Source: Nitrosarchaeum sp. (lineage in GTDB: Archaea > Thermoproteota > Nitrososphaeria > Nitrososphaerales > Nitrosopumilaceae). Taken from it: a stretch of 64,000 nucleotides of DNA. Below are positions 1 to 64,000 of this stretch, piece after piece. The position numbers were made by a program, and so were the translations under genes. The notes under the pieces were generated by a model. That model did not search any database. It was not told the origin of the DNA and was given only the letters and a program-made list of their open reading frames with translations. The stretch's first letter is position 1. Each line of letters starts with the position of its first letter. The stretch is taken from positions 1 through 64,000 of the forward strand of contig JAIOPB010000034.1 in NCBI GenBank assembly GCA_021414105.1, read 5' to 3'.

Positions 1-1587
1 ACCTTCTTTGATCAAATATTGTATGCCTTGGACAAAAGAATTATCATCAATTGAGCCATCTGCCCACCATCCAGCATTGTTTTTGATCCAGGATGGAATT
101 TGATTGCTTCCTGTGCCTGTACTTTGAGAAGTTGGTGGAATTTTCATTATTTTTTCTTTGATCAAATATTGTATGCCTTGGACAAAAGAATTATCATCAA
201 TTGAGCCATCTGCCCACCATCCAGCATTGTTTTTGATCCAGGATGGAATTTGATTGCTTTCTGATCCTATATCAAATAATGTGCTAGATATTCCAGAGAA
301 TGTTTGTAAATTATCTAATCCATGACTAAAAATTGCCAACGTCATCTTGTATTTACCGACAGATTGGAAATTAAACTCTGGTTTGTCAATACCTTCTGTC
401 AAAAGTATACCTGGTGTATTAGGATTAGTATTTTTTGATTCATAAATTGTAGTTCCTGAAGAATCTTCTATTCTGTAACCATATGTGACCCATTTTAGCA
501 ACTTGCTGTCTTTATCAAAAAAAGTTATCTCAAAGGGTATTTTTTCACCTGAAATTAATTTAGAGTCATATTGCACTCTAGCAAATACACCACTATCAAA
601 TTTAATATCAAATGAATTTTTTTCTGTCATCAAGCCAGTATCTGGAGATAAACTAAACTCCATTGTTTTTGTTCCAGATTTGTTAATTTTTGCTATATCC
701 AAAATGTTTTCTTTACTTAACAAAAAGTGAAGAATTAATGTATTATCCATTGAATATGGATCAGCAATCAACATTCTACCTGTAACAGGAAATCCATTTA
801 CAGTTGCTTTGTATGTTCCAGCTTGTGAAAATTCTTTAAATGAAGTTGGGAAATGAATTTCTTCATGAACAAAAACATTTTGTTTTTCTAGTCTTGATGT
901 ATCCCAGTTAAATGGCATTGAAAATGAGACTGATTTTTTAGATTCATCATAATTAAAATTATTTATTTTATCATAATATGAGGTAACAGACAAATCATAA
1001 GATTTACCTTCTGTAGAAACCACTTGATTAAAAATGTCGCCAACACTAAGCCAAGAATCAAATCTTGGGGCTTTGGATGGCTCAAATATAATTCGGTCAT
1101 TGTCTATTCCAAAAATTTCTATTTCAAAGTGGTACAATCCTGCATCAAGTAAAATTGGAGCCTTTACAGTGATTTTATCATTTACTGAAGTCCATCCCCC
1201 CTGAAATGGTTCTTCATCACCATATACAATAACATCATTTACATCTAGATCTTCAGATTGAATTTTAATGGTTAAATTTCCAGAATGTGTATGAAACAAA
1301 TCCCTCATCAAAAGTTTTCCTTCTTTGTCAACTGTCACAAGAAATGATGTATGTTGAATTGTTTCTCCTGTTTTTGCATCAAAAAGACGTAATTCTAGAA
1401 ATTTATCTCCAACTGTATCTTTGGTGAGAATTGGTGGACTGATTTTGATAAATAGACTAGCATCTCTGTCACCAACACTTGCAGGAGGAAGATTTTCCAT
1501 TGTTAATCCATCACCATAAACAGTAGAAGGGATTTGTAAAAGCATCATCATAGATATAGATAAAAGCAAAATTTTAGAATTATTCAT
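1..1587 (-). CDS. Secreted protein with C-terminal IPSWIKNNAGWW repeats (partial, 3' end outside window)
   Basis: The gene starts at ATG 1587 and runs off the left edge after 529 codons, so its C-terminus is not seen. Residues 1-20 form a signal peptide ending near VYG. The body is beta-rich and aligns by eye with the protein at 10754-12148; shared segments include FNYDESKK/FEYDPIAK, MPFNW/MPFDW and FVHEEIHFP/VVHEEVHFP. It is therefore probably an exported surface protein. From about residue 440 the sequence contains two copies of a roughly 32-residue module beginning IPSWIKNNAGWWADG and ending QGIQYLIKE, joined by a Ser/Thr-rich linker. Modules of this kind recur in thaumarchaeal exported proteins. 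No enzymatic motif is visible and the function is unknown. The call of secretion is firm; the role is not. Confidence 0.8.
   Translation of the reverse strand, partial: MNNSKILLLSISMMMLLQIPSTVYGDGLTMENLPPASVGDRDASLFIKISPPILTKDTVGDKFLELRLFDAKTGETIQHTSFLVTVDKEGKLLMRDLFHTHSGNLTIKIQSEDLDVNDVIVYGDEEPFQGGWTSVNDKITVKAPILLDAGLYHFEIEIFGIDNDRIIFEPSKAPRFDSWLSVGDIFNQVVSTEGKSYDLSVTSYYDKINNFNYDESKKSVSFSMPFNWDTSRLEKQNVFVHEEIHFPTSFKEFSQAGTYKATVNGFPVTGRMLIADPYSMDNTLILHFLLSKENILDIAKINKSGTKTMEFSLSPDTGLMTEKNSFDIKFDSGVFARVQYDSKLISGEKIPFEITFFDKDSKLLKWVTYGYRIEDSSGTTIYESKNTNPNTPGILLTEGIDKPEFNFQSVGKYKMTLAIFSHGLDNLQTFSGISSTLFDIGSESNQIPSWIKNNAGWWADGSIDDNSFVQGIQYLIKEKIMKIPPTSQSTGTGSNQIPSWIKNNAGWWADGSIDDNSFVQGIQYLIKEG
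4..259. repeat. In-frame tandem direct repeat, 150-bp period
   Basis: Bases 4-109 and 154-259 are identical over 106 bp at an offset of exactly 150 bp (50 codons). The identity stops at the C/T difference at 110/260. Each copy encodes one IPSWIKNNAGWW module of the partial secreted protein, and the intervening bases encode a Ser/Thr-rich linker. The lack of even synonymous differences points to recent duplication or gene conversion. More copies may lie to the left of the window. Confidence 0.95.
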
Positions 1588-1635
1588 AATATTATCTAAT
1601 TTGGATACATATGACTTAATAATTTAAAAATATCT

Positions 1636-2460
1636 CTATTTTTCATCTTGTGAATAGACTTGTGGTTTGACTATACTTAGAGAAATTGCATGATCATCTA
1701 TCATAGAACCAACTCCTATTGAGACATTTTTTATCCTAATTTCTATTTTATCAAATTCATTTTCAGAAATATCATATGTTGAAGATAAGATTTCCTTTAC
1801 TTTTCTTTCCGTATCAGATATCACATTTAGTTTTGATTCCAGTGTAACATCCAATGTAGTTTTCATCATGTGTTTTGGAATTTTACCAGTTTCATCATTA
1901 ATTATATAAAACGATATTTTTTCAAGAACAACTTCATGTGGTAATGTATCTAAGGCATTTGCAGTAAAGAAAACCTGAACATCTAACAAGTTTATGTCAT
2001 CTGAAGAATATTGAACTACAGTATTTGGATTAGCAGGATTATAATTTTGTGGTATTGTAACAAATACAAATCCTCCTACATGAGAAGTATTATTTTCTAA
2101 GCCTATTACTTTTTTAATATCCCTACAATCAAGTCCTATTGATTTTTGATGATCTAGTGTCATTAAAGTTGAATGAGATATTGGTCCGTCATTTACAGAT
2201 ACAGTCCATAAAAAAGATATTTTAGATAATTGTTTGTTAGTAATACTGATATCAGTATTATAATGGCCTGGTCGTAATGGACCATTATCATCAATAATGG
2301 AACCACATACAAATTTTGCTACATATGTTATGTCCTTGCTGTCATGATTAGAAACTGCTTTGTCTTCGGCAAAAATTGTATCTAGATAAATTGGAGAAAT
2401 AGCAAGAAAGCTAATAGTAAAAATTAAAATCGCATAATTGTAAATAGAAAAACGGTTCAA
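1636..2460 (-). CDS. Hypothetical exported protein
   Basis: A 274-residue protein whose N-terminus carries a hydrophobic signal sequence (about residues 8-31, ending TIFA). The mature part is polar with predicted beta structure and has no C-terminal membrane anchor or PEFG signal, so it may be released or loosely attached to the envelope. I recognise no family. It lies 48 bp from the start of the partial surface-protein gene on the same strand and opposite the next exported gene at 2588, which suggests a cluster of envelope proteins. The sequence has no metal-binding or catalytic pattern that I can defend. Confidence 0.7.
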   Translation of the reverse strand: MNRFSIYNYAILIFTISFLAISPIYLDTIFAEDKAVSNHDSKDITYVAKFVCGSIIDDNGPLRPGHYNTDISITNKQLSKISFLWTVSVNDGPISHSTLMTLDHQKSIGLDCRDIKKVIGLENNTSHVGGFVFVTIPQNYNPANPNTVVQYSSDDINLLDVQVFFTANALDTLPHEVVLEKISFYIINDETGKIPKHMMKTTLDVTLESKLNVISDTERKVKEILSSTYDISENEFDKIEIRIKNVSIGVGSMIDDHAISLSIVKPQVYSQDEK

Positions 2461-2587
2461 GATATAATATAGGATAATATTATTTGGTTATTAATCTCTG
2501 TTACTATTGTATAAAAATGAAATTAAATAGTTATTTTAGATTTGATAAGCGTGTAATTTTTATTCATGGTATCAAAGAAGAGAACTT

Positions 2588-3400
2588 ATGAGATTTCTAA
2601 TTGCAATACTCTTAATTCCATTATTAATTATTCCAGCATTTGCTCAAACAAATTCACAGACTTTACCAACAGAAAAAGGAACACTAGATGTTAAATTATC
2701 ATATGATAAAATCATTCCAGGACAACAAACTAAACTAAATATTGATTTTATCAATCCTCAAACAAAAAAGATTCAAGAACACATAGATTATAGAATAACA
2801 GTTTCAAAAGACGGTAAATCTGTATTTGGACCAATACCACTTACTCATACTTCGGTAGGCTCAGTAAAAATTCCAGTTGAATTTGTTGATGAAGGAGTTT
2901 ATTCTGTAGAATTTGGAATTGAGGGAATATTATTCCAACCAATTCCTTTGGAAAAGGTTTCATTTGATGTTGCAGTTGGAGAATCTTATGTACAACCTAC
3001 ACAAATTCCTGAAGATAAGAATGATAATGGTTGTCTAATTGCCACTGCAGCATTTGGTTCAGAATTATCTCCCCAAGTACAACAACTCAGAGAATTAAGA
3101 GATAATACAATTCTAAAGACAAAATCCGGAATGACATTCATGACAACGTTTAATCAATTTTATTATTCATTTTCACCAACAGTTGCAGACTTTGAAAGGG
3201 AACATCTGATTTTCAAAGAAGCTGTCAAAATAACGCTAACACCAATGCTGACATCACTATCCATACTAAATCATGTCAATATTGATTCAGAACAAGAAAT
3301 GCTAAGTTATGGAATCTCTATAGTTTTACTAAATATTGGAATGTATGTTGGAATTCCTATATTTGGAATTCTGAAAATATACCAGTTTAAAAGAAAATAG
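2588..3400 (+). CDS. Exported protein with CFI-box-like domain
   Basis: A 270-residue protein with a signal peptide (MRFLIAILLIPLL, cleavage after AFA). Residues 25-130 look like an immunoglobulin-like beta sandwich. A linker is followed at about residue 148 by GCLIATAAFGSE, a match to the CFI-box (CFIATAAYGS-like) found near the C-terminus of many archaeal and bacterial envelope proteins. The rest of that domain follows (LRELRDN, FNQFYYSFSP, FEREH, FKEAVK), and a hydrophobic segment plus basic tail (residues 240-270) probably anchors it in the membrane. The biochemical role of the CFI-box domain is not known to me. The gene stands alone between two exported-protein genes. Confidence 0.75.
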   Translation: MRFLIAILLIPLLIIPAFAQTNSQTLPTEKGTLDVKLSYDKIIPGQQTKLNIDFINPQTKKIQEHIDYRITVSKDGKSVFGPIPLTHTSVGSVKIPVEFVDEGVYSVEFGIEGILFQPIPLEKVSFDVAVGESYVQPTQIPEDKNDNGCLIATAAFGSELSPQVQQLRELRDNTILKTKSGMTFMTTFNQFYYSFSPTVADFEREHLIFKEAVKITLTPMLTSLSILNHVNIDSEQEMLSYGISIVLLNIGMYVGIPIFGILKIYQFKRK

Positions 3401-3427
3401 AGATAACAATTAAAATTTCCAGTCAGG

Positions 3428-3438
3428 TTTTTATTTAT
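3428..3438 (+). promoter_or_regulatory. TATA box of the plastocyanin-like gene
   Basis: The tract TTTTTATTTAT is centred about 26 bp before ATG 3459. This is the spacing expected for an archaeal TATA box driving a leaderless transcript. No ribosome-binding site is seen before the start, in agreement. Confidence 0.55.
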
Positions 3439-3458
3439 GCCAATAAGTACCTGAGTCA

Positions 3459-4301
3459 ATGAAGACTATAAGCTCTCTCTTCGTATTATTTGCTATTGTA
3501 GCAGGATTAGTTGCAACAACACCAGCTGCATTTGCAGATCATACAGAAGTCACAATTAGTCCAGCATCAGGATCTGGTGCACCAGGATGTGAAGAGACTG
3601 CAGAAGGATGTTTCATTCCAAAAGAGGCAACTGTAGATGTTGGTGGAAAAGTAATATTTTCTAACACAGATACTGCTGCACACACATTTACTTCAGGTGC
3701 TGCAACAGATGAAACACCAGGTGAAGTGTTTAATTCCAGTTTAGTAATGGCTGGAAGTTCATATGAATGGACACCAACAACTGCAGGCGAAGTTCCATAC
3801 TTTTGTATGGTTCATCCATGGATGACAGGATTAATTGTAGTACAAGAAGCAGGACATGACGGTGAAGAAACGCACACAGAAGGTGCTGGATCTGCAACTG
3901 GAATGTTATCTGATGGCACAAAAGTTGAAATCTATGCTTCTGCATCAACTGCAGGTGAAAAAATGAGCATCTCAGTTGAATTTGCAGATTCAGAACATGT
4001 CAACTATGACATCATGGTAACACAAAATGGTGAAGAAGTACTAAATGATGTTGGTACACATTCACATGATGGAAAAGGTATGCATGAAACAACACCACTT
4101 AGCTCATCAGATCCAGTAGAGATCACCATTACCTTCCAAGGTTATGGAGTAGATGATCCAAAAACGGGACCTATCGGTGAACAAGTAGTATTCTCAAACA
4201 TTGTTCCAGAATTTGGAACAGTTACAATGATGATACTAGCTGTTGCAATCATAAGCATTGTTGCCGTTACTGCAAAATCTAAAGTAATTCCAAGATTTTA
4301 G
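3459..4301 (+). CDS. Plastocyanin-like blue copper protein with PEFG-CTERM anchor
   Basis: A 280-residue exported protein with a signal peptide (residues 1-26, ending AFA). Residues 28-130 form a cupredoxin domain whose type-1 copper ligands are visible: H75 in AHTFTS, then C116, H119 and M122 in FCMVHPWM. Ammonia-oxidising archaea use many such proteins as periplasmic electron carriers in place of cytochrome c. Residues 140-250 form a second beta domain rich in His, Asp and Glu. The C-terminus has PEFG followed by a transmembrane helix and a basic tail, which is the PEFG-CTERM sorting signal of this phylum. It faces a convergent small anchored protein, and the CopC-CopD fusion follows, fitting a copper locus. 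Which redox partner it serves cannot be read from the sequence. Confidence 0.92.
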   Translation: MKTISSLFVLFAIVAGLVATTPAAFADHTEVTISPASGSGAPGCEETAEGCFIPKEATVDVGGKVIFSNTDTAAHTFTSGAATDETPGEVFNSSLVMAGSSYEWTPTTAGEVPYFCMVHPWMTGLIVVQEAGHDGEETHTEGAGSATGMLSDGTKVEIYASASTAGEKMSISVEFADSEHVNYDIMVTQNGEEVLNDVGTHSHDGKGMHETTPLSSSDPVEITITFQGYGVDDPKTGPIGEQVVFSNIVPEFGTVTMMILAVAIISIVAVTAKSKVIPRF

Positions 4302-4307
4302 GAATTA

Positions 4308-4330
4308 ACTTTTTTCTATTTTCTTTTTAT
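4308..4330 (+). terminator. T-rich terminator tract between convergent genes
   Basis: Several T runs (TTTTTT, TTTCTTTTT) follow the plastocyanin stop codon. Archaeal termination commonly uses U-rich tracts with aCPSF1, which this window encodes at 50051-52027. The tract overlaps the 3' end of the convergent gene. No hairpin is evident. Confidence 0.4.
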
Positions 4331-4942
4331 TAAAGCAACTATTGCCAAGATTATTGCTGCTGTTGCAATAGATAATCCAAAAACTGCAAAGTCATATGCT
4401 GCACCACCGTTAACATTTTCTGAACCATCTTTCATAGAGGAAACTTCTCTTTGTAGTGATGAAATTGCATTTTTGAGTGCAGTTACATCTTGATCTGATG
4501 AGGATCCACTAGTTTGAGGAAAATCCAAGATTGCAGTACTTTCTACATCTTCAACTGGAATTTGTACATCAATTGGAACTCCATTAATTTCTCCTTTCAA
4601 ATCCATGATATACGTTCCAGTCTTTGTGGGAATTACAGGTGAGAAATAGTATCCTATTTTTGGATCTGAGTTGATATCAATTTTTTTAGAAATGCCGCCA
4701 AATAAGGCAGTAACTTCTACATTTTTGAATGCATTTGTAACTCCTTTGTATGAACCAGGAGTATCTTCAGGTTCAGTTATTTTAAAAACAAAATCATTTC
4801 TTATACCTATAACTGGAGGTTCAAGTCCCCAACCTACTTCAATTTTGTAAGGTTCTACCTCAACTGTAGTATGAGCAAAAGCTTGAGATACAAATCCAAC
4901 AGAAAGTAACAATCCAATTAATCCCAAAATAGCAACTTTCAT
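4316..4942 (-). CDS. Exported membrane-anchored protein of the copper locus
   Basis: A 208-residue protein with a signal peptide ending at about residue 23 (AFA), so the mature protein would begin with His (HTTVEVEPYKIEVGW). A beta domain covers residues 25-145. A Ser-rich linker and a heptad-like stretch (ALKNAISSLQREVSSM) follow, then one C-terminal transmembrane helix and a KRK tail, giving an extracellular domain on a stalk. I do not know a named family. Placement between a plastocyanin and CopC-CopD and the possible N-terminal His suggest a role in extracellular copper handling, but that is inference from context only. Confidence 0.7.
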   Translation of the reverse strand: MKVAILGLIGLLLSVGFVSQAFAHTTVEVEPYKIEVGWGLEPPVIGIRNDFVFKITEPEDTPGSYKGVTNAFKNVEVTALFGGISKKIDINSDPKIGYYFSPVIPTKTGTYIMDLKGEINGVPIDVQIPVEDVESTAILDFPQTSGSSSDQDVTALKNAISSLQREVSSMKDGSENVNGGAAYDFAVFGLSIATAAIILAIVALIKRK

Positions 4943-5045
4943 GACTGTTATTTTATTGTCACATGTTATTATCTTTACGTGAATTGGTACAAACTTCGAA
5001 TTAAATGAAAACTGTTTAAATTGTCAAACATAATCTGAAAAGTAA

Positions 5046-7832
5046 ATGAGTAAATTTCTAATTATTTCACTGCTCATTTTATCAATATCCATTCCATATG
5101 CTGCAGCTCATCCATTTACTATTGAAACTAGTCCAAATTCAGCATCAAATGCACAAGTTGGAATTACAGAGATTATTGTTCATTTTTCTGAACCAATTGA
5201 GATTGATTTTAGTTCTCTTAAGGTATTAGATAGCAATGGAGAACAAATCGATAATAAAAATTCCAAATATTTTGATGGCGATGATTCCCTAATTGTAACT
5301 ACACCACCATTAAAAGATGGGGTTTATACTGTAACGAGTAAAGTTCTATCAAAAATTGACGGACATTTAGTTGATGATGCATTTATTTTTGCAGTAGGTG
5401 ATATCAAAATTGATGTTGGGGCAAGTCACAATCAAAATGTTTCTGAGATAGTTTTTTTGCCTGAAGCTGGAGCAAGATTTCCAGGGCTTGTTGGTCAAAC
5501 TATTATTTTAGGTGTTGTAATTGCTTCAATACTAATCTGGGGAACTCAAAGTAAACAATTAATCAGAAAAGAATTAGATAAACTGGAATCTTTTCATCAT
5601 GGAAAATTCATGACAATTACAGGTATTGGACTGGTACTTGTTTTTGCATCAAATATTTTGATGTTAGTAGTACAAACCATAAGATTAGAAACTCCAGTTT
5701 TGAATGTAATTCAAACTAATTTTGGAAATATGTGGTTAATTAGAATGATAATCACAGTCATTCTTCTTGGTTTGTGGTTTGGGATGGATAGAAAAAAGAA
5801 TCTATCTATAAAAAATAAAATTCCAATGCTTGCAGCTACGCTTGTATTAATTGGAACTTCAAGTTTGATTGGACATGGTGCAGCCAGTGGAGAAACACCT
5901 GCAGTTATTCTAGATTATATTCATAATTTTGTGGCTGCGGTTTGGATTGGAGGCATAATTTACTTTGTATTTACGTTATTACCCACGTTTTCACAATTGG
6001 AGGAAGCAAAACGAGAGAAGATGACTCTTGTTTTAATTCCAAGATTTTCAACGATGTTTATCATTGCAGTAGGAATTGTAATAATTACTGGACCAACATT
6101 GATGTGGTTTTTGGAAAGTGATGTAGGTTTGATTACCGATTCAGTGTATGGGAAATTAATTCTTGTAAAAATTTCAATTGCAGTAATTATTGTTGGATTT
6201 GGAGGGTATTTCCAGTTTAAGATTCAAAAAAAGGCCGAAAAAGATTTGCAATCAGGCTCTATTGCAGTATACAAGAAACTAAAAAGATCATTGAAATTTG
6301 ATGTAGTATTAGGAATAGCTCTTTTAGGAGTTGTTGCACTACTTACTAATGGGACATTGCCTGCTGGAGAAATTAAACAGGTCGATGCTCAAGAAATTTC
6401 ATATGGTTTTAATACAATAGAATTTTCAGAAAATACAAAGTTCGATATAGATATAACACCATTTTCTAGCGGTGCAAACACAATTCTAGTTAAGGTTAGT
6501 GATTTTGAAAACAAACCATTGAATGATTCAAATGAAATCAAAGTAAAGATTTCCAATCCTCAAAAAAATATTTCTACAATAGAAATTCCCATGAAAATTA
6601 TCAAACAAGAAGAAGATAGGCCAGTTGAATTTCAAGGAGAATTAACATTTGGATTTTCAGGCCAGTGGCAAGTGGAAATAGAGACTCAAAGAAAGCAGAA
6701 TGCAAATGAATCAATTTTTATGAATTTACTAGTTAAACCAAGATTAACAGATCTTAAAACAGAAATCATAGAATATGAGTTACCTGAATCTTCAAAACCT
6801 CTTTATCCTTTGTACGATGGAAAGAATTCAATTTGGATAAGTGATCCATCTTCTCCAAGATTGTGGCAGTTCTCACTTGATACGCAAGAATTTACCTCAT
6901 ACTCATTTGATGGATTAACTACCATGTTACTTACACAAGATAATCAAGGAAAAATTTGGTTTACCGATACGCCAAGAAATCAGATTGGATATTTTGATCC
7001 AAGTAATCAGCAGATTATCACAAAAAGTTTACCAAAAATAGCACCTGTGATTTATGAGAATGTAGCTACTTTCATCCAAGCTGATTTTGATGGAAATATT
7101 TGGATTGCAATTACTAACAAAGATGTGATTTTGAAATATCAACCGGAATTTGATACATTTGAAGAAATCAAGATGCCTGTAAGAGAATCACTGCCATTTG
7201 CCTTGACAATTGATGATGAGGGAAAAATTTGGTTTACTGAATCAGCATCTGGCAAAATAGGATTTATTAATCCAAAAAATAATGATATTTCAGAATTTAC
7301 GCCTGAAAAACCTCTTGCGTCACCAGAGGCCCTAGTTTTTGACGATGAAGGTAATTTGTGGATTGCAGAACATACAGGTACAGCAATTACCAAATTCAAT
7401 CCAATTCTTGAAACATTTGAGAGAATTTCAGTACCAGATCAGGAGGCATTACCTTATGGAATGTCATTTGATAGATATGGAAATATTTGGATTGCAGAAC
7501 ATAGTGTAGATAAGATTGCTGCATATGATCCAGATAACAAAAATTTGATTGAGATTCCAATTCCAACTGCAACATCATTTGTGCAATTTTCAACATCTGA
7601 CAACAAAGACAATGTTTGGTTTGTTGAACAACAAGGAAACAAATTAGCAATGATAAAGACTACAGAGATACCAATAACAATATCTCAAATACCAGATACA
7701 GATGATTTTCAACTAAAATATACTGAGATTGCATCACCATTAATTGCAATGGGCATAATTGCAACATCATTATTTTTTGTCAAAAGTCTAAAAGATAAAA
7801 GAAGATTAAATGAATTAATTATGTCTGGATAA
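5046..7832 (+). CDS. CopC-CopD fusion with C-terminal Vgb-like beta-propeller
   Basis: A 928-residue membrane protein. After a signal peptide (1-21) comes a CopC domain (22-120). H22 would become the N-terminal residue, and D105-x-H107 in the IDGH segment matches the CopC Cu(II) site. Residues about 145-440 hold the multi-helix CopD domain (WIGG near residue 300), known to move copper across the membrane in bacterial systems. Residues about 575-870 contain repeating blades of the form KIWFT/NLWIAE...GKIxxFNP, as in Vgb (streptogramin lyase)/NHL-type propellers; I count at least six. A final transmembrane helix and basic tail end the protein. A TTTAAAT box at 5017-5023 sits about 26 bp before the ATG. 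The propeller probably faces outside; its ligand is unknown. The 3' end overlaps the convergent permease gene by 18 bp. Confidence 0.88.
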   Translation: MSKFLIISLLILSISIPYAAAHPFTIETSPNSASNAQVGITEIIVHFSEPIEIDFSSLKVLDSNGEQIDNKNSKYFDGDDSLIVTTPPLKDGVYTVTSKVLSKIDGHLVDDAFIFAVGDIKIDVGASHNQNVSEIVFLPEAGARFPGLVGQTIILGVVIASILIWGTQSKQLIRKELDKLESFHHGKFMTITGIGLVLVFASNILMLVVQTIRLETPVLNVIQTNFGNMWLIRMIITVILLGLWFGMDRKKNLSIKNKIPMLAATLVLIGTSSLIGHGAASGETPAVILDYIHNFVAAVWIGGIIYFVFTLLPTFSQLEEAKREKMTLVLIPRFSTMFIIAVGIVIITGPTLMWFLESDVGLITDSVYGKLILVKISIAVIIVGFGGYFQFKIQKKAEKDLQSGSIAVYKKLKRSLKFDVVLGIALLGVVALLTNGTLPAGEIKQVDAQEISYGFNTIEFSENTKFDIDITPFSSGANTILVKVSDFENKPLNDSNEIKVKISNPQKNISTIEIPMKIIKQEEDRPVEFQGELTFGFSGQWQVEIETQRKQNANESIFMNLLVKPRLTDLKTEIIEYELPESSKPLYPLYDGKNSIWISDPSSPRLWQFSLDTQEFTSYSFDGLTTMLLTQDNQGKIWFTDTPRNQIGYFDPSNQQIITKSLPKIAPVIYENVATFIQADFDGNIWIAITNKDVILKYQPEFDTFEEIKMPVRESLPFALTIDDEGKIWFTESASGKIGFINPKNNDISEFTPEKPLASPEALVFDDEGNLWIAEHTGTAITKFNPILETFERISVPDQEALPYGMSFDRYGNIWIAEHSVDKIAAYDPDNKNLIEIPIPTATSFVQFSTSDNKDNVWFVEQQGNKLAMIKTTEIPITISQIPDTDDFQLKYTEIASPLIAMGIIATSLFFVKSLKDKRRLNELIMSG

Positions 7833-8636
7833 TAGTCCAGCAGACTTTATTCCCATTGTACATGCAAATATCCCAATTGCAAATAATACAATTGTTCCTG
7901 CTGGTGTTATATCAAAAATATATGAGACTAATATTCCTGCAACTACAGAAAATATAGAAAAACTCATTGAAATTATTACAGTTTGTTTGAAGCCCTTTCC
8001 ATACATTATTGCAGTTACATTTGGGATTACAAATAGTGCAGAAATTAGTAAAACACCAACTAGTTGTATTGAAGTTACAACAGTAATTCCTGCCATAAAG
8101 ACAATAAGATAGTTGATTTTTTCAACTGAGACACCACTAACTTTGGCTTGTTCTTCGTTGAATGTAGAGTAAAGAAGTTGGCGATAGAGTAAAAGAATTA
8201 CAATCAGAATAATTCCTGTTAATGATAAAATCAGAATTGTGTCATTAACGCTGACAAGTAAGATACTTCCAAAAAGAAAGCTGAAAATATCAAGAGTAAA
8301 TCCTCCAGATAATCCAATAATTACGAGACCTACGGCAATTCCGGATGATAAAAGAACCGCTATAGAGGCATCCCCAGATATGTTGAATCTATCTTTAATT
8401 CGTGTCATAATTAGTGCACTAATTATTGAAACACCATATGCAGTCCAAAGTGGATAGATTCCTGCCATCAAACCTAATGCAATTCCACCAAATGATGAGT
8501 GGGCAATAGCATCGCCAAATAAAGAATAGCGTCTTAAGACTAGGAAAAGACCTACTACTGAACACAAAATTGCAATTGCAATACCTGAAATAATTGCTCT
8601 GTGCATAAAACTAAAAGTAAAAATTTCAAAAGTCAT
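7815..8636 (-). CDS. znuB: Metal ABC transporter permease, ZnuB-type (ABC-3 family)
   Basis: A 273-residue integral membrane protein with about eight hydrophobic helices. It carries the ABC-3 family pattern LFGDAIAHSSFGGIALG near residues 38-54 and LVGVLLISALFVIPNVTA near residue 195. It is the last gene of an operon with the substrate-binding protein and the ATPase upstream (2-bp gap to the ATPase). ABC-3 systems import Zn(II) or Mn(II), and the sequence does not settle which. A neighbouring NikR-like regulator raises nickel or cobalt as alternatives. Confidence 0.88.
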   Translation of the reverse strand: MTFEIFTFSFMHRAIISGIAIAILCSVVGLFLVLRRYSLFGDAIAHSSFGGIALGLMAGIYPLWTAYGVSIISALIMTRIKDRFNISGDASIAVLLSSGIAVGLVIIGLSGGFTLDIFSFLFGSILLVSVNDTILILSLTGIILIVILLLYRQLLYSTFNEEQAKVSGVSVEKINYLIVFMAGITVVTSIQLVGVLLISALFVIPNVTAIMYGKGFKQTVIISMSFSIFSVVAGILVSYIFDITPAGTIVLFAIGIFACTMGIKSAGLLSRHN

Positions 8637-8638
8637 TT

Positions 8639-9361
8639 TTAATGATGATGCATATGTTCCTGCATCGAAGCTTCAGAATATTGTTTTACAAGCTCATCGT
8701 TTTCAAAGAAATCATCAGATTCTCCATGAAAGAAAAGAGTTCTATTAAGACAAGCTACATGATTTGCTAATTTATTTACTGCATCTAGATCATGTGAAGA
8801 CCAGATTATTGTAATGTTTTGTTTGGAGTTTAGTTCTTTTAAAATACTATAAAAAAGATCTATACTTTGTTGATCAATACCTGTAACAGGTTCATCTAAA
8901 ATCAAAACTTTGGGATTGTTAACTAAGGCTTTTGCAATAAATACACGTTGTTGTTGTCCACCAGATAGTTCACCTATTCTTCTTTCACTTAGCTCATGTA
9001 TCCAAAGTTGTTGCAGAATTTCATCAATTTTATTTTCATCTGATTCTTTTTGTAATCCCATTTTAACAACGTCATTAACTGTTGCAGGAAAGTTTTTCTC
9101 AAAGATTGGTTTCTGTGGTACATAACCAATTTCTTTAAGATAGTTTTTTGATTTTCTAATATCAGTGCCAAAAAATTTGATTGTACCTTTGTATTTTGTA
9201 TTAAGATTAAGCATTGAAGCGAAAAGAGTGGATTTTCCTGCTCCATTAGGGCCAATTATGCCTAAAAAATCACCTTGATTAACTGTGAAACTAACATCAT
9301 CTATAGCTTTTACATCAGGATATTCAATTGTAAGATGATCAATTTCAACTACCTTCAACAT
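8639..9361 (-). CDS. znuC: Metal ABC transporter ATPase, ZnuC-type, with His tail
   Basis: A 240-residue ABC ATPase. Walker A is GPNGAGKST (about residues 36-44), the signature is LSGGQQQR, Walker B is VLILDEP, and SSHDLD follows the switch region. It overlaps the upstream binding-protein gene by 7 bp and precedes the ABC-3 permease, so it should power that metal importer. The C-terminus ends in HMHHH, a short His cluster that could bind the transported metal and sense its cytoplasmic level. That role is inferred and not a general feature of the family. Confidence 0.9.
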   Translation of the reverse strand: MLKVVEIDHLTIEYPDVKAIDDVSFTVNQGDFLGIIGPNGAGKSTLFASMLNLNTKYKGTIKFFGTDIRKSKNYLKEIGYVPQKPIFEKNFPATVNDVVKMGLQKESDENKIDEILQQLWIHELSERRIGELSGGQQQRVFIAKALVNNPKVLILDEPVTGIDQQSIDLFYSILKELNSKQNITIIWSSHDLDAVNKLANHVACLNRTLFFHGESDDFFENDELVKQYSEASMQEHMHHH

Positions 9362-10290
9362 AATGCCTCTTTTAGATGATTTAGATTCTCAGTCATTCTA
9401 GAAATGTAAGTGCCATCATCACCAATTTCTAACGGAGATAAAACCAGTATTTTTCCTCCAATTTCATTTGCAATCACTTGAGAAGTTTTAGGATCAGCCA
9501 TTTCTTCGGTAAAAATAACTTTAAGATTAAGCTGTTTGGCTTTATTAATTACATTTTCTAAAGTCTTGGCAGTAGGTTCCGCATGTGATGCAGATGATGA
9601 AATTATAGTATGTTGGGTAAGATCATATTCATCTGCAAAATATGAAAAGGCATGATGAAATGCAATGAAATCATGATTACAGCCAGATAATTCATTACGA
9701 ATTTTTGAATCAAGTAAATCTAATTCATCTATATAATTTGCGGCATTTTCTTGAAAATATTGTTGATTTTCAGGATCTAAATTAGAAAATGCATTTGCAA
9801 TATTTTGGACTTGAATTTTTGCAAAAACTGGATTTAACCAAATATGAGGATCTCCAGATTCATCAACATGTTCTTCATACACTAAAGATTCTTTATCCAA
9901 ATTTTTTATAATAATTTCATTACTTGTATCAACTACCACACCTTGGTAATTCATTTCATTTAATTTATCAACCCAATTTTCAAATCCAATTCCATTAATT
10001 ATTATAAGATCAGATTTTTGCATTTGTTGCACATCTTTTATTGTTGGTTCCCAATCATGTGGTTCAACTCCAACTGGAACTAACAATTTTACATCAACTT
10101 TTTCTTTACCAACATTTTGTGAAAATTCACGTAGTGGATAAAATGATGCCATAACCTGTAGTTTTGATTCGTTTGTTTTCTTGAATTGGTTTGAATCACT
10201 TGAAAAAACAGCAAATGAGATTAGGGGAATTGTAATTACAATTGCAATTATTGCGAGTTTCACTTGTCTATTCACACATGATTTTGACAT
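9355..10290 (-). CDS. znuA: Metal ABC transporter substrate-binding protein, ZnuA-type
   Basis: A 311-residue cluster A-1 binding protein with one N-terminal hydrophobic segment (residues 11-29) acting as signal or anchor. Likely metal ligands in the expected order are H78 (PHDWEPT), H149 (DPHIWLNP), H212 or H213 (AFHHAF) and D266 (MADPKTS). The long His-rich loop of many bacterial ZnuA proteins is absent, and only EEHVDESGD precedes the second His. Zn(II) or Mn(II) is the usual cargo. First gene of the operon, divergent from the NikR-like regulator with 77 bp between their starts. Confidence 0.88.
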   Translation of the reverse strand: MSKSCVNRQVKLAIIAIVITIPLISFAVFSSDSNQFKKTNESKLQVMASFYPLREFSQNVGKEKVDVKLLVPVGVEPHDWEPTIKDVQQMQKSDLIIINGIGFENWVDKLNEMNYQGVVVDTSNEIIIKNLDKESLVYEEHVDESGDPHIWLNPVFAKIQVQNIANAFSNLDPENQQYFQENAANYIDELDLLDSKIRNELSGCNHDFIAFHHAFSYFADEYDLTQHTIISSSASHAEPTAKTLENVINKAKQLNLKVIFTEEMADPKTSQVIANEIGGKILVLSPLEIGDDGTYISRMTENLNHLKEALC

Positions 10291-10292
10291 AT

Positions 10293-10356
10293 GTTATTAA
10301 TAACTATATAAAATGTTAATAATTTTAATTGCTAAACTTATAAGATAATTAATAAC
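10293..10356. promoter_or_regulatory. Shared control region of the metal ABC operon and NikR-like gene
   Basis: Between the two divergent starts lies a perfect 12-bp palindrome, GTTATTAATAAC (10293-10304), 3 bp from the znuA ATG. Its half-site recurs as TTAATAAC at 10349-10356 and, less exactly, at 10315-10322. A palindromic TATA-like box CTTATAAG (10337-10344) is centred about 27 bp before the regulator ATG. The arrangement suits a metal-sensing repressor controlling both directions. Given the AT-rich background, the palindrome is suggestive rather than proven. Confidence 0.45.
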
Positions 10357-10367
10357 AATTAGCATTT

Positions 10368-10751
10368 ATGCCGATAGTTTCAATTTCATTGAATCAAGAG
10401 ATTTTATCAGAATTAGACAAGTTGCAAAAAACTATGGGCTTTTCAGGTAGGTCTGAAGCAATAAGGGCAGGAATCAGAACTTTTGTTTCAGAAGAAAAAC
10501 AAAGATCTGAATTAACAGGAAATATTCATGCTATTCTTTTAGTTGTTCATAATGACGAGTTTGATCATGTTGTATCTGGAATAAAACATAATTTTGAAGA
10601 TCTGATTACAACACATCTACACAGTAAGATAGAAGGAGAGAAGTGTATGGAATTATTTGTAATTGATGGCGATGCAGAAAGAGTATCAACTATTACAAAA
10701 GATTTTCAAGTAAACAAAAACATGGATACCGTAAAATTAGTAACATTATAG
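10368..10751 (+). CDS. nikR: NikR-like ribbon-helix-helix metal-responsive regulator
   Basis: A 127-residue protein. Residues 1-45 form a ribbon-helix-helix DNA-binding domain (SISLNQEILSELDKL, then GFSGRSEAIRAGIRTF). Residues 50-127 resemble the NikR ACT-like metal domain, with HLH (H83, H85), C93 and the following MELFVIDGD. E. coli NikR has H-x-H-x5-C; here the gap from the second His to the Cys is seven residues, so metal geometry or specificity may differ. Family members repress nickel uptake when Ni(II) is bound. The divergent target here looks like a Znu-type importer, so either the importer carries Ni/Co or the regulator has changed metal. Confidence 0.85.
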   Translation: MPIVSISLNQEILSELDKLQKTMGFSGRSEAIRAGIRTFVSEEKQRSELTGNIHAILLVVHNDEFDHVVSGIKHNFEDLITTHLHSKIEGEKCMELFVIDGDAERVSTITKDFQVNKNMDTVKLVTL

Positions 10752-10753
10752 AA

Positions 10754-12148
10754 TTAATTATAAATTAGATTTTTTGAAAAGCTATTTCTTGATGCCAAAA
10801 CAACTACTAATAATGTAGAAAATAGGATCATAATTGTAATAGCTCCAAACTCAGGAGCAACAACTATTCCAAAATCAGTTTCTTGACCTGTATTTCTAAT
10901 GTTGTCAAATCTAATAATTGTAGGACCTGTTTGATCTTCGGCAAATTCATATCGTTCAAATTCTCCACCAACTTGTGCCGTTCCAGTTGTTCTATGAATT
11001 TCCTTACCATTTTGTATAATTACAAAAGTATAATCAGAATTACGCAGTGGCTCTCCAGTTTTACCGTCTCTGATTGTAAAGATAAAATTTGTATTTTGTC
11101 CAGGTACAATTTCTATTGGATCCCACGAAAGATTTACTTGAAAGTCTTCACTTTTTGTAAATGCAGTTAATGGAAATCCTGTATTTTCAGATCTAGAAAG
11201 AGTAAAAGTAATTGTATCAGGTAGTGGCTCTCCAGATTTTTGCAGTTGATTCTTTATGAATCTGAGATGATCCTGCAATAAAACAAAATGAACTATTCTT
11301 TCATTATCTTCAGTATAATCATCGATTGTAACTGATGCTTTAAACAAGTCAATTCCGTTTGCTTTACCTGTATAACTTGGAGATAAAAATTCGACAAAAT
11401 TCTTAGGAAAATGTACTTCTTCATGCACTACTGGAATGTGGGACATTTGTTTTTCACTCCAATCAAAAGGCATCTCAAATGTTATTTGTTTAGCAATAGG
11501 ATCATACTCAAAGTTAGAAATATTATCAAAGTATGATTTTATTTTAAACTGAACATCCTGATTTTCGGCATCTTTTTGTAAAAATTCGATGCTATCTGCA
11601 ATACTCAGATTTGCATTGTAAACATCAGAATTTTCAATTATGTTTGTTGGCTCATCAATTGTTCTTACCTCGATTTCAAAATTATATAATCCACCTGAAT
11701 TGAAAATAGGGCCAGAAATCATTATTGGGTTAGATTCTGTTCCATGCCATGCACCTAACAAAGAATCCTGTTCTCCATGAATTGTAATCTCACCTTCTTG
11801 TGTAGGATTTACTTTGATTGGAAGAACTCCATCAGGTGCAAAAAAATAGTTTCTAAATATCATTTTATTTTCATGAAATAAACCAATTAGAAATGTAACG
11901 TTTTTTGCATTTTCTTTTGTCTCATCTTCAGTTGCTGTAATTGTAATTTGTTTTTCGCTAGTTTGCTCAAAAGATATTGGAAGTTCAACTGAAATCGAAA
12001 TTTTCTTTCCTTGTACATCAACTGAACGAATAGTATCAATTCCTAATCCATGTCCATAAACACTAGATATTGGAAATAGTAAAGATACCATTATTGCAGC
12101 TATTGCAAATATTCCAAATTTTGATAATAACAATATAGATCTAGACAT
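10754..12148 (-). CDS. Exported PEFG-CTERM protein, paralogue of the 1-1587 gene
   Basis: A 464-residue protein with an N-terminal signal helix (residues 10-32). The beta-rich body is related to the partial gene at 1-1587. The C-terminus has APEFG followed by a hydrophobic helix and basic residues, i.e. the PEFG-CTERM sorting signal, in place of the repeated IPSWIKNNAGWW modules of its paralogue. It is likely displayed on the cell surface. No catalytic residues are recognisable. The gene lies 2 bp from the convergent NikR-like gene, and 7 bp separate it from the upstream Lon-domain gene on the same strand. Confidence 0.8.
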   Translation of the reverse strand: MSRSILLLSKFGIFAIAAIMVSLLFPISSVYGHGLGIDTIRSVDVQGKKISISVELPISFEQTSEKQITITATEDETKENAKNVTFLIGLFHENKMIFRNYFFAPDGVLPIKVNPTQEGEITIHGEQDSLLGAWHGTESNPIMISGPIFNSGGLYNFEIEVRTIDEPTNIIENSDVYNANLSIADSIEFLQKDAENQDVQFKIKSYFDNISNFEYDPIAKQITFEMPFDWSEKQMSHIPVVHEEVHFPKNFVEFLSPSYTGKANGIDLFKASVTIDDYTEDNERIVHFVLLQDHLRFIKNQLQKSGEPLPDTITFTLSRSENTGFPLTAFTKSEDFQVNLSWDPIEIVPGQNTNFIFTIRDGKTGEPLRNSDYTFVIIQNGKEIHRTTGTAQVGGEFERYEFAEDQTGPTIIRFDNIRNTGQETDFGIVVAPEFGAITIMILFSTLLVVVLASRNSFSKNLIYN

Positions 12149-12155
12149 GTTGGGG

Positions 12156-12866
12156 TTATTTTACTGTCAGTAATTCTTGGACTTTTTGAAGCAAATCATC
12201 CATGGTATTAGCTTCCAGTATTGGTTGTAATTCATTTGGATCTTTGGCTCCAAGTGCAGATAAAGAATAGACATAATCGATTGTAGGCATCTCTGTAGTA
12301 AGATAGTATTGTTCTAAGACATGATCTAATGCATGAGGTTCAACAGTTTGTGGTAATGCTTGTCTGACAATTTTATTTTTCCACATCTCTACTAGTTTTT
12401 CCCATTTGTCTAATGGTATATTATCATCAATTTCAGAAATCAATTCAACTTCCGCACGAATGTACATTTTTTCTCCAGTTCCTAATTTTTCATGTAATTC
12501 TGAAATGCTTTGGTGGCCTTCTACAGTATATGGATCATAATTAGAAGGCTGAGCCAATGATGGTGGAATTATTTTATTGATTTTAAATTTATTACGACCA
12601 ACAGTCTCAATATGTAACTGCATTCCATCTAATTCAATATCTGTGCATTTGGTTATCTTTGCAATCGTACCTATTGATTTTGGTGCAGTCCAACCACTAA
12701 TCGAGTTATTTGCATCAATTAGACATACACCGAATTGACCATCACCTAACATACAATCATCAACTAATTGTTTGTATCGTGGTTCAAAAATTCTGAGTGG
12801 TAGTTCTTGTCTAGGAAATAATACTAAATCTAAAGGAAAAATTGGTAGAATTTTTGTTTGTGTCAA
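12156..12866 (-). CDS. Lon N-terminal (substrate-binding) domain protein
   Basis: A 236-residue protein that matches the Lon substrate-binding (LAN/PUA-like) domain. It opens with ILPIFPLDLVLFPRQELPLR and FEPRYKQLV, followed by GQFGVCLI, TIAKI and a helical second half. There is no AAA+ ATPase or Ser-Lys protease part, so this is a stand-alone domain, as in many bacteria and archaea. A role in recognising or tethering substrates or regulators is plausible, but no partner is shown. Same strand as the PEFG-CTERM gene downstream. Confidence 0.85.
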   Translation of the reverse strand: MTQTKILPIFPLDLVLFPRQELPLRIFEPRYKQLVDDCMLGDGQFGVCLIDANNSISGWTAPKSIGTIAKITKCTDIELDGMQLHIETVGRNKFKINKIIPPSLAQPSNYDPYTVEGHQSISELHEKLGTGEKMYIRAEVELISEIDDNIPLDKWEKLVEMWKNKIVRQALPQTVEPHALDHVLEQYYLTTEMPTIDYVYSLSALGAKDPNELQPILEANTMDDLLQKVQELLTVK

Positions 12867-12940
12867 ACTGTTGTTATTTGATATGTCTCTAGATATATGG
12901 AATACGCAATCAATTTTAATGAAAAAACAGATTTTAAAAT

Positions 12941-13870
12941 TTAGAATCCATTTTCGTTGAGAATTAAGCCCAACAATGCAGCTCGTGTATGCTTTCCATA
13001 TTCAGCTTGCTCAAAATATTTTGCATTTTTTGTATTATCAACATCTGTTGAAATTTCATCTAGTCTAGGTAATGGATGTAAGATAATAGAATCATCTTTC
13101 ATTTTTTGTAACAAATCCAATCCCACAACATAACTTCCTTTTACTTTGAGATATTCTTCCTCATCAGGAAATCTTTCTTTTTGTATTCGTGTGACATAAA
13201 GAACATCAAGATCATCGATGTATTCTTCAATGTTAGTAGATTCGGTAAAAGACAATCTCTTTTTTATTTCATAAACAGAATCAGATCTAATTCTTAATGA
13301 TTCGGGAGAAATTAAATGGACATCAACATCATAATTTCCAAGACCATATAGAAGAGAGTAAACTGTTCGTCCATATTTTAGATCACCAATGATTCCTATT
13401 TTGAGACCATCAATCTTTTTCTTTTCTTTTCTTATTGTAAACAAATCTTGTATGGCTTGTGTTGGATGCTCTTCTGTACCACTTCCGGCATTGATAACTG
13501 GTTTTGAAGAAACTTCAGCTGCAAATCTACTTGAACCATCAAGAGGATGTCGTAATACAAGTACATCAGAATAAATCGACATTATTCTCACAGTATCTGC
13601 AAGACTTTCACCTTTTTGTGTAGATGATGATGAAATATTGGAAATTCCTAGAGAATTACCACCAACTGATGCCATCGCAGCATCAAAACTAAGACGAGTT
13701 CTAGTACTTGGCTCATAAAATAGATAACCCAGTGTATTTCCTTTACAAACCTCTCTTCTTTCTACGGGGTTAAGTTTCATTATTTTGTCAGTAGATGTAA
13801 AGATTTGTTCAAGTTGAGCTTTGTTAAACTCCTTGATGGAAATTATGTCTTTTTTATAGAACTCGTTCAT
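12941..13870 (-). CDS. pyrB: Aspartate carbamoyltransferase catalytic subunit
   Basis: A 309-residue enzyme that condenses carbamoyl phosphate and aspartate in de novo pyrimidine synthesis. The carbamoyl-phosphate motif STRTRLSF is at about residues 55-62. HPLDGSSR, then SGTEEHPTQAIQDL and HPLPRLDEI mark the remaining active-site loops. The length fits the family. Unusually, the regulatory subunit gene pyrI is divergent from it rather than downstream on the same strand. A TATA-like tract (TTTGTATAG on this strand, about 13893-13902) lies within the pyrI side at about 27 bp from the ATG, so a leaderless message is likely. Confidence 0.96.
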   Translation of the reverse strand: MNEFYKKDIISIKEFNKAQLEQIFTSTDKIMKLNPVERREVCKGNTLGYLFYEPSTRTRLSFDAAMASVGGNSLGISNISSSSTQKGESLADTVRIMSIYSDVLVLRHPLDGSSRFAAEVSSKPVINAGSGTEEHPTQAIQDLFTIRKEKKKIDGLKIGIIGDLKYGRTVYSLLYGLGNYDVDVHLISPESLRIRSDSVYEIKKRLSFTESTNIEEYIDDLDVLYVTRIQKERFPDEEEYLKVKGSYVVGLDLLQKMKDDSIILHPLPRLDEISTDVDNTKNAKYFEQAEYGKHTRAALLGLILNENGF

Positions 13871-13911
13871 TCTTTCAATGATATATACAGGTGACTATAC
13901 AAAGTATTCTG
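13871..13911. promoter_or_regulatory. Interleaved divergent pyrB/pyrI promoters
   Basis: Only 41 bp separate ATG 13870 (pyrB) from ATG 13912 (pyrI). TATATA at 13881-13886 lies about 28 bp before the pyrI ATG. The opposite-strand TATA-like tract at about 13893-13902 lies about 27 bp before the pyrB ATG. The two boxes are crossed, so each polymerase footprint would cover the other start, which could link or alternate expression of the two subunits. Confidence 0.5.
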
Positions 13912-14373
13912 ATGCAAGAGTCCGAACTTATGGTTCGACGAATTAAAGAAGGTACTGTGTTGGATCACATTGACGAGGGAAAAGGTCTTCAGGTTCTAAA
14001 TGCCTTAAGGATTGATGGAAAGGATGGAAGTCTCATAACTATTGCTCTTAACGTGCCTAGTGGAAAATTCAAGAAAAAAGATATCATCAAAGTAGAAAAC
14101 AAATTTCTAAAAGATGATGATACAAACAAACTTGCAGTAATTGCTCCAAAGGCAACTATCAATATTATCAAAGACTACAAACTAATTGAAAAAAGAAGAG
14201 TCGCACTTCCAAATGAAATAGATAGAATTTTCCGTTGTTCAAATCCAGATTGTATTACTAATAGCACTGAACATATTGAATCAGTGATGGATGTAATTGA
14301 CAAGGAAGGAAGAGTACTCAAATGTAGATACTGTGCAAGAGTATTAGATGTTAACAAACTAAAATATAATTGA
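13912..14373 (+). CDS. pyrI: Aspartate carbamoyltransferase regulatory subunit
   Basis: The regulatory chain of ATCase, which binds nucleotide effectors through its N-terminal allosteric domain and contacts PyrB through a zinc domain. KEGTVLDHIDEGKGLQVL is typical of the allosteric domain. The zinc ligands are seen as CSNPDC and CRYC near the C-terminus. The frame is open from GTG 13891, but ATG 13912 is preferred: the TATATA box at 13881-13886 would place transcription start at this codon, giving 153 residues, close to the family norm. ATG 13930 is a further possibility. The gene is divergent from pyrB. Confidence 0.93.
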   Translation: MQESELMVRRIKEGTVLDHIDEGKGLQVLNALRIDGKDGSLITIALNVPSGKFKKKDIIKVENKFLKDDDTNKLAVIAPKATINIIKDYKLIEKRRVALPNEIDRIFRCSNPDCITNSTEHIESVMDVIDKEGRVLKCRYCARVLDVNKLKYN

Positions 14374-14405
14374 ATTAAAAATTTGAAAAAATGTATCTTT
14401 AGGGC

Positions 14406-14717
14406 TTATTGTCCCAAGATGATAAACATCATGACTATACCATAGATAGCAATTGATTCAACCATACCTATGAATATGAATACTTTTGATTGCAGAGCTG
14501 GGTTCTCACTAATTACTGCAAGACCTGCTGCACCTACTTGACCCAAACCGACTCCAGCACCGCCTGCAGCTAAACCAAAAGCTAAACCTGCACCAATTAG
14601 TTTTGAGCCATCACTTGAGCCTGCACTTGAATCTTCTTGAGCATAAGCAACATCCGTCACACCAGCAATTAGAAATGCAATCGCTGTTACAGATAATAAT
14701 AAAACAAGAGGTTTCAT
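14406..14717 (-). CDS. atpK: A-type ATP synthase proteolipid subunit K (c)
   Basis: A 103-residue rotor-ring subunit. An N-terminal hydrophobic leader ending near AYA (residue 26) is probably cleaved. Two transmembrane helices follow: residues 39-70, rich in Gly and Ala, and residues 79-101. The ion-binding carboxylate is E87 in GMVESIAIYG, as in V/A-type rings. I see no clear sodium-site signature, so protons are the likely coupling ion. The gene is last in the E-A-B-D-small ORF-K row and has its own strong TATA box, which suits the high copy number of this subunit. Confidence 0.94.
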   Translation of the reverse strand: MKPLVLLLSVTAIAFLIAGVTDVAYAQEDSSAGSSDGSKLIGAGLAFGLAAGGAGVGLGQVGAAGLAVISENPALQSKVFIFIGMVESIAIYGIVMMFIILGQ

Positions 14718-14742
14718 CTATTTTAATTCCGCCATAATTCCA

Positions 14743-14750
14743 TATTTAAA
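14743..14750 (-). promoter_or_regulatory. TATA box of atpK
   Basis: On the minus strand this reads TTTAAATA, centred about 29 bp upstream of the atpK ATG at 14717. It is one of the best TATA matches in the window and lies downstream of the small ORF at 14768-14899, so atpK can be transcribed alone. Confidence 0.55.
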
Positions 14751-14767
14751 TCATGATACGCTGTGAA

Positions 14768-14899
14768 TTAAATTAGATCTAATGTTTTCTTTTTAAATGA
14801 TTTCAAATCATTTTTAATTGATTTAGCAAAATTTTCATGATCTTGTTCTAATATCTTCTTGGAATTTTCAACTAATTTTTTGATTTCTTCTTTTGTCAT
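14768..14899 (-). CDS. Small helical protein in the ATP synthase cluster
   Basis: A 43-residue ORF beginning MTKEEIKKLVENSKK and ending KKKTLDLI. Its ATG overlaps the TAA of atpD (TAATG), a classic sign of translational coupling. The product is highly charged and probably all helix. It lies between atpD and atpK in an operon where most other genes encode ATP synthase parts, so it could be a small stalk component or an assembly factor. No family is recognised, and it is far shorter than subunit H/G. Confidence 0.6.
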   Translation of the reverse strand: MTKEEIKKLVENSKKILEQDHENFAKSIKNDLKSFKKKTLDLI

Positions 14900-15531
14900 T
14901 ATTTCCTACTTTCCATCTTAGCTTTCACTTTTTTTAACTTTGCGAATTCTTCTCTTTCTCTTTCTTCAAGAGTTGCAAGAATGAATCGTATTTTTTGTTG
15001 ATATTGTGGAATAATGACATTTTCTAGTGCGTTTAGTAACTTTTGTGTTTTTTCAAGGGCTTTTGCAAGGCTAAAAATGGAATTTTCATATTCTGCCGCC
15101 TTGCAAATTTTTGGAAGTAATTCTTTGATCTGTTTTGCTGCCCTGTCTATAGAGGAATTAGTATCAGCAAAACCATATGGCATTGATTTTGTATCTTTTT
15201 CAGTAACTGTAAGTGTTGGAATTTTAACATCCACAACTCTTCGTACATGAACATCAACTTGCATTACAGGTGGTGTGGATTCAGCAACAGAATCAACCGT
15301 ATTAGTTCCTAATGCAAGATATGCCTCATTGACTGATTTGTAAATATCTTGTAATGGATCCCAAATTCCACCTCTTGCTTTAGAGGCTTCTTCAATCATT
15401 TCCTCAATATTTTTTAAAATAACTTTACGTTTATCATCTAAAATTTTCTGAACCATTTTAGCAACTTGGCTAGATTTTTTGTATTTTAGAAGTTCAATTT
15501 TTGTTGCAGCTACATTCTGTCCAAATGACAT
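14899..15531 (-). CDS. atpD: A-type ATP synthase subunit D
   Basis: A 210-residue central-stalk subunit, made mostly of two long helices forming a coiled coil that turns inside the A3B3 head. The N-terminal start ATKIELLKYKKSSQVAKMV and the C-terminal helix (ILATLEEREREEFAKLKKVK) match subunit D of V/A-type ATPases. It follows atpB after a 4-bp gap and is coupled to the next small ORF by a TAATG overlap. Confidence 0.94.
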   Translation of the reverse strand: MSFGQNVAATKIELLKYKKSSQVAKMVQKILDDKRKVILKNIEEMIEEASKARGGIWDPLQDIYKSVNEAYLALGTNTVDSVAESTPPVMQVDVHVRRVVDVKIPTLTVTEKDTKSMPYGFADTNSSIDRAAKQIKELLPKICKAAEYENSIFSLAKALEKTQKLLNALENVIIPQYQQKIRFILATLEEREREEFAKLKKVKAKMESRK

Positions 15532-15535
15532 GCTG

Positions 15536-16921
15536 CTAGTTTTCCTGATAGTATTGATCTACGTATTTGTCTTTAATCTTAGTAATTTCATTCTTTGGAA
15601 GTTTTGAAACAATTTTCCATAGGATAGTAAGAGTTTCTTCTATGGTTCTATTTTCATCAGTTGCTTGTGTAAGAAATTCTTTTTCAAATACATCGCCTAC
15701 ATCCATGTATTTCAAGTCAATATCTGTTAATCCTGCTTTACCTACAATTCCAGCTAGTGCTCTTACTTCTTGAGCTCTAGAGTATGCATCATAAACTTGA
15801 TTTGAGATTTCACTGTGGTCTTCTCTTGTACTTCCTGCACCAATACCATCTTTCATTAATCTGCTAAGACTCATCAAAATATTGATTGGTGGGTAAACAC
15901 CTTGCCTAAATAAATCTCGTCCAAGTACAACTTGACCTTCTGTAATGTATCCAGTAAGATCAGGAATTGGATGAGTGATATCATCAGATGGCATTGATAA
16001 AATTGGAACTTGTGTGACACTACCTTTTCTTCCATTTAATTTTCCTGCTCTTTCATAAATTGTTGAAAGATCAGTATAGAGATAACCTGGATAGCCTTTT
16101 CTTCCTGGTACTTCTTCTCTTGCTGCGCTGATTTCTCTTAGTGCTTCTGCATAATTTGTCATGTCAGTCAGTATTACAAGAACATGCATTCCAAGATCAA
16201 ATGCCAAATATTCTGCAACAGTTAATGCTACACGTGGAGTGATAATTCTTTCAATTGCAGGATCATCTGCGGTATTTAGAAATAGAACACTTCTTTTTAG
16301 TGCGCCTGATTCTTCAAGACTTCTTCTAAAATATTCTGCCTCACTATATTGCACACCAATTGCTGCAAATACTACTGCAAAATCATCTTTTGTACCAACA
16401 ACATTTGCTTGTCTTGCAATTTGTGCTGCAAGAATATTATGTGACATGCCTGAGCCAGAAAATATAGGCAGTTTTTGCCCTCTTACTAGAGTAATCATTC
16501 CATCAATAACAGAAACACCAGTTTGAATGAAGTCTTTTGGATATTCACGCTGTTCTGGATTCATTGGCTCTCCGTTGATATCAATGAATTTATCAGCAAT
16601 CGGATCTGGTAGTCCATCTTTTGGTCTGCCTAATCCATCAAATACTCTACCAAGTACTTCTTTTGATACTGGCATTTCCATGAGTTTGCCTACAAATTTT
16701 GCACTAGTACCAGAAATTGATAATCCAGTGGTTCCCTCAAAGACCTGAACAATTGCTTTACCATTTCCAACTTCAAGAACTTTACCTAATCGTCTTTCTC
16801 CTTCTTTAGTTTCAATTTCTACTAGTTCATCAAATGCTGCATTTTCAACGTCGTCAACAACTACTAGTGGACCTTTGATTTCTGCAATCTTACTGTATTG
16901 AACTCCACCTTTAGCTGTCAA
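15536..16921 (-). CDS. atpB: A-type ATP synthase subunit B
   Basis: A 461-residue non-catalytic head subunit. It has the RecA-like fold but, in place of a Walker A, carries SGSGMSHN near residue 156, as subunit B does. It keeps the conserved blocks [17 protein letters not shown]-like [27 protein letters not shown]-like [19 protein letters not shown] and [11 protein letters not shown]. It overlaps the end of atpA by 4 bp (ATGA-type), which supports coupled translation. Confidence 0.97.
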
Positions 16922-18696
16922 TTTGTAACTTTCACTCCTATAATAGATTTGAATTGTTCTTTCATATCAATATCTAATTGATCAAGTTTTGATATTTCAT
17001 TATCTTTGATATCCATCCTTGCTTTGAGTAATGTAGTAACTATAGGCATTGCACGAATATCAGCTAATGATGCACCTTCTTTTAGTGCCTGTTGACCTCT
17101 CCTGTTGAATTCAACTAGCAGTTTCAATAATTTGTATTGTTTTTGTGGACTGCAGTAAGTATCGACATCATCAAATGAATTTTGTTGTAATAGACCAATC
17201 TTTAACATTCTTGCAACTTCAAGAATTAGTTTTTCTTCATCAGGTAATGCTTCTGGACCTAAGAGTCTGACAATTTCTTTTAGTGTATCTTCTCTTTGTA
17301 AAACACCATATGCTTCACTTCTAAGAGACAACCAATCACTGTTGATATTTTCACCCCACCATTTTGCAATATCACCAAGATAACCAGAATAGCTATTCAT
17401 CCAGTTAATTGAAGGATAGTGCCTAGAGTAAGCAAGTTTTGCATCCAAAGCCCAGAATGTTTTGATAAATCTCATTGTGTGTGTTGTTACCGGCTCAGTA
17501 AAGTCTCCACCTGATGGGGAAACAGCACCAACCAGAGTAACTGAACCATCACGATCAGGGCTTCCAACAGCTTTGACACGACCTGCTCTTTCGTAAAATT
17601 CTGCTAATCTAGATGCAAGATATGATGGATAACCTTCTTCTGCTGGCATCTCTTCTAATCTTCCACTCATTTCTCTAAGTGACTCTGCCCATCTACTAGT
17701 AGAATCTGCTACAAGTACAACATCATAACCCATATCTCTATAATATTCAGCAATTGTTACACCAGTGTAGATACTTGCTTCTCTTGCAGCTACTGGCATA
17801 TTACTTGTGTTTGCAACCAAAACTGTTCTATCCATAAGTGGTTTGCCACTACGTGGATCTTTGAGATGTGGGAATTCAACAAGCACTTCAGTCATTTCAT
17901 TTCCTCTTTCACCACATCCGATGTAAACTACAACTTGTGAATCAGCCCATTTTGCAATTTGATGTAGTGTAACTGTCTTTCCAGTTCCAAATGCACCCGG
18001 AATAGAACCAGTACCACCTTTTGCGATTGGGAAAAATGTATCAATAACACGTTGTCCTGTAAGAAGTGGAACTGTTGGATCGTATCTGTTCTGATATGGA
18101 CGTGGTTTTCTTACAGGCCATCTGTGATACATTTTAAGAGGAATCTTTTCTCCGTCTTTTTCAGTAGTAGCTAGTACAGTTTCTAGATTATAATCTCCTT
18201 CACTTACCATATTTGAGATCTTTCCACCAGGATGATCCGGTGGAACCATAATAGAGTGAACAATAAGGTCAGTCTCTTGAACAGTTCCAATAACATTTCC
18301 TGCAGCAACATTATCACCATTACTAATAGTTGGTACAAAATGATATTTTTTTATCATATCTACAGGGGTTGTTGTGATACCTCTGCCAATAAATGAACCA
18401 GAAGCTTTTGATAATTCTTTTAATGGTCTTTGAATGCCATCGTAAATTTGTCCAATAATACCTGGACCTAATAGAACGCTGAGTGGGTTTCCTGTACCAA
18501 CAACTGGTTCACCAGGTTTTAGTCCACTTGTAGATTCATAAACTTGAATAAATGCAACATCGCCAGTTAGACGAATAACTTCACCAACTAATTTTGAGTT
18601 ACCAACAACTACAGTCTCATACATTTTTGCATCAGACATTCCATCAGCCTTAACTGCTGGACCGCTTACCCAAACAATTCTACCTTTAGCTGCCAT
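16918..18696 (-). CDS. atpA: A-type ATP synthase catalytic subunit A
   Basis: A 592-residue catalytic subunit of the membrane ATP synthase. The Walker A is GAFGTGKT (about residue 235), preceded by [14 protein letters not shown]. The non-homologous insert typical of subunit A is present before it ([16 protein letters not shown]). [20 protein letters not shown] and [14 protein letters not shown] mark the catalytic region. There is no intein in the P-loop region, a known insertion site in other archaea. It sits in the operon 1 bp after atpE. Confidence 0.98.
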
Positions 18697-18697
18697 A

Positions 18698-19294
18698 TCA
18701 ATTACCTACCCCGAATTTGGTGGCAATTTCTTTCCTTATTAAAGGCTTCAGACGTTGAATTCTTGCATCTAGAGTATTATCAAATTTCATTGCACCGTCT
18801 TTGGATTTTACTACAACACCACCTAGACAATTAATGGTTTGAGAAGATAATTCGGCACCAGGATATTTAGATAATAAAGATTGTACCAGATCTTTATCTT
18901 TGGAATTAGTACTAACTATTACTTTAGTTGTAGATAAAATTTTAGTGGATTCATCCAATAGAGTTTTCATTAAATTAGAATAATCAGCACTGCGATTTGT
19001 ATTTGCAATTTGTTCTAGTGCTTTTGTAAAAACTTTGTCGATTGCTATTTCTAATGTTAAAAGCTGTTTATTTCTTACCTCAAGGTCGGAGCTTCCAATG
19101 ATCTGTTTTTCGATCTTATCTGCTTCTTTTTTACCATCTGAAATAATTTTATCAAATTCTTGTTCAAGTTTAGGAATTGAATCATCTAGTGTTTGTTTAG
19201 CGTCTGAAAATGAATTTTCGAGGTTTACAAGGATTTCTTTTTCTGTTTTTTCTAGAATTTTATCAATAGATTTGGCTAATAAAGAGTCAGTCAA
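18698..19294 (-). CDS. atpE: A-type ATP synthase subunit E
   Basis: A 198-residue peripheral-stalk subunit with a long charged N-terminal helix (to about residue 85) and a globular C-terminal domain that contacts the top of the head. The C-terminal motif [22 protein letters not shown] is diagnostic of the family. The start is TTG at 19294. It is the first gene of the minus-strand operon and is divergent from atpI across 145 bp. The partner stalk subunit (H/G) is not recognisable in the window. Confidence 0.92.
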
Positions 19295-19439
19295 TATGAG
19301 GCGTAAATTAATTATAGATTTTAATGTTGTGAAGTTAATGAAATATTTTTTAGTCTTATTTAATATTAGAAATAATTTGTGAATATCTATTGAAATTATT
19401 GATTTGAACGTAGAAAGATATTAAAACGTAGTAATAGTC

Positions 19440-21548
19440 TTGGAAAACGTGACTGTTGCAGAACTTCTAATTGGAAGTGTTATACTTCCAAGAATTGAAT
19501 CACCAAAAGCGATATCACGTCTTGCAGAATTTGAGTGGTTTCATAAATTGGATATGCAAAATGAGACTTTAACTCCTGAAGTTGATGATCTTCTTCTTAG
19601 AGCACAAAAGGTACATCAATTCATTGAAGAAATAATCAAAGGATTGGGAATTCCTCTGCGGGTTGGAATAATGGAGATCCTTTTCAAAGGTACCGTGTTT
19701 AAAAAGAAAAAATATGAGATTGATGAAATTGAGAATATGATTACTGATCTGGAGAAAACTCCAGATATAATTAATAAAGCAGCAACAATGTTGGAAGAAA
19801 ATGCAAATATCAATCGCTCCTTAGAAGAATACAGGACACTAAAGGATGCATTAAAAGTTGCAAACAAGTTGAATGTAGATCTAAGCAATTTTGGTCTAAT
19901 GAATCATTTTTACACCAACCTATTTGTGATTAATTCTTCTGATTATGGTGAAATTGAACGAACGTTGGAGAATATACCAATTTTTAAGTATGATTTAGAA
20001 TCGAAAGAAAAATTAGCTATCATAATAATATCGGATTCAGATGATTCAGTTAAAATTCTCAAAATAATGCGATCTTTCAATTCCAATCCTTTTAGTATTC
20101 CTAAAGGATTTCCACAGATTCCAAGTGAAGCATATTCTTTAGCAGAATCAAAAATAAAAGAGCTTTCAGATAAACAGAAATCAATTTCAAAAGAAATTTC
20201 TGCCATTACACACAAAGTTCGCGGTGAAATTCTAGCAATACACGAAAATGCTTTTGTAGTAAAAGAGGTTCTTGAAACATTACGTAAGCCAGGTGGTACT
20301 AAAAATTTTGCAGTTATACAAGGATTTATTCCAAAAAAAATGGAAAAAAAATTCAAACAAATAACTAACCAATGGACATCAATAACTGAAGAAGTAAAAG
20401 TTCAAGAAATTTCTACAGAACCCCCTACTCATTTAGACAATCCCAGATGGGTTAAAACATTTGAAGTAATTACTGACAGTCAAGGAATTCCTAAACGGGG
20501 GGAATTTGATCCAACATGGATGATTGCACTTATGTGGCCTATCTTTTATGGATTAATGTTTGCAGATTTAGGTCATGGATCATTATTAATGGGATTAGGT
20601 CTCTTATTCAAGTTCAAGGGACAAGGAAATCTTTCAAGATGGGGAATGTTGCTGGCCATATCTGGTGGTGCAGGTGCGATTGCAGGAATTTTTCAGGGCG
20701 AAGCATTTGGTTTTCATCTAGAACACTTTGTAGTGTTTGAATCCTTGTTGCAGGAAGGAGGTCCACTTCATTCAATTGATTGGTTGATAGGTGCAATCAG
20801 TGTAGCAGAACTAACATTTGATCAAGTAATCATGATTCTTAAAGTATCAATTTTCTTAGGAGTTGTTCATTTAGGATGGGCTTTCATTCTACGTATCCAT
20901 AATTATTGGAGAACTGGTGACAAAGATACAATGATTTTTGAAGCTATTCCCAATTTATTCATGTGGTTAGGGGTATTTGCAGTAATGATGGGAGCAATAG
21001 GTTCTGGATATGATGTTATGAACATGTATTCTAAAATTCATACAGAGGCGGTTCCATGGATTACTGTAATTGTTGGAGACTGGGTAGTTGTTTGGTTGGT
21101 TGTCAGAGTTGCAGTGATTGTCGTAATTGCATCTATGGTAATGATGATAATTGGTGGACTAAAACATAACAAAAAACATCCAGATGCTGGAGGAGATATG
21201 GTAAGTGTGATAATGGAAGTTTTCCTTGGAAAATCAATTGAATGTTTGGCACATACTATCAGTTATGCTCGAATAGGAATTATGCTACTAGTCCATGCAG
21301 CATTATTACTTACGGTTAACAAAGCCTATGAATCTATGGGTGGACTTGATTCTCCAACTGCACTTGTACTTATTGTCGGTGGACAAATAGGAATTATGAT
21401 GATCGAAGGTTTGATTGTTTACATTCAGTCTCTTAGACTTCACCTTTATGAATTCTTTACAAAATGGTATTATGGAGGTTCACAGCCATTCAAACAACTA
21501 GTTCCAGAGATGGTCTATAATTCATTTTCGTGGAAGAATAAAAAATAA
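19440..21548 (+). CDS. atpI: A-type ATP synthase subunit I (a)
   Basis: A 702-residue membrane stator. Residues 1-340 are the cytoplasmic domain; residues 360-690 hold about eight transmembrane helices that form the ion half-channels. The essential arginine is in SYARIGIM near residue 616. The family block FGLMFADLGHGSLLMG-like FYGLMFADLGHGS is present near residue 380. Start is TTG at 19440; GTG 19449 is a close alternative. It is divergent from atpE, so stator and head genes are transcribed from one control region of 145 bp. Confidence 0.95.
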   Translation: MENVTVAELLIGSVILPRIESPKAISRLAEFEWFHKLDMQNETLTPEVDDLLLRAQKVHQFIEEIIKGLGIPLRVGIMEILFKGTVFKKKKYEIDEIENMITDLEKTPDIINKAATMLEENANINRSLEEYRTLKDALKVANKLNVDLSNFGLMNHFYTNLFVINSSDYGEIERTLENIPIFKYDLESKEKLAIIIISDSDDSVKILKIMRSFNSNPFSIPKGFPQIPSEAYSLAESKIKELSDKQKSISKEISAITHKVRGEILAIHENAFVVKEVLETLRKPGGTKNFAVIQGFIPKKMEKKFKQITNQWTSITEEVKVQEISTEPPTHLDNPRWVKTFEVITDSQGIPKRGEFDPTWMIALMWPIFYGLMFADLGHGSLLMGLGLLFKFKGQGNLSRWGMLLAISGGAGAIAGIFQGEAFGFHLEHFVVFESLLQEGGPLHSIDWLIGAISVAELTFDQVIMILKVSIFLGVVHLGWAFILRIHNYWRTGDKDTMIFEAIPNLFMWLGVFAVMMGAIGSGYDVMNMYSKIHTEAVPWITVIVGDWVVVWLVVRVAVIVVIASMVMMIIGGLKHNKKHPDAGGDMVSVIMEVFLGKSIECLAHTISYARIGIMLLVHAALLLTVNKAYESMGGLDSPTALVLIVGGQIGIMMIEGLIVYIQSLRLHLYEFFTKWYYGGSQPFKQLVPEMVYNSFSWKNKK

Positions 21549-21586
21549 CAAAATTTCTACAAGTTAACAAATAATACCAAGTGTAA

Positions 21587-21685
21587 ATGACACTGAACAT
21601 GTCAAAAGAATTTGTGATAACACTAGTTCCAGCACTTATTATGCTTGGATTTGCTATTTTTGCAATAATAAAAATCAGTTCTTAG
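21587..21685 (+). CDS. Possible 32-residue single-helix membrane peptide
   Basis: A short ORF from ATG 21587 (or ATG 21599, 28 residues) to TAG 21685. The sequence is MSKEFVITLVPALIMLGFA followed by more hydrophobic residues and ending KISS, i.e. one transmembrane helix. It follows atpI by 38 bp on the same strand and could be co-transcribed. The support is only its composition and position, and similar tiny membrane ORFs occur at 26995 and 35915. Confidence 0.4.
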   Translation: MTLNMSKEFVITLVPALIMLGFAIFAIIKISS

Positions 21686-21738
21686 TTTTTGCTAGTTTTA
21701 TGCAACCAAAAAATTCAACCATAATTTGGAATACAAAA

Positions 21739-22524
21739 TTAATTATTTTCTATTGGCAGATCTAATTTATTTCCCCACTCTCCCCATGAACCTAGATATA
21801 CACGCACGTTTTCAAAACCAAGTTTTTTTAATATAAGAAAGGTGTTAGCAGCACGATATGCTCCTTGACAATAAGTTACAATTTCAGAGTTTTTTGGGAT
21901 ATCATATAATTTTGATAATTCCTCATCATTTTTGAAAGTCCCATCTTCATTGAGATTAAGATTCCAATCTATGTTTGTAGCATGTGGAATATGACCTGCT
22001 TGAGCTGCTCGGTTTACATTTCCATTGAATTCGCCTTGTGATCTTGCATCAAGTATTTTGAGATGATCAAGATTATCTTTTAGATATTCAAATCCAGAAA
22101 TTATTTCTGGATTAATTTTTCCAGAAAACTTAGCAGGTTTGAACCCATTTGATTTTGTTTCTAGTGGAAGATTTTCTTGTTTCCATTTTTTCATTCCTCC
22201 ATCTAATATAGATACATCTGGATGTGAAAAATACATCAACATCCAAACACCTCTTGCAGCTAGCATGCCAGAGATCCCATCATAAAATACAACTTTTTTT
22301 TCTGGCGTAATTCCAACAAATGAAAAAAGCATTTCAGTTTGTCTGTTAAAATTTTCAATTCCTTCCTTAGTTGTATCAATCCAATGAAATGCAAACAGAT
22401 CTAAATTTACAGCCCCAGGAATATGACTTTCTGAGTATTCCTTGAAAGAACGTGTATCAATTATTACAATATTAGAGTCATATAGGATTGAATTGAGATT
22501 TGTTGTAGAAATGATCATAATCAA
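21739..22524 (-). CDS. Rhodanese-type sulfurtransferase (two domains)
   Basis: A 261-residue protein of the thiosulfate / 3-mercaptopyruvate sulfurtransferase family. The N-terminal rhodanese domain (1-125) has an Asp where the catalytic Cys would be (VVFYDGISG), as is usual for the inactive first domain. The C-terminal domain (150-261) has the active-site loop TYCQGAYRA with the catalytic Cys near residue 220. It would transfer sulfane sulfur to cyanide or another acceptor thiol. The loop residues do not clearly settle thiosulfate versus mercaptopyruvate as donor. Transcribed alone, convergent to the small ORF at 21587. Confidence 0.9.
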   Translation of the reverse strand: MIMIISTTNLNSILYDSNIVIIDTRSFKEYSESHIPGAVNLDLFAFHWIDTTKEGIENFNRQTEMLFSFVGITPEKKVVFYDGISGMLAARGVWMLMYFSHPDVSILDGGMKKWKQENLPLETKSNGFKPAKFSGKINPEIISGFEYLKDNLDHLKILDARSQGEFNGNVNRAAQAGHIPHATNIDWNLNLNEDGTFKNDEELSKLYDIPKNSEIVTYCQGAYRAANTFLILKKLGFENVRVYLGSWGEWGNKLDLPIENN

Positions 22525-22558
22525 ATAAAAGATAACAAATGTAAATCTATTTGGTTTG

Positions 22559-22588
22559 AATAATAAAAAGAAAAGAAAAGGATTTTTC
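22559..22588 (-). terminator. T-rich terminator of amt
   Basis: Reading on the minus strand just past the amt stop, the sequence has repeated T runs (CCTTTTCTTTTCTTTTTATT) with no clear hairpin. This fits U-tract-dependent archaeal termination. Confidence 0.45.
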
Positions 22589-22589
22589 C

Positions 22590-24134
22590 TTATTCGTTAA
22601 CGTATGCTCTTTCTCCGTGCTGTGCCAAATCAAGACCAATCTCCTCTTCTTTAGGAGTGACTCTGATTCCGCCAGGCCAAACGGCATCCATTATTTTGAG
22701 GATTACAATTGTAACACCAAATGCATAGCCTATTGATATAGCTGCAGCAATGATGTTGATTGCTTGCTGTTCCATTCCTTCTGCAGTACCAGTCCATGCA
22801 CCAATACCGTCACCGGTATCCCAAATGTGTGGACTAGCTAATGTACCAGTCAAAACTGCACCTGTAAGACCACCCATTCCGTGTACTCCCCATACATCTA
22901 ATGCGTCGTCCCATTTGCGTGCGTTCTTGAATGATACACATGCATAACAAACTGTTCCAGCTGCAATGCCAATTATAATCGAAGCCATTGGACCAACCCA
23001 ACCTGAAGCTGGAGTGATTGCTACCAATCCTGCTACTGCACCTGATGCAGCTCCTACAACACTTGGCTTTCCTGTATGTGCCCATGACATCAAGACCCAA
23101 GTGAGAGCAGCCATACCTGTTGCTGTATTTGTAACAGTCCATGCGCTTACGGCAATGCCATCTACACCTACTTCACTTCCTGCGTTAAAACCAAACCATC
23201 CAAACCAGAGCAATGATGCTCCTAGTATTACCATTGGAATGTTGTGTGGTTCCATTGGCACCTTACCAAATCCAAGTCTTCTACCAAGGACTAAGGCACC
23301 TGCTAATGCAGAAAATCCAGAAGTAATGTGTACTACAGTACCACCAGCAAAGTCTAATCCGTATGACGGAGATAGGTCAGGATTAAGATCTATTGCGCCT
23401 CCTCCAATGTAACCGCCGCCCCAAACCCAGTGTGCAACTGGATCGTAAACGAAGGTAGCCCATAGGAGTATGAAGATTATCAATGCGCTGAACTTAATTC
23501 TGTCAATTAATCCACCAATGATTAGAGCTGGTGTAATAATTGCGAATGTTGCCTGGAACATGGCAAATAATTGATGTGAAACTCCTCCTGTCCAATTGTC
23601 GCTACATACTTCACCTGGTGCCGCTGTAAATCTTGTATCAGAACAAGTAGTTGGTGCCCCTAGTGGAGCGTGAGGTGAAACCTCATTAAATCCAACATAT
23701 TCAAGCGAACCCATGTACATGTTTGCATCACTATCAATTGGACCAAATGCTAGAGAGTATCCCCATAGAACCCATTGTACTGATATTAAGCCCATAACAA
23801 TTATGGTCATACCAAGTACGTTGACGACGTTCTTTGATCTGGCTAAACCGCCATAAAAGAACCCGACTCCGGGTGTCATGATGAGTACCAGTGATGTAGC
23901 TGTTAGCATCCATGCTGAAGCACCTGTATCAATTTTACAAGCCAACATGTTGCCTTCACCATCATCGTACCAACATTCGTTAGGATTGCCAGTGTAAATT
24001 CCACTAGTTCCTGCAACGTATCCGTCCATACCATCATTAACACTTTGTGCAAATGTCTGTGACATTGCACTTGTTGCTGTAATGGCTACTGTGATCACAA
24101 GTAATAGAGCATACTTGCGATTCCTAGAATTCAT
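22590..24134 (-). CDS. amt: Ammonium transporter Amt
   Basis: A 514-residue membrane channel that brings ammonium into the cell, central to an ammonia oxidiser's nitrogen supply. A signal-like N-terminus (1-31, ending TFAQ) is followed by about eleven helices. The pore histidines are in GGTVVHITSG and DVWGVHGMGG. An extracellular loop near residues 165-185 contains two Cys (TTCSDTRF, GEVCSDNW) that may form a disulfide, and a CWYDDGEGNMLACK loop precedes helix 1. No GlnB gene is adjacent. A minus-strand TATA box lies about 26 bp before the ATG. Confidence 0.96.
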   Translation of the reverse strand: MNSRNRKYALLLVITVAITATSAMSQTFAQSVNDGMDGYVAGTSGIYTGNPNECWYDDGEGNMLACKIDTGASAWMLTATSLVLIMTPGVGFFYGGLARSKNVVNVLGMTIIVMGLISVQWVLWGYSLAFGPIDSDANMYMGSLEYVGFNEVSPHAPLGAPTTCSDTRFTAAPGEVCSDNWTGGVSHQLFAMFQATFAIITPALIIGGLIDRIKFSALIIFILLWATFVYDPVAHWVWGGGYIGGGAIDLNPDLSPSYGLDFAGGTVVHITSGFSALAGALVLGRRLGFGKVPMEPHNIPMVILGASLLWFGWFGFNAGSEVGVDGIAVSAWTVTNTATGMAALTWVLMSWAHTGKPSVVGAASGAVAGLVAITPASGWVGPMASIIIGIAAGTVCYACVSFKNARKWDDALDVWGVHGMGGLTGAVLTGTLASPHIWDTGDGIGAWTGTAEGMEQQAINIIAAAISIGYAFGVTIVILKIMDAVWPGGIRVTPKEEEIGLDLAQHGERAYVNE

Positions 24135-24155
24135 TAAATTTATCGAAATTGAAAA

Positions 24156-24163
24156 TTATTTAA
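24156..24163 (-). promoter_or_regulatory. TATA box of amt
   Basis: Minus-strand TTAAATAA, preceded by a C-rich CC that could act as BRE, is centred 25-26 bp upstream of ATG 24134. The spacing implies a leaderless amt transcript. Confidence 0.55.
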
Positions 24164-24268
24164 GGGTTGAAGACGCAAAAACTGGAAAAAAGATAAATTA
24201 TTATATTTTAGGTTATTCTGATATTATCATAGAAAATGAAAATAATGTCATGTGGAGTTTAAATAAAG

Positions 24269-24928
24269 ATGGGATCAGATACAAAGCTCTCCATTTTTGA
24301 TACATTTAAGATAAAAGGAGAACTTACAGGAGAAGCTAATAGACAACGAGCAATTATCACAATATTGGCTAGTAATGCTAATCCAGCAGAAAGAACAAGA
24401 ACAGGAATTTCTCAAAGTATTGCAAAGAGACACGGCATTGCCTGGAAAAATATCTATTCCGGAATTTTTCGAGATCTAGATGAAATTTTGATTCCTTTGG
24501 AAATTGCTGAAGAAGCTGGAAGATTACCTCTTAAACGTGGTCCAAAAGCGCTTCAAGAAAAGGGAATTCCATATTATCATCTAACAAAAAAAGGAATACT
24601 GGTTGCATTATCGATAAGTGAGGTCAAAGATAGAGGAAAGTTACTAGAAAAGATTTTTTCACAATCAGATTCAAAGGAAAAAGAGTATGAAAGAATCATT
24701 AAAAGTCTATCAGATGCTAGTCCAAATTTTACATATTCAATTTTTCAAAAATATGTCAAGGCATTTTGTGATAATAAGATCAAAGATTTACTTCCATTTG
24801 ATCTCTCAAAACTTAAGGATATTTCTGACGAGTCTTTAATAATTCAAAAGGAAATTTTGGAGGCTTTTTTGAAACTATCAAAGCAAGATAAAGAAGAAGC
24901 AATTAGATTTCTCAATGAAATTACTTAA
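24269..24928 (+). CDS. Winged-helix DNA-binding protein (predicted)
   Basis: A 219-residue protein. Residues 20-100 look like a helix-turn-helix with a wing: an AIITILASNANPAERTRTG helix pair, a recognition-like helix (IAKRHGIAWKNIYSGIFRDL) and a YHLTKKGILVA segment that resembles the wing strand of PadR/MarR-like proteins. The C-terminal half is helical and charged. It is likely a transcription regulator. It starts 134 bp from amt in the opposite direction and ends 64 bp before atpC, so either could be a target, but no operator is seen. Confidence 0.65.
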   Translation: MGSDTKLSIFDTFKIKGELTGEANRQRAIITILASNANPAERTRTGISQSIAKRHGIAWKNIYSGIFRDLDEILIPLEIAEEAGRLPLKRGPKALQEKGIPYYHLTKKGILVALSISEVKDRGKLLEKIFSQSDSKEKEYERIIKSLSDASPNFTYSIFQKYVKAFCDNKIKDLLPFDLSKLKDISDESLIIQKEILEAFLKLSKQDKEEAIRFLNEIT

Positions 24929-24992
24929 AATATCATGTTTTTAGAAGAGAACGCCAAACATTAAAATCGGTTATCTGCTGAGATTTATCTAA

Positions 24993-26030
24993 ATGGGTGG
25001 ATCAAAAAACGTCTATGCCTCTGTAAAATCATACAGTAAACGAGGTAAATTATTAAAAAGATCTGATTTCCAAACACTAGCAGAATCAAGAGATCTTGAT
25101 GAATTATTGACTAGGATCAAAAATACAATTTATGGTGATTCTATAGTAGAGGTACAAAAACCATATACCTCACAAGGTATTGAATCGGCTCTAAGAAGTC
25201 ATCTGGCAGATACACATTATTCCATTGCAAAATCAGTAGGCAATTCTGGTGTTTTAGACGCATATTATATGAGATTCATTGTTTCTAATTTGAAAACAAT
25301 TCTGAAAGGAAAAGTGTTAGGAAAGTCCCAAGAAGAAATTGAAACTCACATAAATCTTCATGCTGAGGAATTAATCAAACAAAGAGATATTGTAATCAAG
25401 GCATTAGTTGCAAAAGATCTTGAAGAAGCAGTTGCAAGCTTGAGTTCAGTAGAGTTTAGCGAAGAGATCGTAAAGGCTGTAGCATTATACAATGATAAAA
25501 AAAATCTACAAATTTTTGATACATATTTTGATAAAATTTTATATCAACATTTAGCTAGTTCAATGAAAAGTTATGCAGATAATGATGCGACCAAAGTGGT
25601 TGGAATGGATGTTGATTTTTACAATATTCTAAGTGTAATTAGAGGAAAATTCTGGGGATTGCAGGAAGACCAAATTCAAGACTTGATTGTTGCTCAAACT
25701 CCAACTGCCAAAGATCTACTTGGAAAAATGATAGCAGCCCCAACAATAAGAGATGCATTCAATGAATTGTCCAATACAAAATACAAAAATTTGATCCCTC
25801 AGACTGAAAATGAATTAGATGCAATTGCTGAATTTGAAAGAGCCTTTGAAATGGAAATTTACCAAACAGCATTAAGATCTTTTACGAAAATGTTTAGCTT
25901 TGCAACAATTGTAGGAATTACTAAATTAACTTCATTTGAAGTCAGAAATTTGGCAGCCATTGCATTTGCAGTTGAGCAAAAAATACCAACGGAAATCACC
26001 ATGTCAAAGTTAATTCTGGAAGAAGAATAA
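24993..26030 (+). CDS. atpC: A-type ATP synthase subunit C
   Basis: A 345-residue subunit that sits between the central stalk and the membrane ring. Family blocks include YASVKSYSKRGKLLKRSDF at the N-terminus, YYMRFIVSNLKTILKG (about residue 90), VVGMDVDFYNILSVIRGK (about residue 200) and KLTSFEVRNLAAIAFAVEQK at the C-terminus. It lies 3.4 kb beyond atpI and away from the other subunits, with amt and a regulator between. It is followed after 9 bp by a small membrane protein on the same strand. Confidence 0.93.
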   Translation: MGGSKNVYASVKSYSKRGKLLKRSDFQTLAESRDLDELLTRIKNTIYGDSIVEVQKPYTSQGIESALRSHLADTHYSIAKSVGNSGVLDAYYMRFIVSNLKTILKGKVLGKSQEEIETHINLHAEELIKQRDIVIKALVAKDLEEAVASLSSVEFSEEIVKAVALYNDKKNLQIFDTYFDKILYQHLASSMKSYADNDATKVVGMDVDFYNILSVIRGKFWGLQEDQIQDLIVAQTPTAKDLLGKMIAAPTIRDAFNELSNTKYKNLIPQTENELDAIAEFERAFEMEIYQTALRSFTKMFSFATIVGITKLTSFEVRNLAAIAFAVEQKIPTEITMSKLILEEE

Positions 26031-26039
26031 AATTCTAAA

Positions 26040-26276
26040 ATGATCAGATTTCCAAAGAAAAAAACTAGAATTTCTACAGAGATTGTGACTAAGACAATTT
26101 GGGTTAGTACATTTTTGGCTATGATTCTATCATTACCTCCGTTGGGATTATTTCTTGGAATCTATTTTCTAACAGGAAATCTCATAATAGGTGCAATTGT
26201 AGGTTTTGGAGTTCATATTGTCATATTAGTATTTTCAAGTAAAATTTCAAAATTTCTGACTAATATTATGAGTTAA
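26040..26276 (+). CDS. Small two-helix membrane protein
   Basis: A 78-residue protein with a basic N-terminus (IRFPKKKTR), then two transmembrane helices (about residues 22-45 and 48-68) and a short tail. It is 9 bp downstream of atpC and so probably co-transcribed. It has no acidic residue in the helices and is therefore not an ion-translocating ring subunit. A role in ATP synthase assembly is possible but rests on position alone. Confidence 0.65.
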   Translation: MIRFPKKKTRISTEIVTKTIWVSTFLAMILSLPPLGLFLGIYFLTGNLIIGAIVGFGVHIVILVFSSKISKFLTNIMS

Positions 26277-26307
26277 TCTATAAGGATGGATTGTTAAGTG
26301 ATTTATC

Positions 26308-26952
26308 ATGATGGGTGATAGAGATTTTCGAAGTATAGTAAAAAATGCAGTAGACTCTATTGGAAGGGAATTAGAAATTGAAATTGATGCAAAGGACATC
26401 AAAACTATTCATCTCAAAGAAGCGGTTCAATGTCTAAGACGCTCATATTATGATAGAGTAGATCCCAAAGAAGTTGAAAGGAGAGGTTTTAATGATCTTC
26501 TTGCTGGCATGCTTAGAAAATTACAATATGGTAGTAACCCAAAAGAATTTGCAATTGATGATATCAAATTAAAAGGACATGCAGATATGATTGCAGATGA
26601 TTCTATTGTTTTGTTTAGACCTGCCAATACTATTCTAGAAACACCTCTAGCAAATGATCTACTTTACCTTAATGCGTGCATGTGGATTTATGATAAAAAA
26701 GATGGAATAATTATTTACATTACTGGAAATAAGGAAGAAACTATGTTTTCACTAACACGGGATAAAAAAATGTTTGAAGAAGTTATTAGAAGAGTCAGAG
26801 TACTAAGTGATCTTCTTAAAGAACAAAAAACACCAATTTTAGAGCCATCTAATGATTGCACTGATTGTCAATACTATCAAAGATGCTTTATCACAAAGAA
26901 AAATGCCAAACAGGTGTCATTATCTGAAATGCTAGGCCTAAGCAAAGACTAG
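26308..26952 (+). CDS. Cas4-like PD-(D/E)XK protein with degenerate active site
   Basis: A 214-residue protein (ATG 26308 or 26311). It has the Cas4/RecB-type Fe-S cysteine arrangement: C42, then C184, C187 and C193 (CTDCQYYQRC). The first metal-binding Asp is plausible in KGHADMI (D93). The next strand, where active members have E-x-K, reads VLFRPAN and lacks both Glu and Lys. The protein may therefore bind DNA without cutting it, or use displaced residues. No CRISPR array or other cas gene is nearby. It follows the atpC pair on the same strand after 31 bp. Confidence 0.7.
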   Translation: MMGDRDFRSIVKNAVDSIGRELEIEIDAKDIKTIHLKEAVQCLRRSYYDRVDPKEVERRGFNDLLAGMLRKLQYGSNPKEFAIDDIKLKGHADMIADDSIVLFRPANTILETPLANDLLYLNACMWIYDKKDGIIIYITGNKEETMFSLTRDKKMFEEVIRRVRVLSDLLKEQKTPILEPSNDCTDCQYYQRCFITKKNAKQVSLSEMLGLSKD

Positions 26953-26994
26953 TAAGATAAATGAAAAATATTGTAAAGGAATAACTTCCTTTGA

Positions 26995-27105
26995 TTAATC
27001 TAGTGGTTCTGGATGTCCTTTACCACGAAGTGCAAAACACACAACTGCTAGTGCAATTGCTACTCCTATTGCTGAGCCATATGCGGCTATTCCTGCTTCT
27101 GCCAT
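26995..27105 (-). CDS. 36-residue single-helix membrane protein
   Basis: An ORF from ATG 27105 to TAA 26995 encoding a small protein with one glycine/alanine-rich transmembrane helix (AAYGSAIGVAIALAVVCFAL) and a basic then acidic tail (RGKGHPEPLD). A TATA box on the same strand at 27131-27136 is at leaderless spacing, supporting expression. Function unknown. It is isolated between convergent and co-directional genes. Confidence 0.6.
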   Translation of the reverse strand: MAEAGIAAYGSAIGVAIALAVVCFALRGKGHPEPLD

Positions 27106-27130
27106 TTGATAAAAACCCACTTCTTGGGCT

Positions 27131-27136
27131 TTTATA
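27131..27136 (-). promoter_or_regulatory. TATA box of the 36-residue membrane protein
   Basis: Minus-strand TATAAA, 26-31 bp upstream of ATG 27105. It is the closest to the archaeal consensus in this intergenic stretch and the main reason to accept the tiny gene. Confidence 0.6.
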
Positions 27137-27220
27137 ATTTTGTCAATATTTCTCCCCTAAAAACAAATTATCATAATTTTTAATATTTATGATACAATAA
27201 TCAAATTGTGGTGTTTTTAA

Positions 27221-27787
27221 CTATTTTACAAACTCAAAATGAAGTTCATTTTCTTGTCCACTAGTCATTGAGCTTTGATTAAAGAAAACGTCTCCACTAA
27301 CTCGCCATTTTGCAGTATTACTTTCAAGGGCAGACCACAATTCAGGGGTATTGCCGGTATTTTTCAATACTATTTTGTCTTTCAAAAGAATTGAGTTGTT
27401 ACCAAGAAGGGTATAGTAATCTGAACCAAACTCTACCATTCCTTCGGGTCTACTACCAATTTGACCACCTGAAATTTGTTTTTCGTTAGAATATCCAGTT
27501 TCAAATAGCTGGTAATCCATAACTTGTACAAGTATAGAACTTGGGTTAGGATTACTAAGTTTGAATGTTAACTCGATTCTAGCATCTCTTTTAGTAACTT
27601 CAATTATTGAAATATCAGCTAATTCAACAGATATTGGTTGGATTTGTTGTGGGACTTTTTCTGATGTTTCTTGATTGACGTCTTTTTCTGATGTATGACT
27701 TACAAAGGATGAATTAGATAAAAGAATCACACCTAAAGCTGCAGCTAATGCAATAATTGCTACAAGAACAAAGATCTTTGAATTCAC
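27221..27787 (-). CDS. Membrane-anchored LEA14/WHy-like domain protein
   Basis: A 188-residue protein with one N-terminal transmembrane anchor (residues 6-26) and a Thr/Gln/Pro-rich linker. A beta-sandwich domain follows: VELADISIIEV, then RIELTFKLSNPNPSSILVQV and a final strand pair. The NPNPSSI...V pattern fits the LEA14/WHy fold, which is linked to stress or desiccation in other organisms. A second protein with the same architecture is at 57895-58389. Activity is unknown. Confidence 0.65.
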   Translation of the reverse strand: MNSKIFVLVAIIALAAALGVILLSNSSFVSHTSEKDVNQETSEKVPQQIQPISVELADISIIEVTKRDARIELTFKLSNPNPSSILVQVMDYQLFETGYSNEKQISGGQIGSRPEGMVEFGSDYYTLLGNNSILLKDKIVLKNTGNTPELWSALESNTAKWRVSGDVFFNQSSMTSGQENELHFEFVK

Positions 27788-27858
27788 TAGATTGACTCAT
27801 TTTTTAGATATCTTAAATGTTGAGATAGTTCTTATAATATTAAAGAGTAAAAACAATC

Positions 27859-28215
27859 ATGCAGTATTTTCAAGCTGTACAACAGGGAAAACAAAGAGCT
27901 AGTAAGTCACAAATGAAAATGTTTGAAGTTGCAGGATTTGGAATGTTAACATTAACTACAAAAAAAATTGATGGTAAATTTCATCCAGTTGGAGAAGAAG
28001 ATTTTGTTGCAGTAATTAATTCGCCTGATGGATATGTTGCCATATTAGCAGACAAAGATGGATTTACAAAGGCTCAATCAAAGTCACTAGAAAAAAAAGA
28101 GGCATTATCAATTTATAAGAAATTAAGAGATTCTGGAATTCCAGAATACCCTGAAAAAGATATTCAGATTTGGTCAGAGCGACGTCCAACTGTACAAAAC
28201 GAAATTTCTGAGTAA
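27859..28215 (+). CDS. Conserved-looking hypothetical protein
   Basis: A 118-residue soluble protein without signal or membrane segments. It starts MQYFQAVQQGKQRASKSQMK and has a central beta stretch (FGMLTLTTKKIDGKFHP) followed by EDFVAVINSPDGYVAILADK and a C-terminal helix. I recognise no family. The gene is single, converging on pyrH with no gap (stop 28215, next stop 28216). Codon use looks like its neighbours, so it is a real gene. Confidence 0.65.
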   Translation: MQYFQAVQQGKQRASKSQMKMFEVAGFGMLTLTTKKIDGKFHPVGEEDFVAVINSPDGYVAILADKDGFTKAQSKSLEKKEALSIYKKLRDSGIPEYPEKDIQIWSERRPTVQNEISE

Positions 28216-28899
28216 TTATTTTGAGGGTAGAACTATTTCAGTTCCTACATCTACACCTTTGATTGCTTTTTCAAGTGTTTTGATATCGGCTTTTAGTATT
28301 CGTGTCTTTATTTTAGAGCGTTCAATAATTTTCAGAGCTACTATATCCATCAAATCATAACCTCCTGCAAGAGAATCTTCATGAACTAGCATATTTCTTA
28401 AATTCTTGAGTTCAATTCGTTTGAATTTTTTTGCATTTTTGAATTTGTTAGGATCCATATCATAAACACCATCAACATCTGTGGCATTGAGAAATTGTTC
28501 TGCATTGATTTTTTCAGCAATAAGGGCTGCAGTTCCATTGGTACTTTGTCCAGGATGTAAACCACCTGTAACTACAATCAAACCATCATCTACTGCATGT
28601 CTTACTTCTTGTAATGTTGTTGGTGGATGAGAATATGCTTTATTTTTTAGAGCATAAATCAAGAGTTTTGCATTTAGTCTAGAGATTTCGATTCCAAGTT
28701 CATCCAGTGTAGACTCATCAGCTCCTGAAGATCTTGCATGAGCAATGTAATGTCTGGCAATATGTCCACCACCTGCAATAATTATTGGTTGGCATATTTT
28801 ACTAATCTTGACCAGAAATGAGGCGTAATCTTTTAGCATTTTTGCATTATCCATACCAAAAATTCGTCCTGAAAGTTTTATGACGATTCTTTTTTTCAT
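28216..28899 (-). CDS. pyrH: Uridylate kinase
   Basis: A 227-residue amino-acid-kinase-fold enzyme that phosphorylates UMP to [13 protein letters not shown] holds the phosphate-binding lysine, [10 protein letters not shown] the glycine loop, and [15 protein letters not shown] the nucleotide site. The length fits the archaeal hexameric type. Its ATG overlaps the stop of the HD-phosphohydrolase gene by one base (TAATG), in an operon with tmk, so three pyrimidine or dNTP genes are coupled. Confidence 0.95.
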
Positions 28900-30134
28900 T
28901 ATTTTAAACCACCAAGGATTGATTTTGCGGCAATTTCAACTTTTTTTCTGTTCTTTTGATGTGTGTATATTCTAAGAATATTCATAAAACCAGATATTGC
29001 TGAAACTACAGGAATTTGTGATATAGGCATCTCTTGGGCAGTTGACTTGCCATTCTCTGTTGTAATCAAAATGATATATTTTGATTCATTTTTTGATGGC
29101 GCAAGTGGAATTGATGGAGTAACAGAGCTATCAACAAAAATTTCACTTTCATCAACTTGAGATTTTTTTGATATGGATGTTCTTAGCTCGTTAGTTCTAG
29201 CTTTTCCCAAATTAGTTCTGCTAGTTAAAATTCGTTCAAATACACATTTTAACAATTTTCTGTTTTGATAATCTTCAGCAAATTGTCTAGCACGTTTTAG
29301 TTTAGATGATTTTGATGAAATAAGTGTGGATAGTACGTATTCGTCTGTAAGTTTTACATATTCATTAATGTTAAAAGAGGTAAAACCAAACTCATCATCA
29401 GATAATCGTAATGCCTCTAAAAGCATAACTTCGGCGGCTCTTACTGTTTTATGAAAATACACTGCTTTGAACATTTGATAACGAGAATGCATCATAGATT
29501 CAAAAGAGTATAGTGCTGATCTTTCTAGAGCGAGTTTTTTCTGATGTACATCGAGGGATTGTGTTATTCTTTTGTGATCAATTTGGGCATGTTCTGCACC
29601 AGTAAAGTAACCATCCCTTAACAAGTAATCCATCATATCAGCACTTAATGCTCCTGAAATGATTTCATTCATGTATTGCAATTTCGAATCACCAAAAGCT
29701 ACTTTTGTGATAAGTTTTTTGTCATACCCATTTTTTGACAAGCTATCACCAATTTCAGATTTTAAAATAATTTCTTTACCAAAATCTTCATGTGAGAATT
29801 TCTTTTGCTGTATAATCTCCTCAAAAAGATGTGAAAAAGGTCCATGACCTATATCGTGTAAAAGTCCTGCAAGTCTCAAAACTTCTATGTCATGTGATTT
29901 TAAAATTCCTTTTTCATTTAAAGCCTGACCAGATTGACTTGCAATGTGCATAACACCCAAAGAATGCTCAAATCTAGTATGTTGTGCTGCAGGATATGTC
30001 AAATGAGCGCCAGAAAGTTGACGTATTCGCCTTAGTCTTTGAAATATAGGAGTATCAATTATTTTTAGTTCATGATCATAAACGCGAATAAAATCGTGTA
30101 TTGGATCAACTATATCTAGATAATTTTTTTTCAT
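28899..30134 (-). CDS. HD-domain phosphohydrolase (dNTPase/SAMHD-like)
   Basis: A 411-residue protein. The HD metal site is built from [12 protein letters not shown] (about residues 52-63) and [15 protein letters not shown] (about 92-106), with a further Asp in [10 protein letters not shown]. These blocks are shared with dGTPase/SAMHD1-type triphosphohydrolases, which hydrolyse dNTPs to deoxynucleosides. It overlaps tmk by 4 bp and pyrH by 1 bp, so a role in balancing dNTP pools fits the context. The exact substrate cannot be read from the sequence. The C-terminal 90 residues are less conserved. Confidence 0.88.
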
Positions 30135-30712
30135 ATGCCTATTTTCTTTGTAAATACTTTTAGAATATCTTTATGAACTTCTTGTTTTGGTTTTGATGCA
30201 TCAATAATTTGCCAATGTTGATTCTTTGCGATAGTTCTATAAATTTTAGATATTTTTCTCAGGAATTCTTCATTTTTTTCAAATTTATCTCTATTAGTTT
30301 TTTTCCTACTAAATGATTCTCTTTGAGTTACGTCTAGTAAAATTACAAGATCAGCCTTTGGAAGTCCGGCATCTAAATTTTCTAACCATTCACGTTTCAT
30401 TCCGTTTGCTAAACCATAGATTAGATTAGATTGGTAGTAACGATTCATTATCAAAACAGAATTTTTTGATTTGGCTACTAAGATTTCATTTAGTTTTTCC
30501 CATCTATTTGCAGCTAAAAGACAGTGAATCACTTGGGGAGGAAATTTTCTCTTACCATTAAGATATTTTGCAATTTCTTTTCCAATAGGTGTCTTATAAT
30601 CAGGAAAGCTAAAGGTAGCAGTCTTAATTTGTCTTTGTTTTAATGCTTTTGCCAATAATGCAGTTTGAGTTTTCTTTCCTGCTTGATCTCCACCCTCAAT
30701 AACAATTATCAT
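30131..30712 (-). CDS. tmk: Thymidylate kinase
   Basis: A 193-residue P-loop kinase that converts dTMP to dTDP. The N-terminus has IEGGDQAGKKTQTALLAKAL; the usual Ser/Thr just after the P-loop lysine is replaced by Lys (GKKT), a small oddity. MNRYYQSNLIYG supplies the DR(Y/F)-type motif with N for D, and LVILLDV is the third conserved strand. The gene is first in an overlapping operon with the HD phosphohydrolase and pyrH. The start at ATG 30712 gives the usual length. Confidence 0.9.
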   Translation of the reverse strand: MIIVIEGGDQAGKKTQTALLAKALKQRQIKTATFSFPDYKTPIGKEIAKYLNGKRKFPPQVIHCLLAANRWEKLNEILVAKSKNSVLIMNRYYQSNLIYGLANGMKREWLENLDAGLPKADLVILLDVTQRESFSRKKTNRDKFEKNEEFLRKISKIYRTIAKNQHWQIIDASKPKQEVHKDILKVFTKKIGI

Positions 30713-30897
30713 AAGTTACAAAACCAGAGAAATTAATTGATTAAAAATCTATCAAGGTTTAGACTACGCTGGTGTGCATATATCACGCAAATTCGCTAAA
30801 AAATTTCAAGAATTAACATAATTTTTACAAGATTCTAGGACATACAGAAATTAGACAGATTGAATTCTAATTTACTCACATAATCAAATGTAAAGCC

Positions 30898-30926
30898 GTA
30901 TATCCTAGATTCTTGTCGACTCGACA
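30898..30926 (+). promoter_or_regulatory. TATA box and GC-containing inverted repeat before the APC permease
   Basis: The 220-bp gap between tmk and the permease holds GTATAT at 30898-30903, about 32 bp before ATG 30933, and then a perfect inverted repeat TGTCGA-C-TCGACA at 30914-30926. The repeat lies where transcription should begin, a position suited to a repressor site, and its GC content stands out from the AT-rich surroundings. The rest of the gap contains no ORF or RNA that I can recognise. Confidence 0.45.
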
Positions 30927-30932
30927 GATTCA

Positions 30933-33272
30933 ATGGCTGAAATTCCATCGTCAGGTCTTGTACGTAGTTTATCCCTCATTGATATTGTCATGGTAGGGAT
31001 TGCAGCCATGATTGGTGGAGCTATATTCGTATTGGTTGGTCCAGCGATGGATGAGGCAGGACCAGCACTTATGATCGTGTTTTTAGTCAATGGTGTAATC
31101 ACATTATTTACCGCCATGACTTATGCAGAACTTGGTTCTGCACTTCCAGAAGCTGGAGGTGGCTATGGTTGGATTAGACAAGGGTTACCAAGACCAAATG
31201 CATTCATCAGTGGATGGATGGCGTGGTTTGCACATATGATAGCAGGAAGTCTTTATGCAGTAGGCTTTGGTGCGTTTCTTGCCCATTTGCTTACCATAAT
31301 GAACATAGTAGTCTTTGAAGGATTAGACAAAATAATTGCAGTACTAGCAGTGGTGCTTTTTACTTACATTAATGTCAAGGGAGCATCTGATACTGGCAAA
31401 GTTGGAAGTGCAATTACATTTTTACAGTTAGCAATTATCGGTGTTCTTATAATTGCAGGTTTGTATGCAGTTAGTTTTACCAATCATGATTGGCCTGACA
31501 ACTTTCAGGATTTTTTCCCAAAGGGTAGCATTGGAATTATTATTGCGATGGGTTTGACGTTTATTGCTTTTGAAGGATATGAGATAATTGTTCAAACAGG
31601 TGAGGAGGTAAAAAATCCAAAACGAAATATTCCACGAGCAATTTTTATTTCATTAGCAGTAGTTGTTGTGCTGTATATTGTTTTTACATTTGCATTCATT
31701 GGTGGTCTGAATCCATCTCAAACTGGAGAAGATCCTTGGAAATTCATTGGAGGACATAAAGAGCTTGGAATCATAGAAGGTGCAAAGTTTCTTTTACCGT
31801 TTGGTGCTTTGATAGTACTTGTTGGAGGTATCGTATCTACATTATCTGCATTAAATGCAACTACATTTTCATCTAGTCGTGTTGCATTTGCAATGGGAAG
31901 ACATTACACTTTACCTGTAGAATTTAGCACACTACACAAAAAATATCATACACCACACTATGCAACAATAGCATCCGGAGTAATAATGATAATAGTGGCA
32001 TTACTGTTACCGCTTGAGCAAATCGCACTGGCTGCAAGTGTTATGTTTCTTTTTCTTTTTACTCAGGTAAATATTGCTGCCATAACAATTCGTCGATTAT
32101 ACGGACACAAACTAGACTATGGGTTTAAGATGCCTTTTTTCCCTGTTTTGCCTTTAATTGGAATATTTACCAAAATTGGACTTGCGATATATCTTTTGAT
32201 CTATAATCCGCTAAGCTGGCTGATTGCAATTATTTGGATATTGATAGGTTTTTCAATTTACAAAATATACTCTGTTAAAAAAGAAATTGAGCACCATGCC
32301 CCTCTAGTTGTTAGCGAGGGTCCAAAAGAAAGAAAGGATTATCGAATAATGGTTGTTTTTGATCAACACTCTGCAAAATTTGCCAAAATAGCATCAGCTA
32401 TTGCACAACAAAAGGATGGGGAAGTCTCATTTTTGAATATAGTGACAATTCCTACACAGTTACCGCTTACAGTAGCTCAAAAATTCAATGAGCCTGCAAT
32501 GAGATCATTTGATGAATTAAAAAAAGAAGCATGGTCAGTCCCATGCAGATACCTTATACGATTAACACATGATACTACGGAAGCCATTCTTGCAACCGTA
32601 GAGCAACAAGGAGTTAATTTACTAATCATGGATTTTCACAGTCTGAAAAATAATAGAAAATTACTCTCACTTACTACATGTGATATTATGGGAGTACATA
32701 TGGGAGAAAATTTTCATACCGAATTATCCAACATTGTTGTTTCATATGACAAAGGGAGACATTCCAACATGGGATTGGAAATCTCAGACATACTAGCCAA
32801 ATCACTAAATAGCAAAATCAGAATAGTTCGGGGAGTAACAGGTTCCCCCGAGGAAGAGAGAGATATTTTGGCAAAACTTAACGAGCGAATGTTTGATCTA
32901 GATATAAAAAAAATTCCAATACACAAAATACCTTCAAGAAAAGAAAATGTGATGCGAGATTTGTTAGCACATTTTAACAGCACCATACCAGAGATAATTA
33001 TAATGGGTGCTGGAAATCAATCTGATCAAGCATTTAGTCCAAAAACAATGGAAATTATTGAAAAAACAAAGACAACCATTTTTGTGATTAGAGATTCTAG
33101 ATTATCCTCAATCCAAACTAGATATTTTTGGGATAAAATTGCCCCAAGAATAAGGGAGAATAAATTTGCATATAGAATGTATCTGGATTTATTACGATTA
33201 TTATATTTCATCAGAACGAAAAAACATACTATGGAATCTGATGATGATTATTTTATATCAAAAAGAAAATAA
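30933..33272 (+). CDS. APC-family permease with C-terminal universal-stress domains
   Basis: A 779-residue protein. Residues 10-455 contain about twelve transmembrane helices of the amino acid-polyamine-organocation superfamily. GAIFVLVGPAMDEAGPA is the helix-1 break and GLTFIAFEGYEIIVQTGEEV the helix-6 region. Two UspA-like alpha/beta domains follow (about 470-610 and 615-745; YRIMVVFDQHSAKFAKIA and NIVVSYDKGRHSNMGLEI begin them). The second ends in IIIMGAG, where nucleotide-binding Usp proteins have a glycine motif. The substrate is probably an amino acid or other amine. The Usp domains may sense ATP or another nucleotide to set transport, which is inference. Confidence 0.88.
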   Translation: MAEIPSSGLVRSLSLIDIVMVGIAAMIGGAIFVLVGPAMDEAGPALMIVFLVNGVITLFTAMTYAELGSALPEAGGGYGWIRQGLPRPNAFISGWMAWFAHMIAGSLYAVGFGAFLAHLLTIMNIVVFEGLDKIIAVLAVVLFTYINVKGASDTGKVGSAITFLQLAIIGVLIIAGLYAVSFTNHDWPDNFQDFFPKGSIGIIIAMGLTFIAFEGYEIIVQTGEEVKNPKRNIPRAIFISLAVVVVLYIVFTFAFIGGLNPSQTGEDPWKFIGGHKELGIIEGAKFLLPFGALIVLVGGIVSTLSALNATTFSSSRVAFAMGRHYTLPVEFSTLHKKYHTPHYATIASGVIMIIVALLLPLEQIALAASVMFLFLFTQVNIAAITIRRLYGHKLDYGFKMPFFPVLPLIGIFTKIGLAIYLLIYNPLSWLIAIIWILIGFSIYKIYSVKKEIEHHAPLVVSEGPKERKDYRIMVVFDQHSAKFAKIASAIAQQKDGEVSFLNIVTIPTQLPLTVAQKFNEPAMRSFDELKKEAWSVPCRYLIRLTHDTTEAILATVEQQGVNLLIMDFHSLKNNRKLLSLTTCDIMGVHMGENFHTELSNIVVSYDKGRHSNMGLEISDILAKSLNSKIRIVRGVTGSPEEERDILAKLNERMFDLDIKKIPIHKIPSRKENVMRDLLAHFNSTIPEIIIMGAGNQSDQAFSPKTMEIIEKTKTTIFVIRDSRLSSIQTRYFWDKIAPRIRENKFAYRMYLDLLRLLYFIRTKKHTMESDDDYFISKRK

Positions 33273-33410
33273 TGTGGAGTTGACAAAAGGAAAACATACA
33301 GGATTTATTTTGATATAATTAGACTCCTGAGAACCATGTAGAATTAGATCACATAACAAAAAGAAGGAAATGAAACAAGACATATTCTCGCCAGTGTTTA
33401 GCTATCAAGG

Positions 33411-33417
33411 TTTATAA
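33411..33417 (+). promoter_or_regulatory. TATA box of the hsp20 gene
   Basis: TTTATAA centred about 29 bp before ATG 33443 within GGTTTATAACC. Spacing fits a leaderless or nearly leaderless transcript. Confidence 0.5.
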
Positions 33418-33442
33418 CCAAAAATTAAGCACATATCTCAAA

Positions 33443-33829
33443 ATGGGACTAGTAAAATCCATGGCAAAAGAAATGATAAAAGAGATCGGGAACAAATCAA
33501 GAGAATTTTATGAGTTTGTTTTACCGCCTGTAGATATGTATCTAGATAATGAAAAACTAACATTATTAATTGACTTGCCAGGATTTGCAAAAAAAGATAT
33601 CAAATTATCACTTGATGGAAATATTCTCTCCATTCAGGCATGTAAAGAAATTTCTGATGAAAAAAATCAAAACATTATCTGCAATCAAAGACCCAACATC
33701 ATAGATAAGAAAATTAGACTACCAATTGATCTTAGAGAAGAGCAAGTAAGTTCTGCAAAATATGAACATGGTGTGCTAACAGTTACAATTCCTGTTAAAA
33801 AACATGGAAAAGATATTTCAATAGAATAA
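33443..33829 (+). CDS. Small heat shock protein (Hsp20 / alpha-crystallin)
   Basis: A 128-residue chaperone. The alpha-crystallin domain runs from about residue 30 (PPVDMYLDNEKLTLLIDLPG) to the end, and the hallmark (K)YEHGVLTVTIP is present near residue 112. The N-terminal arm is short and the C-terminal I-x-I-like tail is DISIE. It would hold unfolding proteins in oligomers without ATP. The stop abuts the convergent UbiB-like kinase gene. Confidence 0.92.
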   Translation: MGLVKSMAKEMIKEIGNKSREFYEFVLPPVDMYLDNEKLTLLIDLPGFAKKDIKLSLDGNILSIQACKEISDEKNQNIICNQRPNIIDKKIRLPIDLREEQVSSAKYEHGVLTVTIPVKKHGKDISIE

Positions 33830-35380
33830 TCAACGCTTTCTGAAAATTGTAAAGATACTCATTATTATCAGAGCACCTATCATTCCAGTAATTCCCAGTG
33901 ATTCATTAGATGTATACAAAACAGTAGAACCTACAAATATTGCAGATGAAAGAATACTTCCAGAAAGTAAAATATTAGATTTTGGTTTAGCGTTTAAGAG
34001 TTGAATTGACCTGCTTTCATCAATAAATTTTTTGAGTTCTGGCGCAATTGAGATAGTAGCGTCAATTGATTTTGCAAATCTTTGAAAAGAATATTTTAGT
34101 TCTTCGATGTATGCATCTTTGATCAAATGTTCTTCTTCTAAAATTTCTCTTAGTACTTTGACAAATTTAAAATCAACCTTATGCGTTTTGTAGATTCCTT
34201 CTATGATTGATGCCATTCTCATGTACAATGCTAGATTCTTTGGAAGAACAAATGGGAATTTACTCATTGTTTTGTTTGCAAGTTCCATCAAACTTTGTAC
34301 TTCCATTTCGTCTGGTTTTTTTCCATGCATTGCACGAACAGCCAGTTCTATTCCCTTCTCAATTACTGATCGGTTAAAATCAGGAGTTAACATTCCAAGG
34401 TCAGCCATTGCATTTACGGTTCTTGGAGGATCTTTCTCAACTAAGGCAAGATAAAGTCTGATTAGTCTTAGTCTAGTTTCATTGTCTAATCGTCCAACCA
34501 TTCCATAATCATAAAGAATGAGTTTTCCATCGTCAGTTACTGAAATATTTCCAGGATGAGGATCTGCGTGAAATAGTGAATGGCGCAAAAGCATGGTGAA
34601 AAAGACCTTGTGAACATCAACTACTAGTTTCTGCCTATCAATTCCCTTCTCATCAAGTGCTTCTATATTGGTTATTTTGATGCCAGGAATGTATTCCATA
34701 GTAAGTACGTTTTTTGAAGAATAATCATCATAAACTGAAGGAATGAATATGTTGCTTTTTTTCATATTATGTTTAATTTTTTTGAGATTTGCCGATTCAA
34801 TGGTGTAATCCATCTCCTCATGAATTGTTTCAATAAATTGAGAAAGCATTGCTCTTGCAGAAAAACGCAAGTTTGGATCTACAAATCTTAATGCCATTGG
34901 AAGAATTTTTTTTAAGACTTTGAGATCCTCTTCAACAACTTTTTCAATACCAGGTCTTTTTACTTTAACAACAATTTCTTGGTCAGAGATTCTTCCACGA
35001 TAAACCTGACCTAAAGATGCGCCAGAAAGAGGATTCGGATCCAGGCTGTCAAATTTTTCACTAATTGGTCCTATATCATTTTCTATTATGGGTTTTACCT
35101 GATCAAATGGAGCTGCTGGAACATTGTCTTGCAGTTTAGCAAGTTCTTCCAAGTATGGTTGTGGCAAAATATCAGCTCGTGATGAAAGCCATTGTCCTAA
35201 TTTTATGTAAACAGGTCCTAATGAAATGAAAGTGTTTAGAACTTTACGTGCGTTCTTACGATATTTTTCTAAATCAATATCTTTGCCCTCTTTTTTTACC
35301 CATTTTCTTCTATCTTTTCGTAATGCCAAAATTGAAGGAAGTAGTTTAATGAAAATTTTAATTGTTCTTGCAGTAGACAT
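33830..35380 (-). CDS. ABC1/UbiB-family atypical kinase
   Basis: A 516-residue protein of the AarF/UbiB/COQ8 family. The family-specific KxGQ motif is in IKLGQWLSSR (about residue 60), the Ala-rich loop in SGASLGQVYRG, the Lys in VVKVKRPG, and the catalytic and metal motifs in FHADPHPGNISV and LYDYGMVG. Two C-terminal transmembrane helices (about 463-513) anchor it. Members assist isoprenoid quinone synthesis or lipid balance, and menaquinone is likely here. It is coupled to the upstream 133-residue gene (2-bp gap). Confidence 0.9.
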   Translation of the reverse strand: MSTARTIKIFIKLLPSILALRKDRRKWVKKEGKDIDLEKYRKNARKVLNTFISLGPVYIKLGQWLSSRADILPQPYLEELAKLQDNVPAAPFDQVKPIIENDIGPISEKFDSLDPNPLSGASLGQVYRGRISDQEIVVKVKRPGIEKVVEEDLKVLKKILPMALRFVDPNLRFSARAMLSQFIETIHEEMDYTIESANLKKIKHNMKKSNIFIPSVYDDYSSKNVLTMEYIPGIKITNIEALDEKGIDRQKLVVDVHKVFFTMLLRHSLFHADPHPGNISVTDDGKLILYDYGMVGRLDNETRLRLIRLYLALVEKDPPRTVNAMADLGMLTPDFNRSVIEKGIELAVRAMHGKKPDEMEVQSLMELANKTMSKFPFVLPKNLALYMRMASIIEGIYKTHKVDFKFVKVLREILEEEHLIKDAYIEELKYSFQRFAKSIDATISIAPELKKFIDESRSIQLLNAKPKSNILLSGSILSSAIFVGSTVLYTSNESLGITGMIGALIIMSIFTIFRKR

Positions 35381-35382
35381 GT

Positions 35383-35784
35383 TTACTCTAAATAATTTCT
35401 AATTTTTTTAGTTGCAACATATCCAACATATCCTGTAATAATAGAAGAAAGAAGAGTTGCAGATATGGTGGATTTTTTTGATTTGTTATTATTTAGAAAT
35501 TTTTTTGCAATTTCTGAACCACCTAAAATTGAACATGCTAATCCAATCAGAACTTCTGGAGCATCGTAAACTAAATGACCAAAAGGATCTTTTCTAGGAT
35601 CAATTCTATCAGTATGAACTAGAAATTTATCGTCATATTCTCTAATGTGTAAATTACCATATCGAAATTGTCTTTTTGCGCCATTTTTTTGTCCCAGTGT
35701 GGTTTCTTTTGCTTCTTCAAGCATAAATTCCCGTAATTCCTTTGGTACTTCAATTTCATCTCTTGGCATGAACGCAAGATCCAT
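35383..35784 (-). CDS. Hypothetical protein with C-terminal membrane segment
   Basis: A 133-residue protein. The N-terminal half is soluble and charged (PRDEIEVPKELREFMLEEAKE, with FRYGNLHIREYDDKFLVHTD after it). Residues about 75-90 (PEVLIGLACSILGG) and 108-126 are hydrophobic. The gene ends 2 bp before the UbiB-like kinase ATG, so the two are very probably co-transcribed and the product may act with the kinase. No family is recognised. Confidence 0.65.
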   Translation of the reverse strand: MDLAFMPRDEIEVPKELREFMLEEAKETTLGQKNGAKRQFRYGNLHIREYDDKFLVHTDRIDPRKDPFGHLVYDAPEVLIGLACSILGGSEIAKKFLNNNKSKKSTISATLLSSIITGYVGYVATKKIRNYLE

Positions 35785-35914
35785 TATTTGCTTATAATCT
35801 TAGCCATGACAAAAATAGAAAATTAGTATCTTTTTCGTACTTGTTTAGTAAGAATTTATTTTTTGGATTTTAGTTCTTTTCTATGTATATGAATTTAGGA
35901 ATTACAAAAAAGAT

Positions 35915-36007
35915 TCAGAAAAGTGGTGTTGTTATGAATCCTACTATACATCCTGCTAGAAAGAGAAATGTACTTTTTGCCATACCTAATTCATATTGTC
36001 TCAACAT
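35915..36007 (-). CDS. Possible 30-residue membrane peptide
   Basis: ATG 36007 to TGA 35915 encodes MLRQYELGMAKSTFLFLAG followed by a hydrophobic stretch ending FITTPLF, i.e. one transmembrane helix. A weak TATA-like GATATTT (minus strand, about 36028-36034) is at leaderless spacing. The rest of the 279-bp gap between 35784 and 36064 shows nothing else. Evidence is thin and the call is tentative. Confidence 0.33.
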   Translation of the reverse strand: MLRQYELGMAKSTFLFLAGCIVGFITTPLF

Positions 36008-36063
36008 AATCATATAACAATAATGCAAATATCCCAAAATAGGGAATCAGAAATTAGATGATG

Positions 36064-36396
36064 TTACGGTTTTGATTCTGTTGTAGAGAGTTTCTTTATT
36101 ACTTGTTCAAGTTCTACTTTGTTATCATTAATTACATGTTTTAGCACTTCAATCTCTTGGTTTAGTTGTTCTAAATGGACATCATCAGAGTTGGCAACCT
36201 TAGCTTCCAATTCAGAAAGTAATTGTTGATTATATTGATTAATTTTTTCTAGTTCTTCTTTGTAATTTTGCAATTTTTCGTATGGGTTAGATTTTTCAAT
36301 AATTTGAGCATAGTTTTGATTAGTAATATAACCAAAAGAAATTACAATGGTTCCTATAACCAATACAGTAATCAGTACAATAATAGGTAATCTCAT
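36064..36396 (-). CDS. Membrane-anchored coiled-coil protein
   Basis: A 110-residue protein with one N-terminal transmembrane helix (residues 3-25) and a long heptad-rich stretch (about 36-102, with repeated LEKIN, LEAKV, LEQLNQEIEVLKHV). Topology suggests the coiled coil is extracellular. It follows the secreted/FtsX/ABC genes on the same strand after a 48-bp gap and might be part of the same envelope complex. Function unknown. Confidence 0.65.
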   Translation of the reverse strand: MRLPIIVLITVLVIGTIVISFGYITNQNYAQIIEKSNPYEKLQNYKEELEKINQYNQQLLSELEAKVANSDDVHLEQLNQEIEVLKHVINDNKVELEQVIKKLSTTESKP

Positions 36397-36444
36397 TTTT
36401 TATCAGCTTTAGTTTTTTATTATTTCTAATTTAAAATTTGATTC

Positions 36445-37749
36445 TTAGCTAGCTGGAATTTTTGTTTTTTTACGCCTACGAATCATATAGATTCCTATTG
36501 CTACTGCTATCACTATTGGAATAATAATTAGTTGTAAATCATTTCCAGATTCAGTTTTTGGTGGTTCTGCTACAAATATTGTGGCATTCTGTGTAAGAAA
36601 TATTTCATCTCTGACACTATCTTTGTATCTTACAGTAAGTTTGATATCATGTTCTCCATATCTCGGTTCACCATCAAATTCTAGTGGAATGTTAAATGGA
36701 ACTGGAGAATCAGTTTCTACTTCGTCAATAAACTGAGTTTGTTTTTTGATGTTTGAATCACCTAATGGCTCAAGAGTTACAAAACCAAATAAGGCGTTTT
36801 CATTTCCTTCGTTAATTATTTCTCCAACAACCATTTGTGTGCCAGATAATTCAATTACTCCAATATCATATATGGTAAGATCAATCAAACCCCTAATGTA
36901 AAAATCTACAATTTTAGAGATAATTTGCAGATCACCATGTGCATTATAGTAGCTAATAGACAATGGAATTCGTAAAGTATCTTCTTTGAGATTTTCCGGG
37001 ACGTATACTGTAGCAGTGAGATATCTAGAAGATTTAGGTTCAATATTTCCAACATCCCAATTAGATTCTAAAATTACCACATTTTCTACATTGGTAGTTG
37101 ATGAAGAAGTTGATGCAAGTTCTGTTTGAGTATTTGTAGCTACAATATCTACACTAGAGATTGGTGCAGTTCCATCATTTGAAATCTCAATTACTACGTT
37201 ATTTGATTTCAAAGATGTAAGAAATGGATCTAATGCTTTAACATTGATTACACTGTCTCCAGTAATTTTGAAGTTAAAATCAGAAAAGGCTGATCTCACT
37301 CCAGATTCTCTTAATCTAGAATAATCTACTTTAACAGTACCTGGATATTGTTGAATTCTAATATTTTTATCAATATTAACATAAAATGTCAGGTGAAAAT
37401 TATCACCTGTCAAAGAATTAGAATCACTATCAGCAATGACTAGTGAGCCAGGACCATCTGCTGAGGAAAATCCAATAGGAAGCGATAGTTGTCCTTTGAT
37501 TCCAGTGATATCTTGTGTTCCCACATTTGCAAATACTACTGTAAATGGTACATTTTCATCACCAGGATCAATCTCAATTTTCTCATCAATAGTTCCAAAA
37601 TAGGCATCAAGTAATTTGACATCTCCAAATTCTCGTTCAAATGGAGACTGACCAAAACCGCCTGATTTTATTTGAGCAAATGAATTATCAATAATAGATG
37701 GAATAAGAAATAATATCATTAATGAAAATAGAATTTTATAATTTATCAT
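36445..37749 (-). CDS. Secreted CARDB/NEW3-like protein linked to an ABC exporter
   Basis: A 434-residue protein with a signal peptide (1-25, ending SFA) and a C-terminal transmembrane helix (about 404-424) with a RRRKKTK tail. In between are several Ig-like beta domains: FTVVFANVGTQDITGI, NVVIEISNDGTAPISSVDI and VVGEIINEGNENALFGFV show the repeating N-x-G pattern of CARDB/NEW3-type modules. It overlaps the start of the ABC ATPase gene by 4 bp, so it is very likely part of a MacB-like system. It probably binds or presents cargo outside the membrane. Confidence 0.78.
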   Translation of the reverse strand: MINYKILFSLMILFLIPSIIDNSFAQIKSGGFGQSPFEREFGDVKLLDAYFGTIDEKIEIDPGDENVPFTVVFANVGTQDITGIKGQLSLPIGFSSADGPGSLVIADSDSNSLTGDNFHLTFYVNIDKNIRIQQYPGTVKVDYSRLRESGVRSAFSDFNFKITGDSVINVKALDPFLTSLKSNNVVIEISNDGTAPISSVDIVATNTQTELASTSSSTTNVENVVILESNWDVGNIEPKSSRYLTATVYVPENLKEDTLRIPLSISYYNAHGDLQIISKIVDFYIRGLIDLTIYDIGVIELSGTQMVVGEIINEGNENALFGFVTLEPLGDSNIKKQTQFIDEVETDSPVPFNIPLEFDGEPRYGEHDIKLTVRYKDSVRDEIFLTQNATIFVAEPPKTESGNDLQLIIIPIVIAVAIGIYMIRRRKKTKIPAS

Positions 37750-38423
37750 GCTAAAACCTCCATCTCAGACGGTAAATCGCCTTCAAATGCTTTTCCATCC
37801 TTGATTGTAATTACCCTATCAACATCTCCAAAATGTTGTCTGTCATGGGTAACAACAATAAATGTTTGATTTAGTTTTTTTGCCATTGATTTCATTAATT
37901 GAACTATTTTTCCAGATGTAACAGAATCCAAATTGCCAGTTGGTTCATCAGCTAAAACAATTGAAGGATTGTTTATCAATCCCCTAGCAATTGCGGCTCT
38001 TTGTGCTTGTCCACCTGAAACTTTATTTGCTCTTTTGTTAATTTGATCAGCTAATCCAACTGCTGTTAGTAATTCTATAGCATTTTTTTCTGCAGAATCA
38101 TTGGTTCCTGCAATTTCTCTTGGTAGTAATACATTTTCAAGGACAGTTAGATCAGTTAAAAGATTTGAGAATTGAAAGATGAATCCTAATTTTTTGTTTC
38201 GAAATGATGAAATTTTATCATCTGTTAGATTTGTTGTATCTGTTCCATCAATGAAGACTTTACCAGTTGTTGGACGATCTAATAGTCCTATCATGTTAAG
38301 TAAAGTAGATTTTCCTGAACCAGAGCTACCTACAATTAATACAAACTCTCCTTTTTCAATTGAAAATGAGACATTATCTAATGCTTTTACCTTATTTTCA
38401 TCAGTTCCGTAAATTTTACTCAA
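37746..38423 (-). CDS. ABC transporter ATPase, LolD/MacB type
   Basis: A 225-residue ATPase with Walker A GSSGSGKST, Q-loop FIFQF, signature VSGGQAQR, Walker B IVLADEP and H-loop VTHD. The only standard start is TTG 38423, which gives SKIYG at residues 2-6. However, the frame stays open upstream and encodes KVLEISN, the usual first beta strand of this family, up to a stop near 38451. So translation may begin at a non-standard codon (CTG is available) overlapping the permease stop at 38443. It energises the FtsX-like permease. Confidence 0.9.
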   Translation of the reverse strand: MSKIYGTDENKVKALDNVSFSIEKGEFVLIVGSSGSGKSTLLNMIGLLDRPTTGKVFIDGTDTTNLTDDKISSFRNKKLGFIFQFSNLLTDLTVLENVLLPREIAGTNDSAEKNAIELLTAVGLADQINKRANKVSGGQAQRAAIARGLINNPSIVLADEPTGNLDSVTSGKIVQLMKSMAKKLNQTFIVVTHDRQHFGDVDRVITIKDGKAFEGDLPSEMEVLA

Positions 38424-38442
38424 ATTACTAATTTCAAGTACT

Positions 38443-39630
38443 TTAGACAGTTCTCATCGCCTCCACGGGTAATAGTTTAGTTGCTCTATACGATGGGTAT
38501 AGTGAAGCAATTATTGCTAAAATAAACGATAATACAGCAGTCTGAATAATTTTTTCCCAATTATAGCTCACTTCTAGCGGGAGGCTGTTATTGAATGACA
38601 TTTTTGTTTCCTTTGCATAAAATGTATAGCCTAAGCCTGCTGCGGTTCCAACTCCAGCACCAATTGCACCAATTATCATTCCCTGAAAAATAAAAATAAT
38701 CAAGATATCTTTTCTTGTTGCACCTATTGATCTCATTACACCTATTTCTCTAGTTTTTCCATTAACTAACATCATTTGAATTGTAACAATAGCAAAGGCT
38801 GATGACATCATTCCGAAATATCCAATCATGTTTATCATTGCAATACCAGATCTAAATCCTGCTAGTTGTTCTTCAGCAGATTCTTCTATTGTTTCTGCAA
38901 TAAAATCATCGTTAGGAAAAGCAGCTAAAAAGAAATTTTTTACATCGCTGGCTTTTGATGGATCGTTTAGTTTTACCATAATTGAACCTGTATCACCATC
39001 TCTATTCATTAAATCGCGTAAAGTATCAATATGAACAACTACACTGTAATCAAAACCTTGACCGCCAGGTGATTTTGCTATTCCAGTAACTACAAGTCTT
39101 TTGATTTGATCTTGTCCATATCTATCAACAATCTTTACTTTTAGACTATCACCTACTTGAGCACCTCCAAGATCTCTTGCAACATTGGAACCTAATACAA
39201 TAGAATTTCTTGAAAAAACATATTGCCCATCAGAGACAGTCTCATGGACAGTAGAAGCTCGAATGTCTCGTAATGGATCAACTCCGACAATAGGAATTCT
39301 TGTTTCTTCATGTAATGTGCCAAATTTTGTCATGTTAATTGACGCCGTAGATGACAACCGCGGAGTAGCCGCTTCTACATATGGAATTCTTTCAAACCAA
39401 TTAACTAGTGCTTGATCCGATTTATCGATGTAATCTTCCTCGTCTGTAATTAGAACATCACCGTTTCTATAATTTGAGATATCTCTAACAATTGCATCAA
39501 ACAATCCCTGAAAAATTACAAAATTAACATGGATTACTAAAATTCCAATTGTTACAGCTAAAACTGCACCAATGAGACTTCCTTTTTTGTTGAATAGCAT
39601 TCTTTTTGCTAAACGTAGTCTGTATTCCAC
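38443..39630 (-). CDS. FtsX-like ABC permease (MacB type)
   Basis: A 395-residue permease. Transmembrane helix 1 (residues 16-40) is followed by a large extracellular MacB-periplasmic-core-like domain (40-255) and three helices (about 270-385). The typical MMSSAFAIVTIQMMLVNGKT, then REIGVMRSIGAT, and a final ASLYPSYRATKLLPVEAMR are present. MacB-like systems move substrates outward or use mechanical force on envelope proteins. Together with the ATPase and the CARDB-like secreted protein it forms a three-gene operon. Its start faces an Lrp-type regulator across 117 bp. Confidence 0.9.
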   Translation of the reverse strand: MEYRLRLAKRMLFNKKGSLIGAVLAVTIGILVIHVNFVIFQGLFDAIVRDISNYRNGDVLITDEEDYIDKSDQALVNWFERIPYVEAATPRLSSTASINMTKFGTLHEETRIPIVGVDPLRDIRASTVHETVSDGQYVFSRNSIVLGSNVARDLGGAQVGDSLKVKIVDRYGQDQIKRLVVTGIAKSPGGQGFDYSVVVHIDTLRDLMNRDGDTGSIMVKLNDPSKASDVKNFFLAAFPNDDFIAETIEESAEEQLAGFRSGIAMINMIGYFGMMSSAFAIVTIQMMLVNGKTREIGVMRSIGATRKDILIIFIFQGMIIGAIGAGVGTAAGLGYTFYAKETKMSFNNSLPLEVSYNWEKIIQTAVLSFILAIIASLYPSYRATKLLPVEAMRTV

Positions 39631-39646
39631 AAGAAGATTAGAAATA

Positions 39647-39691
39647 GTCTAATATTTAATGTATTTTATGTATAATACTAATATTATAGAC
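39647..39691. promoter_or_regulatory. Imperfect inverted repeat between FtsX operon and Lrp-like regulator
   Basis: GTCTAATATT at 39647-39656 faces AATATTATAGAC at 39680-39691, an inverted repeat with a two-base bulge, in the 117-bp divergent gap. Lrp/AsnC proteins bind such AT-rich dyads. A TATATTTTATTAG tract near 39697-39709 may be the regulator's promoter. Because the background is AT-rich, the match is only suggestive. Confidence 0.35.
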
Positions 39692-39747
39692 AATTTTATA
39701 TTTTATTAGTAACTTACAAACATTATGAAGATAGTTCAGGTGAGAGA

Positions 39748-40650
39748 TTGGACAATTTAGATATCAAAATTCTAAGCAGGCTCTTGAATAATTGTAGAGA
39801 ATCAGACAGACAGATTGGAAAAGAATTAGGGATTTCAGGAGGTGCCATTAGAGCGCGAATTAAAAAAATGCAGGACAGGAAGATAATTGAGAAATTTACC
39901 ATTAAAGTTGAGCCACCGGTTTTGGGATTTGGTGTTTTGTACATAGTAGTTTCAGGTCAAAACATCAAAGAGATTTTAGAACAGATTAGCTTGGTTGGAG
40001 AGCCATTTTTTGTTGTACCATGTGTTGGTGGAATTACAGTTTGTAGTATTGTAGTAAAAGAAAATTTGCAACAAAAAATTATACTGGCAAATAAATTAAT
40101 GAAAGATGTTAGAGTATTATCTATTTTTGAAGCAGAAAATCCAGGATTTAATTCTAATTTAACTAAAACAGATTTAGAAATTTTAAAACTATTGATAAAA
40201 GAGCCAAGACAAAAAATTGAAAACATATCAAAAGATACAGAATTATCCACAAAAACTGTTACAAGATGTATTGATAAACTACAAGAAAATGATGGTATTC
40301 AATTTACAGTAATTTATGATCCAACAAAAATTGAGGATTTTATTCCACATGCCATACTTGCCTGGATTGAAGGGGATCTTAGAGAAACATTAGAAAAAAT
40401 GAATGATGAGTTTCATGAGTCATATATGCAGATACCATTTATTGCAAAAAACCAAATTGTATTATTTATGTATAGTCACGATATATTTGAAATGGATGAA
40501 TTAACTCAGAGAGTTAGAAATATGGATAATGTAAGATCTGCAGATCTATTTATTCCAAAAAAGATATCTTTTCCATTAAAATGGTTAGAACAAGCTATTA
40601 ATGATGCCAAGAAATCATCTACGCTTCATCTTTCATATCAAACAAATTAA
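39748..40650 (+). CDS. Lrp/AsnC-type regulator with two helix-turn-helix domains
   Basis: A 300-residue protein starting at TTG 39748. The first HTH is LDIKILSRLLNNCRESDRQI followed by GISGGAIRARIKKM. A ligand-type domain follows (65-125). A second HTH appears near residue 135 (LTKTDLEILKLLIKEPRQK, then STKTVTRCIDKL), followed by a second alpha/beta domain. This duplicated layout is known in archaeal AsnC-like regulators. It is divergent from the ABC/FtsX operon and is a natural candidate to control it. Confidence 0.85.
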   Translation: MDNLDIKILSRLLNNCRESDRQIGKELGISGGAIRARIKKMQDRKIIEKFTIKVEPPVLGFGVLYIVVSGQNIKEILEQISLVGEPFFVVPCVGGITVCSIVVKENLQQKIILANKLMKDVRVLSIFEAENPGFNSNLTKTDLEILKLLIKEPRQKIENISKDTELSTKTVTRCIDKLQENDGIQFTVIYDPTKIEDFIPHAILAWIEGDLRETLEKMNDEFHESYMQIPFIAKNQIVLFMYSHDIFEMDELTQRVRNMDNVRSADLFIPKKISFPLKWLEQAINDAKKSSTLHLSYQTN

Positions 40651-40675
40651 ATAATAATAAAATTTAGAATTAGGT

Positions 40676-41191
40676 ATGAAAAAGAAAAAGATCTATGAAG
40701 GTAAAATTTTAGGTCTGAGTGTTTATGATTTAGTAATTGAGGGTAGAAAAGTAAAACGAGAGATGATAGAGCATAGAGGAGCAGCCGCAATGTTAGCATT
40801 TGACGAAAATAATAAAGTAATTCTTGTAAAACAGCATAGATTTCCTCACGGATATGTAATTGAGATTCCTGCAGGGACGCTAGAAAAAAGAGAAGACCCA
40901 AAGAAATGTGCATTTAGAGAATTAGAAGAAGAAACTGGATATAGAGCTAAAAAAATGACACCGTTAATCACCTACTATCCATCTATAGGTTACAATACTG
41001 AGGCTATTCACTGCTTTGTAGCTTCAGGACTAAAGAAAATTGCAGATTTGAAGCTAGATGAAGATGAAATATTGTCTGTTGTAAAGATAGACCTTAAAAA
41101 AGTGATTTTAATGATAAGAAATGGAAAAATTCAGGATTCAAAAACAATTTGTGCAGTATTGACATATGCTGCAAAAAAGAAATTGTACTAA
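40676..41191 (+). CDS. Nudix hydrolase, ADP-ribose pyrophosphatase-like
   Basis: A 171-residue enzyme. The Nudix box G-x5-E-x7-REUxEExGU is present as GTLEKREDPKKCAF followed by RELEEETGYRA (about residues 64-88). The upstream segment VILVKQHRFPHGYVIEIPAG and the downstream YYPSIGYNTE resemble ADP-ribose pyrophosphatases, which split ADP-ribose to AMP and ribose-5-phosphate. Other nucleoside diphosphate sugars are possible. Its stop abuts the convergent AbrB-PhoU gene. Confidence 0.9.
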   Translation: MKKKKIYEGKILGLSVYDLVIEGRKVKREMIEHRGAAAMLAFDENNKVILVKQHRFPHGYVIEIPAGTLEKREDPKKCAFRELEEETGYRAKKMTPLITYYPSIGYNTEAIHCFVASGLKKIADLKLDEDEILSVVKIDLKKVILMIRNGKIQDSKTICAVLTYAAKKKLY

Positions 41192-42172
41192 TTATTTATT
41201 GTAAATAGGCTGTACAAGATCTGCAACATCAGCCCAAGATTTTGCAATTCGCTCAAACATATAAACAAGATCAAGAAGATCAATAGGAATTTGTTTTTTA
41301 TTTCCTATTGTAGTTCTTAGTTTAGAAAGATTTTCTTGATATTTTTTATGTAATGATATAGCTTCTATGGCTAAACGTCTATCAGGTTTGGTAAAAGCAT
41401 CAATAGACTTTTCTGCAAGAACATTAAAATTTTGTACTATATCAAAAATTTTCTTCAGGTGTTCATTAGATAAAGAAGAATTATAAATAAAATTAGCAAG
41501 TTCTACTATTGTATCACCTGCATTTTCTAAAAGATTAGCAGCTACTCTGTAATCTAAAATATCAATATTTTCTAAATTAAATACATTGGCTAATTTTTTA
41601 TCAACAAGTGTACTCCTGATTAAACGTACTAGAAGAAAATATTGTCTGTTAACCTCAACATCTCTTTTTGATAATGTTTGTAAATTAGATTTATCGTCTA
41701 AAATTAATCCATTTGATACATCATCATACATTCCAAGTGCAATAGAACTCATTCTTTTTAGAATTTTTTCTGGATTTAGGGTTGTAGCATCTAAAAGAAA
41801 TTGCATGTTAATATTTGAAGCATCTTCTTCAATAATCTCCATACCAACTAATCGTCTCATTGAGTTTCGAATTTTTTCTCTATCCTCACCTGGTATGATT
41901 GATTTTGAAGTGATTTGTATAATGTCATATCCTAAAAGATAAGCTCCAGTTATGTCAGCTACAATATTTTCATCTTTAGGTAATGGATATGAAATTACAA
42001 GTTCTTTTGTGGGACGCATTTCTTTGTTTGCAGAAATTGAGATGGTATTTTGCCCAGTTTCTAGCTCAACTTGATTACTTTTATCTAGATTATTGGCAAC
42101 TACCCATTCTTTAGGTAATGAAACGAGGATGCTACTACCAATCCTTTGTAGGCGTCGAATGAATTTAGTCAA
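41192..42172 (-). CDS. AbrB/SpoVT domain plus PhoU domain regulator
   Basis: A 326-residue protein beginning at TTG 42172. Residues 1-45 are a swapped-hairpin AbrB-type DNA-binding domain (RRLQRIGSSILVSLPKEWVV). Residues 110-320 form two PhoU-like helical bundles with acidic residues that bind metal in PhoU proteins. This architecture is common in archaea and links phosphate signalling to DNA binding. No pst genes are adjacent, so the target is not known. Its promoter region is shared with the divergent CoA operon (65 bp). Confidence 0.85.
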   Translation of the reverse strand: MTKFIRRLQRIGSSILVSLPKEWVVANNLDKSNQVELETGQNTISISANKEMRPTKELVISYPLPKDENIVADITGAYLLGYDIIQITSKSIIPGEDREKIRNSMRRLVGMEIIEEDASNINMQFLLDATTLNPEKILKRMSSIALGMYDDVSNGLILDDKSNLQTLSKRDVEVNRQYFLLVRLIRSTLVDKKLANVFNLENIDILDYRVAANLLENAGDTIVELANFIYNSSLSNEHLKKIFDIVQNFNVLAEKSIDAFTKPDRRLAIEAISLHKKYQENLSKLRTTIGNKKQIPIDLLDLVYMFERIAKSWADVADLVQPIYNK

Positions 42173-42237
42173 TTTATACTAATATAATTAATTTAAGCCA
42201 TATTCTTATATTTTGTGTAAAATTTAAACTGAGATTA

Positions 42238-43152
42238 ATGGAGGCAACTGCATTTTGTCCTGCACATATTACAGGTTTTTTCAAAGCTTACTTGGAGGAA
42301 AATAATCAAAGAAATCCTGAAGAATTAGGTTCCATGGGAGCAGGGTTTTCAATTAGAGAAGGAGTTACTACCCATATCAATATTTTACCTAGAATTAATC
42401 AAAATTCTAACTTTAAAATTACTACTATAGGTTATCAATCAGATAAGACAGATATTTCAGAATATGTGTTAAATGAATTTCTGAAGCTTGGAAATTTTGA
42501 AAACATATTTTTTGATATTCAACATAAGATCACCATACCAGTTGGGTATGGTTTAGGTTCTAGCAGTGCTGTTGCATTATCATTATCATATGCACTAGAT
42601 CATGCACTTAAAACAAGATTAGATCAGACAGTTATTGGTCAGATTGCGCATAATGCGGAGATAAATTGCAAGACAGGATTAGGTGATGTTTTGGCATCAT
42701 ATCACGGTGGTTTTGAAATAAGAATTAAACCAGGAGCACCAGGAATAGGTCAGGTGGAAAAAATCAACACAAAAGATATTTCCATAATTATGATTTGTTT
42801 TTCACCAATTTCAACAAATAAGTTCATCAAAGAGCGTCTTTCTCAAATTAATGGTCTTGGTGGAAAAATGGTAAATAGATTATTAGAATCAAAGAATTAT
42901 GAACATTTTCAGGATATGTCTTTGGAATTTGCAAAATATGTTCAAGTAATGACTTTGAGAATGGAAAAACTAATTCAAGAATTGGCTTCAAATGGAATAA
43001 AATGTGGTGTTGCACTATTTGGTGAAACTGTGTTTACGATGATACCAAAAGAGAAAGAAGATTATGTTCTACAAATTTTAGAAAAATATCCTGAAGGAAT
43101 AATCATAAGATCAGAATTAGATAATCTGGGAGCAAGAGTACTCAGTAATTAA
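42238..43152 (+). CDS. Pantoate kinase (GHMP family)
   Basis: A 304-residue GHMP kinase that phosphorylates pantoate in the archaeal CoA route. The phosphate loop is PVGYGLGSSSAVALS (about residues 101-115); the N-terminus FCPAHITGFF is typical of pantoate kinases. The call over other GHMP kinases (homoserine, mevalonate) rests on the gene order: phosphopantothenate synthetase, PanB and CoaBC follow directly. TATATTTT near 42211-42218 is at promoter distance from ATG 42238. Confidence 0.9.
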   Translation: MEATAFCPAHITGFFKAYLEENNQRNPEELGSMGAGFSIREGVTTHINILPRINQNSNFKITTIGYQSDKTDISEYVLNEFLKLGNFENIFFDIQHKITIPVGYGLGSSSAVALSLSYALDHALKTRLDQTVIGQIAHNAEINCKTGLGDVLASYHGGFEIRIKPGAPGIGQVEKINTKDISIIMICFSPISTNKFIKERLSQINGLGGKMVNRLLESKNYEHFQDMSLEFAKYVQVMTLRMEKLIQELASNGIKCGVALFGETVFTMIPKEKEDYVLQILEKYPEGIIIRSELDNLGARVLSN

Positions 43153-43162
43153 TTGAATATTG

Positions 43163-43927
43163 ATGTCCTTAATTCCAAAATCTCATCCTAGAGCAAAGTC
43201 TCTTTTAATTAGAGAAAAACTTGTTACTGGATTTGATCATGGATTAGTAGCTAAAGAAGGTCTCTTAGCACATGGTAGAGGTGAAGCTTTTGATTATTTA
43301 CTTGGTGAAAAAACAAGCAGTACTGCAAAACTAGCAATCAAAGCAGCTGCTGCACAAATTCTTTTGGCAGATTTACTTGTAATCTCCGTTAATGGTAATA
43401 TTGCTGCATTATGTCCAAAAGAAATAGTTAGATTTGCCAATACATCAAGGGCAAAAATCGAAGTAAATCTGTTTTATGCTAATGAGAAACGAAAACAGAA
43501 TATCATAAAGATTCTCAAAAAGAGCGGTGCAAAGGAGATTTTAGGTACAAATCGTAATTTATCAACTACATTACCAAGATTAGATTCAGCAAGAAGAATA
43601 GTTGATAAAAATGGGATTTTTGCAGCGGATGTGGTAATTGTTCCATTAGAAGATGGTGATAGAACTATGGCATTAAGAAGAGCGGGAAAAACAGTCATAA
43701 CATTTGATCTAAATCCACTTTCAAGAACTTCACAAACTGCCAACATAACAATAGTAGATAACGTTACACGAGCGATGGATTTGCTAACTATAACATGTAA
43801 AAAATTATCAAACAAGAATAAGAAGACACTTGAAAAAATTGTTCATGATTTTAATAACAAAAAAAATCTCTCAGACAATATTATTGAGATTAGAGATAAT
43901 CTAACTAGGAGGCTACATATTGCATAA
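43163..43927 (+). CDS. 4-phosphopantoate-beta-alanine ligase (phosphopantothenate synthetase)
   Basis: A protein of about 254 residues of the archaeal DUF137 family, which joins 4-phosphopantoate to beta-alanine using ATP and replaces bacterial PanC plus CoaA. IPKSHPRAKSLLIREKLVTG at the N-terminus, HGRGEAFDYLLGE, and VIVPLEDGDRTMALRRAGK-like segments followed by TFDLNPLSRTSQTA are characteristic. TTG 43160 precedes ATG 43163; the ATG is preferred. The 3' end overlaps panB by 8 bp. Confidence 0.93.
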   Translation: MSLIPKSHPRAKSLLIREKLVTGFDHGLVAKEGLLAHGRGEAFDYLLGEKTSSTAKLAIKAAAAQILLADLLVISVNGNIAALCPKEIVRFANTSRAKIEVNLFYANEKRKQNIIKILKKSGAKEILGTNRNLSTTLPRLDSARRIVDKNGIFAADVVIVPLEDGDRTMALRRAGKTVITFDLNPLSRTSQTANITIVDNVTRAMDLLTITCKKLSNKNKKTLEKIVHDFNNKKNLSDNIIEIRDNLTRRLHIA

Positions 43928-44759
43928 ATCAGTTTATGACATTATTAAAATGAAAAAAGATGGAAAAAAGATCTCAGCAATTACAAGTTATGATTATACG
44001 CTTGCATCATTATGTGATAAATCTGGAATAGACATACTACTTGTTGGAGATAGTGCAGGAATGGTAATGCTTGGATATGAAAATACCATTCCGGTAACAA
44101 TGGAACAAATGTGTATGTTTACAGAAGCAGTAAGTAGGGCAAGAAAAAATTCTTTGTTGGTTGCAGATTTACCATTTATGTCATATCAAGCAAGTATTGA
44201 AGATGCAATAAGAAATTCAGGGAGGTTAATACAAGCAGGAGCTGATGCAGTAAAACTTGAAGGTGGAATTTCTATGTCAGAAACGATCAGTGCAATTGTA
44301 GATGTTGGAATTCCAGTAATGGGACATATTGGTTTGCAACCACAAACAACAATGTTATCAGAAGGATACAAAGTACAAGGAAGAACAAAAGACGCCGCAA
44401 TAAAACTAATTGAGGATGCAAAAGAGCTTGAAGAAGCGGGCGTATTCAGTATTGCATTAGAAATGATAAGTCATGAAGTTGCACAAATAATTTCTGAAAC
44501 TATCAGTGTACCTACTATTGGAATTGGCTCAGGTGTTGGTTGTAATGGTCAGGTATTAGTTGTACAGGATTTGTTGGGCATGTTTGAAAAAATCAAACCA
44601 AGATTTGCAAAAAGATACTTGAATTTATCTGAAGATGTTGTAAAAGCACTTGAAAACTATAAAAATGATGTAGAATCAGGCATGTTTCCTGCTCAAGAGA
44701 ATTGGTTTTCAATGGATGATGATGAGTTTAAAAAATTACGAGAGCAAATTGGTAGCTAG
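43920..44759 (+). CDS. panB: Ketopantoate hydroxymethyltransferase
   Basis: A 279-residue TIM-barrel enzyme that adds a hydroxymethyl group from methylene-tetrahydro-folate or -pterin to ketoisovalerate, the first step to pantoate. Conserved blocks: ITSYDYTLASLCDKSG, VGDSAGMVMLGYENTIPVTM and GIGSGVGCNGQVLV, with a metal-binding Asp in LLVGDS. It starts at TTG 43920, overlapping the previous gene. Ketopantoate reductase (PanE) is not in the window. Confidence 0.95.
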   Translation: MHKSVYDIIKMKKDGKKISAITSYDYTLASLCDKSGIDILLVGDSAGMVMLGYENTIPVTMEQMCMFTEAVSRARKNSLLVADLPFMSYQASIEDAIRNSGRLIQAGADAVKLEGGISMSETISAIVDVGIPVMGHIGLQPQTTMLSEGYKVQGRTKDAAIKLIEDAKELEEAGVFSIALEMISHEVAQIISETISVPTIGIGSGVGCNGQVLVVQDLLGMFEKIKPRFAKRYLNLSEDVVKALENYKNDVESGMFPAQENWFSMDDDEFKKLREQIGS

Positions 44760-46008
44760 ACAGAAAATTATCAAGAAAAAGAATCATCCTTCATTAGATA
44801 TTGTAGGGTCTTATGGTGTTGAACTCTCTGAGAGAAAAATTGTTCTTTGTGTTGCAGGAAGCGTTGCAGCATACAAAGCAATTGAGTTAGCAAGATTACT
44901 AATGAGACATGGTGCTGATGTGACCTGTGTTACAAGTGATGCAGTTACAAAACTAGTACAGCCAGATTATTTCAAGTGGGCAACTGGAAACGAAGTTATA
45001 ACAAAATTAACAGGAGAATTAGAACATATCAAATTAGCAGATTATAATCAATCAGATCTTATCATAGTATATCCAGCTACTGCAAATACACTTGGAAAAT
45101 TAGCTAACGGTATTGATGATACACCAATATCAACAGTTCTCACAGTAGGATTTGGATCAAAGATTCCAATTTTGATGTGTCTTGCCATGCATGCAGCTAT
45201 GTATGATAATGCAGCTGTAAAAAAGAATGTGGAATTTTTAAAAAATAAAATTGAATTTCTGACACCACAAATGATTGAAGGAAAAGCAAAAGCAACTGAG
45301 CCAGAAGAGGTTTTAGAGTATGTATTAAGAAAATTTGGATTTTCATCTATTTTAAAAAATAAAAAAGTGTTAATGACTGCCGGACCAACAATTGAACATA
45401 TTGATCCTATTCGTGTAATTACAAATCAAAGTTCAGGAAAAACTGGCGTATTGTTAGCTTCAGAATTAATTTCTTCAGGAGCTAAAGTCACTTTAGTTTA
45501 TGGTCCTGGAATTGAAAAACCGCCAAAGGGTGCAAAAATAATTAAAATTTCTACAAGTAAGGAAATGTTTGATGTGGTGAAAAAAGAGATGAGTAAAGAA
45601 TTTGACATAGTAATAATGGCAGCTGCCATATCAGACTATACCCCAGAGAACCCTAGTAAAAATAAAATAAAAAGCACCAAAAATAAAATAAAAATTAGCC
45701 TCAAGAAAGCACCAAAAATTATTGATCAAATTAAAAAGTATCAGAAAAATGTTTTTTTGGTTGGTTTTAAAGCAGAGACAAATCTTTCAAAAAATGAATT
45801 AATAATATTAGCTAAGAAAAAAATGAATAAATCAGACGCAGATATGATCGTTGCAAACGATATAGGTTCAATTAGATATAGAAAAAATCCTGAAAGTAAT
45901 GAAGTGTTAGTCATAGATTCACATAAAGTAATTTCGTCAGGATGGGTAAAAAAAGAAAAAATTGCTAAATTTATCAGAAAAGAGATAGAGCAACGATTAA
46001 AAACTTAA
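44716..46008 (+). CDS. coaBC: Phosphopantothenoylcysteine synthetase/decarboxylase
   Basis: A 430-residue bifunctional flavoprotein. The N-terminal CoaC half (30-205) shows VCVAGSVAAYKAIELARLL and the PATANTLGKLANGI substrate loop. The C-terminal CoaB half (210-430) has TAGPTIEHIDPIRVITNQSS and the AAAISDY segment. It makes 4'-phosphopantetheine from phosphopantothenate and cysteine. ATG 44716 overlaps panB by 44 bp; TTG 44749, in frame, would overlap by 11 bp and may be the true start because the first 12 residues are not conserved-looking. Confidence 0.95.
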   Translation: MMMSLKNYESKLVARQKIIKKKNHPSLDIVGSYGVELSERKIVLCVAGSVAAYKAIELARLLMRHGADVTCVTSDAVTKLVQPDYFKWATGNEVITKLTGELEHIKLADYNQSDLIIVYPATANTLGKLANGIDDTPISTVLTVGFGSKIPILMCLAMHAAMYDNAAVKKNVEFLKNKIEFLTPQMIEGKAKATEPEEVLEYVLRKFGFSSILKNKKVLMTAGPTIEHIDPIRVITNQSSGKTGVLLASELISSGAKVTLVYGPGIEKPPKGAKIIKISTSKEMFDVVKKEMSKEFDIVIMAAAISDYTPENPSKNKIKSTKNKIKISLKKAPKIIDQIKKYQKNVFLVGFKAETNLSKNELIILAKKKMNKSDADMIVANDIGSIRYRKNPESNEVLVIDSHKVISSGWVKKEKIAKFIRKEIEQRLKT

Positions 46009-46009
46009 A

Positions 46010-46177
46010 ATGAAAAAATCTGAAATTAGAAAACTTGTTGCAGAGTATAAAGAAATTAAATTAAAGATAAAAAAAGTACAAAATAAAAAAATATTAGAAA
46101 AATTAAAAGAAATTGAACATAAGTATTTTCATGAAACAGGAAGAACTATTCAATCTGATTTCAAAGAGATTACATAA
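46010..46177 (+). CDS. Small lysine-rich helical protein in the CoA operon
   Basis: A 55-residue ORF whose ATG is one base after the coaBC stop. It reads MKKSEIRKLVAEYKEIKLKI followed by a Lys/Glu-rich helix and a FHETGRTIQSDFKEIT end. The product is predicted to be one long helix or helical hairpin. Operon position argues that it is translated. A methyltransferase gene follows after 27 bp. Function unknown. Confidence 0.6.
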   Translation: MKKSEIRKLVAEYKEIKLKIKKVQNKKILEKLKEIEHKYFHETGRTIQSDFKEIT

Positions 46178-46204
46178 AATACATCATAAATTAACAAAGA
46201 CATA

Positions 46205-47044
46205 GTGAAGTTCAGTCATATTGAATATAAGCAAAGGAATATGAAAATATGGAACGAGATAGCACCACGATACCATAAAAGATGGGCAAGTGTAAGTGAG
46301 GGTCCATTTCAGAGTACTTCTAAATTAATTCAGCTAGTTAATGTAAGTAAAGGCAATAGTGTTTTAGATCTTGCATGTGGTACTGGAGTAGTCACAAAAA
46401 AAATTAGAGATAAAGTTGGAAATTCAGGATATGTTGTTGGAGCAGATGCCTCAGTTGCTGCAATTAAAATTGCAAAGAAATGGAATGGATTAAAATCTAA
46501 TTTAGATTTTGTAAATATTGATGCTGAAAAATTTAGTTTTTCTCATGAATTTGATATTGTAACGTGTCAGTATGCATTATTCTTTTTTCCTAATGCACTA
46601 AAAGCATTGAAAAACATTAGAAATAGCCTCAAAAAAACAGGAACACTTGGGATATCTGTTCATGGACACAAGGATAAAGTTCCATTTTTTAGTAATATTT
46701 TAGATGCCGTAACAGAGTTTATTCCAGATTATGTACCACCAGGTTCACCTAATATGGATAGATTTGGAACAAAAAATGCGTTAGACAACGAAGTTAGAAA
46801 GGCTGGATTCTCAAAAATTTCAATAAAGGAGTTTACTTTTAGTTATAGTCCAGGAAAATTTGATGATTATTGGGAAAATTATCTAAAATACATTGCAAAA
46901 CCACTCAAAGAAAAATTAAATTCTTTAGATACATCTAAAAGAAAAGAATTGAAACAAGCAGTCAAACAAAATACTATTCCACATACTAAAAATGGAATAA
47001 TTGTATTTCCTTGGCAAGTTTTAATTTTAACTGCAAAATACTAA
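46205..47044 (+). CDS. SAM-dependent methyltransferase
   Basis: A 279-residue class I methyltransferase starting at GTG 46205. Motif I is VLDLACGTGVVTKKI (about residues 53-67) and the following acidic residue is in VVGADAS. The post-I region FDIVTCQYALFFFPNALKAL matches the UbiE/Coq5-like group. The substrate is unknown; a quinone or small molecule is possible. Downstream and co-directional with the CoA operon, but no functional link is evident. Confidence 0.88.
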   Translation: MKFSHIEYKQRNMKIWNEIAPRYHKRWASVSEGPFQSTSKLIQLVNVSKGNSVLDLACGTGVVTKKIRDKVGNSGYVVGADASVAAIKIAKKWNGLKSNLDFVNIDAEKFSFSHEFDIVTCQYALFFFPNALKALKNIRNSLKKTGTLGISVHGHKDKVPFFSNILDAVTEFIPDYVPPGSPNMDRFGTKNALDNEVRKAGFSKISIKEFTFSYSPGKFDDYWENYLKYIAKPLKEKLNSLDTSKRKELKQAVKQNTIPHTKNGIIVFPWQVLILTAKY

Positions 47045-47063
47045 TTGATATCAGGGAAAATAA

Positions 47064-47558
47064 ATGGACAAAGATACCAAAAAGAAAGAAGAAAAACCAA
47101 AAAAATCAGAGTTCAAGGCATTCCTAAAGAAAAGAGCTCCAATTTATCTAGGCATAATAGGAATACTAGTGATTTTTGTAATTCCAGAATTAACAAAAAG
47201 TGATTTACAAAGTAGTTTTCCCGATAATTTAACAGATGATCAAAAACAAATTGTAGAAATTTTAATGTCATATAATGGTCCAAATGAAAAAGGATTAACT
47301 GTAATGAATGAGATAGTTGAAGAAATTGCAGCAGAGTATCCTGATGAAAAAATATATGATGATAAAAGGACAAAAGTGGATCTTGTTGTTTCTAGTACAG
47401 ATGAATCTATTGATGATATTTACAAAGTAATTCTGACATTTGAATCCTATAAAGGAAAGATAGAATATGTTTGGAATGTAAATCTAGATACAAAAGAAAT
47501 TGAGGCTAAAAATCCAACTGCAAAACATGTAATTGATATTGTAAACTATTATGATTAA
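47064..47558 (+). CDS. Hypothetical membrane-anchored protein
   Basis: A 164-residue protein. The first 25 residues are Lys-rich and cytoplasmic. One transmembrane helix (about 30-47, YLGIIGILVIFVIPEL) follows, and the remainder is an extracellular alpha/beta domain with a repeated strand pattern (KVDLVVSSTDESIDDIYKVI, GKIEYVWNVNLDTKEI). The strand pattern resembles PepSY-like folds, but the match is weak. It is 19 bp from the methyltransferase gene and converges on the peptidase gene. Confidence 0.6.
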   Translation: MDKDTKKKEEKPKKSEFKAFLKKRAPIYLGIIGILVIFVIPELTKSDLQSSFPDNLTDDQKQIVEILMSYNGPNEKGLTVMNEIVEEIAAEYPDEKIYDDKRTKVDLVVSSTDESIDDIYKVILTFESYKGKIEYVWNVNLDTKEIEAKNPTAKHVIDIVNYYD

Positions 47559-47560
47559 AA

Positions 47561-48625
47561 TTAGATAGTAATTAGATCTTTTGTAAATTTGTGCATAATA
47601 ATTGGTTTGTCTTTTACAATTAAAGAATCTTCAATTCTAACTCCAAATTTATTTGGTATGTAGATTCCAGGTTCCACTGTAATTGCCATATTTTCTTTTA
47701 GTTTGGTGTCACTTCTGTATGAAATAGTAGGCAACTCATGAACTTCGAGTCCTATACCATGACCTGTTGAATGAATAAAATATTTTCCATAGTTTTGTTC
47801 TTCAATGTATTTTCTACATGCAAAATCTATATCTTTACAATCAACATTTGCTTTAACAGCTTTCAATCCAAGTTTTTGTGATTCTTTTACAATGTCATAA
47901 ACTTGTTTTTCTTGAGTAGATATTTTTCCAATTGCAAATGTTCTTGTTGCATCAGAGACATATCCTTTATATCTTAATGTAAGATCAACAACTACAAGAT
48001 CTCCTTTTTTGAATTTTCTATCAGTTACTTGTGCATGTGGTAAAGATCCATTTGGTCCTCCAGCTATAATCAAAGGATTAAGAGTTGATTTGTATCCAGT
48101 ATCAAACATTTTTTGCTCCATTGCGTATGACATCAAGATTGTTTGTAGCTCAGATTCGTTTTGACCTACTTTCATTTTTTTATAACAAATATCATACATT
48201 TCATCAATTATTTTTGAGGCTTTTTTTAGAATACTGATCTCTTTTTCATCTTTAATTATACGAGAATTGTAAAATGGTTCAGTGGATGATTTTATTGTAG
48301 GAATAGATTTTTTGAGAGATGTCATTATAGAATAATTTTGGCAATCAGTGCAAACTTTCTTTTTTTTGATTTTATTAGTTAATGAAGAAATCAGACCTGT
48401 GCCTCGTTCGGCTGTAATTATATCACAGTTTTCAGACTCTTCTTTGACACGACCAACTTCAAGTTCTGGAGCAATTATGGTAGTTTTTCCTCCTTTTTCC
48501 AACATTCCAATAGCTTCACCCCAAAATCCAGTCATGTAAAATAAGTTTTCAGGTTCAAATGTAACTAGTGTATCACAGTCGATCTTTTGAGCGAATTTGA
48601 GAAGATTTTTTCTTCGTTCCTTCAC
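47561..48625 (-). CDS. Xaa-Pro aminopeptidase / creatinase-fold M24 peptidase
   Basis: A 354-residue protein with an N-terminal creatinase domain (1-120) and a C-terminal pita-bread domain. Metal ligands expected for M24 are visible: two Asp in VVVDLTLRYKGYVSDATRTF, His in STGHGIGLEVHELP, Glu in ITVEPGIYIP and Glu in GVRIEDSLIV. It probably removes an N-terminal residue before proline from peptides. Genomic context does not refine this. It is divergent from the PP-loop gene. Confidence 0.93.
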   Translation of the reverse strand: MKERRKNLLKFAQKIDCDTLVTFEPENLFYMTGFWGEAIGMLEKGGKTTIIAPELEVGRVKEESENCDIITAERGTGLISSLTNKIKKKKVCTDCQNYSIMTSLKKSIPTIKSSTEPFYNSRIIKDEKEISILKKASKIIDEMYDICYKKMKVGQNESELQTILMSYAMEQKMFDTGYKSTLNPLIIAGGPNGSLPHAQVTDRKFKKGDLVVVDLTLRYKGYVSDATRTFAIGKISTQEKQVYDIVKESQKLGLKAVKANVDCKDIDFACRKYIEEQNYGKYFIHSTGHGIGLEVHELPTISYRSDTKLKENMAITVEPGIYIPNKFGVRIEDSLIVKDKPIIMHKFTKDLITI

Positions 48626-48693
48626 AAAAAAATATCATATCGTTTCTCAATTTATGTATGATGTAAAGTTTGTATAATGGAATTTTGATTTTT

Positions 48694-49707
48694 ATGATTG
48701 TGACAGAAGGAAAAAAGAAAGTAGTTGCTCTATTATCTGGTGGTCTAGACAGTCAGCTTGCAGTAAGAATGATGCAAGAGCAAGGTTTTGAGGTTTCAGC
48801 TGTTGCAATAAAGACCCCTTTTTGTGATTTTGATTGTGGTAGAGGTTGTGGTTTTGAGATTAGAGAAAGAGCAGACGATCTTAATGTCAATCTAAAAACC
48901 GTGTATCTTGGTGATGAATACATAGAGATGTTAAAACATCCAAAATATGGAATTGGTGCTGGATTTAATCCATGTATAGATTGTAGAGCTATGATGTTTA
49001 ACGCTGCAAAAAAACACATGGATGAGATTGGAGCTGAATTTATAATCTCAGGAGAAGTGTTGGGACAAAGACCAATGAGCCAACATGGTCCTGCATTAAG
49101 AACTATTGAAAAAGAATCAGGTCTTGTAGGAAAAATTGTTAGACCATTATCTGCAGCATTACTTCCAGAAACAGATCCTGAAAAAAATGGACTGATTAAA
49201 AGAGAAAATCTTGGAATGATTAAAGGAAGAACTAGAAGAGCACAACTAGATATGGCAAAAAAATATGGAATTGAAAACCCACCAAATGCAGGTGGTGGAT
49301 GTCTTTTAACTGATCCAACATTTGGATTACGTGCAAAAGATTTGTTTGCACATACTGAAACTCCTACAATAAATGATATAGATTTGTTAAAGATTGGAAG
49401 ACATTTCAGATTCGATGAACAAACTAAATTTGTTGTTGGAAGAAACAAAGATGAAAATGAAATGATAAAGGCAATTGCTTTACCTGGAGATATTTTATTT
49501 CAGGCTCGTGATCACATGGGACCAGTTTCAATTTTACGTGGAAAAAATGCAGATGCGCATGTGAAATTTGCATCTTCTATTACCTTAAGATATTCAGATG
49601 CACCAAAAGGAGAGCAAGCATCAATTATTATCAATAAGGATAACACACAAAAAGAAATCATTACAGAACATGCTGAAGAAGAGTCTTACATTAAATTTAG
49701 AATTTAG
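48694..49707 (+). CDS. PP-loop tRNA thiolation-type enzyme (MnmA/TrmU-like)
   Basis: An ATP pyrophosphatase of about 337 residues. The PP-loop is ALLSGGLDSQLAVRMM. Cys motifs CDFDCGRGCGF, NPCIDCR and AGGGCLLTD are placed like those of sulfurtransferases acting on tRNA. The C-terminal part resembles the DUF814-type/NFACT-R-like domain seen with archaeal MnmA-like proteins. The product is likely a thiolated tRNA base. The frame opens at TTG 48670, but TATAAT at 48673-48678 argues for a start at ATG 48694 or GTG 48700. Confidence 0.85.
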   Translation: MIVTEGKKKVVALLSGGLDSQLAVRMMQEQGFEVSAVAIKTPFCDFDCGRGCGFEIRERADDLNVNLKTVYLGDEYIEMLKHPKYGIGAGFNPCIDCRAMMFNAAKKHMDEIGAEFIISGEVLGQRPMSQHGPALRTIEKESGLVGKIVRPLSAALLPETDPEKNGLIKRENLGMIKGRTRRAQLDMAKKYGIENPPNAGGGCLLTDPTFGLRAKDLFAHTETPTINDIDLLKIGRHFRFDEQTKFVVGRNKDENEMIKAIALPGDILFQARDHMGPVSILRGKNADAHVKFASSITLRYSDAPKGEQASIIINKDNTQKEIITEHAEEESYIKFRI

Positions 49708-49780
49708 GCATGAAATTTTTTTAAAATTAGTTAAAACTAAGGAAGAGTTTTTGAATGGGTAGATCGCATTTTACTCAAGG

Positions 49781-50059
49781 ATGCAAAAACAAGAAAATCC
49801 CACCTATTTGAAAGCCATCACTATACGAGATATTAGCGATGTACATTCGATAAAAGAAGACATCAAAAAAGAGATGATTTTAATTCTTAGAGTCACACCA
49901 TTGGCTCAAAAAGATGTGGAACAACTTCGAAAAGTAGTTGAGGAATTGTATTCTATTGCAAAAACTGAAGGTGCGGATATTGCAAGATTAGGTGAAGAAA
50001 GAATTATTGTAGCACCATCTAGCATCAAAATCTGGAAACCAGAATACGATCTAAAATAG
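49781..50059 (+). CDS. sepF: Cell division protein SepF (archaeal type)
   Basis: A 92-residue protein in which almost the whole length is the SepF fold: YLKAITIRDISDVHSIKEDI, then ILILRVTPLAQKDVEQLRKVV and GADIARLGEERIIVAP. In archaea SepF anchors FtsZ to the membrane by an N-terminal amphipathic helix, but here the N-terminus before the fold is only about ten residues, so membrane binding may be indirect. The 3' end overlaps the convergent aCPSF1 gene by 9 bp. Confidence 0.9.
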   Translation: MQKQENPTYLKAITIRDISDVHSIKEDIKKEMILILRVTPLAQKDVEQLRKVVEELYSIAKTEGADIARLGEERIIVAPSSIKIWKPEYDLK

Positions 50060-52027
50060 TTTTATTGCTTCTTGAACTTGAGGATAATGAGCTGGGACTC
50101 TAAACATTCTTCTGATGTTCATTGCCAAGTTTTCTGATTTTCTTCGTTCCCCGTGATTTACGAGTACTCTACGAAGTTTGGGTCTAAGTCTTTGAACAAA
50201 AGACATTAGTTGGTTATAATCACTATGTCCACTGAATCCATCAAGTTTTTCAACGCTACAATTTATTGTAACAACTTCAACTTTTCCTTCTTTACCTAGC
50301 ATGGTAACTTGTTTTGAACCATCCAAAACTCTTCTTCCCATAGTTCCATTAACCTGATATGAAACAAACAAGACCTTGTTCTTTTTATCAGGCGCAATAT
50401 TTTTGAAATATTCTAAAACAGGTCCGCCTTCTAACATTCCAGATGTTGCTAAAATAATACAAGGTGAGTTATCTCTCATTGGTTCTTCTCTTGCATCAGC
50501 ATGTTCAATATTTGTAAAGTATTCTGAATCAAATGGATTATCATCAGTTTCCAAGATTTTTTGTTTTAGTTCTCTAGCTAGATATTCAGGATATGCTTCA
50601 TGAATTGCCGAAGCTTCTGAAATCATACCTTCTGTAAAAACAGGTGCTTCAACCATTTCACCAGATTTCATGTAATGATCAATTACCATCATAATTTCTT
50701 GAGCACGTCCAACTGCAGGAATAGGAATGAGGACTTTTCCTCCATCGGCAAGAGTATTGTTTACTGCATTAATGAAAGCAGATTCTACCTCTTGTCTAGT
50801 TGGTTGAATGTCTTCTTTTGCACCATATGTGCTTTCTATCAACAAAGTTTCCACTCTAGGGAAATTCCAGCTTGCTGCTTCAAACAAAATACTTTTTCCA
50901 AACTTAATATCACCCGAATAAACAAAATTATGATCACCATTTCCAATGTGGAAATGACATAGTGCAGAACCTAGAATATGACCTGCATTTGCAAGAACCA
51001 ATTTAATGTCAGGAGAAATATCTGTAACAGTGCCATATGGTAAAGTTATTGCCTGTTTCATGATTTGTTTTACATCTCTTTCTGAATACATTGGTGTTCT
51101 ACCTTGTGCGGCAGCAACTTTGATTGCATCTAATTGAATAAGATTCATCATCGGAAGTGTTGGTTCAGTACAATAGATTGGTCCCTTGTAACCAAATTTG
51201 CATAAGGCAGGCAAGAATCCGGTGTGATCTAAATGTGCATGACCAATTACTATTGCATCAAGCTCATCTAATGTAATATCAAGAAAATCTAATCTAGGAA
51301 ATGAATCCATTGGATGTTTTGCACCAGGATTAATACCACAGTCTACTAGAATTTTACTTTCAGGAGTGGATAATAACATACAAGATCTTCCTACTTGGCT
51401 AAAGCCGCCAAGAGTTATGAGAGATACTTCAGATTTTTGTGCTAGTCGAGGTCTAAATATCTCATCTCCAATTTGCTTGAATTGCTTGCTTCGTTCAGCA
51501 GATGTAAGTTTAAGATTTGCATTTATTGTTTGAATAGTACGTGATGGTATGGTAGTAGCTTTTCTTATACGTAATTTCCAACCTATTTTTTCAGTTATTT
51601 CAGCATGATTGAATTCTTTTGCATCTCTTTGTAGTAACCAAGGTCTTTTAGCTTCAATTGAAACTTCGCCTGTAGCAGTGTCAAAGAACACTCCTTGAAA
51701 ATTTGCATCTTTTGGAATACATTCTGCTAGAATTTTTCTTGCCTCTTCTTCTGATTTTCTGATAGATTCATCAGTTCTTACAACAATTCTTTTTTTTATT
51801 ATATTAACAAGATTAGAAATTGTTTCATTGTTTTCCATCAGATAACGTGGTGCACTTGTATACAGAGCAATCCTTGGTCCTTCGTATTCTATTTTTGTTA
51901 CCTTAGCTTCTTTGGGTATACTTTGCAGTATGGTGGCCATCATATTTTGGCTAGGAGGTAATTCTTTTTGTTGCTGTTTTCTTTGCATTAAATCACTAAA
52001 GTTCGATGATTGATTTCTTTTGTTCAT
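50051..52027 (-). CDS. aCPSF1: KH / metallo-beta-lactamase / beta-CASP ribonuclease
   Basis: A 658-residue protein of the archaeal CPSF73-like family, which cleaves RNA at U-rich sites and drives transcription termination. N-terminal KH domains cover about 1-170; the metallo-beta-lactamase domain has VIGHAHLDHTGFLPAL; the beta-CASP domain has CIILATSGMLEGGPVLEY and SGHSDYNQL. ATG 52027 overlaps psmB by 32 bp. An in-frame ATG at 51988, 7 bp after the psmB stop, is a plausible alternative (645 residues). Confidence 0.95.
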   Translation of the reverse strand: MNKRNQSSNFSDLMQRKQQQKELPPSQNMMATILQSIPKEAKVTKIEYEGPRIALYTSAPRYLMENNETISNLVNIIKKRIVVRTDESIRKSEEEARKILAECIPKDANFQGVFFDTATGEVSIEAKRPWLLQRDAKEFNHAEITEKIGWKLRIRKATTIPSRTIQTINANLKLTSAERSKQFKQIGDEIFRPRLAQKSEVSLITLGGFSQVGRSCMLLSTPESKILVDCGINPGAKHPMDSFPRLDFLDITLDELDAIVIGHAHLDHTGFLPALCKFGYKGPIYCTEPTLPMMNLIQLDAIKVAAAQGRTPMYSERDVKQIMKQAITLPYGTVTDISPDIKLVLANAGHILGSALCHFHIGNGDHNFVYSGDIKFGKSILFEAASWNFPRVETLLIESTYGAKEDIQPTRQEVESAFINAVNNTLADGGKVLIPIPAVGRAQEIMMVIDHYMKSGEMVEAPVFTEGMISEASAIHEAYPEYLARELKQKILETDDNPFDSEYFTNIEHADAREEPMRDNSPCIILATSGMLEGGPVLEYFKNIAPDKKNKVLFVSYQVNGTMGRRVLDGSKQVTMLGKEGKVEVVTINCSVEKLDGFSGHSDYNQLMSFVQRLRPKLRRVLVNHGERRKSENLAMNIRRMFRVPAHYPQVQEAIKLF

Positions 52028-52628
52028 CGGTCAATAGACGGAATCCGTCTTTATCCATTACCGCGATGTTAATTCCATCGCCAGTACCAATGTTTCTAAC
52101 TATTGCGGCTTTTACTGCTCTTAGAGCTATTTTTTTTGCTTCTTCTATTGTTAGATCAGATCTATATTCTTCTTCTAACAAACCATAGGCTACAGGAGAA
52201 CCGCTACCTGTTGTCACGTAAGATTTTTCTTCAACTGAACCAAACATGTCGATATTAAATAATGCAGGTCCATTTGCATCATAACCACCAACAAGAATAT
52301 CTGCCATAAACGGATAACCACGATTTTGATGAAATATAAGAGAACAAAGTCTAGCTAGTGAATGAATTGAAATTGGTTCTTGTTTTTCAACTCTATGAAG
52401 ATTTGAATGATAACGAAGGATATCTACTATGTTCTGTGCATCAGCTACTCCACCAGCTAAGGTCAAGCCTGCATGTTCATCGATTTTTTGAATTTTCATA
52501 GTGTTATTGTTTGCAATAAAATATCCTGCACTAGCTCTCATATCGGCACACAATACGACACCGTCTTTAGCCTTGATACCTACAGTGGTAGTCCCATGCA
52601 GAATTTTTTCTTCAACGTTATTTGACAA
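51996..52628 (-). CDS. psmB: Proteasome beta subunit
   Basis: A 210-residue subunit of the 20S proteasome. A short propeptide ends ILHG and self-cleavage would expose Thr13 (HG-TTTVGIKAKDG) as the catalytic nucleophile. The conserved ADMRASAGYF and the Lys in NNTMKIQKID supply the remaining active site. The start is TTG 52628. The alpha subunit is not in this window. It is likely co-transcribed with aCPSF1, given the 32-bp overlap. Confidence 0.96.
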   Translation of the reverse strand: MSNNVEEKILHGTTTVGIKAKDGVVLCADMRASAGYFIANNNTMKIQKIDEHAGLTLAGGVADAQNIVDILRYHSNLHRVEKQEPISIHSLARLCSLIFHQNRGYPFMADILVGGYDANGPALFNIDMFGSVEEKSYVTTGSGSPVAYGLLEEEYRSDLTIEEAKKIALRAVKAAIVRNIGTGDGINIAVMDKDGFRLLTDEQKKSIIEL

Positions 52629-52704
52629 AATACACCTATTAGAGATAATAAGAAATGCATGACACCCTTTTAAATAACTTTTTGTTCTGTTGAAATGATA
52701 AATA

Positions 52705-53769
52705 ATGACAAAAAGTCATGATCGCATGCAGTCGCATACGATGGAATTACCTAGGCTCATTGAGATTGGGGAGAAAAATATAGGTGATTTTGGAAAATTT
52801 GTAAATTCGCTCAATAAACCTAAAAGAATTTCGTTGATCAGTGGAACAAATGTAAAGAAGATTATTAAGAAAAAAATTGAAGATTCATTAAAATCTAATA
52901 AAATAAAATTTGTTTGGCATACATCTAGTGACAATACAATTACAGCTATTAATCAGATTCAAAAAGATGTAAAAAAAGATCAAAGTGAGCTGATTGCAGG
53001 TATTGGAGGAGGTCGTTCTGTAGATACGGCTAAAATGATCGCATACAATCTTAGCAAGCCATTTGTGAGTATGCCAACAGCTGCATCACATGATGGAATG
53101 GCGAGTCCATTTGTTTCTGTGATCAGTGATAAACCACATTCAATTGTTGCATCCGCACCATTAGGAGTTTTTGTGGATATTGATATTATACGTAAAGCTC
53201 CTGCAAAACTTTTAGCAAGCGGTTGTGGAGATCTTATTGCAAATATTATAGCGGTAAGAGATTGGCAATTAGGACATGAAAAAACTGGTGAGTATTATGG
53301 TAGATATTCTGCAGATTTGGCTCTGATGAGCGCAAAAATAGTTATGGAAAATTCAAGTTATTATGCCAAGAATGGACTTGATGCAAGGATAATTGTTGAA
53401 GCACTGATTAGTGCAGGAGTTGCATCATGTATTGCTGGTAGTAGTAGACCATGTTCAGGAGCAGAACATCTTTTTTCTCATGCTTTAGATAAGATTGCAC
53501 CAGAAAGAGGACTTCATGGAGAAAAATGTGGTATTGGATCTATTATGATGGCCAAGTTACAAGGTCAGGATTGGAAAAAAATTGCAAAAACTTTGAAAGA
53601 TGTTGGTGCACCTACTTCAGCTAAACAAATTGGTTTAATATCAGATGAAGTTGTTACTGCTCTTATGATTGCACAAGAACTAAGACCTGAAAGGTATACT
53701 ATTTTAAAAGAAATTGAGATGACAGAAAGAAAAGCATTGAATCTTGCAAAGACTACAAATGTAATTTGA
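52705..53769 (+). CDS. egsA: Glycerol-1-phosphate dehydrogenase
   Basis: A 354-residue enzyme that makes sn-glycerol-1-phosphate, the archaeal lipid backbone, from dihydroxyacetone phosphate with NAD(P)H. The nucleotide loop is GIGGGRSVDTAKMIAY and the metal-site region includes PTAASHDGMASPF, EHLFSHALD and LHGEKCGIG. A TTTTAAATAAC tract at about 52668-52677 may be its promoter. It is divergent from psmB by 76 bp and converges on the FKBP gene. Confidence 0.96.
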   Translation: MTKSHDRMQSHTMELPRLIEIGEKNIGDFGKFVNSLNKPKRISLISGTNVKKIIKKKIEDSLKSNKIKFVWHTSSDNTITAINQIQKDVKKDQSELIAGIGGGRSVDTAKMIAYNLSKPFVSMPTAASHDGMASPFVSVISDKPHSIVASAPLGVFVDIDIIRKAPAKLLASGCGDLIANIIAVRDWQLGHEKTGEYYGRYSADLALMSAKIVMENSSYYAKNGLDARIIVEALISAGVASCIAGSSRPCSGAEHLFSHALDKIAPERGLHGEKCGIGSIMMAKLQGQDWKKIAKTLKDVGAPTSAKQIGLISDEVVTALMIAQELRPERYTILKEIEMTERKALNLAKTTNVI

Positions 53770-53770
53770 T

Positions 53771-54520
53771 TTAAGCTGTTTTTGGTTCAGGTATTTTTTC
53801 TTCTTTGATTTCAGTTTTCTTTATCTGGGTTTGTTTGTTTAGATGTGTTTCAATAAAGTTGACTTTCTCTAAAGATGGAACAAACTTGAAAATATCTAAT
53901 TGAATGAAATGTTTCATTATTTGAAGTCCATCTGCTCTCAATATCTCTTCTGGAATTGTAATGTTTACTTCTTTATCCTTTAACTCAAATGTAATTTTAG
54001 AATCCTCTAATGGCAATCTATTTTTCAAAATTCCATCTACTTTATCATGTGGAGAATCAAGGGATTTTACTACATTAACATCATAAAGAATTGTTTTACC
54101 GGCATATCTGTGGTTGTAGTCAATTTGGACTCTGCCTGAGCCAATAAATCTTATAATTCCTCTTTTATTATCAACTTCAATTGTATCTCCCACAGAAACT
54201 TTTTCTGCGTCTTCACCAAGTTTTCTAATAGGAATCATTCTAACTTTACCAGAATCTCTTTCACCAAATCCTTTGTCTGGTGTAACTTCAACTGTAAGTT
54301 TGTTTCCAACTGTTGTTTTAGCTAGTGCCTCATCTAATCCTTTAAGAACACGATAAGACACTTCACCAATTGAAACAAGTTTTGGTTGATATTTTACATT
54401 TGGTTCATGAATAGAATGTTTTTTTGCATCTTCTTCAATAGTGGTATCAAAAATCTCTTCACTGTCTTTAACTTTAGCAGTATAATCTATTAGTATCAAT
54501 GAACCTTTATTGAAAGTCAA
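53771..54520 (-). CDS. FKBP-type peptidyl-prolyl isomerase (SlyD-like)
   Basis: A 249-residue long archaeal FKBP. The FKBP core (1-155) has LILIDYTAKVKDSEEIFDTT and GNKLTVEVTPDKGFGERD, with an inserted IF chaperone domain after the latter. Residues 160-240 form a C-terminal extension seen in other archaeal long FKBPs. It should aid proline isomerisation and folding of cytosolic proteins. Start at TTG 54520. A charged low-complexity tail (KKTEIKEEKIPEPK) ends the protein. Confidence 0.9.
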   Translation of the reverse strand: MTFNKGSLILIDYTAKVKDSEEIFDTTIEEDAKKHSIHEPNVKYQPKLVSIGEVSYRVLKGLDEALAKTTVGNKLTVEVTPDKGFGERDSGKVRMIPIRKLGEDAEKVSVGDTIEVDNKRGIIRFIGSGRVQIDYNHRYAGKTILYDVNVVKSLDSPHDKVDGILKNRLPLEDSKITFELKDKEVNITIPEEILRADGLQIMKHFIQLDIFKFVPSLEKVNFIETHLNKQTQIKKTEIKEEKIPEPKTA

Positions 54521-54561
54521 TGTGATCGGTCTCGAATTTCCTTATATTAAGTTAACATGGA

Positions 54562-55707
54562 TTAGAGAGCTTTGAGTTTTTCTTCTGCTGTTTTGAGACC
54601 TGCTTGGGCATCTGTATCATATCCCATCATAGCTAATGTTGATGAAATTGCAGAGACTGTTCTCATTACATGATATTTGTTAACTTCACCCATGCATCCA
54701 ACTCTGAATACTTTACCTTTAAGATTTCCAAATCCTCCAGCAACTAACACTTTGAATTTTTCGGCTAGTGTATCTCTAAAAGTTTTATCTTCTAAACCAT
54801 CCAAGTAGTTTAATGCAATAATTGAGATTGAACGATCTTCTTTTTTTGCAAATGGTGTAAGACCGATTGCACTTAAGCTAGAATATAGAGCATCAGAACA
54901 CACCTTATGACGTTTGAATACATTTTCAAGTCCTTCTTCTAACATAATGGTTAGTGCTTCTCTGTATGCATAAAGTAAAGGTAATGCTGGAGTAAATGGA
55001 GTATGTTTTGATTCTTCATAATATTTGAAATATCTTGCTAAATTGAAGTACATTGTTGTAGGTTGATTTGCAATCATGTATTTTTTGGCTTTAGGACTAA
55101 CAGATATTGGAGAAATTCCAGGAGGTGCAGCAATTGCTTTTTGTGCTCCAGTCATACATACATCAATATTCCATTTGTCAACTGGAAGGTTAACACCTCC
55201 AAGTAGAGAAACAGAATCTACAACATACATTGCATCATTACGTGATGTTAAATCAGATATTCTATCAAGATAATTTACCATTGTTCCAGTAGAGGTTTCA
55301 TTGTGAACAACATAGAATGCTTTAACATCTTTATTATTATCAAATGCTTCTTTTATTTGATCAAAAGTTGCATTTTCTCCTGGAGGAGTTTGTAGTTTTA
55401 CTACATGAGCTCCTTGAGCTTCAATTAGTTCTGCAAGTCTACTACTAAATTCTCCATTAACAGGAATTATGATTTTATCACCTTTTTTTACAATGTTTAC
55501 TACACTTGCTTCAACTGCTCCAGTTCCTGATGCAGATAATGCAACTATATCATTTTGAGTTTGAAAAACCTGTTGTGTTTTTTCAACTACATCAGTGTAC
55601 AATTCAACAAAATCATCACTTCTGTGATTAATGATGGGAGCAAGCATCGCTCTCATAACTCTATTAGGTACATTTGTAGGACCAGGAAGCATTGATAAAT
55701 ATTCCAA
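54562..55707 (-). CDS. Class V aminotransferase (serine-/alanine-glyoxylate type)
   Basis: A 381-residue PLP enzyme. The N-terminus LPGPTNVPNRVMRAM is typical of alanine-glyoxylate/serine-pyruvate aminotransferases; the PLP lysine is in CMTGAQKAIAAPPG (near residue 194) and the preceding Asp in YVVDSVSLLGG. It may interconvert glyoxylate and glycine or serine and hydroxypyruvate. The donor and acceptor cannot be fixed by sequence. No linked pathway genes are seen next to it. Confidence 0.9.
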   Translation of the reverse strand: MEYLSMLPGPTNVPNRVMRAMLAPIINHRSDDFVELYTDVVEKTQQVFQTQNDIVALSASGTGAVEASVVNIVKKGDKIIIPVNGEFSSRLAELIEAQGAHVVKLQTPPGENATFDQIKEAFDNNKDVKAFYVVHNETSTGTMVNYLDRISDLTSRNDAMYVVDSVSLLGGVNLPVDKWNIDVCMTGAQKAIAAPPGISPISVSPKAKKYMIANQPTTMYFNLARYFKYYEESKHTPFTPALPLLYAYREALTIMLEEGLENVFKRHKVCSDALYSSLSAIGLTPFAKKEDRSISIIALNYLDGLEDKTFRDTLAEKFKVLVAGGFGNLKGKVFRVGCMGEVNKYHVMRTVSAISSTLAMMGYDTDAQAGLKTAEEKLKAL

Positions 55708-55749
55708 TTTTTATCGCCAACGTAAGTTTCTTATGGGGTTTATTTATAA

Positions 55750-56244
55750 TTAGAGATTTTTCAAACGTTGCTCGGCATTAGTTTTATACAAAAAATTTTT
55801 TGTTCCTTCAGGTACAAGATTCTCCCATGTTTGATCGCTTATTATAATATCTCGAATATTTGTTCCAGAAAGAATATCTCTTTTAACAAATGGTATTGGT
55901 ATAACTTCAACATCACGTTTTGAATAAAGATGTCTAGTTAATTCATCATTAGTAAAAATAGCATCAAATTTTGGGACTAGTGTATCAATAAGTTCAATCC
56001 ATTTTATGTGATTTTCTAAATCTGGAATAAAATAAATTTGAATCCTTGATTTCATAGATTCGTCAATTGAGGATAGAATCATTTCCTTTCGTTCTTCAGC
56101 TGAAAAAGGGTTGTTTTTTTGTAAGGGTTTGTTGGAACTGCCTAATCCTATCCATAATTTATCAACTTTAGATAATGCAAAACGTAAAGCATCAAGATGA
56201 CCTAAGTGAAATGGCTGAAATCTTCCTATTAAGAGTCCATTCAT
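55750..56244 (-). CDS. nadM: Nicotinamide-nucleotide adenylyltransferase
   Basis: A 164-residue archaeal NadM-type enzyme that makes NAD from NMN and ATP. The nucleotidyltransferase motif GRFQPFHLGHLDAL (residues 7-20) carries the two catalytic His, and SGTNIRDIIIS is the ISTx(R/S)-like motif. Length fits. It is on the same strand as the aminotransferase but 42 bp away. Confidence 0.93.
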   Translation of the reverse strand: MNGLLIGRFQPFHLGHLDALRFALSKVDKLWIGLGSSNKPLQKNNPFSAEERKEMILSSIDESMKSRIQIYFIPDLENHIKWIELIDTLVPKFDAIFTNDELTRHLYSKRDVEVIPIPFVKRDILSGTNIRDIIISDQTWENLVPEGTKNFLYKTNAEQRLKNL

Positions 56245-56309
56245 ACAAAAAGATTAGAGAATTTCTTTTTAAAAAACTATCATAAAGCGTTGAATAAGAG
56301 TAGAAACAG

Positions 56310-57335
56310 ATGGATTTTCTAAAAATTAATGGAGAATTTGGTGAGGGTGGAGGACAAATAATTCGTACCGCAATAACATTATCATGTATTACAAAACGAC
56401 CTATAATTATAGAAAATATTAGAAAAAATAGAAAGATTCCGGGATTAAGACCACAACATCTTACAGCAATAAAAATTCTTCAAAAAATTTGTGATGCAGA
56501 TGTAGAAGGAGCAAAAATAGGATCAACAAGTTTAAAATTTGTTCCAGGGAATGTAAAAAGTTGCAATCTAATAGAAGATATTGGAACAGCTGGAAGTATA
56601 TCTCTAATACTACAAGTGTTGATTCCAGTAGCAGCAATTTGTCAAAAAAAATTAAATTTAACAATCAAGGGAGGTACAGATGCCTTATGGAGTCCAACAA
56701 TTGATTATACTCAATATGTCTTAAAAGAAGCATATTCAAGAATGGGAATTAAATTTTCAGTGAAATTAATCAAACGTGGTTATTATCCTAAAGGTGGTGG
56801 GGAAGTAAACCTGGAGGTTTTACCATCTAATGTAAAATCAATTTTATTATATCAAAGAAAAACAAAAAATATAAAATTACTTTGTTCATTTTCTAATTTA
56901 CCAAATGAATTAATAAAAAAACATGTTAAAAGTATTGAAAGAAAATTAACTGAAAAAAAATTTGTTGTTCAAACACAGATAAATGAAGAAAATGCAATTG
57001 ATTCTGGGGCATCTTTATTGATTTTTAGTATTGATGAAGAATCAATAATTGGAATTGATTCTATATTTGATAAAAAAATTGAGAAATTTGATTTAGATTT
57101 AGAAAGTTTTACTGAAAATAATCTTGGTGTTGATGAACGTCTTGCAGATATGCTTGTATTACCAGCAAGTCTTACTAATGAAATGACAATTTTTAGAGTT
57201 AATAATATATCAAAACATTTAGAGACAAATTTGTTTGTGACTTCAAAAATTACTGGCTGCAAATATGGTGTAGGCAAATTAAGTGATGGTTTTGAGGTTA
57301 GGATAGAAGGTGTCTCAAACACCAGTATCAAGTAA
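56310..57335 (+). CDS. rtcA: RNA 3'-terminal phosphate cyclase
   Basis: A 341-residue enzyme that turns RNA 3'-phosphates into 2',3'-cyclic phosphates with ATP. EGGGQIIRTAITLSCIT starts the fold, followed by PGLRPQHLTAIKIL and GGTDALWSPTIDY; the adenylated His is likely the one in SKHLETNLFV near residue 303. It may act in RNA repair or tRNA intron handling; no RtcB gene is in the window. The 3' end overlaps the convergent CopD-like gene by 21 bp. Confidence 0.94.
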   Translation: MDFLKINGEFGEGGGQIIRTAITLSCITKRPIIIENIRKNRKIPGLRPQHLTAIKILQKICDADVEGAKIGSTSLKFVPGNVKSCNLIEDIGTAGSISLILQVLIPVAAICQKKLNLTIKGGTDALWSPTIDYTQYVLKEAYSRMGIKFSVKLIKRGYYPKGGGEVNLEVLPSNVKSILLYQRKTKNIKLLCSFSNLPNELIKKHVKSIERKLTEKKFVVQTQINEENAIDSGASLLIFSIDEESIIGIDSIFDKKIEKFDLDLESFTENNLGVDERLADMLVLPASLTNEMTIFRVNNISKHLETNLFVTSKITGCKYGVGKLSDGFEVRIEGVSNTSIK

Positions 57336-57812
57336 AGATGCAAAAAATAGAATTGCTACAGATAAAACTACTGTGATTTCTCCAAGAATGATAATTTTTT
57401 TTCTTAACTTTTGAATTTGAAGAGGTGACATTTGTTTTGACATTATCTTGTCTTCTACATCTTTTCTGATAACTCTTACATGTATTACATATGTAATAAT
57501 TAACGCAATGACCAAAACTATCTTAATGATAAGAAAATTGCCATAGCTTGTAGCCATTAACAAATCAGGTTTACTCAAAAGCACATGTGAATTGTATAAA
57601 CCAGTACCTATGAGAATTATTAATGATGGAATAGCAATTTTGTTGAATCTTTTGCCAACTTTAATCATAAGTTGTAATCTTTCTTCAACAGAATCAAACA
57701 TTGTTTTGAGAAGAGGAGAAAAAACAATTCCAATGAAAATGGAACCTCCTACCCAAATAGCAGCTGAAATAAGATGAATCCATAAAATTATTGCTTGCTC
57801 TAATGGAGTCAT
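57315..57812 (-). CDS. CopD-like four-helix membrane protein
   Basis: A 165-residue membrane protein with four helices. The first helix, LWIHLISAAIWVGGSIFIGI, carries the His and the WVGG pattern seen in CopD. It is a single short domain, unlike the fused CopC-CopD protein at 5046-7832. It may move copper or be a heme-free relative. Its divergent neighbour is the LEA14-like gene (82 bp). Confidence 0.8.
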   Translation of the reverse strand: MTPLEQAIILWIHLISAAIWVGGSIFIGIVFSPLLKTMFDSVEERLQLMIKVGKRFNKIAIPSLIILIGTGLYNSHVLLSKPDLLMATSYGNFLIIKIVLVIALIITYVIHVRVIRKDVEDKIMSKQMSPLQIQKLRKKIIILGEITVVLSVAILFFASLLDTGV

Positions 57813-57894
57813 AACATATTGTATTTCAAATCAAATATTATGTATTTGGATCTTGACAACCTTTTTTAGTTGTACATAATGTGATATCATTGAA

Positions 57895-58389
57895 TTGGGA
57901 TTACAAAATAAAATAATAGTCTATGCTGCAATTGCGGGATTATTTGGAATGATGGGCATAATTGTATGGTATGCTAGTCTTGATAATCCAGAATTAGAAC
58001 AAGTTGAAATTAAATTACTAAATGTTGAGGTTAAAGATGTTAATAAAATTGAAAATTCTGCTAAATTGGAAGTTACTTTTCTTGTAAAGAATCCAAGTGA
58101 AAAAACATTCACAGTTCCAATTATCGGTTACCAACTTTATGCAGATGGACAATTATTGGGTTCGAGTCAATATTCTACTGAAGATATTGCAATGCCTGGT
58201 AGGGCAGTATTTTATTCGGGAGTGGAAATTCCTTTGAAAAATACATTTGTTCTAAACAAATCAGATGTTAATTCTGAAATATATCAAGCAGTTTTGAATG
58301 GAAATATCAGTAGTTTTAGTGCTGAGGGAAGTATAACCACAGAAACTTCTTGGAGTTTAGTTGAAAAAGCATTCAAGACTTCAACTTAG
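57895..58389 (+). CDS. Membrane-anchored LEA14/WHy-like protein
   Basis: A 164-residue protein starting at TTG 57895. One transmembrane anchor (residues 5-25, ending near YASL) precedes a beta-sandwich domain: VEIKLLNVEVKDV, KLEVTFLVKNPSEKTFTVPI and GYQLYADGQLLGSSQYS. The NPSEKTF pattern corresponds to NPNPSSI in the paralogue at 27221-27787. The two share topology and length and probably evolved by duplication. Function in ammonia-oxidising archaea is unknown. Confidence 0.65.
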   Translation: MGLQNKIIVYAAIAGLFGMMGIIVWYASLDNPELEQVEIKLLNVEVKDVNKIENSAKLEVTFLVKNPSEKTFTVPIIGYQLYADGQLLGSSQYSTEDIAMPGRAVFYSGVEIPLKNTFVLNKSDVNSEIYQAVLNGNISSFSAEGSITTETSWSLVEKAFKTST

Positions 58390-58399
58390 GTTAAAAAAG

Positions 58400-58473
58400 T
58401 GGGCCGAGTGAGATTCGAACTCACGATCACTGCCATGTCGGGGCAGTATCCTAACCGGCTAGACTACCGGCCC
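58400..58473 (-). tRNA. tRNA-Val (GAC)
   Basis: A full cloverleaf: acceptor GGGCCGG pairs with TCGGCCC (one G-U), D-arm GTCT..GGAT, anticodon stem CTGCC/GGCAG, T-arm GTGAG..CTCAC with loop TTCGAAT, and discriminator A. The anticodon GAC is at 58437-58439. The anticodon loop reads CCGACAT, so position 33 is C where U is almost invariant. A valine identity fits GAC; tRNA-Asp (GUC) was considered and does not fit. CCA is not encoded. A T run (TTTTTT) just after the gene on the minus strand is a probable terminator. TTAATAAT near 58500-58509 is a candidate promoter. Confidence 0.93.
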
Positions 58474-58556
58474 ATTGAAGTAAAAGATTAGGTGCAGGCA
58501 TTATTAACGTTTAACAAAAGAAAGGATTGAATAAAAAGAAGAAAGACGTCTAAGAG

Positions 58557-59267
58557 TTGACAGAAGAATTTACCGATGAGGAAAAAAAAGGTTTCTACAA
58601 GGCAATTTACTCAAGGAGAGACGTCAGATCTCATTTTACCTCAAAAACTATCGAAGATGATGTTTTATCTAGAATTCTAAATGCTGCACATCATGCACCA
58701 TCTGTTGGTTTTTCTCAGCCATGGAATTTTATTTTGATAAAAGATATCACTACAAAAAAGAAAATCAAAGATTCTTTTGAAGAAGAAAAAAATCGCTCAT
58801 CAAAATTAGTTGAAGAACCAAAGAGAACAAAATATCTTTCATTTAAACTCGAAGGAATTTTAGAATCACCTATCAATCTATGTGTAACATATGATCCTTC
58901 AAAGTTTGGTCCATTTGTAATTGGCAGATCAAGTATTCCTGAGGCAGGATTGTACAGTGTATGTTGCGCTATTCAGAATTTGTGGCTTGCCGCAAGAACA
59001 GAAGGAATTGGACTTGGTTGGGTGAGTATTCTTTCAAATGATACTCTCAAAGAAGTTTTAGAATTACCAGAATATGTTGTTCCAATAGCATATCTTTGTT
59101 TAGGATATGTGGATGAATTTGCACAAAAGCCAGATCTTGAAACAGCAGGATGGCTTCCAAGACTAGATCTTAAGGATGTTGTATATTTTGAGAAATGGCA
59201 AGATACAAAAAATATAGGCTGGAATCAAATACAAGAAATGATCAAAACTAATCTTGATTACGCTTAA
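58557..59267 (+). CDS. bluB: 5,6-dimethylbenzimidazole synthase BluB
   Basis: A 236-residue flavin-dependent enzyme of the nitroreductase fold, starting at TTG 58557. It splits FMNH2 with oxygen to give 5,6-dimethylbenzimidazole, the lower ligand of cobalamin. BluB features are YSRRDVRSHF (residues 13-22), HAPSVGFSQPWNFILI and GLGWVSIL. Ammonia-oxidising archaea make true B12, which fits. An alternative call of a general nitroreductase is less likely because of the RRDVR and GWVS motifs. Confidence 0.9.
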   Translation: MTEEFTDEEKKGFYKAIYSRRDVRSHFTSKTIEDDVLSRILNAAHHAPSVGFSQPWNFILIKDITTKKKIKDSFEEEKNRSSKLVEEPKRTKYLSFKLEGILESPINLCVTYDPSKFGPFVIGRSSIPEAGLYSVCCAIQNLWLAARTEGIGLGWVSILSNDTLKEVLELPEYVVPIAYLCLGYVDEFAQKPDLETAGWLPRLDLKDVVYFEKWQDTKNIGWNQIQEMIKTNLDYA

Positions 59268-59291
59268 ATAATTACAAGTATTTTTTTTGCT

Positions 59292-59385
59292 GGGCTTGTG
59301 GCGCAGAGTCATTTTGGACGCGAAACTTGGATAGCGCAGTAGCCTCCTAAGTTACAGGTCGAGGGATCGAAGCCCTCCAAGCCCG
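59292..59385 (+). tRNA. tRNA-Arg (CCT) with intron in the D-loop
   Basis: The acceptor GGGCTTG pairs perfectly with CAAGCCC, and the T-arm GAGGG..CCCTC is intact. The anticodon stem is GTAGC/GTTAC with loop CTCCTAA, so the anticodon is CCT (59346-59348), decoding AGG. The D-stem halves GCGC (59301-59304) and GCGC (59334-59337) are parted by 29 nt instead of about 10. Removing 59307-59325 (19 nt) restores a normal AGCTTGGATA D-loop. The extra bases can fold as CGC:GCG and GTC:GAC helices around AGA and AAA bulges, a relaxed bulge-helix-bulge. The T-loop ATCGAAG has A at position 54. CTTAAATAAT at 59263-59272 fits a promoter and T runs follow. Confidence 0.9.
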
Positions 59386-59396
59386 TTTTCTTTTTT
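59386..59396 (+). terminator. T-tract terminator after tRNA-Arg
   Basis: TTTTCTTTTTT immediately follows the tRNA-Arg discriminator base, a typical archaeal U-tract end. Confidence 0.5.
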
Positions 59397-59443
59397 GAAA
59401 AAGTATTGTTGCAATTTAAATACAAAGATAGACGGTCAGAATC

Positions 59444-59974
59444 ATGAAAGTTGTAATAATTTCTGGAAGTCCTAGAAAAAATGGAAATACTCAAGTAATA
59501 ATGAAATATGTTTTTGAATATACAAAATCAAAAAATTCTGATACTAAATTTATTAATCTTTCAGATGGACAAATTGAATGCTATAGAGGACCAGAAGAAG
59601 AATACAATGAACATACAAAAAATGCAGCTAACAATATCATGGATGCAGATGTTTGGTTAATTGGATCACCAATTTATAACTCATTTTTTAGTTCAGCATT
59701 GAAAAATCTATTTGAATATATCAATTATAAGAAAACTGAAGGTAAAGTAGCTGGCATGGCAATTTTAGCTGCAGGTAATATTGGATTTGTTGATGTTCAA
59801 ACATTGATCACACAATTATTATCATATTTCAGAGTAGTTACTAATCCTAAAGCAGTATTTCTCACTACAGAATCAATCTCAGAAAACACTATATCAAATG
59901 ATGATGACAAGAAAAGATTAAGAGAGTTAGTAGATGAGACTTTGAAAATGGCTTCTAAACTACATCAAGATTAG
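59444..59974 (+). CDS. NAD(P)H-dependent FMN reductase / flavodoxin-fold protein
   Basis: A 176-residue flavodoxin-like protein. The FMN phosphate loop is SGSPRKNGNTQ (residues 7-17), and WLIGSPIYNSFFSSALKNLF forms the second flavin contact (about 73-92). Such enzymes reduce free FMN, iron, chromate or quinones. Because BluB uses reduced FMN and lies 180 bp away on the same strand, supply of FMNH2 to BluB is a tempting but unproven link. The 3' end overlaps the convergent exported-protein gene by 20 bp. Confidence 0.86.
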   Translation: MKVVIISGSPRKNGNTQVIMKYVFEYTKSKNSDTKFINLSDGQIECYRGPEEEYNEHTKNAANNIMDADVWLIGSPIYNSFFSSALKNLFEYINYKKTEGKVAGMAILAAGNIGFVDVQTLITQLLSYFRVVTNPKAVFLTTESISENTISNDDDKKRLRELVDETLKMASKLHQD

Positions 59975-60404
59975 GATATAGATATACTACCTTAAAGATT
60001 TTAACAGTATAACTACCATCAAAAATTTTAGTTATCTGTCCTTGATCTGAGTCAAGTACTCTGAATTTGTATTCATATGAACCATCTTCATTGACTGGAG
60101 TTTGTGCAAAGTGTACAGCACCAACACTGTTTCCTGTAATGATTTCGTTATTATCAAAAATTTGAATAATTACAGGATAATCAGCCACATGATTTAAGAT
60201 CTTTCCTTCAACAAATCCCCATGGTAATTTATTATCTTTAGAGATGGACATTTGAAGTGTTGTTTTTTCAATTCCCATAGAATTGTTAATTGGAGTAATT
60301 TCTGTTTGTGATTCAATTGGTTCAGCAAAAGAATTTGCGTTAGATATAACAGTAGTAAATAATATTGATGCAATAAGACTTGCAAATATAATATTTTTAG
60401 ACAT
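59955..60404 (-). CDS. Exported beta-domain protein
   Basis: The frame opens at ATG 60473, but the signal peptide starts at the in-frame ATG 60404 (MSKNIIFASLIASILF, cleavage near SFA), giving 149 residues. The mature part has one Ig-like domain with WGFVEGKILNHVADYPVIIQ and DGSYEYKFRVLD. It resembles carboxypeptidase-regulatory/MG2-like folds, common as single domains in archaeal envelope proteins. Function unknown. Confidence 0.7.
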   Translation of the reverse strand: MSKNIIFASLIASILFTTVISNANSFAEPIESQTEITPINNSMGIEKTTLQMSISKDNKLPWGFVEGKILNHVADYPVIIQIFDNNEIITGNSVGAVHFAQTPVNEDGSYEYKFRVLDSDQGQITKIFDGSYTVKIFKVVYLYPNLDVV

Positions 60405-60507
60405 TATAGTAATTTCTTTATTTAGTTTAAAAGATTTGTTACAATTCATTGAAATTAAAACGATAAGAGTCAAATATTAACATGACGTATAAGTCATACT
60501 AGCGAAT

Positions 60508-60621
60508 ATGAAGAAAGATCCAACAGAATTATGTTCATGTAAATGTCATTACGGTGGTGCCGTAAGCTGTCCAAGTTGTAAAAATAATCATGGCATAGTA
60601 TGTTGTCACTGTAAGGATTAA
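60508..60621 (+). CDS. Cysteine-rich 37-residue mini-protein
   Basis: ATG 60508 to TAA 60621. The sequence contains CSCKCHYGG, CPSC and VCCHC: eight Cys and three His in 37 residues, enough for one or two Zn or Fe-S sites. It has no signal peptide, so it should be cytosolic. TATAAG lies at 60488-60493, about 17 bp before the ATG, rather close for a leaderless start. It sits alone and converges on the next gene after 2 bp. Confidence 0.6.
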   Translation: MKKDPTELCSCKCHYGGAVSCPSCKNNHGIVCCHCKD

Positions 60622-60623
60622 CT

Positions 60624-61109
60624 CTATTTGTTTTTTGTTTTACTTCCAAAGGCCAACATCTTAAGATTAGCAAGTTCTGTTTTTAATGATTCAATTTGAA
60701 CTAGAGTTTGCAGATTTGAAATTTCTTGATTTAATCTTTCAATTTCACTGTCCTTTAGTTTTACAGTTTCTTTGAGTTTGTTTAGTTCTCCAGATAATTC
60801 ATTTTGTGCCGTTTTAATTTCAGTAGAACTAACTTGTTTCCCATTTGCAGTGTAAATTTGAGTGGTTTGTAAATTACTCAAGCTTTTTTTTTCGTTATGA
60901 CTCATATGTGTTTTAGATTTATGCATGTAATCATTACTCTTTTGAGAAATCCAACATGTAAAAGTAAGGAACCAAGTTATTGATACAGCCATAATAAATA
61001 CAAAATTTAGGATGGGTGCAAAAGCTATAAAAAAAGGCCATAGTCCTGTAAGCGTTGCCGCAAAGACTCCAGTAACCATTGTTGCTAAATGGTTTCCAAG
61101 ATATCCCAT
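60624..61109 (-). CDS. Membrane protein with C-terminal coiled coil
   Basis: A 161-residue protein with two hydrophobic helices (about residues 9-26 and 28-54) and a C-terminal heptad-rich segment (about 95-150, with LNKLKETVKLKDSEIERLN). The coiled coil is predicted cytoplasmic or extracellular depending on topology, which the sequence does not settle. No family is recognised. The gene is single, 84 bp from the next gene upstream. Confidence 0.65.
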   Translation of the reverse strand: MGYLGNHLATMVTGVFAATLTGLWPFFIAFAPILNFVFIMAVSITWFLTFTCWISQKSNDYMHKSKTHMSHNEKKSLSNLQTTQIYTANGKQVSSTEIKTAQNELSGELNKLKETVKLKDSEIERLNQEISNLQTLVQIESLKTELANLKMLAFGSKTKNK

Positions 61110-61193
61110 AATTTATTTGAAAAATTCATTGTTTATAACAGTAATGCTGATATTAAAAATCGATATTAAGTAAAAAGAAAAAAAGAGCCTAGT

Positions 61194-61418
61194 TTATTCG
61201 TCTTCAGAAGTAGATGTTTTAGGCATATCTGATTGTAAGATCTGGATTTTTTGTAGTAATTCAGTTCTCAAATCTCTTGCGACCCTTCTAACGGTAGGTC
61301 TTGGAACACCAAGTTCATCTACGACTTTGGTATAGATATCTTGTTTGTCAGTTACTCCTTTGTCAAGATAAGAATTAATTGCTTCTTTAATGATCGTGCT
61401 CTGGTTTGTACGATTCAA
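61194..61418 (-). CDS. Small helix-turn-helix protein
   Basis: A 74-residue protein. Residues 8-52 resemble a helix-turn-helix: IIKEAINSYLDKGVTDKQDIYTK in the first half, and a recognition helix in VPRPTVRRVARDLRTELL. The C-terminus is acidic (STSEDE). It is likely a DNA-binding regulator; its own 246-bp upstream region contains two perfect palindromes that are possible binding sites. Confidence 0.75.
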   Translation of the reverse strand: MNRTNQSTIIKEAINSYLDKGVTDKQDIYTKVVDELGVPRPTVRRVARDLRTELLQKIQILQSDMPKTSTSEDE

Positions 61419-61483
61419 CAGATTCTAAATTTTAGTTGTTCTATATAAGACTATAACTTTTTGAAATGGTTTAATTTTTGATT

Positions 61484-61551
61484 TAACTATTAATAGTTAG
61501 AAAATATTTTAGAATAAAATAATTATTCAATAATTAAATAATTATTTTATT
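61484..61551. repeat. Two perfect AT-rich inverted repeats between HTH and cyclophilin genes
   Basis: TAACTATTAATAGTTA at 61484-61499 is a perfect 16-bp palindrome. A second perfect inverted repeat has 15-bp arms (61513-61527 and 61537-61551) around a 9-base spacer. They sit inside the 246-bp gap at 61419-61664, which has no ORF. Possible roles are operator sites or an extruding DNA hairpin. Because the stretch is almost all A and T, chance similarity is higher than usual, but a 15-bp perfect arm remains notable. Confidence 0.75.
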
Positions 61552-61664
61552 AACGAAAAACGTACTGATTATTACGAATTTTTTAAAATACAATAACCAA
61601 CTATAAGAATTTTAAATTATTTATTACAAAAAGACTCTTATGATAAGACCGTTGATAACCCCTG

Positions 61665-62141
61665 TTGAGTACAGCAATTATTGAAACTAACTTAGGAACA
61701 ATTGCATTCAAATTACTTCCTGATTTGGCACCAGAAACGGTTAGAAATTTTGAGAAATTAGCAAGGGATGGATTCTATAATGGTACACTTTTTCATAGAG
61801 TTATTCCTGGATTTATGATTCAAGGGGGGGATCCAAATACAAAGAGTGGAAATAAGAGCACTTGGGGAACTGGAGGGCCAGGTCATACAATTAAGGCTGA
61901 ATTTAGTTCAAGATCACATCACCGTGGTATTGTTTCTATGGCTAGAGCACAGGATCCAAATAGTGCAGGTTCACAATTTTTCATTGTTACAACAGATAGT
62001 ACATTTCTTGATAGGCAATATACGGTATTTGGGGAAGTAATAGAAGGAATGGATGTTGCAGATAAAATTGTAAATTTACAAAGAGATCGTAATGATTGCC
62101 CCATTGAAGAGGCAAAAATGCTTCATGTTAAAGTGGAATAA
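61665..62141 (+). CDS. Cyclophilin-type peptidyl-prolyl isomerase
   Basis: A 158-residue cytosolic cyclophilin starting at TTG 61665. FHRVIPGFMIQGGDP contains the catalytic Arg and Phe; MARAQDPNSAGSQFFIV and FLDRQYTVFGEV complete the active site. It helps folding by proline isomerisation. The stop codon is directly followed by the next gene's ATG at 62142, so the two are translated from one message. Confidence 0.95.
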   Translation: MSTAIIETNLGTIAFKLLPDLAPETVRNFEKLARDGFYNGTLFHRVIPGFMIQGGDPNTKSGNKSTWGTGGPGHTIKAEFSSRSHHRGIVSMARAQDPNSAGSQFFIVTTDSTFLDRQYTVFGEVIEGMDVADKIVNLQRDRNDCPIEEAKMLHVKVE

Positions 62142-63134
62142 ATGAGTTCAAAACAAATTGGTTTTTTCATAATACTGGCATTCATAATAGCGATTCCAAT
62201 AGCTTATGCCCAAGAAATTTCTATTGGAGAAAAAGCAGAACAAAAATCAGTTGAAGTTGTAATTAGTTCATCAGATAAAATTCATGTAAAGCACGTAATT
62301 ACTTCGTCAAATTCACCCAGACAAGTAGAATTGATTAATGGAACTATAACCAATCTTTCAGTTTCAGATGAAGAAGGAAAAGAAAAACAGTTTGTAATTA
62401 TTGGGGATAATGATGGTGTCATAATTAATCCATCACAAAAAAATATAATTGTAGAATATGATCTTGGAGATGTTCTTTTTCTAAAAAATAATATGTGGAC
62501 TTGGGATTTTAGATATCTTGAAACAACCTCATTTATTATTCCAAAAGTAGATTTAATTTTTGTAAATAGCAAACCTGTGTATTTAGGTGAAAAAAATGGA
62601 ATTTTGTGTCATGGTTGTCAAATGATTTTAGAGTATTCCATTGATGAACCAAGAATATTACAAAACATAAAATTTGAAAATAAAGAATTTCTAATTGAGA
62701 TAAGAACATTTGCAGAAATAAATCAGTTTAATTTTGATCAAACAACAAAAAGTATTAGTTTTGATGTTAATGGAGAAAATCAGTTCATAACAACAATAAT
62801 TCCTCTAGAACTATTATCAAGACCATATAATGTATACATGGGAGGGGAGAAAATATTTTTTCATGAATATATCAATAACGGAACACACGTTTGGCTTAAC
62901 ATAAGACCAGACAACTCAGGTAATGTATCGATTATAGGTGCAACCGTTATTAGTGATGAAAAATCCACCATACAAAACAATCCTTCAACATCAGTATCAA
63001 ATGTAAATCAAGACATTATTGTCTATATTCTAGTTGGAGTTATTGTATTAATTGGACTTGTAGTTATGGTGATTATGATGAGAAAAAAGAAATTATCAAT
63101 AACTTCTAGAGAAATTCAAGATAATAATACATAA
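62142..63134 (+). CDS. Exported membrane-anchored protein with CHGC motif
   Basis: A 330-residue protein with a signal peptide (1-23, ending AYA), a beta-rich extracellular region and a C-terminal transmembrane helix (about 291-311) with a basic tail. The motif LCHGCQMILEY (near residue 155) offers two Cys and a His for a metal or disulfide. It is directly downstream of the cyclophilin with no intergenic base. Function unknown. Confidence 0.72.
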   Translation: MSSKQIGFFIILAFIIAIPIAYAQEISIGEKAEQKSVEVVISSSDKIHVKHVITSSNSPRQVELINGTITNLSVSDEEGKEKQFVIIGDNDGVIINPSQKNIIVEYDLGDVLFLKNNMWTWDFRYLETTSFIIPKVDLIFVNSKPVYLGEKNGILCHGCQMILEYSIDEPRILQNIKFENKEFLIEIRTFAEINQFNFDQTTKSISFDVNGENQFITTIIPLELLSRPYNVYMGGEKIFFHEYINNGTHVWLNIRPDNSGNVSIIGATVISDEKSTIQNNPSTSVSNVNQDIIVYILVGVIVLIGLVVMVIMMRKKKLSITSREIQDNNT

Positions 63135-63213
63135 CTTTAGATAAAATCGGTGTCTAAAAAATAAAATGCCAAAATTAATTTTTGAACTCTGTTTGTGTCA
63201 ATAATTATAAAAA

Positions 63214-63369
63214 TTAGTCTCCACCTGATCCACAAGAACAAAAACCATATTCGTCAATTCTAACATTGCAAACTATACATTTTTCTCCATAATCTACTTC
63301 CCAAGGTTCTTTTCCATACAGTTTAAAATGATCATCAATCTCAAGTGGGATTTCACGTTTCTTTCCCAA
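63214..63369 (-). CDS. Small zinc-ribbon-like protein (51 residues)
   Basis: TTG 63369 to TAA 63214. The product reads as GKKREIPLEIDDHFKLYGKE at its start, then KCIVCNVRIDE and GFCSCGSGGD: four Cys in a CxxC...CxC layout suited to Zn. It is divergent from the Cys-rich gene at 63419 with a shared TATA-like element between them. Composition and the paired arrangement support a real gene. Confidence 0.6.
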   Translation of the reverse strand: MGKKREIPLEIDDHFKLYGKEPWEVDYGEKCIVCNVRIDEYGFCSCGSGGD

Positions 63370-63390
63370 TGATTTGTATATGTAAAACAA

Positions 63391-63400
63391 CTATACATAG
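63391..63400. promoter_or_regulatory. Shared TATA-like element of two small Cys-rich genes
   Basis: CTATACATAG is nearly palindromic and lies about 24 bp before ATG 63419 on the plus strand and about 26 bp before TTG 63369 on the minus strand. One box could serve both divergent genes. Confidence 0.4.
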
Positions 63401-63418
63401 ATTATTGGAGATTAAATT

Positions 63419-63610
63419 ATGAAAATTGAATGTGGATGTCACTGCATCAAATGTAAAAGTACAAATCTTGAATCAAATAGGATTGGACAAATTGAGGAAG
63501 ATGGATATTTTGATATGCATCATACATGCAATGAGTGTAACACACATTTTGATCATTTGGAAGGAGAAATTTTTAATAATTGTGAAAAATGCCACTATAA
63601 AACTAGTTAG
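63419..63610 (+). CDS. Small zinc-ribbon protein (63 residues)
   Basis: A 63-residue protein rich in Cys and His: CGCHCIKCKS at the N-terminus, HTCNECNTHFDHLEG in the middle and NNCEKCHYK near the end. The spacing allows two zinc-ribbon sites. It resembles stand-alone archaeal zinc ribbons used for nucleic-acid or protein binding. It has no signal peptide. Its end overlaps the next convergent gene by 8 bp. Confidence 0.72.
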   Translation: MKIECGCHCIKCKSTNLESNRIGQIEEDGYFDMHHTCNECNTHFDHLEGEIFNNCEKCHYKTS

Positions 63611-64000
63611 ATACTAAAGTATTTTGTACAAAATAATGTGCTCTGTTTTCTTTTGAATTTTTTAAAATTTCTCTATTAGATGCCATTTTCGCTAAAGCTT
63701 TTGATACATCTAAAGGACTAGCGCCCCAACCGTATTCTCTTAGTTGTTGAACAGTTTCTGTTACTGTTCTTGGGGAATCAAAGAATTTACTGGTTTCCAA
63801 TATTCTCAATTTTGTTTTAATTTCATGAGAACCAATTAGTTTTGGCTCATTAAATTCTGGCTCATATGCTTCTGCATCATCCAAATACTCTAGACCGTAT
63901 TGGTTAGATTGTATTGATTCTTTTGATTTTGTAATTTCTTCATTTTTATTTTCATAGATAATTTTTGCTTGATTTGTGTATATGTAATTTGAAATATTTG
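63603..64000 (-). CDS. Hypothetical helical DNA-binding-like protein (5' end outside window)
   Basis: The frame is open on the minus strand from the right edge to the stop at 63603, with no ATG inside, so the gene probably starts beyond 64000. TTG 63884 is a possible internal start. The last 90 residues contain a winged-helix-like pattern (TVTETVQQLREYGWGASPLD, then VSKALAKMASNREI and a YFVQ strand). A regulator or DNA-binding role is plausible but not established. Confidence 0.6.
   Translation of the reverse strand, partial: NISNYIYTNQAKIIYENKNEEITKSKESIQSNQYGLEYLDDAEAYEPEFNEPKLIGSHEIKTKLRILETSKFFDSPRTVTETVQQLREYGWGASPLDVSKALAKMASNREILKNSKENRAHYFVQNTLVSN

Follow-up and report, generated by a model that had tools for sequence, protein, structure and literature searches.

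The window analysed here, a 64,000-nucleotide stretch of contig JAIOPB010000034.1 from a Nitrosarchaeum sp. genome of 1,288,093 bases (G000), contains at 5046..7832 (+) an open reading frame whose 928-residue product is a real fusion of four modules plus a terminal helix, all described below on the + strand. A CopC domain (residues 22-117, 5109..5396; Pfam 1.7e-11), the only one found in the genome, carries the ligands His22, Asp105, and His107, and signal cleavage would be expected just before His22, making that residue the mature N-terminus. It is followed by a CopD membrane domain of eight long helices (residues 138-434, 5457..6347; Pfam match at residues 331-433, 7e-16) with invariant His277, Asp290, and His293, by a YtkA-like extracytoplasmic domain (residues 461-545, 6426..6680; Pfam 1.1e-5), and by a seven-bladed propeller of the virginiamycin B lyase (Vgb) type (residues 570-877, 6753..7676), within which the Vgb_lyase family matches residues 705-883 at 5.3e-44. 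The chain closes with a helix ending in a basic tail (residues 892-927, 7719..7826). Nine Pfam families match the fusion in total, and those besides CopC, CopD, YtkA, and Vgb are propeller-like or weak.

The initial annotation had described a three-part polypeptide of CopC, CopD, and a propeller with a final helix. Each of these parts is located by domain search or structure prediction, but the count of three is wrong, since the YtkA-like domain is also present, and CopC, CopD, and YtkA thus follow one another in the order of YcnJ within one chain. The YtkA-like score barely exceeds the Pfam cut-off; the family was scored by Pfam in 22 of 32 fusion relatives and missed in 10, and in other four-part copies the domain was detected with a profile built here. 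An AlphaFold2 model built from 32 aligned relatives has a mean pLDDT of 84.1, with ten-residue blocks of the propeller at 85-96, and predicts the same succession of membrane helices, beta domain, seven blades, and final helix.

Divergent from the fusion lies its closest neighbour, orf208 (4316..4942, -), and beyond this is a plastocyanin-like protein with a PEFG-CTERM (3459..4301, +; Pfam). Of 89 loci considered, the 43 that reach 13.5 kb or more were used to assess synteny, with a homologue anywhere in the stretch being counted. On this basis, an orf208 homologue is found near the fusion in 42 of the 43 long loci, plastocyanin in 36, and ZnuB in 25; in the Nitrosocaldus loci, orf208 lies downstream of the fusion and not upstream. 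The plastocyanin neighbour that had been pointed out earlier is therefore kept, but orf208 and the upstream motif that it shares with the fusion had been overlooked. Further genes of the region include a CFI-box-CTERM protein (2588-3400, +), whose homologues accompany the fusion in 39 of 43 loci, and zinc/manganese-type ABC transporter genes ZnuB/C/A with a NikR-like regulator (7815-10751), which are convergent with the fusion and overlap it by 18 nt. Farther away in the window, a lone CopD of 165 residues scores above the Pfam cut-off (57315-57812, -).

The orf208 product has a signal peptide, an N-terminal His24, a CrdA/YtkA-like beta domain (24-134), a helical linker, and a C-terminal transmembrane segment. 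Of 105 aligned sequences, 104 keep His24, 104 keep Trp38, and all 105 have Glu41; His24, which follows Ala23, sits where signal cleavage would be expected. No Pfam family matches orf208 itself, and YtkA matches 3 of 26 relatives (best 5.9e-4). Its model (pLDDT 83.4) is closest in fold to Helicobacter pylori CrdA (Z 11.4, rmsd 2.5, 101 residues aligned), followed by copper-bound FetP (Z 10.6), a DUF4426 protein whose role is unknown (Z 10.2), P19 (Z 9.2), and a DUF4785 protein (Z 8.9). A search of PDB sequences with the orf208 profile returned coiled-coil and other weak matches. Homology to YcnI by sequence was considered and rejected, the arrangement alone being alike: hhalign gave a probability of 0.6 percent against one Priestia YcnI, and DUF1775 is not among the best 25 of 51 families for 26 orf208 members. 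A YcnI structure is likewise absent from the fold matches listed for orf208, which is no evidence against a likeness.

Conservation in the fusion itself is concentrated at few positions. Among 117 unique aligned homologues (from 129 proteins collected), His22, Asp105, His107, His277, Asp290, and His293 are present in every one, so that the CopC site reported as intact in the window is also invariant. Within the propeller, His776 (codon 7371-7373, +) and His819 (codon 7500-7502, +) are found in 116 of 116 sequences and Gln847 in 115 of 116 where the residue is present, a gap accounting for the counts of 116 (L068 is a fragment). Exactly six histidines, at positions 22, 107, 277, 293, 776, and 819, are invariant in a set of 49 aligned proteins drawn from loci L001-L053 without L002, L003, L043, and L053. 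In an alignment with a Priestia YcnJ-like protein, His22, Asp105, and His107 correspond to His25, Asp107, and His109, and His277 and His293 to His268 and His285; these five fusion positions hold the same residues in the Priestia protein and in a Natrinema CopC-CopD protein. His295 of Bacillus subtilis YcnJ is likely the counterpart of fusion His293.

The predicted propeller superposes collinearly on the Vgb structures 2z2o and 2qc5 in VIA-align (Z 38.9, 295 residues aligned, rmsd 1.7 and 1.9, respectively), with Escherichia coli YncE as the next propeller match (Z 32.5). It is not a Vgb-type lyase, because the residues of the virginiamycin lyase are gone: His228, Glu268, His270, and Glu284, which we take to be the active-site residues of Vgb, are Tyr804, Phe845, Gln847, and Gln862 in the fusion when aligned to Vgb(A). 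Among the four, it is His270 whose role is backed by the title of entry 2z2p (H270A). The earlier suggestion of an enzyme-like module accordingly does not hold in the Vgb sense. His776 and His819 each stand four residues past the blade tryptophan on neighbouring blades, and Vgb Glu284 occupies the equivalent place on the next blade; from this blade pattern, the two histidines and the Glu284 position would face one funnel. The stand-alone archaeal Vgb-like propellers L054, L055, L056, L060, L062, and L151 also have a His pair that is conserved on adjacent blades, and stand-alone propellers of this kind are likely mis-annotated as virginiamycin lyases.

A scan of the phylum matched the fusion in 108 of 398 genomes. 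Of the 74 matching genomes that belong to the same order, 67 carry it in full or nearly so (one split over two contigs), which speaks for a conserved fusion and against a chance joining. The other seven are G070, G093, G100, G080, G096, G084, where a contig end cuts the gene, and G106, which has just the propeller. Another 34 genomes match from outside the order, with nothing but propeller or CopD pieces among the matches listed. By this census, the order has long had the fusion. At the level of the class, 349 of 400 genomes match in some way, many partially, and AmoA is found in 249 of 400, with families f1, f2, f3, and f5 among the matches listed. A strict tie between the fusion and ammonia oxidation was rejected, since a genome of family f7 (G166), which is not among the AmoA matches listed, encodes a whole four-part protein with 27 percent identity to the window copy (L052). 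A scan of contigs found 212 relatives, and the 80 kept are all archaeal by title, most titles naming genera of ammonia-oxidizing archaea or Thaumarchaeota; in a plasmid collection, none of the 49 matching records covers 80 percent of the fusion query.

Other arrangements of the same parts occur. Three f3/g24 genomes have, as judged from open frames, a CopC-YtkA protein of 257-276 residues with no propeller attached, and in 2 of the 3 stretches a CopD-type protein of 500 residues is encoded on its own nearby. This arrangement appears to be that of Nitrosocosmicus-like genomes: G070 is presumably a Nitrosocosmicus, and the copC-copD region NFRAN_1082-1084 of N. franklandianus, as given in the available part of PMC12448741, agrees with this. 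In G136 and G132, four-part and three-part (CopC-CopD-YtkA) genes stand in tandem, and in the stretch L183, which we infer to come from N. viennensis, a second orf208-like gene of 251 residues lies between the two (7888-8640, -). Two full-length four-part copies are present in G161, G374, and G141, one of the G161 copies being 51 percent identical to that of the window; such duplicates may be paralogues or reflect mixed bins.

The intergenic region from which orf208 and the fusion diverge holds a motif resembling one linked to copper limitation, TTCGAAGTTTGTACCAAT (4983..5000, -). According to the available part of Reyes 2020 (PMC7785015), the N. viennensis motif TTCSGSMTTTGWACYANT precedes genes raised by copper limitation, with two copies ahead of copC/D_b and an opposite-strand occurrence ahead of the exported protein NVIE_014340. 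In G132, also assigned by inference to N. viennensis, there are 4 matches with at most two mismatches against 0.035 expected: two upstream of the four-part gene, one on the opposite strand upstream of an orf208 homologue (E 1e-63 to the orf208 profile), and one before a small gene adjoining an ArsR-like gene. Because this pattern of motif and gene order fits the published one, the four-part protein very probably corresponds to copC/D_b, and the orf208 homologue very probably to NVIE_014340.

In the window, TTCGAAGTTTGTACCAAT has three mismatches to the Reyes consensus, and since the 64 kb contain 3 such matches versus 2.7 by chance, the match alone is not significant. TTCGNNNTTTGTACCAAT, the pattern of the window motif itself, has a single exact match per genome in 4 genomes, in each case directly before the fusion; the ArsR-like gene close to copC/D in L183 is a candidate for the regulator acting at this site. 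Of 96 unique upstream regions (kept from 122), 59 contain the core TTTGTAC on one strand or the other, versus 7.2 in shuffles, and 37 do not, counts that the relatedness of the sequences inflates; 48 of the 59 core-bearing regions also have GGTACAAA at the same distance. The anchored alignment was thinned to 13 core-bearing regions and so gives no rate. One copper-responsive promoter probably drives both genes, fusion and orf208, in opposite directions.

Ammonia-oxidizing archaea rely heavily on copper, and ideas about their uptake of it are drawn largely from gene names. Judged by analogy, the window copy is probably an expanded Cu(II) importer of the YcnJ type bearing a propeller module of unproven role, with the importer part well supported by that analogy. 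The N-terminal His brace of CopC would capture Cu(II) in the pseudo-periplasm, where the tethered partner orf208 would probably do so as well, and the copper would then be passed to CopD His277 and His293 for import, as the genetics of B. subtilis YcnJ suggests. The YtkA domain may hand copper to CuA-type sites on the outside. Since the number of CopD helices is even, the propeller should lie on the same outer side as CopC, held by the final helix, and would most likely be a module on which copper donors or acceptors dock or which presents ligands to them; a metal site at His776/His819 within it is possible. Counted against this reading are the down-regulation of CopC/D, with a lone copD up, in N. 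maritimus under copper limitation (available part of Reyes 2020, PMC7785015), the tie between a CopC protein and hydrogen peroxide taken up below, and the f3/g24 genomes, which manage without the propeller fusion. Seen as YcnJ with a propeller added, the protein, together with its linked CrdA-like neighbour and the motif common to both, provides residues that can be tested and a well-delimited pair of genes, and this view joins the copper-limitation data of N. viennensis to marine and freshwater lineages.

A more specific role for the propeller, which we put forward tentatively and regard as somewhat unlikely, would have it bind copper itself, through His776, His819, and Gln847 at the funnel of the Vgb active site, and pass the metal to CopC, YtkA, or CopD. 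The near-complete conservation of these three residues points this way, as does the set of six invariant histidines, the remaining four of which belong to CopC and CopD. Two stand-alone propellers close to that of the fusion also lie beside copper proteins, one (L184) adjoining a multicopper oxidase and a weak cupredoxin and the other (L185) a plastocyanin-family protein, and with such neighbours the propeller may have a copper role. The L184 propeller gene (1874-3241, -) is in a genome not among the AmoA matches listed. On the other side, of 24 stand-alone archaeal propellers, those retrieved here and not a random sample, 13 have the His pair too, compared with 0 of 2 bacterial Vgb proteins and 0.2 percent of shuffled sequences; its specificity for the copper fusion was accordingly rejected, and the pair need not bind copper. 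Two histidines and one glutamine would, moreover, make a thin copper site.

A wider proposal builds on such a site and is doubtful as a whole: copper uptake in ammonia-oxidizing archaea could proceed through a two-protein surface complex, comprising a four-part importer with a third metal site (His776/His819/Gln847) and orf208 as a tethered CrdA-like Cu(II) chaperone, both under one copper-responsive divergent promoter.

It is unlikely that the system serves mainly as a buffer against copper or oxidative stress and not as an importer. In the available part of Bayer 2019 (PMC6593220), a membrane-located copper protein that starts with CopC rises with hydrogen peroxide in three Nitrosopumilus, and this is probably the present fusion, since in each of the five Nitrosopumilaceae genomes examined the one CopC found is that of this protein. 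Filters exposed to air (PMC11561398) and soil biofilms (PMC12448741) are further settings in which copC/D goes up, as far as the available parts of these reports go. Opposed to a buffering role are the rise of copC/D genes when copper is limited in N. viennensis (available part of Reyes 2020, PMC7785015) and a domain layout that is the one of the importer YcnJ. N. franklandianus and N. sinensis have unequal copper requirements in the available part of PMC13003922, a difference not assignable to this gene.

Quite improbable, in our assessment, is a propeller that acts as a divergent enzyme, for example by opening organic copper ligands for copper uptake. Its nearest fold is indeed that of an enzyme, and a conserved polar set is kept at positions matching the Vgb active site, but the four Vgb residues themselves have given way to aromatic residues or glutamine. 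That the fusion arose by chance or in assembly and lacks a function has negligible likelihood and is ruled out by the genome census, with the 80 kept loci alongside it and one long open frame in the matches listed.

Among known systems, the CopC/D fusions of ammonia-oxidizing archaea, copC/D_a and copC/D_b, are described as CopC plus CopD only in Reyes 2020 (PMC7785015), and the terms "propeller," "virginiamycin," and "Vgb" have no occurrence in that text. No account of either the propeller or the YtkA portion of such a protein was found in the literature searched, subscription papers and supplements aside, nor do the papers found describe a two-protein complex of importer and orf208 as such. 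Vgb shares the seven-bladed fold, whereas the propeller here differs at four active-site positions and is fused to a copper module. CrdA shares the fold of the orf208 beta domain at 15% identity, and orf208 adds a helical linker and a membrane anchor. YcnI resembles orf208 in its N-terminal His, its membrane tether, and a gene beside that of an importer, with which it exchanges Cu(II) in the case of YcnJ (available part of PMC12362106); it differs in belonging by sequence to DUF1775. The haloarchaeal Natrinema protein (L148) has CopC, CopD, a weak YtkA/FixH match, and the same CopC and CopD ligands, but no propeller follows its YtkA part before the C-terminus.

The closest parallel is YcnJ of B. 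subtilis (CopC-CopD-YtkA, encoded in ycnKJI), whose three domains have the order of the first three of the fusion; the Priestia YcnJ-like protein has that order too, and its gene adjoins a YcnI/DUF1775 gene. YcnJ likewise combines an N-terminal His of CopC and a conserved CopD His with an adjoining gene for a tethered copper-protein-like product. In the available part of PMC13344008, CopC His24 and CopD His295 are required in B. subtilis under copper limitation, and YtkA supports oxidase assembly. YcnJ as described is without a propeller, whereas the fusion has one, and the fusion is a real, conserved, and new variant of the YcnJ kind.

Follow-up and report, generated by a model that had tools for sequence, protein, structure and literature searches.

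A predicted relaxed bulge-helix-bulge intron in the D-loop of an archaeal tRNA-Arg(CCU) gene and its distribution among ammonia-oxidising archaea

Introns in the D-arm of archaeal tRNAs have been confirmed experimentally in tRNA-Glu (UUC and CUC) of Sulfolobus tokodaii and tRNA-Thr (UGU) of Aeropyrum pernix, in which the borders fall between the second and third residues of the bulges (PMC4307357). Besides these examples, D-arm introns have been reported in Caldiarchaeum (PMC3293823) and are standard in reviews (PMC6379350; PMC12397907). Regarding the D-loop introns in tRNA-Glu of Methanopyrus kandleri, intron-retaining reads show that they are removed late (PMC3695527). The bulge-helix-bulge (BHB) model of tRNAscan-SE 2.0 was trained on non-canonical introns of Thaumarchaeota, and 107 such introns were counted in the genomes of this phylum (PMC8450103). 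That set comes from the same phylum as the DNA described below; the main text, in the part that concerns it, gives the count and not the genes, and the 107 introns probably include the family of the present one.

In the present study, we analyzed a 64,000-nt stretch of DNA from Nitrosarchaeum sp. (the window), in which a tRNA-Arg(CCU) gene is interrupted by 19 nt in the D-loop. The insert resembles the introns of S. tokodaii and A. pernix in its location in the D-arm, its relaxed BHB, and borders that fall after the second bulge residue, but differs from them in the tRNA, the lineage, and the intron sequence; moreover, those introns are cut by the organism's own EndA (PMC4307357), whereas splicing is inferred here from DNA. 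As in tRNA-Glu of M. kandleri, a D-loop intron lies next to a BHB, although the D-loop intron of M. kandleri is the second in its tRNA and the one described here is the sole intron of its tRNA. The features of the locus are as follows; a slash marks a predicted cut.

59264-59270, plus strand: TATA-like CTTAAAT, approximately 28 nt upstream of the gene start
59292-59385, plus strand: tRNA-Arg(CCU) gene, cloverleaf read directly; 94 nt with the intron, predicted mature length 75 nt
59292-59306, plus strand: 5' exon, positions 1-15 (acceptor 5' strand, U8, G9, D-stem GCGC, A14, G15)
59292-59298 and 59378-59384, plus strand: acceptor stem, GGGCTTG and CAAGCCC, read directly
59301-59304 and 59334-59337, plus strand: D-stem, GCGC and GCGC, halves 29 nt apart
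59301-59304, plus strand: exon half of the putative BHB central helix, the D-stem 5' strand GCGC, with 59302-59304 paired
59305-59307, plus strand: putative 5' bulge AG/A, predicted cut after 59306
59307-59325, plus strand: predicted 19-nt intron AGTCATTTTGGACGCGAAA, inserted at 15/16; empty sites in relatives
59308-59319, plus strand: putative intron hairpin GTC-ATTTTG-GAC (helix h')
59320-59323, plus strand: intron half of the putative central helix, GCGA (GCGC, GCGT or GTGC in relatives)
59324-59326, plus strand: putative 3' bulge AA/C, predicted cut after 59325
59326-59385, plus strand: 3' exon, positions 16-73, from direct reading and ortholog comparison
59339-59343 and 59351-59355, plus strand: anticodon stem, GTAGC and GTTAC, read directly
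59346-59348, plus strand: anticodon CCT in the loop CTCCTAA, read directly
59361-59365 and 59373-59377, plus strand: T-stem, GAGGG and CCCTC, with loop ATCGAAG
59385, plus strand: discriminator G, read directly
59386-59395, plus strand: T-rich tract TTTTCTTTTT, likely terminator, directly 3' of the gene

Direct reading of the sequence showed four intact stems (acceptor, D, anticodon, and T) and no encoded CCA. The D-stem halves are as far apart as the earlier note had stated because 19 nt are inserted between A14-G15 and the remainder of the D-loop. The same note had warned that simple gene finders may miss such a gene, and this was the case: ARAGORN reported only a tRNA-Val over the window, and the Rfam tRNA model gave a partial match at 59320-59377, the score of which (25.2 bits) was below the cut-off of 29. 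Since generic tRNA finders miss the gene, annotations of ammonia-oxidising archaea may list the tRNA that reads AGG as missing.

A gene that is missed by tRNA finders may be decayed or disrupted by an insertion; however, the intact stems, exons that are conserved across two families, the conservation of promoter-like and terminator-like signals, and the finding of no second CCU gene among the Arg-like matches of complete relatives argue against a pseudogene, and we rejected this reading, to which we assign a next to negligible probability. Upstream of the gene, TTAAA, TTATA or TTTAA was found at -32 to -18 in 115 of 138 distinct loci, mostly at -28/-29, versus 19% in shuffled upstream sequences, and at least four T residues were present within the first 7 nt 3' of the gene in 92 of the 138. 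A scan for bacterial promoters and terminators found nothing, as expected for an archaeon. Based on searches with Rfam and other models, the Arg-like matches of the five genomes G000, G014, G009, G020 and G023 contained a single CCU gene per genome, and the tRNA-Arg(CCU) gene is, therefore, probably the sole gene dedicated to the decoding of AGG. A tRNA-Arg(UCU) is present in the same genome and might read AGG by wobble.

Orthologs were collected with the 94-nt query, by pattern matching in GTDB genomes, and with a covariance model that spans 57 positions of the 3' exon. Parsing by script gave 137 distinct genes, of which 111 carried an insert and 26 did not. The comparison of the locus among relatives, which the earlier note had proposed, thus yielded both inserted genes and exact empty sites. 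The insert was always located between positions 15 and 16 in the 111 genes, and its length ranged between 14 and 39 nt. Empty sites were found in L023/L254, L024, L082, L116, Nitrosocaldus, Cenarchaeum SB0675, NAT229, and others. An intron-free ortholog of the same family (genome G023, L023/L254) reads GCGC AGCTTGGATA GCGC, and the window without 59307-59325 is letter for letter the D-arm of this gene; the 5' exon is also identical in L023 over GCGCAG. The prediction that removal of these 19 nt leaves a standard tRNA consequently agrees, in the D-arm, with the sequence of intron-free orthologs.

The insert had been suggested to fold into a relaxed BHB with a CGC:GCG helix followed by GTC:GAC, and both elements are present (59302-59304 with 59320-59322 and 59308-59310 with 59317-59319, respectively) and have comparative support. 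The central helix of the window has three of four pairs because G59301 faces A59323. Next to the 3' bulge, we observed at most one pair of an outer helix, between G59300 and T59327. The strict hBHBh' motif, with four central pairs and helices on both sides, was not found; with an outer helix of one pair at most, the predicted motif corresponds to the relaxed HBh' form of PMC6379350. Sequence and comparison place a 3-nt bulge at each border, AG/A and AA/C, and the cuts are predicted after 59306 and 59325 because published borders lie between bulge residues 2 and 3 (PMC4307357).

The earlier note had named AGA as the 5' bulge, which we retained, and AAA (59323-59325) as the 3' bulge, for which AAC (59324-59326) is preferred because the standard cut then yields a 19-nt intron and the D-loop of intron-free relatives. 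Since the window has just three Watson-Crick central pairs, AAA may be drawn as the 3' bulge, and the intron would then be cut elsewhere, for example, as 18 nt at 59307-59324. However, GCGC and GCGT in relatives allow all four central pairs to form and thereby set the bulge one nucleotide further downstream, and an 18-nt cut leaves one nucleotide more than the D-loop of L023, which the 19-nt choice matches exactly; we consider a border other than the one proposed to be very unlikely. The BHB geometry of the window arose in 1295 of 200,000 shuffles of the insert (0.65%), a rate at which one sequence alone is suggestive and not proof, such that the comparative data decide. Energy folding of the precursor was uninformative and gave no preference for the BHB (-27.2 kcal/mol) over the cloverleaf (-27.2 to -28.8 kcal/mol); it favored an unrelated minimum at -34.8 kcal/mol, and the program was equally unable to fold the mature tRNA correctly.

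Pairing between the insert and positions 10-13, the 5' strand of the D-stem, is possible at four of four positions in 53 of the 111 inserted genes and at three of four in 58, and the four paired bases of the insert sit just before the 3' border in every case. The 5' bulge is AG/A or AG/T in all 111 genes and is followed by the hairpin inside the insert, the first three pairs of which are kept in 106; when the 3' strands were re-dealt among the genes in 2000 trials, the mean was 61 and the maximum 71. The letters of the hairpin vary (GTC:GAC, GCC:GGC, ATC:GAT, GTT:AAC, CCT:AGG, CTG:CAG, and others). In 13 chosen divergent sequences, two-sided changes occupied 14 cells versus a mean of 3.7 in shuffles, and 93% of the cells were paired, versus 51% or less when the partner was slid by 1-3 columns; because of the relatedness of the sequences and the prior knowledge of the hairpin, the exact shuffle figures are not to be read as probabilities. 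The clearest individual example is L090 (Candidatus Nitrosopumilus limneticus), in which C at exon position 13 is replaced by T and the facing intron base G by A, a compensated change that provides direct evidence for the exon:intron helix.

An insert that is shared by the whole genus and by most of the family may instead be retained, giving a mature tRNA with an enlarged, hairpin-bearing D-loop. This fits the covariation badly: the central helix and the mature D-stem are mutually exclusive, but 111 of 111 genes retain the central helix, which covaries in L090. Furthermore, the length of the insert is free (14-39 nt), and close relatives are intron-free with an ordinary 10-nt D-loop. We rejected the retention of the insert, which appears highly improbable. 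The 111 orthologs, the empty sites, and the compensatory exon:intron change together support a tRNA-Arg(CCU) gene with a 19-nt D-loop intron, the boundaries proposed for it, and a relaxed BHB, as far as this may be judged from DNA.

We estimate a probability of approximately 0.96 that the 19 nt are a BHB intron at 15/16 that is cut by an alpha2beta2 EndA and joined by RtcB, after which the D-arm refolds; the cutting, joining, refolding, and expression are inferred. Before splicing, the D-stem 5' strand would pair not with its mature partner but with a decoy in the intron that copies the 3' strand of this stem. This pairing would form the central helix, adjoining the AG/A bulge and the small intron hairpin, and the 3' border AA/C would be loop-like without an outer helix. 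The alpha2beta2 tRNA splicing endonuclease would then cut at both predicted sites, RtcB would join 59306 to 59326, and the freed D-stem would refold to give a mature tRNA-Arg reading AGG.

An endonuclease of the strict motif is expected to cut such a precursor poorly because of the central G.A mismatch and the lack of an outer helix, and only (alpha-beta)2 and epsilon2 endonucleases have been described as removing relaxed motifs efficiently (PMC6379350, a review). Two PF01974 genes were found in the genome of the window. The 178-aa product aligns with the catalytic subunits of Aeropyrum and Pyrobaculum, with Tyr, His, and Lys being kept, and its K35-P36-K37 are aligned to K44-P45-R46 of Aeropyrum, residues reported to be important in the Crenarchaea-specific loop. 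The catalytic His is absent in the 187-aa product when aligned to the Methanocaldococcus enzyme, and we take this protein as the putative structural (beta) subunit. The genome appears to encode both EndA subunits, alpha and beta, as would be expected for a broad-specificity (alpha-beta)2 enzyme, which is consistent with the view that a D-loop intron demands an endonuclease of this type. One full-length RtcB was also found (E = 4.4e-179).

Regarding the distribution of the intron, family counts were made by hand, and a phylum sample was used outside the order. The insert was present in 66 of 69 sampled genomes of Nitrosopumilaceae, the exceptions being G023, G103 and G261, and further intron-free members of this family are the named loci L082, L156, L160 and L174. 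Genome G112, presumably that of N. maritimus SCM1, carries the insert (L309). In Nitrososphaeraceae, 21 genomes had the insert and five did not, with four of genus g52 being left out of the count; all five belong to genus g50, and these losses (L230, which we take to be Nitrososphaera gargensis, and L363-L366) coincide with a D-stem of GCTC:GAGC instead of GCGC. The insert was absent in three of three Nitrosocaldus genomes. Outside the order, one of 39 parsed genes (L325) had an insert at 15/16, and the pattern scan added L187 (Bathyarchaeota) and L191 (Hecatellales).

This distribution is most simply read as a single gain that preceded the divergence of the two ammonia-oxidising families, with later losses; repeated gain at a favored site is a possible alternative. 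The implication in the earlier note that the intron is uncommon does not hold in this clade, in which it is nearly universal, and D-arm introns are an established kind. The present intron may well be in GtRNAdb already, and as an example of archaeal tRNA splicing it is well supported and not surprising. What is added here is the distribution: near-universal in two ammonia-oxidising families, absent in Nitrosocaldus, with losses in a small number of clades, and rare elsewhere. Non-canonical tRNA introns are often regarded as elements of fast turnover, and the present family, with one fixed site, independent losses, and its presence in 66 of 69 Nitrosopumilaceae and 21 Nitrososphaeraceae genomes, is well suited to studies of how introns are retained and lost. 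The intron may be kept for a function, such as a checkpoint of folding or modification in which the decoy D-stem is removed before the D-arm forms, which would explain its near-universal retention across the two families if true; we regard this as unlikely, and the same low probability applies to archaeosine at G15, adjoining the splice site, forming after the removal.

The 15/16 introns in the tRNA-Arg(CCU) genes of L187 (3543-3650, minus strand), L191 (4249-4350, plus strand), and L325 (G333:C54, from another class) look unrelated to that of the window, and most of their relatives in their groups are without a 15/16 intron. Other inserts were noted in tRNA-Arg genes. In tRNA-Arg(CCU) of L176 (Candidatus Micrarchaeota archaeon Sv319), an insert lies between the acceptor and D-stem (GGGCCCGTATGCGCAAGAAATTGCGCCGGGAAGCGCAG...) and is possibly another intron position, and L362 (G416:C72) has a D-arm insert after GGATA in its tRNA-Arg(CCU). 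The tRNA-Arg(UCU) of L235 (G043:C21) carries a long D-arm insert with CTCAGTTTGG repeated on both flanks.

The A54 in the T-loop (59366), to which the earlier note had drawn attention, is present but was dropped as a special feature because the loop ATCGAAG is common to tRNA-Arg(CCU), tRNA-Arg(UCU), and tRNA-Met(CAU) of the genome. The same T-loop was also observed in tRNA-Arg(CCU) of Nitrosopumilaceae and Nitrosocaldus, and that of Nitrososphaeraceae is TTCAAAT.

In G000, the genome of the window, several other long tRNAs of 98-124 nt on contigs C50, C19 and C63 (L054, L056, L058, L059) have apparent anticodon-arm introns. A D-loop intron also seems to be present in the initiator tRNA-Met on contig C59 (approximately 60870-60970, minus strand; L060), which reads ...GGGGAAGCCAG/ACTCTTTAGGGCTAA/GTCATCCCGG..., in which AGCC of the exon pairs with GGCT of the intron and the bulges are AG/A and AA/G.
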